Source of the DNA: Candidatus Schekmanbacteria bacterium
GTDB taxonomy: Bacteria; CSSED10-310; JACPHN01
NCBI GenBank assembly: GCA_016188575.1
Contig: JACPHN010000099.1
Location: 1-19,434 of the forward strand
Direction: 5' to 3'
DNA: 19,434 nt
Shown piece by piece: positions 1 to 19,434 of the stretch. Within the stretch, counting starts at the first letter, position 1. The number at the start of each line of letters is the position of its first letter. Both the position numbers and the translations under genes were made by a program. The notes beneath the pieces are model-generated. The model had not been told where the DNA came from and did no database searches. It was given only the letters and a program-made list of their open reading frames with translations.

Positions 1-2
1 CC

Positions 3-728
3 GAGATTTACGTGAGGGGAGGGCCACTGGGCTTCGGCATCTCGGTGGGAATCTGGGAGGGCTGGACGCCCGGCCGGGTCTCGGGCGACTGGATCCGCGG
101 CATCCAGTGTAAGATCGTCGGGTCCGCCGGCGAGACCGTGCCGCTCGGGGAGTGGTATCGGTGGACGGCGCCCGCGGTCGCGGACTCTTACCAGATACCA
201 CCCGACAAGGCGGAATTCCGAGGTTTGGTGCCGCTCGACATCGTGCGGCAGCTTCCGGTTGGTCGCCTCGAGGTGATCTGCACCGCGGAATGGAAAGGCC
301 GTGAGGTCACGGATCTGACAGGGAAAGCGCGCTTCGCTCGGCTGGTGGAGCCGGACACGCCGGAGCACCGCGCCATCTACTACTATCAATGGGCTCACGA
401 GGTCAGCGGGCAGGCCACCCACTCCGAGCAAGCCAAGGCCGACGAGGAAGCCTGGCGCCTGATCCAGGGCGCCATTCAGCAAAACGTGTCGCTGCCTTGC
501 ATTTGGGAGTGGGCGGCGGCATGGGCGCGCGACACCGGGCGCAACCACCGCGCGGCGGAGCTGTTCACCCGGTATCTCGAGGAGCTCACCGCGGCCGTCG
601 CCCGCGGCGAGCCCGGCTATCGGCCTGAGGACACTATCGATATCGATCCCCGAGAAAAGCAGAAAGAGGTGCGCGCCGATACCTTGAAGCAAATCGCCCA
701 CCTGCGGTCGCTCGCGGAAGAGGAGTAG
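3..728 (+). CDS. Hypothetical protein, 5' end outside the window
   Basis: The reading frame is open from the first complete codon (Glu-Ile-Tyr, then a GTG at position 12), so the gene probably begins upstream of the window. GTG12 has no visible Shine-Dalgarno sequence in the few bases available. The N-terminal part (codons for GGPLGFGISVGIWEGW onward) looks beta-rich. From about residue 125 the sequence becomes helical, with YYYQWAHEV, IWEWAAAWARDTGRNHRAAE and LFTRYLEELTAAVA, which resembles TPR-like helical pairs but is too weak to name. The end is charged (KQIAHLRSLAEEE). No signal peptide or membrane segment is visible in the part present. No family is recognised. It converges on the minus-strand gene at 1042 across a long hairpin. 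Coding status is well supported by the uninterrupted frame and codon pattern; function is unknown. Confidence 0.7.
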   Translation, partial: EIYVRGGPLGFGISVGIWEGWTPGRVSGDWIRGIQCKIVGSAGETVPLGEWYRWTAPAVADSYQIPPDKAEFRGLVPLDIVRQLPVGRLEVICTAEWKGREVTDLTGKARFARLVEPDTPEHRAIYYYQWAHEVSGQATHSEQAKADEEAWRLIQGAIQQNVSLPCIWEWAAAWARDTGRNHRAAELFTRYLEELTAAVARGEPGYRPEDTIDIDPREKQKEVRADTLKQIAHLRSLAEEE

Positions 729-994
729 CCAGGCTCGCGCCAAAGTGCTCCCGCCTCGAGGTTGGCTTCGGAAGCAGCAGCGCCGTCGAGCCCGCACCAT
801 GTCACCGCCGGCGCGGCATACCGTGACCTACCACGCTTCAATAACGCCGCGAAGGAAGCGAGACGACCCGCGGCAGGAGCTTTCATTCCCCATCCCGCTG
901 TCGGGTCGACGTCGAAGCGGCGATGGCCTCAGGCCCGTCCGCCGTGGAAGATCGCCGACGGGGGACGCCTGCGTGTGAACCCGGCCGGGGCCGG
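729..994. other. Intergenic stretch, no gene seen
   Basis: Between the stop of the first gene and the hairpin at 995 I find no reading frame with a plausible start, Shine-Dalgarno sequence or protein-like composition. Short frames here give Arg/Pro-rich translations typical of non-coding high-GC DNA. Confidence 0.5.
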
Positions 995-1043
995 GATGTG
1001 ACGTGCCGGAGCCTCCCCCTGCGCCGCTCCGGCAGGTCACATC
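995..1043. terminator. Long hairpin between convergent genes
   Basis: Arms 995-1012 (GATGTGACGTGCCGGAGC) and 1026-1043 are reverse complements at 17 of 18 positions, around a 13-nt loop. The stop codon of the minus-strand gene lies inside the right arm, and the plus-strand gene ends 266 bp to the left. There is no U-tract on either side, so a classical intrinsic terminator is not certain. It could act as a bidirectional transcript end or RNA-stabilising hairpin, or be a dispersed REP-like repeat. Confidence 0.5.
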
Positions 1044-1404
1044 ACGCGCAGGCGGCCAAACGTCGGCTCGGCGTGCACCGAACGCGGTGGCGATGCACCC
1101 GCCAGGAAAGACCCGTGAACAGTTGCTCCAGCCTCGCCAGCACCGCCGCGCTCGCGGTGGCCTCGAGGCCTGGCATTTCGATATCGAAGTAATACCCGCC
1201 CGCGATGGTTTGGACCTCCACGGTGTCTTGCGGCCGGAGCTTTCCGGCCATGAGGTCCCAAACCTCCAAAAGTCGCAGCCCAGGCATGTCATGGGGCGGA
1301 AGGACCCAGATTTCCAAGGTCGCCATGGGCCGCGGTTCCAAGTCTTCTTGTCTGTCACTCCGAGCTTGGGGCTCGCTGATGTTGGTCTCGGTTGACATGT
1401 TCAT
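1042..1404 (-). CDS. Small hypothetical protein, 120 aa, behind a sigma-54 promoter
   Basis: The start chosen is the ATG at 1404, because a sigma-54 promoter at 1454-1469 would start transcription about 40 nt upstream of it. The frame stays open further upstream to 1623, but that part overlaps the promoter and a palindrome. There is no strong Shine-Dalgarno sequence; the leader is A-rich. Residues 1-26 are polar and probably disordered. The folded part begins about residue 27 (MATLEIWVLPPHDMPGLRLL), with alternating strands and a helix around 80-98, and ends in a basic tail (WRVHRHRVRC, TPSRR). It lacks a signal peptide and membrane segments. I recognise no family. It lies downstream of the FHA gene on the same strand, separated by about 250 bp of regulatory DNA, so it is probably its own transcription unit. 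Confidence 0.55.
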   Translation of the reverse strand: MNMSTETNISEPQARSDRQEDLEPRPMATLEIWVLPPHDMPGLRLLEVWDLMAGKLRPQDTVEVQTIAGGYYFDIEMPGLEATASAAVLARLEQLFTGLSWRVHRHRVRCTPSRRLAACA

Positions 1405-1453
1405 GGTAATTTTTTTTCCGAAGTAGCGTGCGGTGACCTTTGACCTCCTGTCT

Positions 1454-1469
1454 TGCAAGCTCCGTGCCG
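1454..1469 (-). promoter_or_regulatory. Sigma-54 (-24/-12) promoter for the 120-aa gene
   Basis: Read on the minus strand the sequence is CGGCACGGAGCTTGCA. This matches the sigma-54 consensus TGGCACG-N4-TTGCW at every specified base except the first, with the essential GG and GC 10 nt apart. The expected start is near 1443, giving a leader of about 40 nt to the ATG at 1404. Confidence 0.65.
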
Positions 1470-1606
1470 CCTGATATCCGAGAAAGCACATGGGGCCGCG
1501 GCGCTTTCCGGCGGCAAGAAGTGGCACCGACAACGCCGGAGAGCTCACTGCCCCCGACCTGACGTGCATCTCGACCGCAGTTCCCTCGGACAAATCGCGT
1601 CCGTGG

Positions 1607-1623
1607 GTGACAGAAATTGTCAC
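1607..1623. promoter_or_regulatory. Palindrome, candidate enhancer site for the sigma-54 promoter at 1454
   Basis: GTGACAGAAATTGTCAC is a perfect inverted repeat (6-bp arms, 5-bp AT-rich spacer). Its centre is about 160 bp upstream of the -12 element at 1455-1456, within the usual range for a sigma-54 activator binding site, and it lies in non-coding DNA after the FHA gene. The activator protein is not in the window. Confidence 0.45.
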
Positions 1624-1653
1624 GACACCGACCCGTCTCCGTGTCGCTTGCCG

Positions 1654-2433
1654 TTACGGCCGAGTCTGGGCGCCCGCCTCCGCAGCCCGCAGCGTAAACC
1701 GCAGCGGCGCCCGGCCCAGCGAAAACACGCTGTCAAGAGACAGCGCTACGGATTCCCCCGGTCCCAGTCGGCGCGAACCACCGCCGTGCAATGCCCTGGC
1801 ACGAAAGTGTCCACTCGCGTCATCGGCGTCCGCGCTAGGCGGCGCCAGAAACGTCCCCTCTGGCGCGAGAAGATCCGTCAGGAATGCGCTGGACTCATCG
1901 CACCGCACCATGGCGTGCCGTGGCGCGACCGTGGCACAAGCTTCCACCGCGCCTGTCGAGCCCCCTAGCAAGCTGGTCGCCGCGAGGTTCGCCGCGCCGT
2001 CCCGCCCGATGAGCAGCACCTCTCCCGTGCGCAGCGGATACCAACTGACGGCGTCGGACGTCCTGCATTCCAGATAGTACACCACCTGACGTACCGGCCC
2101 CGGCTCACTGTCCGCATCCACTCCCGCACCCTCTTCACCGACGACCATGCGCACGCCGGAGCCGCGAGCGAAATCTCCAAGAAAGATCTCGTCCCCAATA
2201 TTCAGCAGCGCGTACGCGATGCGCAGGCCATTCACCCACGTGCCGTTACGGGAGCTCTGGTCCACCAGGAGCCAGCTCTCGGCCTGGCGCTGTAGGACCG
2301 CGTGATGCCGCGAAACGCAGGGATGATTGATCTCCACAGAGGAACCCGGGTCGCGGCCGATCGTGACGTCGGCCGCCTCGAGCGCGATGGTACCGTGGGC
2401 TTTTCCCCATTGATAGCTGATTTCGAGTATCAT
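1654..2433 (-). CDS. Tandem FHA-domain protein
   Basis: FHA domains bind phosphothreonine peptides and usually act in Ser/Thr kinase signalling. The first domain (about residues 5-97) has the full set of signature residues: G26-R27 (IGRDPGSSVEI), S41-R42-H44 (VSRHHAVL) and N63-G64 (SSRNGTWVNG). The second (about 130-248) is diverged: IGRDG at 142-146, APRHAMV in place of SRRHA at 170-176, and APEGTFL in place of the S-x-N-G-T loop, so it may not bind phosphopeptide. The start is the ATG at 2433, preceded by AGAGGT at good spacing; an upstream TTG at 2451 lacks this support. There is no membrane segment, so it is likely cytoplasmic. It follows tatD on the same strand after a 93-bp gap. No kinase gene is visible in the window. 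The domain call is secure; its partner is unknown. Confidence 0.88.
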   Translation of the reverse strand: MILEISYQWGKAHGTIALEAADVTIGRDPGSSVEINHPCVSRHHAVLQRQAESWLLVDQSSRNGTWVNGLRIAYALLNIGDEIFLGDFARGSGVRMVVGEEGAGVDADSEPGPVRQVVYYLECRTSDAVSWYPLRTGEVLLIGRDGAANLAATSLLGGSTGAVEACATVAPRHAMVRCDESSAFLTDLLAPEGTFLAPPSADADDASGHFRARALHGGGSRRLGPGESVALSLDSVFSLGRAPLRFTLRAAEAGAQTRP

Positions 2434-2526
2434 GCAGACCTCTGCGGGCAAGTGGATTGAACCGGTATGGCTTTTTTGACACGTGACCCGCCGAAAAGGT
2501 TCCCGCGGCAGCGGCGGAGCGGCGCT

Positions 2527-3330
2527 TCAAGCTCGCTCCCGGCGCGTTGCCGGCACGCCCTGGCGCAGATAGCGGCCAAAGTTCACCCTGGTGGTCTCGG
2601 CGACCTCTTCAAGCTCGCATCCCCAAATCTCCGCCACGGCCGCAGCGACGCGAGGGAGCCACAGGGGCGTGGCCGGCTCGCCGGCAAACGGTTGCGGGGA
2701 GTCCGTTTCAAGCAGCAGGAGCGCCCGCTCGATGCTCGCGCAGACCTTGCGCTGTTCGGCGCCGCTGATGAGGCTCGGCCCCACCGAGATGTACACGCCC
2801 GCCGCGGCGCACTGGCGCGCCAGTTTCGCGGAGTGGGTGAACCAGTGCAGGAGGGCACCGAGGCCAGTCTGGCGAGTGAAGTCGATCGCCACCTCCACCG
2901 TTGCCCGGGTGGCGCGCCGCGAATGCAGGTTGACCGGGAGCCGGGCGTCCGCCGCCACAGACAGGTAGGCCTCCAGCTCGGCGCGCTGCTGGCCCTGGCT
3001 CGCCTCGGTGCGGGCGTGAAAGTAGTCGAGGCCGACTTCGCCGATCAGATCCGCCTCCGCGGCGTGCTCGCGCGCAAACGTGCGGCAGGCGCGCCGCTCG
3101 TCGTCCGTGGCGGTGACGGCAATCGCCGGGTGATGTCCAAGGCCGGCCAGCACCAGGTCCGGAAACTGGCGGTGCAGCTCGAGCACGCGGCGCATTGAGG
3201 GCAAGTCCATGGAGATGGCGACGATACGGTCGATGCCAGCGGTGCGCACCGCTGACACGACGGCGTCGATGTCGTCGAGATCGCTCAGGTGGCAGTGCGC
3301 GTCGACGAGCCCGGGGCGGTTCTGGCTCAC
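2527..3330 (-). CDS. tatD: TatD-family metal-dependent hydrolase / DNase
   Basis: This is a TIM-barrel metallohydrolase of the TatD/YcfH family, whose members are reported as 3'-5' exonucleases acting on DNA. The expected metal ligands are present: DAHCHL with H12 and H14, GEVGLDYF with E98, PVNLHSR with H136, HWFTHS with H162 and ETDSP with D210. The C-terminal motif TTRVNFGRYL is also typical. At 267 aa it has the normal family length. The start is GTG at 3330, which overlaps the stop of the upstream protease gene (GTGA). No strong Shine-Dalgarno sequence precedes it, so translation is probably coupled. It is most likely cytoplasmic. Its pairing with a secreted protease looks like operon hitch-hiking rather than shared function; that is inference. 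Confidence 0.93.
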   Translation of the reverse strand: MSQNRPGLVDAHCHLSDLDDIDAVVSAVRTAGIDRIVAISMDLPSMRRVLELHRQFPDLVLAGLGHHPAIAVTATDDERRACRTFAREHAAEADLIGEVGLDYFHARTEASQGQQRAELEAYLSVAADARLPVNLHSRRATRATVEVAIDFTRQTGLGALLHWFTHSAKLARQCAAAGVYISVGPSLISGAEQRKVCASIERALLLLETDSPQPFAGEPATPLWLPRVAAAVAEIWGCELEEVAETTRVNFGRYLRQGVPATRRERA

Positions 3331-4364
3331 ACGCGCGCCCGCGGCCGGAGTCGCCGCCGCGTTGCGGCCCCGCGGGTAGCAAAGGCAAGAACGAGCAGCC
3401 AGACGAGGTCGAGCACGGCGCGGGAATCCGCATCATGGCGCTTGGTGCCGGGGCTCGCGGCGAAGCAGGCGAACGGCCCATCGTCCTCGTCGCTGCTATC
3501 GTCCCGGGGCGGCTTCATGATCTGCTCGACCCATGCCGCATAGCGCGAGACGCGGGTGTAGACTCCCGGCGACTGCGCCCGCGCGCACCCCATCCCCCAG
3601 CTCACGATGCCCGCAAGGCTCCACCCCGTGCCCGCGCTCGGCACCACAAGCGGCCCCCCGGAGTCCCCTTGACAGGAGTCCTTTTCGCCATTCATGAACC
3701 CCGCGCAGACCATGTTGTCGGTCACCCAGCTCTGTTGCCCCTGCGAGTCGTCCAGCCACGACTCGCACTGCGCGTTGCTGATAATGGGGATTTCGACCTG
3801 GAGGAGGACGACCGAACCCGCTCCTGCCTCGCTGGTCGCGCCCCACCCGGTAACCGTCGCGACCACCCCCTCCAGGCTTCCGGCCGCGTCGCCGAGCGGC
3901 GGTACGGTCTGGACGCCGCCGCTCACGTCGGCGGGCCTGGCCAGACGCAGCAAGGCGATGTCATTGTCGCCCGACGCGCCGTTGTACAGCGCGTGCGGGT
4001 ACGCCGCCGCGACGCCGAGCTGCTGGTAGCCGGGCTCCGGGGTTTCGAGATTGTGAGCTCCCACCACCGCGCCGATCGTCGCCGGGTCGGCGATGCCGTT
4101 GTCGTCGAGAACGCAGTGCGCGGCAGTGGCGACCCACTCGCGAGCGATCAGCGAGCCACCGCAGAACTGCGCGTCGTAGAGCGAGTACCCGGCGGCGACG
4201 AGACTCGGCCTGATCAGGGCGACTTGCCACGGCCAGGCGCCGGGCGCGGCCTCGACGCCGCCGACGATGAAGGCGTGCTCCTGTCCGGCGGCAGCCTGCG
4301 AAACCGCGACACCTGTGAAAAAGACGACGCTGCCGAGCAAGACGCGCAAGCGATGTGACTTCAT
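3327..4364 (-). CDS. Exported trypsin-like serine protease (S1) with C-terminal membrane anchor
   Basis: This is a chymotrypsin-fold peptidase. A signal peptide (residues 1-27, KSHRLR then a hydrophobic run, cleavage near AAAG) precedes the activation site IVGG at 33-36. The catalytic triad is visible: H83 in TAAHC, D135 in GDNDIALLRL and S235 in GDSGGPL. D229, six residues before the Ser, predicts trypsin-like cleavage after Lys/Arg. After the protease domain come an acidic linker (DDSSDEDD), a Cys at 300, a hydrophobic helix at about 316-330 and an Arg-rich end. This layout resembles C-terminal sorting signals such as GlyGly-, JDVT- or MYXO-CTERM, although I cannot match the exact motif. 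The start is ATG 4364 with GGAG about 10 nt upstream. It is the first gene of an operon with tatD and points away from the GH123-like gene. Confidence 0.93.
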   Translation of the reverse strand: MKSHRLRVLLGSVVFFTGVAVSQAAAGQEHAFIVGGVEAAPGAWPWQVALIRPSLVAAGYSLYDAQFCGGSLIAREWVATAAHCVLDDNGIADPATIGAVVGAHNLETPEPGYQQLGVAAAYPHALYNGASGDNDIALLRLARPADVSGGVQTVPPLGDAAGSLEGVVATVTGWGATSEAGAGSVVLLQVEIPIISNAQCESWLDDSQGQQSWVTDNMVCAGFMNGEKDSCQGDSGGPLVVPSAGTGWSLAGIVSWGMGCARAQSPGVYTRVSRYAAWVEQIMKPPRDDSSDEDDGPFACFAASPGTKRHDADSRAVLDLVWLLVLAFATRGAATRRRLRPRARV

Positions 4365-4758
4365 TCTCGATTTCTCCGGCCAGGCGAGAGGACAGTATCG
4401 GACCATGGTGCTGCGCACATTGGAACCGCGAGCCCGCGAGGCGGGTAAGGGGCGCCGACGGCGCCGCGCAACAGATTGGCGTGCTCCTTTCCGAGATCCG
4501 TGCTGGGCTCCTCCCAGGGTACCGCCGGCAGCGTGGGAAGGCCAGAGTCCATCGCGACGGAACCTGGATTCCCTTTTCGCTCCTGACGATGGTAACCGCG
4601 CCCTGCTCCCGAGCCTCAGAAACGCGCTCCGCACAGCGCTCGCCGAGCTGGCGCGCGAGGGCCGTCAGGCTGGCACGTCGATTGCTATCTCGGACAACGT
4701 AACGCGGCGGACAGCGCCGAGACCACACCACGTGCACGCTAGCAAAGAGGGACACGCC
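4365..4758. other. Divergent intergenic region between protease and GH123-like genes
   Basis: About 390 bp lie between two divergent starts. Frames remain open here but give Arg/Ala-rich translations without a start signal, so I read it as regulatory DNA. It contains a sigma-54 element at 4671-4686 facing right. Short palindromes at 4503-4517 (CTGGG-N5-CCCAG) and 4559-4572 (GGAA-N6-TTCC) lie about 120-175 bp upstream of that element and are weak candidate activator sites. I found no convincing promoter for the protease gene. Confidence 0.5.
4671..4686 (+). promoter_or_regulatory. Perfect sigma-54 (-24/-12) promoter
   Basis: TGGCACGTCGATTGCT matches all specified bases of the sigma-54 consensus TGGCACG-N4-TTGCW. 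The five bases before it (CAGGC) also fit the extended consensus. Transcription would start near 4697, about 62 nt before the GTG start of the GH123-like gene, so the glycosidase and methyltransferase genes are probably controlled by RpoN and an activator. Confidence 0.8.
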
Positions 4759-6573
4759 GTGACTGGAGCAAACCGCGCGCAAAGCGCCAACCCGCGCAGA
4801 TCTTTCCGCAGCAACCTTCGCGCCCTGGCGGCGCTGCTCTTATGGCTCCCGGCAGGCGCGTGCGAGGCGGCTCCGGAGTCCGCCGCGACCGCGCCGAGCG
4901 CCTGGGCAACGCACGCCCTCGTGAAGATCCGCCCGCACGACACCGCGGCCGGCGCGAACGGCGCCGCGACCATCGAGCTTCAGGCGGCGCGCAACGAATT
5001 TGAACCGTTTCAGGTGGTGCTCGAGGGAGGGTCCACGGGGCTTACAGACGTCGACGCAGTGCCCACCGATTTGCGTAGCGCCGCGGGAGCAACCATCGAG
5101 CGCCGCCACGTCCGGGTCTACTGCGAGCGGATGATTGAGCTGCAAAAGCCGTCGTCGCAGGAAGGGGAGGCCGGGCCGTGGCCCGACGCGCTCGTGCCGC
5201 GCCGTGACGTCTACGAAGACGAGCCGCGCAACGCCTTTCCGCTGGACGTAGGGCAAGGTGTCAGGCAGCCCCTGTGGATCGAGGTGTACGTGCCAGCGGA
5301 AGCCGCCGCCGATCGCTACTCCGGAACCCTGCAAATCTCCAGGTCCGGCCGCGACTGGCAAACCATCGGCATCACGCTGCAGGTGAGGTCGTTTGCGTTG
5401 CCCAGTACCGCGAGCTTGCCCACGACGTTTGGGTTCAGCGGTCTTTCGGCTCTGCGGCAGCACCTTGGAGGGTACACCAGCGACGAGGATCTGCTGTGGA
5501 TCACGAAGCTCTACGCCAAGGCGGCGCTGCTGCACCGCCTCAGCATTCATGGCGGTACGATGACCCCGCCGCGGTTTTCTCCCGAGGGCGCCGGAGGGAG
5601 CGTGGAGTGGACCAACTACGATGCCGAGGTCGGTCCCTTTCTGGATGGGGCCGCCCTCGGGCCTCGCGACCCGCTTCCGGGCGCGCGCGCGACGTCGGTT
5701 GACCTGCGCGCTCCCGCGGGGCTCGAATCCGACGCGCAGAAGGTGGCGTACTGGCGGGAGTGGGCGCGGCACTTCAGGGAGCGGGGGTGGTTCGAGCGGC
5801 TCTTCCACTACGTCTGGGACGAGCCTACCGCGGAAATGCTGCCCGCGGTCGCGGCTCGCGCGCGCCTGGCGCATCAGGCAGATCCGCAGATCCGCAACCT
5901 GGTCACGGCCCCACTTCATGCGTCGCTCGTCGCGCTCATCGATGTCTGGGCGCCGCTCATCAACTGCTTTGAGCTCAAGGACAACGAGCCCTACTGTATC
6001 CTCGCGCCGGTGCCGCGCAGCGGATACGAGGATCGCCTCCGCCAGGGCGACGACCTGTGGTGGTATCAGGCCTGCGGCAGCCACGGCTGTGACATCGTCG
6101 GTGGCAGCTACTTCGCCGGGTGGCCGAGCTATGTCATCGACGTGTCGCCTGTCGCCAACCGCATCATGGAGTGGGTGACCTGGAAATACGGTATTCGCGG
6201 CGAGCTCTATTTCGCCATGAACGAGGCGTACGCGACCGCGCCCGATCCTTGGGAGAGCGTGTTCGCGCACGGCGGCAACGGCGACGGGACGCTGTTCTAC
6301 CCCGGCTTGCCGGGGCGAATCGGGGGCACGACCCACATTCCCATCGAAAGCATCCGCTTGAAGCTCATTCGCGAAGGGTTAGAGGATTACGAATACTTGG
6401 CGATGCTCGCCGCGCACGGAGCCCGGCAGGTGGCCGACCGCGAAGTGGGGGCGATCGTGGCGTCGGCTTTTCGCTGGGAGAGCGACCCGGCGGCGCTCTA
6501 CGCCGCGCGCCGACGCCTTGGAGACGAGCTCGAGCGGGTGCTCGGGTCGGCTCCGGCCCCGGGCAAACCGTAG
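4759..6573 (+). CDS. Exported GH123/DUF4091-type glycoside hydrolase-like protein
   Basis: The start is GTG 4759, preceded by AAAGAGG eight bases upstream. It begins a signal peptide (basic NPRRSFRSNLR, hydrophobic core, PAGAC); Cys35 may be a poor lipobox, so it is either secreted or a lipoprotein. Residues about 45-220 form a beta-sandwich like the GH123 N-terminal domain. The rest matches the DUF4091/GH123 barrel: YVWDEPT with the Asp-Glu pair D354-E355 expected of this substrate-assisted family, then DLWWYQACG, GWPSYVIDVSP, MEWVTWKYGIRGELY, NGDGTLFYPG and IRLKLIREGLEDYEYL. At 604 aa it has the usual length. GH123 enzymes characterised so far act on N-acetylgalactosaminides, but many DUF4091 proteins have no known substrate. 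It sits behind a sigma-54 promoter and 30 bp before a methyltransferase gene. Confidence 0.88.
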   Translation: MTGANRAQSANPRRSFRSNLRALAALLLWLPAGACEAAPESAATAPSAWATHALVKIRPHDTAAGANGAATIELQAARNEFEPFQVVLEGGSTGLTDVDAVPTDLRSAAGATIERRHVRVYCERMIELQKPSSQEGEAGPWPDALVPRRDVYEDEPRNAFPLDVGQGVRQPLWIEVYVPAEAAADRYSGTLQISRSGRDWQTIGITLQVRSFALPSTASLPTTFGFSGLSALRQHLGGYTSDEDLLWITKLYAKAALLHRLSIHGGTMTPPRFSPEGAGGSVEWTNYDAEVGPFLDGAALGPRDPLPGARATSVDLRAPAGLESDAQKVAYWREWARHFRERGWFERLFHYVWDEPTAEMLPAVAARARLAHQADPQIRNLVTAPLHASLVALIDVWAPLINCFELKDNEPYCILAPVPRSGYEDRLRQGDDLWWYQACGSHGCDIVGGSYFAGWPSYVIDVSPVANRIMEWVTWKYGIRGELYFAMNEAYATAPDPWESVFAHGGNGDGTLFYPGLPGRIGGTTHIPIESIRLKLIREGLEDYEYLAMLAAHGARQVADREVGAIVASAFRWESDPAALYAARRRLGDELERVLGSAPAPGKP

Positions 6574-6603
6574 CAGAGCACAACAAAGAGGAGGCTTGAG
6601 GCC

Positions 6604-7407
6604 ATGGCTGTTCGCGCCAGTGATGTCTTGTGGAAGGCAGGAGGGGGATACTACGACGATCTCGCGCCCGGCATCGGGGCGGGACCGGTGCGCCCGGACA
6701 TGAACCGCCCGCTGGTGCGGAAGCTGGCGGCGCTGCTTGGTGATTTCGGCGAGCGCCCCCGCCGGCCGGCGGCGCTCGAAGTAGGGTGCGGACCGGCCGC
6801 CTGGTCGGTATGGCTCGCCCAACGCACGGGCTGCAGGGTGGTGGGAGTCGACATCGAGCCCTTTGCCGCAGAGCTCGGCCGCACGAACCTCGCCGCCGCC
6901 CGCGTGGACGGCGAAATTCTCTGCCGCGACGCGTTCACCCCCGAAGCAAATCGCGATTTGTGGGCACAATTCGACCTCGTGTTCTCCATGGGAGTGCTCG
7001 AGCACTTCGACGATCCGGTCGAGCGCCTGTGCGCGCTCGGCCAGTACCTCAAGGTCGGTGGGCACATCGTGACCACGGTTCCCAATCTTCACGGCGTCAA
7101 CTGGTGGCTGCAGCGCCTGGCGGACGTGGAGCGCCTGCAGATGCACGTGGTGTACAACGCGACCCAGCTCCGCGACGCGCACGAGCGCGCCGGTTTTTTC
7201 ACTGAGGGCGCCGGCCTTTTGGGCTTCTACGATGGCTTTCTCAGCGCTCCCGGTGTTGGCGCGTCGCCGCGCCGCCGCCGCGCCCATCGCTGGCTGTGCC
7301 TGGCCACCAATCTCGCGGCGGCGGGCTGGACCCGGCTCTGCGGCGAACGGGTTCTCCCGGAGCGGCGGTGGCTCGCCCCTCACGTGTTCTATCGCGGGCG
7401 AAAGTAA
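6604..7407 (+). CDS. Class I SAM-dependent methyltransferase
   Basis: The Rossmann-fold SAM-binding signature is clear: motif I ALEVGCGPAAWSVWLA (residues 57-72), the acidic residue after strand 2 in VVGVDIEP (D83) and the FDLVFSMGVLEHFDDP segment (123-138) typical of Methyltransf_11/25 proteins. The following VGGHIVTTVPNLHGVNWWLQ resembles methyltransferases found near polysaccharide or glycolipid genes. The C-terminal 60 residues are basic and contain a moderately hydrophobic stretch (WLCLATNLAAAGW). ATG 6604 follows an AAAGAGGAGG ribosome site, 30 bp after the glycosidase stop, so the two are co-transcribed. The substrate cannot be read from the sequence; a sugar, lipid or small molecule are all possible. 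It has no signal peptide and is probably cytoplasmic. Confidence 0.88.
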   Translation: MAVRASDVLWKAGGGYYDDLAPGIGAGPVRPDMNRPLVRKLAALLGDFGERPRRPAALEVGCGPAAWSVWLAQRTGCRVVGVDIEPFAAELGRTNLAAARVDGEILCRDAFTPEANRDLWAQFDLVFSMGVLEHFDDPVERLCALGQYLKVGGHIVTTVPNLHGVNWWLQRLADVERLQMHVVYNATQLRDAHERAGFFTEGAGLLGFYDGFLSAPGVGASPRRRRAHRWLCLATNLAAAGWTRLCGERVLPERRWLAPHVFYRGRK

Positions 7408-7446
7408 TCGCGAGCGAGTCTCGAGTCTGCGCGCGATAACCCCCGC

Positions 7447-7480
7447 TTCCACCGCGTGGAATGCCGGTTCCACTTGTGGA
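7447..7480. promoter_or_regulatory. Two tandem palindromes, candidate enhancer for the sigma-54 promoter at 7575
   Basis: TTCCACCGCGTGGAA (7447-7461) is a perfect inverted repeat. A second copy of the same half-site, TTCCAC-TT-GTGGA (7468-7480), follows with centres about 20 bp apart, two helical turns. They lie about 115-135 bp upstream of the -12 element, the arrangement expected for a dimeric enhancer-binding activator. Confidence 0.6.
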
Positions 7481-7574
7481 GGCGGCGCTACTTCCGCGCT
7501 GGTGCTGGTAACCCCGTTCCTCGCACAGGATGGCGTCCTGATGCGAATTTCGGGAAGCGGTGACGATGGCCAGT

Positions 7575-7590
7575 TGGAACGAAATTTGCA
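7575..7590 (+). promoter_or_regulatory. Sigma-54 (-24/-12) promoter for the FnIII/FGE protein
   Basis: TGGAACGAAATTTGCA differs from TGGCACG-N4-TTGCW at one specified base, and the GG and GC are 10 nt apart. Transcription would begin near 7601, leaving a leader of about 95 nt before ATG 7696. Tandem palindromes lie upstream. Confidence 0.7.
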
Positions 7591-7695
7591 ACGTGAACTG
7601 TGGGAGCGGCCCCAGTAGGATCCAAAGTGAGCCACTGCGGAGCCCGAATCAACCTCTTACACCCGCGGCACCAATGGGTAGCACGAGACCAGCCC

Positions 7696-10479
7696 ATGTC
7701 GAACGAGCTGAGCAACGGTACGGGAGGCGGCTACGCGCGCGCCTCTCACGCTCCGCTGCGCCGAATTCCCGGCGCCGGGGCCGCCGTCTTGCTCGTGCTC
7801 GCTTTCGCGGTGAGCGCCAGCGCGCAGAGCGCCAACACTCCCCGCCTCGAAGTCACCCGGCTCACGCCGACGTCGGTCTCGCTGGCGTGGACGCGCAGCA
7901 CCCTGGCGGATTTTCACCACTACGAGGTGAGATGTTCCCCCACGACCGATTATCGCTATTTTCTCCCGGTGCCTCTCCGGGGAATGCCGCTCGCGCTGGC
8001 ACTGAGCGTGCTCGTCGCGGCGCTCGCCAGCTCCCGCGCGCGCCGCGCCGGACGCACGGCCGCCGCGGCAGCGATCCTGCTCCTGCCCGCACTGGTGCTC
8101 GCCGATGCCGGGGACTGGCTGCTGGTGCACGCCATCAGCGATCGCGACGTCACGACGTTTGACGATTCGGGTCTCGCCCCGGGCACCACGCTGTTCTACC
8201 GAGTGCTGATGGTCGGCATCGACGGCGCCATCGCCTCCACGAACGAGGTCCAGGCCACTCCGGGCGCGGCCGCAACCGCATTCGGGACGGGCAGCACCGA
8301 TGCGTTCGGAGAGGCGGTGCTCGTCCTCGAGACCGCCGGCGGGCAGCGCCGAGCCGAGATCGCCTGCCGCACGGCGAGCGAGACCGAGGAGCCCCTGGCC
8401 GGTGTGACGTGCGCGGCGACACTTACGGACTTGCAGCTCATCGTCACCGCGATCGATCCCTCGGGAGCGCACTTCGCGGCCACCTCGCGCTACCCCGCTG
8501 GCGCGTTCCCACCGCCGGCTACGCTACCCGCCCGGGCAGTCACGAGCACGGTTCTCCTGACGCTGCGATCGCGCTCGCCCGCAGCCGAAACCGCGGCGCT
8601 ATTTGGTGGCGCTGACTCCTGGAGCGAGCTGGACCTCGATCCGGGCATGAGCCGATCGTGCTACGAAGGAGCCATGCCACGGCTGGTCCACGACGTGCTC
8701 GAGCTGGTGGCGGGCAGTTCCGATCCGCGCCAACAGCTTGCCGGAACGGTGTCGCCGGGCGTCGTCGAACAGCTCGCCTTGCCGGTCGCGGCGACGCGGG
8801 CAGCGGTTTCCGTGATGTTCGGCGCCGGCGCTCAGCCGGTCACCGACGGGCTCGCCGCCGCGGGGTTTCCAGCCGACCAGGACTACAGCTTGTGCCTGGT
8901 GTATGCGCTCGACCGGCGCGATGTCCCCTTGCGCTTCGAGCTCCGCGAAGTGATCTCCCCAAGCCGCGATCCGCGCATCTTGTCGTTGCAGATCGAAGGA
9001 TACCGCGGCGCGATTCCCGTTGGCTTTATCGTGGCGGATGCCGACAGCAGCCGGGTGGATGTGGCGCTCCATTACCTGCTGCTGGCCACCGATAGCGGCG
9101 ATGCGGAGCACCTTGTCTGCGCGGCGATCGGCAGCACGTCGCACGGCGCGATCAGCGAGGGTGACTCGTTCTGTGGGCTCAGAGATGTACCCGTCACTGC
9201 TGCAGGCACCGCCGTCCGGCTGACGCTCGACAGCAGTCGAGACTTCCCGGGTGTGCAGAAGATCGTTCGACTGCAGTTGCTGCCCCGGGACGAACGCCCG
9301 CTCGGGTTCGGAGAAAAGATTTTTTCCGGCGCGATCGCGATCGACAATAGTGGTAGCACGGACACGACCCGTCCCGAGGTTCGCCTGACGGCGCCCGCAG
9401 ATCACGCGACTGTCATCGGCGCGGTCGAGCTGCGCGCGGTCGTAAGCGACGACACGGGATTTCGGCAAGTCGATTTCTACCAGGACGCAGGTGCGGGCGA
9501 AACACTGATCGGCACCGATACGGCGCCCCAAGCGGAGGCCGCGGTGACGTGGGAAACCGCGTCGCTGCCGCCTGGCGAATATGTCGTCAGCGCCGTCGCC
9601 ACGGATCTGGCGGGGCTGAGCGCGCGGAGCACGATCACGGTGACGACCACCGGCGTCGCGTCGGCCTGTGAGAACGGCGAGTGCCTGGTTCCGGAAGGAA
9701 CCTTCGCGATGGGGTGCGACAGCTCCCAGGGGAGGTTTGCCTGCGAGCCGTGGGAAGCGCCCGTGCACGCCGTCACCCTCAACGCCTACTTCATCGACGA
9801 GCTGGAAGTCACGACCGGTGCGTACGCGAGCTGGCTCAACGGCGCCGGCATCGACCACCGGACCGGCTGCTCGGACACCGCATCGACCTCGGGCTATGCC
9901 TGCGTGCAAACGCGGGACGAAGACCCCGACAGCCACATCCTGTGGGATGGGCTCGCCTACACGGCCGAGGCCGATTTCGAGAATTATCCGCTGACGGAGG
10001 TAACCTGGTATGGAGCCCGCACGTTCTGCCAATCGCAGGGCAAGCGGCTGCCGACGGAGGCCGAATGGGAGAAGGCGGCGCGAAGCCTCGATGGGAGGAT
10101 CTTCCCCTGGGGCGCCGCGGACCCGGTTTGCGACCTCACCGCGCCTAACGGTGCCAAGTTTGACGACGACGCGTATTGCAACGCGACGGGGGCCGTGCCG
10201 GTTGGGTCGTTCCCGGCGGCGGCGAGCCCGTACGGCGTGCTCGATCTCGCGGGAAACGCGTGGGAGATCGTCAACGACTACTACGACGCGGGCTATTATG
10301 CTCAGAGCCCTCCGAATGACCCGTCGGGTCCGGCGGACGGGACGGACCGCGTCATTCGCGGCGGCTCGGCAGCCGACAGCGAGGGCGCGCTGCGCGGCGC
10401 CTATCGGAGCTGGGGCGGGCCGACCGCGACGGATGTGGACACAGGATTTCGCTGCGCGCGCGCGGCGGTCGGGCCGTAG
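7696..10479 (+). CDS. Large exported protein: interrupted FnIII, Ig-like and FGE-sulfatase domains
   Basis: The protein has 927 aa. A signal peptide (residues 1-44, core AAVLLVLAFAVS, cleavage after ASAQ) is followed by a fibronectin type III domain (about 48-190). Residues about 87-138 inside this domain are foreign to the fold: LPVPLRGMPLALALSVLVAAL, then SSRARRAGR, then AAAAAILLLPALVLADA. These form two hydrophobic helices around a basic patch, like an IPTL-type sorting signal. A long unrecognised region (190-555) follows, then a bacterial Ig-like domain (about 556-652, starting DTTRPEVRLTAPAD). The end is an FGE-sulfatase/SUMF1 fold (662-925) with LPTEAEWEKAARS, FPWG, LDLAGNAWEI, VIRGGS and GFRCAR. 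The two catalytic Cys of true formylglycine-generating enzymes are absent (ALRGAYRSWGG), so it is probably a binding or other PvdO-like module. ATG 7696 was chosen for the signal peptide; its ribosome site is weak. Confidence 0.85.
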   Translation: MSNELSNGTGGGYARASHAPLRRIPGAGAAVLLVLAFAVSASAQSANTPRLEVTRLTPTSVSLAWTRSTLADFHHYEVRCSPTTDYRYFLPVPLRGMPLALALSVLVAALASSRARRAGRTAAAAAILLLPALVLADAGDWLLVHAISDRDVTTFDDSGLAPGTTLFYRVLMVGIDGAIASTNEVQATPGAAATAFGTGSTDAFGEAVLVLETAGGQRRAEIACRTASETEEPLAGVTCAATLTDLQLIVTAIDPSGAHFAATSRYPAGAFPPPATLPARAVTSTVLLTLRSRSPAAETAALFGGADSWSELDLDPGMSRSCYEGAMPRLVHDVLELVAGSSDPRQQLAGTVSPGVVEQLALPVAATRAAVSVMFGAGAQPVTDGLAAAGFPADQDYSLCLVYALDRRDVPLRFELREVISPSRDPRILSLQIEGYRGAIPVGFIVADADSSRVDVALHYLLLATDSGDAEHLVCAAIGSTSHGAISEGDSFCGLRDVPVTAAGTAVRLTLDSSRDFPGVQKIVRLQLLPRDERPLGFGEKIFSGAIAIDNSGSTDTTRPEVRLTAPADHATVIGAVELRAVVSDDTGFRQVDFYQDAGAGETLIGTDTAPQAEAAVTWETASLPPGEYVVSAVATDLAGLSARSTITVTTTGVASACENGECLVPEGTFAMGCDSSQGRFACEPWEAPVHAVTLNAYFIDELEVTTGAYASWLNGAGIDHRTGCSDTASTSGYACVQTRDEDPDSHILWDGLAYTAEADFENYPLTEVTWYGARTFCQSQGKRLPTEAEWEKAARSLDGRIFPWGAADPVCDLTAPNGAKFDDDAYCNATGAVPVGSFPAAASPYGVLDLAGNAWEIVNDYYDAGYYAQSPPNDPSGPADGTDRVIRGGSAADSEGALRGAYRSWGGPTATDVDTGFRCARAAVGP

Positions 10480-10568
10480 GATGCGCTATCGCCAGGACGC
10501 GCTGCAGGCCTACTGTGCGTAAATGAAGTCCCAGCGCTGTGCTTGCTTGGCTCATATTGAGCCTTCTT

Positions 10569-10792
10569 GAAATACCTGCCCATCAAGGGGCGCGAGGATA
10601 AGACGCTGGACCGGCCACTTTCCGATGAGATAAAACATCTAACGCGAATTTGGCCGGGAAATACCTGATAATCCGGCCATACTTGCCCTAGATACGGCCA
10701 TCTGCGCTAAAAGTGTCCGGAAACGGGGCGAATTGAGGCGAATTGGCGGCCAGAATCGCCTCAGATGTTTTATCTGCGGCAAGTATGGCCGG
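10569..10792. repeat. Cluster of diverged direct and inverted repeat units
   Basis: Three related units begin with CCGGCCA: unit 1 at 10611 (plus), unit 2 at 10673 (plus) and unit 3 read on the minus strand from 10792. Units 2 and 3 share the 15-mer CCGGCCATACTTGCC. Units 1 and 3 share AGATAAAACATCT, followed by similar tails ending in TGGCCG. The 10-mer GAAATACCTG occurs at 10569 and 10658. Exact inverted pairs are 10673-10687 with 10778-10792 and 10628-10640 with 10763-10775. The region is more AT-rich than its neighbours and marks the left edge of the accessory island. It is probably the remains of a mobile element; the type is unknown. It is not a CRISPR: the units are diverged and in both orientations. 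Confidence 0.6.
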
Positions 10793-11377
10793 TTCGGCTG
10801 CCACCACCAGCCCCGACTGCCACCCGCTCACCACCGCATCCAGGCAGTCGCGCACCTCCGTAGCCAAGCAGCGATTGTCGCTCACCACGAGGTGACAGCC
10901 GTACACGGGCAGCGCCCCTGCCCGATGCGGTGCACGCGGGACGTTGCGTGATCTTGCTGCGCCAGGTTCCACCGCCGAGTGTAGCGGCACGAGTGGGCCT
11001 GGGGGAGGGACGGAGGGAGGCGCTGTCACGCCGACGGCGAACCGGCGGTGGGTGCAAACAGGCAAACGACCTTGACCTGACTCGGCCTGCGGACCAGGCT
11101 GGTTGCGTGGTAGCGGCGAAACTGCGATTTCCAACAGGTAAATGGCGGCATCCTGGTCAGCCCGGTTGACGGCGTGCGCATGGTTCGGGATGCGGCGGCC
11201 CCGAAGAGGGCTAGTGTGCCTGGCGGCTGCCGAAGCGGCCTGATGGACACCGGCGACGACAAGATCCGCGCCGAGAGGATGCCGAGCCCCTACGAGGCCG
11301 CGACGTCCAGCAGCGATTCCTTGTGCGCGGCGCCCGGTCCGTTGCCTGCCGCGCCCCAGATCAGCCATACCGGTCCG

Positions 11378-11411
11378 CACCATAGTCCTACGGCTACTGT
11401 CGACTATGGTG
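11378..11411. repeat. Inverted repeat with 10-bp perfect arms
   Basis: CACCATAGTC (11378-11387) and GACTATGGTG (11402-11411) are exact reverse complements around a 14-nt loop. No T-tract follows on either strand. It could be an element end or RNA hairpin in the otherwise empty stretch; its role is unknown. Confidence 0.4.
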
Positions 11412-11588
11412 GGGGAGGCCAGCCGGACGACAGCCCATCGCCATCGAGTTGCGCAACAGTGTGTGACCCGTAGGGGTGAGAGTCGCCGTGGGAGCGAGTT
11501 TTTGGGCGCCAGGCAGGGCGGGGGGGTTGAAAGCGAACGGCCAACCGTGCTCCTGAAAAGAGAGCATTACTTTTCAACTTCTCGGAGA

Positions 11589-11756
11589 ATGATGACGCGG
11601 GAGGAGCGCGCACACCGGCGGCTGACTTTCGCACGACAACTGGCACGCAACGCCATCGGTCCTCACCACGGCAAAGCGATCCTCGCCATCAGCGGCCTGC
11701 CGAGGCGACTCCTCGACTATCTCAGCAACCTCGAGCCGAAGCGAACAGCGGCATGA
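11589..11756 (+). CDS. Doubtful small ORF, 55 aa
   Basis: A frame starting ATGATG at 11589 encodes MMTREERAHRRLTFARQLAR and continues to LPRRLLDYLSNLEPKRTAA. GGAG lies only 2-5 nt before the ATGs, which is short for a ribosome site. The composition (charged N-terminus, one predicted helix, LLDYLSNLEP) is protein-like, but there is no family match and the surrounding DNA looks decayed. It may be a real small protein upstream of the endonuclease gene or chance. Confidence 0.22.
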   Translation: MMTREERAHRRLTFARQLARNAIGPHHGKAILAISGLPRRLLDYLSNLEPKRTAA

Positions 11757-11941
11757 GCTCGCTGGCCCCCAAGACACCCCGAAATGCGCATCCTACTGCC
11801 GTCTCACGCCGCTCCGGCGCCCCCGGTTGCGCAACTCGTCGGGCGACAGGGCACAAGGCGAACGCGAGCGCTCCGACGGCCGACGGCTGCGGCCAGCCGA
11901 GCCGCGACCGAGCCTGTAGCGCGCCGGTCTACGCGGATCCG

Positions 11942-11970
11942 TTGACAATGGAGGCAACTACCACTATTGA
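11942..11970 (+). promoter_or_regulatory. Sigma-70-type promoter for the endonuclease gene
   Basis: There is a perfect -35 box TTGACA (11942-11947), a 17-nt spacer and TATTGA as a -10 (3 of 6 matches, with the first three bases correct). Transcription would start near 11977, about 36 nt before ATG 12013. Confidence 0.5.
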
Positions 11971-12012
11971 GCATGCTCACCCTCGAGCGCGACCAGTCAA
12001 GTGGGACAAGCA

Positions 12013-13182
12013 ATGCTTGGGTATCACACCTACGCTGTCAGCAAAGCCGACCGTGGCCCTCTAGTCTCCTGGATGGTAGAGGCGCTCGAGGTTTGCGGAT
12101 GCCGGATCCTCAGCGTTTCGGAGATAGACCGTGCACCCTTTCGACTGGCATTCGAAACCGCGATGGGGGAGCGAATGGGGATTCTCGCGTATGCGTTCTT
12201 TGCCAATTCGGAACCTACACTGAACCGCCCACCGGATGAGCACCGATTTCAGATAAAGTACGGTTCGAAGGACGGGGCTTTTCACGAGGTCTGGCAAGAC
12301 GCATTTGGGCTTTATACGACTCTGTTCTTTGGAATCAATATTCGCGATGGTTTTTTTGTTGGCGCCGATCCCGTCTTGCACAATCCGACAAGGCTATTCA
12401 TATCACTCGAATTCAAACAGAGTAATGTGGATTCAATATTGAGCACAGGCTGGACAAGCTGGGAGCGTGTAAAACGCGATCGGTTACGTAATGAATATCC
12501 AACGGAGGTTCTGGTAGGAGGAACGAAGAAGAGCTTTCTTCAGTTCATTCGCTTCGAACGAACTGCACTGGGTCTTGATCCCGGGCATCGTCAGATGCTT
12601 GCGGAGAAGCTCGGGCTTGAAGCACGGTCGGCCGTAGAGGTCACCGAGCTGGGGAGGGCTGTGCCGCACGCCTTGGCCGCCGAGCTCGAGCTGTCGCACG
12701 AAGAGCTTTTGGATTTGATCGCCACCGCGCCGCGTCTCAAAATGGCAGTTCGTGGCTGGGTTGCCGAGGTGCACTTGCAGCGGCAGCTTGCTGCAATCCC
12801 CGGTGTCCACGATTGCGTGCGGCTCGAGAAGGAAGGTGCAGCCGATATTCGTCTTCGGTATTGCGGCAGCCGCCCATTCGACATCGAGTGCAAGAACGTG
12901 CTCAGACAGCGCCTGGTCGACGGGACTATTCGCCTGGATTTTCAGCGCACCCGATCATCCAAGGCCGACCCATGTTCCCGGTTTTATGCGGCTTCCGATT
13001 TTGCCATTGTCGCTGCCTGTCTGCACTCATGCACCGAGCAATGGGAGTTTCGGTACATGCTCACCGGGGACCTCCCACAGCACCCAAGATGCTCGGGAAA
13101 GCTTAATCACGCCGTTCGTCTCGACGATCTATGGACAGCGGACGTGGATAAGGTGCTGAGTGAAGCAGCCGCCAGGGCATGA
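12013..13182 (+). CDS. Type II restriction endonuclease, PD-(D/E)XK fold
   Basis: The C-terminal half carries a PD-(D/E)XK nuclease core: E252 in the helix GWVAEVHLQRQL, D278 in EGAADIRLRY and the E-x-K triad residues E292 and K294 in DIECKNVLR. A conserved-looking tail follows (LDFQRTRSSKADPCSRFYA, DFAIVAACLHSCTEQWEFRY). The N-terminal 240 residues (RFQIKYG, FISLEFKQS, GGTKKSFLQFIRFERT) are not recognised and may recognise DNA. ATG 12013 has GGGA at acceptable spacing; an in-frame GTG at 12001 is the alternative start. The gene lies tail-to-tail with the C5 methyltransferase, with only 4 bp between their stops. Its first half (about 12240-12560) is clearly more AT-rich than the rest of the window, which suggests transfer. 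The target site cannot be read from sequence; it should equal that of the methyltransferase. Confidence 0.82.
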   Translation: MLGYHTYAVSKADRGPLVSWMVEALEVCGCRILSVSEIDRAPFRLAFETAMGERMGILAYAFFANSEPTLNRPPDEHRFQIKYGSKDGAFHEVWQDAFGLYTTLFFGINIRDGFFVGADPVLHNPTRLFISLEFKQSNVDSILSTGWTSWERVKRDRLRNEYPTEVLVGGTKKSFLQFIRFERTALGLDPGHRQMLAEKLGLEARSAVEVTELGRAVPHALAAELELSHEELLDLIATAPRLKMAVRGWVAEVHLQRQLAAIPGVHDCVRLEKEGAADIRLRYCGSRPFDIECKNVLRQRLVDGTIRLDFQRTRSSKADPCSRFYAASDFAIVAACLHSCTEQWEFRYMLTGDLPQHPRCSGKLNHAVRLDDLWTADVDKVLSEAAARA

Positions 13183-13186
13183 GCAA

Positions 13187-14488
13187 CTAGCCTGCAGGGC
13201 GAGGTGCCGAAAATAGGCTTGGCGGAGCTGGGGCGCGCACTCGGATGTCTGCAGCGTCGACACTTTCCTGGTTCCGTTGCGCGGCTCTATTGCCTCGCCC
13301 GGTTCCCGGATGTGCCGAATACTCTCCAACCAAGAAGCGGTATTTTTCCGGGACAGGTAGGGCTGGTTCTGGATCCGGCACCGGCTCGCGTCGGCGGGGC
13401 GTAAGCGTAGCCACTGCCGGCACATTGTCACCGAGGATTTGCCTTCGAATGGCTCCCGCCAGGCACTGGGCGACTACCGAGGGAACGGCATTGCCGATCT
13501 GACGCTGGGCTGACGCAATGTTGCCGAGAACATGATACTGATCCGGAAAGGTCTGAAGCCGGCACATCTCCCGGGCCGAGAGGCGGCGGTTTTTCCAGTG
13601 AAACGGACCTATCGCGGGTCCCGGCTGCGCCTGTATTGTCCACGATGGCTTGCTCTTGGACAGCTTCAGGAGGAAGCTCCAAAACCTGCGCCTCCACCCG
13701 AAGAGCTGGAGGCCACCGCCCCGGGCCGTGTGCCACAAGTAGTTGTCGCCCTCGGGAATGGATGGGAGAAGATCGGCCCATTTGCCACTCAACTGCAACT
13801 CCGGATCGCCATCCTCTTCCAAGTCGCCGATGGCGTCCCACGCCGTCGTGTAGGGCGCGATTCCCATCAGATTGAATCGACCGCCCTCCGAAAGCGGCTG
13901 GTGGGTCGGAGCCGGAAACTGGAAGGTCTGCCCTTCGCGGCCGCCAACGACAAAGATCCTCTCGCGAAGCTGCGGCGCGCCGTAGTCGGCAGCATTCAGC
14001 TCGGCGATGTTGAGTCGGTAATGGGTACCCCTTTCCTTGTTGATGTTCTCGAGCGAGTGCTCGAGAAACAGCAGTCCCTCGCTCTTGCCCCTGTAGCTCA
14101 GACCGGGAACGTTTTCGAGCAGAAACGCCCGTGGGAGAGCATCGCGGAGAATCCGCAGGTAGGCCGCCAGTGTCCCCGCACGCGGGTCGTCGAGCCTGAG
14201 GGTGTCCCCTGATGCCCAATACCCGGATTTGGAGAAAGGTTGGCAAGGAGGTCCGCCGATCAGCACATCTGCGTCGCCTTCTCGGAGAGAGGCAACCTTG
14301 AGAAGCTCTGATGACGGCACGGAATGAATGTCGCGGCCAATGATGGGCCACTCTCGGTTATGGCGAAGTGTTGAGATGGCAGCACTGTCCATTTCAACCG
14401 CAATGGCGGTAGTGAAACCGGCGGCCTCGAAGCCGAGGTCCAGACCTCCGGCACCGGTGAAAATGCTTATGGCTTTGCGCTGACTCAT
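13187..14488 (-). CDS. DNA cytosine-5 methyltransferase
   Basis: This enzyme methylates C5 of cytosine in DNA. All key motifs are in order: motif I FTGAGGLDLGFE (10-21), the SAM-ribose acidic residue E32, motif IV GGPPCQPFS with catalytic C82, motif VI ENV (125-127), motif VIII QLRERIF (173-179) and motif X GNAVP (332-336). The segment 190-300, including FGWRRRFWSFLLKL and IGPFHWKNRRLS, holds the target-recognition domain. An 80-residue Pro/Arg-rich tail after residue 352 is not needed for the fold. The start is ATG 14488. It has no Shine-Dalgarno sequence, but a good promoter ends 8 nt before it, so the message may be nearly leaderless. It should protect the host against the adjacent endonuclease. 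It is downstream of vsr with a 19-bp gap. Confidence 0.95.
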   Translation of the reverse strand: MSQRKAISIFTGAGGLDLGFEAAGFTTAIAVEMDSAAISTLRHNREWPIIGRDIHSVPSSELLKVASLREGDADVLIGGPPCQPFSKSGYWASGDTLRLDDPRAGTLAAYLRILRDALPRAFLLENVPGLSYRGKSEGLLFLEHSLENINKERGTHYRLNIAELNAADYGAPQLRERIFVVGGREGQTFQFPAPTHQPLSEGGRFNLMGIAPYTTAWDAIGDLEEDGDPELQLSGKWADLLPSIPEGDNYLWHTARGGGLQLFGWRRRFWSFLLKLSKSKPSWTIQAQPGPAIGPFHWKNRRLSAREMCRLQTFPDQYHVLGNIASAQRQIGNAVPSVVAQCLAGAIRRQILGDNVPAVATLTPRRREPVPDPEPALPVPEKYRFLVGEYSAHPGTGRGNRAAQRNQESVDAADIRVRAPAPPSLFSAPRPAG

Positions 14489-14496
14489 GTTCGCTT

Positions 14497-14525
14497 TTTT
14501 TACGCCATCACGGCGCGCTTGTCAA
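14497..14525 (-). promoter_or_regulatory. Methyltransferase promoter inside the 3' end of vsr
   Basis: Read on the minus strand: TTGACA (14525-14520), a 17-nt spacer, then TAAAAA (14502-14497; 4 of 6 matches to TATAAT). Only 8 nt separate the -10 box from ATG 14488, so transcription would start at or within about 3 nt of the start codon. This explains the lack of a ribosome-binding site. Confidence 0.6.
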
Positions 14526-14990
14526 GCCCTTAAGGCAATCGAGAATTCGTCGCGAAACGGCCTCGACATCCGATAGGATCTCCGCTTCCCAGAATCGCAG
14601 GACCGTCCACCCGTCTGCCTCCAAGACGGCGGTTCGCTCCAGATCTCTCATGCGATTGCGCTCGATCTTCGCGAGCCAGTAGCACGCGTTGGCGCCCCTT
14701 GCCAGCTTGCTCTTTCTCTCAGGCCAGTTTCTGCCGTGCCAGAAATCTCCATCGCAGAAAATGGCGAGGCGTACGCGCGAAAAAACGATGTCAGGACAGC
14801 CTGGGAGCTCTTTGACGTTCTTACGAAAGCGAGCTCCGCTGCGCCACAAGACGCTGCGGAGCTTTACTTCGCAGCGCGTATCGGCTTTCTTGCTGCTTCC
14901 GCGGGCAGCAGCACTGGCCTGGGGTGAGGCCGGAGCACGACCGCGGTAAGTTGGGGCCTGATTGACAGAAGCAGCCTTTCCCCCACCCAT
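14508..14990 (-). CDS. vsr: Very-short-patch repair (Vsr-type) endonuclease
   Basis: Vsr nicks DNA 5' of T in T:G mismatches left by deamination of 5-methylcytosine, and its gene commonly sits beside C5 methyltransferase genes, as here. The conserved part starts about residue 38 (TRCEVKLRSVLWRSGARFRKN). It has LPGCPDIVF with the catalytic-type D67, IFCDGDFWHG with H85, then YWLAKIERNRMRD and GWTVLRFWEAEI. The position of E. coli His64 (THG) is Asp80 here (CDG), as in many Vsr-like proteins. ATG 14990 has GGTGGA nine bases upstream; a GTG at 15011 is an alternative start. The first 36 residues (Gly/Ala/Ser-rich) are not conserved. It is transcribed ahead of the methyltransferase gene. Confidence 0.88.
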   Translation of the reverse strand: MGGGKAASVNQAPTYRGRAPASPQASAAARGSSKKADTRCEVKLRSVLWRSGARFRKNVKELPGCPDIVFSRVRLAIFCDGDFWHGRNWPERKSKLARGANACYWLAKIERNRMRDLERTAVLEADGWTVLRFWEAEILSDVEAVSRRILDCLKGLTSAP

Positions 14991-15011
14991 AGACTCTAGT
15001 CCACCAGCCAC

Positions 15012-15030
15012 ACGTGAATCCGCTTCACGT
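15012..15030. promoter_or_regulatory. Palindrome upstream of vsr, possible operator
   Basis: ACGTGAATCCGCTTCACGT has perfect 7-bp arms and a 5-bp spacer. It lies 22-40 bp upstream of ATG 14990, where it could control transcription of vsr and the methyltransferase. No controller protein gene is visible nearby, and I see no strong -35/-10 pair around it. Confidence 0.4.
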
Positions 15031-15346
15031 TCCAGATCTCCTGTATTTGTTCGGCACCTCCCCCCGCAAGCGACTGAGCCTCAGGCACAGCTAACGCGGA
15101 CGTGGGCTGGCGCCATGTGTCATGAAGTATGTGGGTGAACGGCCGATATTTCAATGCGGAGCTTCTCGAGCGAATCGAGGGAGCGGCGAGGGCGAGGCCC
15201 GAGATGTCTCGTACCCAACTTCGCCGGTTGGTCTGTAGGTGGCTCGACGGGTGAGGTCCTCACACCCTCTCAACCCAATGGATGATGGCGACGCCGCGTC
15301 GAGAAGACGGTGGATCCAGGCTGACCTGGCCGCTGGTCCGGTGACC
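15031..15346. other. Non-coding stretch holding a transposase stump
   Basis: Apart from the 41-codon transposase fragment at 15129-15254, I see no gene in this stretch. A 13-nt palindrome, GTGAGGTCCTCAC (15251-15263), overlaps the fragment's stop and may be an element end. The tail (15264-15346) lies past the stop of the dikinase gene and has only weak secondary structure. Confidence 0.4.
15129..15254 (+). pseudogene. Truncated N-terminus of a DruA/DUF4338-like transposase
   Basis: The 41-codon frame starts MWVNGRYFNAELLERIEGAA, continues with ARPEMSRTQLRRLVCRWLDG, and then stops. This follows the N-terminal pattern of the DUF4338/DruA-like protein family found in transposase-related and Druantia genes: G-R-x-F, E-x-L-x-R-I, P-x-x-SR-x-x-L-x-R-x-VC-x-WLD. 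Intact proteins continue with a W-R-x-x-NG segment and several hundred residues. None of that follows in any frame, so this is a remnant cut just after the VCxWLD motif. No ribosome-binding site is evident. It marks the right edge of the restriction-modification island. The family assignment comes from memory of the pattern and needs a profile search. Confidence 0.5.
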
Positions 15347-17848
15347 TCAGGCGCGCCTGCACCTCCGGACGACGGCGCCGTTTGCGTCCACTTCCACTAT
15401 CTCACCGGAAACCAGAACATCGGTCGCCCTGGCCACCCCACAGACCGCCGGGATGCCTTGCTCGCGGGCAATGAGAGCTGCATGGCTGAGCATGCCCCCG
15501 GTCTCCGTGATCACTCCCGAGACGATGCCGAAAACCGCGGTCCAGGCGGGATCCAGCGCGCTCGCCACCAGCACCTCTCCGGCCCGCACCGACTCCAGGT
15601 CTGCGACCGACCGAATGACCCGCACCCTGCCTCGGCAGCATCCCGGCGACGCCGCCGATCCGGTGAGGAGCTCCTGCGCCGAAACGGCTTCGCGCGCACC
15701 ATGGCGGTCCGGAGCGCCGTCGAGCCCGCGCTGCTCGTCCCGTCCCTCCGTCTCCACATCGTCGTACAGGTAGGTGGCCGGGCGGGTAGCCGAATCGCGC
15801 AGATACCGCAGGCGTCGCTCGGTGGCGAGCGCCTGCAGCGAATCGCGGTGTCTGCTTCCCGCGCGCGCTCTCTCCAGCTCGGACCGGGTCAGAAAGAAGA
15901 CGAGCTCGGCGTCTTGCAGTGTGCCGGCGACCGCGAGGTCGCGACCCGCAAGCAGCACCAGAGCGCGGACGTGGCTCAGGATCATGTCGAGGTAGTAGCG
16001 CTGATCTTCACGGTACCGAGTGAACCGCCGCGCCAGGTCAACGATGCTCGTGATGACGGCGCTCCGGGCCGCTCCGGCCGCTCCCAGACGTCCCTGTCGC
16101 ACCCGGCGCACGACCTCCGCGAGCGCCTGATCGCCCGCCGCCGCCGCTGGCGTCCCCGGCACCGGCCGCGCGCCTTCGGCGACGCCGCGCGCCTGCGCCT
16201 CGACCAGACCAAGCACGAGCTCCGGGCGCTCCCGCCACGTCGGAACGTTCAAGTCCCGCGATGGAGACCGATGGCCATGCCGCTCCAGAAACCCGTCGAA
16301 CGCTTGCCAGAACGGTGAGCGTTGCTGCCGATCGGCCAACGTGAGGCGCGTTGCCGACAGTCGCGCGCGCAGCTCGGGATCAGCGCGGGCGAGGTCGGCA
16401 AGCTCGCGGATTTCGCGATTGACGGCGCCGGTCAGGGTGCGCTGCCGCTCTCCGAGGACGCTCAAGAACAGCTCTCCCGAGGGATCCGCGGCCCAGCGCG
16501 CCAGGGTGCCGCGAAGGATTGCGTAGAGCATCGGCGCGTGCAGCCCCATGCCCCAGCGGATGATTTGGAAGTGCCGCCGGCCCGCGGCCATCACCGCGGA
16601 CAGGGCCTCGCGTCGCGCGTCGCGATCCAGCCCCCGGTAGCGACGTTCCGGGTCGCCGCGAAAGCGGCGGCCGAGGTCGACAAAGTGCGCTTCCGCCGCA
16701 CGCAGGTTCGCCAGCGGCCACGCCAGCGCTTCACTCGAAGTCTTCGCGAGCGCGCTCAGCAGCACCCAGGGCCGAAAAGGCTCGTCCCGGATGTGCTGCA
16801 TTCCCGTGTCATCGAACCAGCTCATGGACGCCGCCCTCCGCAGCGACACTGGCAGCGCGCTCAGCATCCTGGCCACGTATTCACCGCTCACGTAGGCGTA
16901 GCCGCGATGTAGGCGCAGCGGTGGATCCGCGAGTAAGTGGGCGACGCCGAAGCGCCGCGCGAAATCGCACAGCAGCTCATCCTCTATCCAGTTTCCGAGC
17001 AGCGAGTGGCTCATTGGCGAGGCGCAATCCGCGAGATATTCGTCGCCGAACCGCCGGGACCACACGTTTGCCGGAGCCGGGCTCGGGATCGCGGTCATCG
17101 GCCGGAGTTGCAACGCATACAGCCGCGCATCGCAAAACGCCCATTCGATATCCTGAGCCGGGCCGACGGTGGCCTCGACGCGCAGTGCGAGTCGCCAGAT
17201 GGCCCAAAGCTGCTCTTCGTTCAAGCAGGAGCCTGCGCTACGCGCGCCCGGATGGTCCCGCAGCTCGCCCGTGAACAGGCCGATCGTGTGCCGGCTCGGG
17301 GCGACGGCTCCGGACACCAGTTTCTCGCCGAGGCCGGGCGCGGCCTCGATGACAATTTCCTTGCTCCACGGCCGCAGCGGGTTGGCGGTCATGAGCACAC
17401 CGGCCACCTCGGCCGGAATCAGCCGCTGAAGGATCACCGCGATGGACTCGGGTGGAGCTTCCCCGTGCGCGGTGGCGTAGGCGCGCGCGCGCTCGGACAG
17501 CGCGGATTCCCGGCAAGCGAGCACGGCCTCGAGGAGCGCCGTCTCGCCGTCAACCCCAATGACACTCGCGAAGATCCCGGCGTGCGACGCGCCGGGAGAG
17601 TCCTCACCTGCCGCAGAGCTGCGCACGGCGAGCTGCGCTTCCGGATGTGCGGCGGTGAAATCGCACCAGAAGCGGCGCAAGATCTCCGCCCGGCGTCGCA
17701 ACGACAGCCGCCAGCACACACTGTCGGCAGGGATCACCCACGTCTCCGGAATCAGGATCCCCGCCCTCTGCAGGGCCAGCAACCCCGCTGACTTGCCGCC
17801 CACGCTCCACAGCGGGAGATGCGCGGTCGCGCTCAAGGGTGCGATCAC
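15347..17848 (-). CDS. PEP-utilising dikinase, rifampicin phosphotransferase-like architecture
   Basis: The 833-aa protein has an N-terminal ATP-grasp PEP/pyruvate-binding domain (VGGKSAGLLALQRAG, AVRSSAAGEDSPGASHAGIF, LIPAEVAGVLMTANP, IEAAPGLGEKLVSG, DIEWAF and LYALQLRP; residues about 1-265). A long middle region (about 270-725) follows. The C-terminal phosphohistidine domain has TGGMLSHAALIAREQGIPAV, where H789 is the phosphate carrier. This order and length match rifampicin phosphotransferase (Rph), which splits ATP and phosphorylates the drug. PEP synthase and pyruvate phosphate dikinase would also have a C-terminal PEP-binding barrel, which is missing. The true acceptor is unknown and drug resistance should not be assumed. 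GTG 17848 overlaps the upstream stop (GTGA) and has AAAGGGGGG eight bases before it. It is co-transcribed with the DUF7064-like gene. Confidence 0.85.
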   Translation of the reverse strand: MIAPLSATAHLPLWSVGGKSAGLLALQRAGILIPETWVIPADSVCWRLSLRRRAEILRRFWCDFTAAHPEAQLAVRSSAAGEDSPGASHAGIFASVIGVDGETALLEAVLACRESALSERARAYATAHGEAPPESIAVILQRLIPAEVAGVLMTANPLRPWSKEIVIEAAPGLGEKLVSGAVAPSRHTIGLFTGELRDHPGARSAGSCLNEEQLWAIWRLALRVEATVGPAQDIEWAFCDARLYALQLRPMTAIPSPAPANVWSRRFGDEYLADCASPMSHSLLGNWIEDELLCDFARRFGVAHLLADPPLRLHRGYAYVSGEYVARMLSALPVSLRRAASMSWFDDTGMQHIRDEPFRPWVLLSALAKTSSEALAWPLANLRAAEAHFVDLGRRFRGDPERRYRGLDRDARREALSAVMAAGRRHFQIIRWGMGLHAPMLYAILRGTLARWAADPSGELFLSVLGERQRTLTGAVNREIRELADLARADPELRARLSATRLTLADRQQRSPFWQAFDGFLERHGHRSPSRDLNVPTWRERPELVLGLVEAQARGVAEGARPVPGTPAAAAGDQALAEVVRRVRQGRLGAAGAARSAVITSIVDLARRFTRYREDQRYYLDMILSHVRALVLLAGRDLAVAGTLQDAELVFFLTRSELERARAGSRHRDSLQALATERRLRYLRDSATRPATYLYDDVETEGRDEQRGLDGAPDRHGAREAVSAQELLTGSAASPGCCRGRVRVIRSVADLESVRAGEVLVASALDPAWTAVFGIVSGVITETGGMLSHAALIAREQGIPAVCGVARATDVLVSGEIVEVDANGAVVRRCRRA

Positions 17849-18951
17849 CAGCCGCGCCCCCCTTTCAGCACCGCCTGGATGCCCGTCGCCAGGAGGTCCG
17901 GCAGGCGCCGCACCGTTCCCCCCACGCCCACGTGAACCGCCCGTTCCACGACTCCGTATCCCTGAAGCGGCGCCCTCTCGCCCTCGGGGACCGCAGGCGC
18001 ACGGACAGGCCCGAGACCTTCACCGTCCCTCCTCGCCCCGCTCGCGGGGTAAATGTCGGGGTGGGGCGCCGAGCACGCCTGCGCTGGTTCGCCGCTCTTT
18101 CGGGCGCGTCTGCCCTCCAGCACCCAGCGCGCGTGCACTTCCTCCAGCCATAACCCGCGGTACGCGAGCGGAAAGCGCCCCACAGGGGTGCCGCGCAGGA
18201 TCAGCTCCTCCCCATCCGCGGGGTGTGCCGTGACCTGGACCTGGCGAAAGCGGGGCGCCTTCACGCCACCTCGGGAATAGGCCACCTCGGCGCTGAAAAT
18301 CGGTGTCGTCGCGCCATCGCGATGCACGTATCCGCAAGGTATCGGCGCCCGGGGCCCCGGGCCGCGAAAGAGGTTGACGCTGAGCCGCGCACCGAAGAAC
18401 GCGTTGATCCAATCCCATCCGGCGATCTCGGACCAGGCCCGTGCTCCCCAGGACTTGTCGCGTTGCCCGAGCCCGTTGACGCCGATCGTGGCGCCGCCGA
18501 GGCGGAGCGCGCCGCGCGCCACGCCGGACTGCTCGAAGTGGTGGGCCGCGATTCCGGCGAGGCCTTCGCCTTCGCTGTCGTGGTAATCGACGGCCGGGTG
18601 CAGCGCCCGCCAATCGAGAGCGACGTCGGCCCCCGCGCCGGCGAGCTGCAGGCGCCAGTGGACGAGCGGTTCCAGCATGGTGAAGCGCAGTCCTCTGGCG
18701 GCGAGGACCAGGCCGCGCTCCGCGTAGACCCCGACGCGCACGCCGATGGCGGGATAGAGCAGGACCGGGCGGCCCCGGTGGAGGGCAAAAACGAGCCCGT
18801 CACCGCGACCGTCGGGCCGGACGCTGATGCGCGCGACGAGCAGCAGCTCCGCAGCGGGATCGACGACGTTGAAATAGAAGCTCTCCTGCCAGTGCGGCAG
18901 GTTAGCGGCCGGGTGGAGCCACTCGTCCTGTTGTTCGATTATCCGCTGCAT
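17845..18951 (-). CDS. DUF7064-like (AttH/CrtC-like beta-barrel) protein
   Basis: The 368-aa protein is rich in beta strands (WQESFYFNVVD, LLLVARISVRPDG, LVFALHRG). It carries the hallmark VNGLGQRDKSWGARAW (158-173), resembling the G-x-GQRDHSWG-x-R-W motif of DUF7064 and the related AttH/carotenoid-hydratase-like lipocalin families. The end GYGVVERAVHVG also fits these families. Residues about 285-335 are a polar, Arg/Pro/Ala-rich insert. ATG 18951 was chosen because GGAGAG precedes it at good spacing; ATGs and GTGs further upstream lack a ribosome site. There is no signal peptide. It is the first gene of a two-gene operon with the dikinase, so both probably act on the same small molecule, perhaps a lipid or terpenoid; that is inference. 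No function is experimentally assigned to close relatives that I can name. Confidence 0.75.
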   Translation of the reverse strand: MQRIIEQQDEWLHPAANLPHWQESFYFNVVDPAAELLLVARISVRPDGRGDGLVFALHRGRPVLLYPAIGVRVGVYAERGLVLAARGLRFTMLEPLVHWRLQLAGAGADVALDWRALHPAVDYHDSEGEGLAGIAAHHFEQSGVARGALRLGGATIGVNGLGQRDKSWGARAWSEIAGWDWINAFFGARLSVNLFRGPGPRAPIPCGYVHRDGATTPIFSAEVAYSRGGVKAPRFRQVQVTAHPADGEELILRGTPVGRFPLAYRGLWLEEVHARWVLEGRRARKSGEPAQACSAPHPDIYPASGARRDGEGLGPVRAPAVPEGERAPLQGYGVVERAVHVGVGGTVRRLPDLLATGIQAVLKGGRGW

Positions 18952-19304
18952 ACCGCTCTCCGGGGTGCGCACCACCGACATCGTGTACACCGGTGCTGCC
19001 GAATCGTCGATGGCGACCGCGTGCGATGGCGATCGCCGCCTTCCCTGCTCTGGTGCACAGCGGCGCCTGAGCGCAACGTTGGGCGTCGGCGGAATTGGTT
19101 TACACCATGGCGAGCGCAATGCGCGTGGACACTTGTAAAGGAGCATCACCTGACATTCGGCCGACGCCAGAAGTTGACTTCCCTCTCCCCGGGAATTAGA
19201 TAGCCAACCGGAGCTTGCCCGCACCAGAGGTGGCCCGTGGACGTGACCACCCGACCCAGTTGCCACCGCAGCGGCGCCGCGGGAACCGCTCGCGGCACGT
19301 GACC
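18952..19304. other. Divergent intergenic region before the right-edge gene
   Basis: About 350 bp lie between the DUF7064-like start (minus) and the nuclease start (plus). Frames here give no credible protein. It holds a short palindrome GGTGCGCACC (18964-18973) just upstream of the minus-strand ribosome site and a possible plus-strand promoter at 19174-19202. I find no sigma-54 element here. Confidence 0.45.
19174..19202 (+). promoter_or_regulatory. Possible sigma-70 promoter for the right-edge nuclease gene
   Basis: TTGACT (5 of 6 matches to -35), a 17-nt spacer, then TAGATA as a poor -10 (3 of 6). It would leave a leader of about 95 nt before ATG 19305. Confidence 0.3.
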
Positions 19305-19434
19305 ATGATCCAGATTGCCAATCCGCTGTACGACGTGATCTTCAAGTACCTGATGGAGGACAAGGAGTCGGCCTGTCTGCTGCTCTCTCGCATCCTCGGG
19401 CGGACCATCGCCGACATCGACTTCCTTCCCCAGG
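19305..19434 (+). CDS. PD-(D/E)XK nuclease family transposase / Rpn-like protein, 3' end outside the window
   Basis: The visible 43 codons read MIQIANPLYDVIFKYLMEDK, then an ESACLLLSRILGRTI segment, then IDFLPQ. NPLYDVIFKYLM with LLLS-x-I-L-G and a following L/I-x-FLPQ is the characteristic N-terminus of the 'PD-(D/E)XK nuclease family transposase' proteins, related to the Rpn recombination-promoting nucleases. The catalytic residues of that family lie further on, outside the window, so activity cannot be judged. ATG 19305 lacks a good ribosome-binding site; an in-frame GTG is at 19299. These genes are often mobile or present in many copies, which fits a position next to an accessory island. 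Confidence 0.75.
   Translation, partial: MIQIANPLYDVIFKYLMEDKESACLLLSRILGRTIADIDFLPQ

Follow-up and report, generated by a model that had tools for sequence, protein, structure and literature searches.

Sorting-signal-like two-helix inserts inside FnIII and CarboxypepD_reg domains of exported proteins in an XrtH-encoding bacterial phylum

The window, by which we mean the whole 19,434-nt stretch of DNA that was analysed, encoded a 927-aa exported protein (Table 1) in which a signal peptide was followed by a split FnIII domain, an unassigned region, a Big_7 domain and an FGE-sulfatase domain. The insert splitting the FnIII domain (7954-8109) was exactly RYFLPVPLRGMPLALALSVLVAALASSRARRAGRTAAAAAILLLPALVLADA, flanked by HHYEVRCSPTTDY and GDWLLVHAISDRDVTTFDDSGL; it began with RYFLPVP (with a PVP motif) and continued as two hydrophobic helices separated by RARRAGR, the second of them terminating in ADA. 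The initial annotation had described a two-helix segment with a motif, RARRAGR and an ADA end at this place, which the sequence bore out to the base; its residue numbers were two below those of our protein P0001 because they were counted from the ATG at 7696, and in P0001 the insert occupied residues 89-140, i.e., it was not C-terminal. A single-sequence structure model placed strands and two helices where expected, with a mean pLDDT (41.6) too poor for use. On the minus strand of the window (3327-4358), a trypsin-like protein ended in FACFAASPGTKRHDADSRAVLDLVWLLVLAFATRGAATRRRLRPRARV, where a Cys, a helix and an arginine tail resembled a C-terminal sorting signal; this ending had no NCBIfam match.

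Table 1. Features of the gene for the 927-aa protein, in window positions
Feature	Position	Strand	Basis
Host gene, 927-aa exported protein	7696..10479	+	ORF; PF03781 (5e-44), PF17957 (3e-10)
N-terminal signal peptide, RIPGAGAAVLLVLAFAVSASA	7696..7824	+	Read from sequence; cleavage site putative
FnIII N-terminal half, strands A-C by alignment	7831..7953	+	fn3 profile 5-41; profile A2; alignment to titin FnIII
Insert start with conserved V-P (codons 7969-7974)	7954..7983	+	Alignment A2; motif enrichment
TM1, first hydrophobic helix	7984..8034	+	Sequence; helix in low-confidence model
Basic loop RARRAGR	8035..8055	+	Sequence; basic residues in every hairpin examined
TM2, second hydrophobic helix, ending L-A-D-A like a signal-peptidase I site	8056..8109	+	Sequence
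FnIII C-terminal half	8110..8265	+	Joined-flank fn3 match; profile A2
Big_7 domain, C-terminal part	9373..9594	+	PF17957, 41 bits
FGE-sulfatase domain, main C-terminal cargo	9679..10461	+	PF03781, 151 bits

The Pfam fn3 profile matched the intact window module over profile positions 5-41 of 84 (22.3 bits), ending at the insert. When the flanks were joined in silico, the match extended over positions 5-77 of 84 and rose to 29.9 bits (gathering cut-off 25), so that with the insert removed the module was a full-length, above-cut-off member of FnIII (PF00041), in agreement with the earlier proposal that the insert interrupts an otherwise normal FnIII fold. Joining had the same effect on two paralogous modules, whose fn3 matches grew from 2-44 to 2-83 (C70, 36.6 bits) and from 3-38 to 3-81 (C33, 27.5 bits). 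Alignment of the window FnIII to a titin FnIII placed the break after strand C, in the C-C' loop, with strands assigned from the alignment together with general knowledge of the fold.

A first scan of the genome's contigs with the whole window protein as query found no relative. A profile built from 17 FnIII hairpin modules (A2) retrieved 20 full-length modules from this genome (G000) at 92-146 bits and three more of the same kind at 44-59 bits, one at 59 bits and two that kept the hairpin and the C-terminal half. Paralogues of the window protein carried the hairpin at the same place, and about 23 FnIII domains of this genome were interrupted in the same loop, with further fragments at contig ends; as C162, C239 and C249 are close copies, the count of independent proteins lies somewhat below the module count. 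Host proteins varied widely, the hairpin following directly after the signal peptide in some and hundreds of residues further on in others. FGE-sulfatase-like domains were also numerous in the exported proteins of this genome, on many contigs, where they followed TP-rich linkers and often shared a gene with a hairpin. Among 386 genomes, confirmed full-length FnIII hairpin modules were found only in this genome, in G002 of the same phylum (two modules, in two genes) and in G070 of another phylum, a count with at most ten candidates scored per genome and only some of the weak matches read, for which reason absence is not strict; A2 matches in the remaining genomes were nearly all to plain FnIII halves. 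The G070 hairpin (L160, G070:C4, in a protein near 217353-217781) occupied the same FnIII loop, and its TM2 ended in LVAGSAFASCGGGSS, with a lipobox-like SAFASC resembling a lipoprotein signal peptide. The position of the insert was conserved, homologues keeping it in the same loop together with the VP. One apparent relative without the N-terminal half (L173, G000:C66) was rejected as a frame-shifted copy with its hairpin in another frame; hairpin and C-terminal half there stood in different frames beside a short tandem repeat reading FLPSFLPSFLP. At another locus (L171, G000:C144), G/C runs of 12 and 11 stood near the starts of the open frames of two genes whose hairpin modules were weak.

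VP was present in 16 of the 17 modules of alignment A2, which was not selected for the motif yet shows it, the V being invariant and the P almost so. Within the first eight residues, [IVL]P occurred in 19/25 FnIII-type hairpins (shuffle mean 6.3, maximum 15 in 2000) and in 18/20 hairpins of the CarboxypepD_reg type described below (mean 4.6, maximum 11 in 2000), an enrichment somewhat inflated because the motif guided the choice of hairpin starts, which was made by eye; the other 6/25 FnIII-type hairpins had no [IVL]P at the start. A-x-A at the TM2 exit, represented in the window by ADA, was found in 18 of 22 cases against 14.1 expected by shuffling (p about 0.03), a weak enrichment since the helices are alanine-rich, and exit sites were not strictly conserved. 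Basic residues lay between the helices in every hairpin examined. The best NCBIfam match of the window hairpin, though weak, was NF033207, "midcut-by-XrtH" (17.2 bits, E 0.0039), below the curated cut-off of 45 bits, which none of the 386 genomes reached. PF18203 (IPTL-CTERM) had no match in this genome at E ≤ 0.001, and the window insert lacked the C-terminal location that defines IPTL-CTERM; formal filing under either family was rejected by score. C-terminal VP signals of the same shape were present in this genome. The call of an IPTL/PEP-CTERM-type signal made in the initial annotation therefore stands as a resemblance to the IPTL/VP type with a conserved VP, but not as a match to the NF033207 or PF18203 models.

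That call depended on an exosortase-type enzyme being encoded in the genome, and one XrtH was found (TIGR04177, 87.4 bits, above the curated cut-off of 86), so that the reading was not refuted on this count. The XrtH gene was situated beside a lytic-transglycosylase-like gene, as read from the ORFs, and Cys115, Arg156 and His175 were invariant in an alignment of nine XrtH sequences; Cys/Arg/His is the proposed exosortase triad (PMC1569441). XrtH matches occurred in 24 of the 386 genomes, comprising all eight genomes of the phylum compared to 16 of 378 others. The phylum can with high probability be assigned to candidate division CSSED10-310, which is rare and uncultured (PMC8248873). Of the 386 genomes, 18 had an NF033207 match at E ≤ 0.001, and XrtH was encoded in 15 of these 18 (Fisher p 3e-18); the co-occurrence outside the phylum was 8/11 (p 2e-10), statistics to be read in the light of genomes of one phylum not being independent; three XrtH-free genomes had weak matches. 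Because many of these matches are ordinary C-terminal IPTL signals, the co-occurrence ties the signal type, and not the split domain, to XrtH. The split FnIII alone was found in 2/24 XrtH genomes and 1/362 others (p 0.01), both XrtH genomes being of one phylum, and G070 had no TIGR04178 match and no detected exosortase despite its FnIII hairpin. Judged from sequence, the motif is a stronger argument for the putative link between hairpin and XrtH than the co-occurrence of the split FnIII. No midcut gene was found by the hairpin filter within 10 kb of six XrtH genes, and our literature search returned no paper on XrtH or midcut proteins.

The NF033207 search also led to hairpins inside CarboxypepD_reg domains. 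Joining the flanks of an example from this genome gave a match to positions 1-81 of PF13620 (36.5 bits, cut-off 32.3), and a profile built from three such examples (A5) found full-length cases in this genome (at least eight, one of them stop-broken) and in G002 (five), G006 (four), G003 (two), G001 (two) and G007 (one), such that split domains occur in five other genomes of the phylum. In the XrtH genomes searched outside the phylum, A5 gave mainly half-domain matches. The hairpin motifs included IPTLSVTG, IPSIGVTG, VPTLSLFG and VPALSVTG, and some hairpins were near-canonical (e.g., IPTLSVTGFGLLILGFGFFLLRRFNRR in G007). Nine paralogous CarboxypepD_reg hairpin genes of this genome (L248 and L249 on C237, L250 on C53, L251 on C111, L252 on C139, L253 on C74, L255 on C266, L261 on C151 and L262 on C2) each had 9-25 consecutive G at an identical position, the TM2 exit. 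Only L261 (13 G) and L262 (9 G) kept the second half domain in frame; in six others it was readable in another frame, and L255 ended with its contig. Elsewhere, G/C runs of at least 9 were rare (2 in 148 kb of other loci), and the tract may reflect either a phase-variable C-terminal part or errors of assembly in a homopolymer.

Among known systems, the window protein is like the midcut-by-XrtH proteins of NF033207 in having a mid-protein hydrophobic hairpin after an xP motif and an XrtH in the genome, and unlike them in scoring far under the cut-off (17.2 vs 45 bits), in its host (an FnIII domain in a 927-aa protein) and in the dozens of copies per genome. In the CarboxypepD_reg-type relatives, the NF033207 profile match covered the hairpin and then ran on into the second half domain, which suggests that some curated members of the family may themselves be split domains; this would lower the novelty of the arrangement. 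The motif, helix, basic cluster and presence of XrtH are shared with IPTL-CTERM (PF18203), which goes with exosortase H (TIGR04177), whereas the window signal is internal, continues into a second helix with the bulk of the protein beyond it, and went undetected by PF18203. An internal MYXO-CTERM motif is found in MXAN_5598 between two functional regions, possibly as a result of gene fusion, and an ArtA substrate has a tripartite structure that is not C-terminal and, going by a title cited in the same source, is processed (PMC11980579). Both resemble the window protein in carrying a tripartite signal mid-protein, but the enzymes differ, and the MXAN_5598 signal is not inside one domain. In G003 (L180, G003:C9), an IPTL hairpin separated a part with PKD-like repeats from a second one that began GFA|QTAHF, an arrangement that looks like a fusion of two exported proteins in which the sorting signal and signal peptide were retained.

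The likeliest reading, to which we give roughly even credence, is a variant midcut signal in the FnIII C-C' loop, with XrtH cutting at VP and the FnIII halves holding the two chains together; it draws on the recurrent splitting of the domain, the conservation of the motif, the presence in XrtH of the catalytic residues expected of an exosortase, and the co-occurrence across genomes. The insert would form a membrane hairpin, TM1 running from out to in and TM2 from in to out. Since basic residues lie between the helices, the arginine loop would be cytoplasmic by the positive-inside rule, leaving both half domains outside the inner membrane and able to pair; by the same topology rules both would be periplasmic and fold together around the hairpin. 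From these features we infer cleavage, attachment to an envelope anchor, processing of TM2 and reassociation of the halves. XrtH would recognise the VP motif on the outward face of the membrane, cut there, and probably join the new C terminus of the N-terminal fragment (about 48 residues, FnIII strands A-C only) to an envelope anchor. The large C-terminal part would begin with TM2, which may serve as a membrane anchor or be removed like an internal signal peptide, and would remain attached through the pairing of the two FnIII halves into a single two-chain domain. The initial annotation expected cleavage to separate the halves, which on this reading may instead stay joined. As the fragment before the cut is so short in the window protein, its purpose would most simply be to hold the rest by pairing; in several proteins it is scarcely more than a half domain, and would presumably be useless unless bound to the other half. 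More tentatively, we postulate a general split-domain display system, in which an exosortase acts on a loop of a folded beta-sandwich, either excising the membrane hairpin from it or cutting there. A single domain would then by design consist of two chains, of which the small one is envelope-anchored, while strand complementation alone retains the large one; in one gene group, the poly-G tract at the hairpin exit would turn the second chain on and off.

The main rival to cleavage by XrtH is an uncut anchor, in which the helices hold the protein in the inner membrane and the FnIII domain folds around them with no protease involved. Hairpin ends on the same side and close together, as the C-C' loop requires, are consistent with it, as are a basic loop in every case and the G070 arrangement with no detected exosortase, but it leaves both the XrtH co-occurrence and the conserved VP/IPTL-like motif unexplained. 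Such a motif would be superfluous in a plain membrane anchor and for that reason supports a midcut, and C-terminal signals of the same shape in the same genome also speak against an uncut anchor; we regard it as possible but somewhat doubtful. Alternatively, XrtH and signal peptidase might cut the chain into two independent proteins, with the FnIII halves unpaired and the fragments sent to different places. The clear position of the G003 hairpin between domains and the frequent A-x-A ending of TM2 suit such a fate. However, the FnIII and CarboxypepD_reg halves each complete one domain, and their sequences have remained complementary in about 20 proteins, a fit that would be lost if the halves never came together; this makes independence unlikely. 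We know of no precedent for hairpin excision with re-ligation, in which the exosortase would transfer the N-terminal part to the new N terminus of the C-terminal part and yield a continuous FnIII protein, as in a membrane-coupled protein splicing. Joined flanks do give a complete domain, and exosortases are thought to be transpeptidases (PMC11980579), but the imperfect conservation of the TM2 exit sites counts against re-ligation, which we consider highly improbable. Finally, an assembly error or a recent mobile insertion in one gene, the case in which homologues would lack the insert, has nothing in its favour other than the genome being a draft of 275 contigs. Since the same loop is interrupted in about 23 divergent modules here and in two G002 genes, chance, a one-off insertion and misassembly are not credible sources.

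Sorting signals in the middle of a protein are known from only a few cases, most of them lying between domains. What appears to be new is that in this phylum they recur within single domains, do so in two different beta-sandwich families, and make up a main architecture of exported proteins, with the hairpin loops situated where the domain could close over a cut. If the hairpins are cleaved, domain fragment complementation would here be put to natural use across a genome to anchor proteins at the surface; if they are left uncut, the arrangement would be a new way of anchoring a beta-sandwich in the membrane through one loop.
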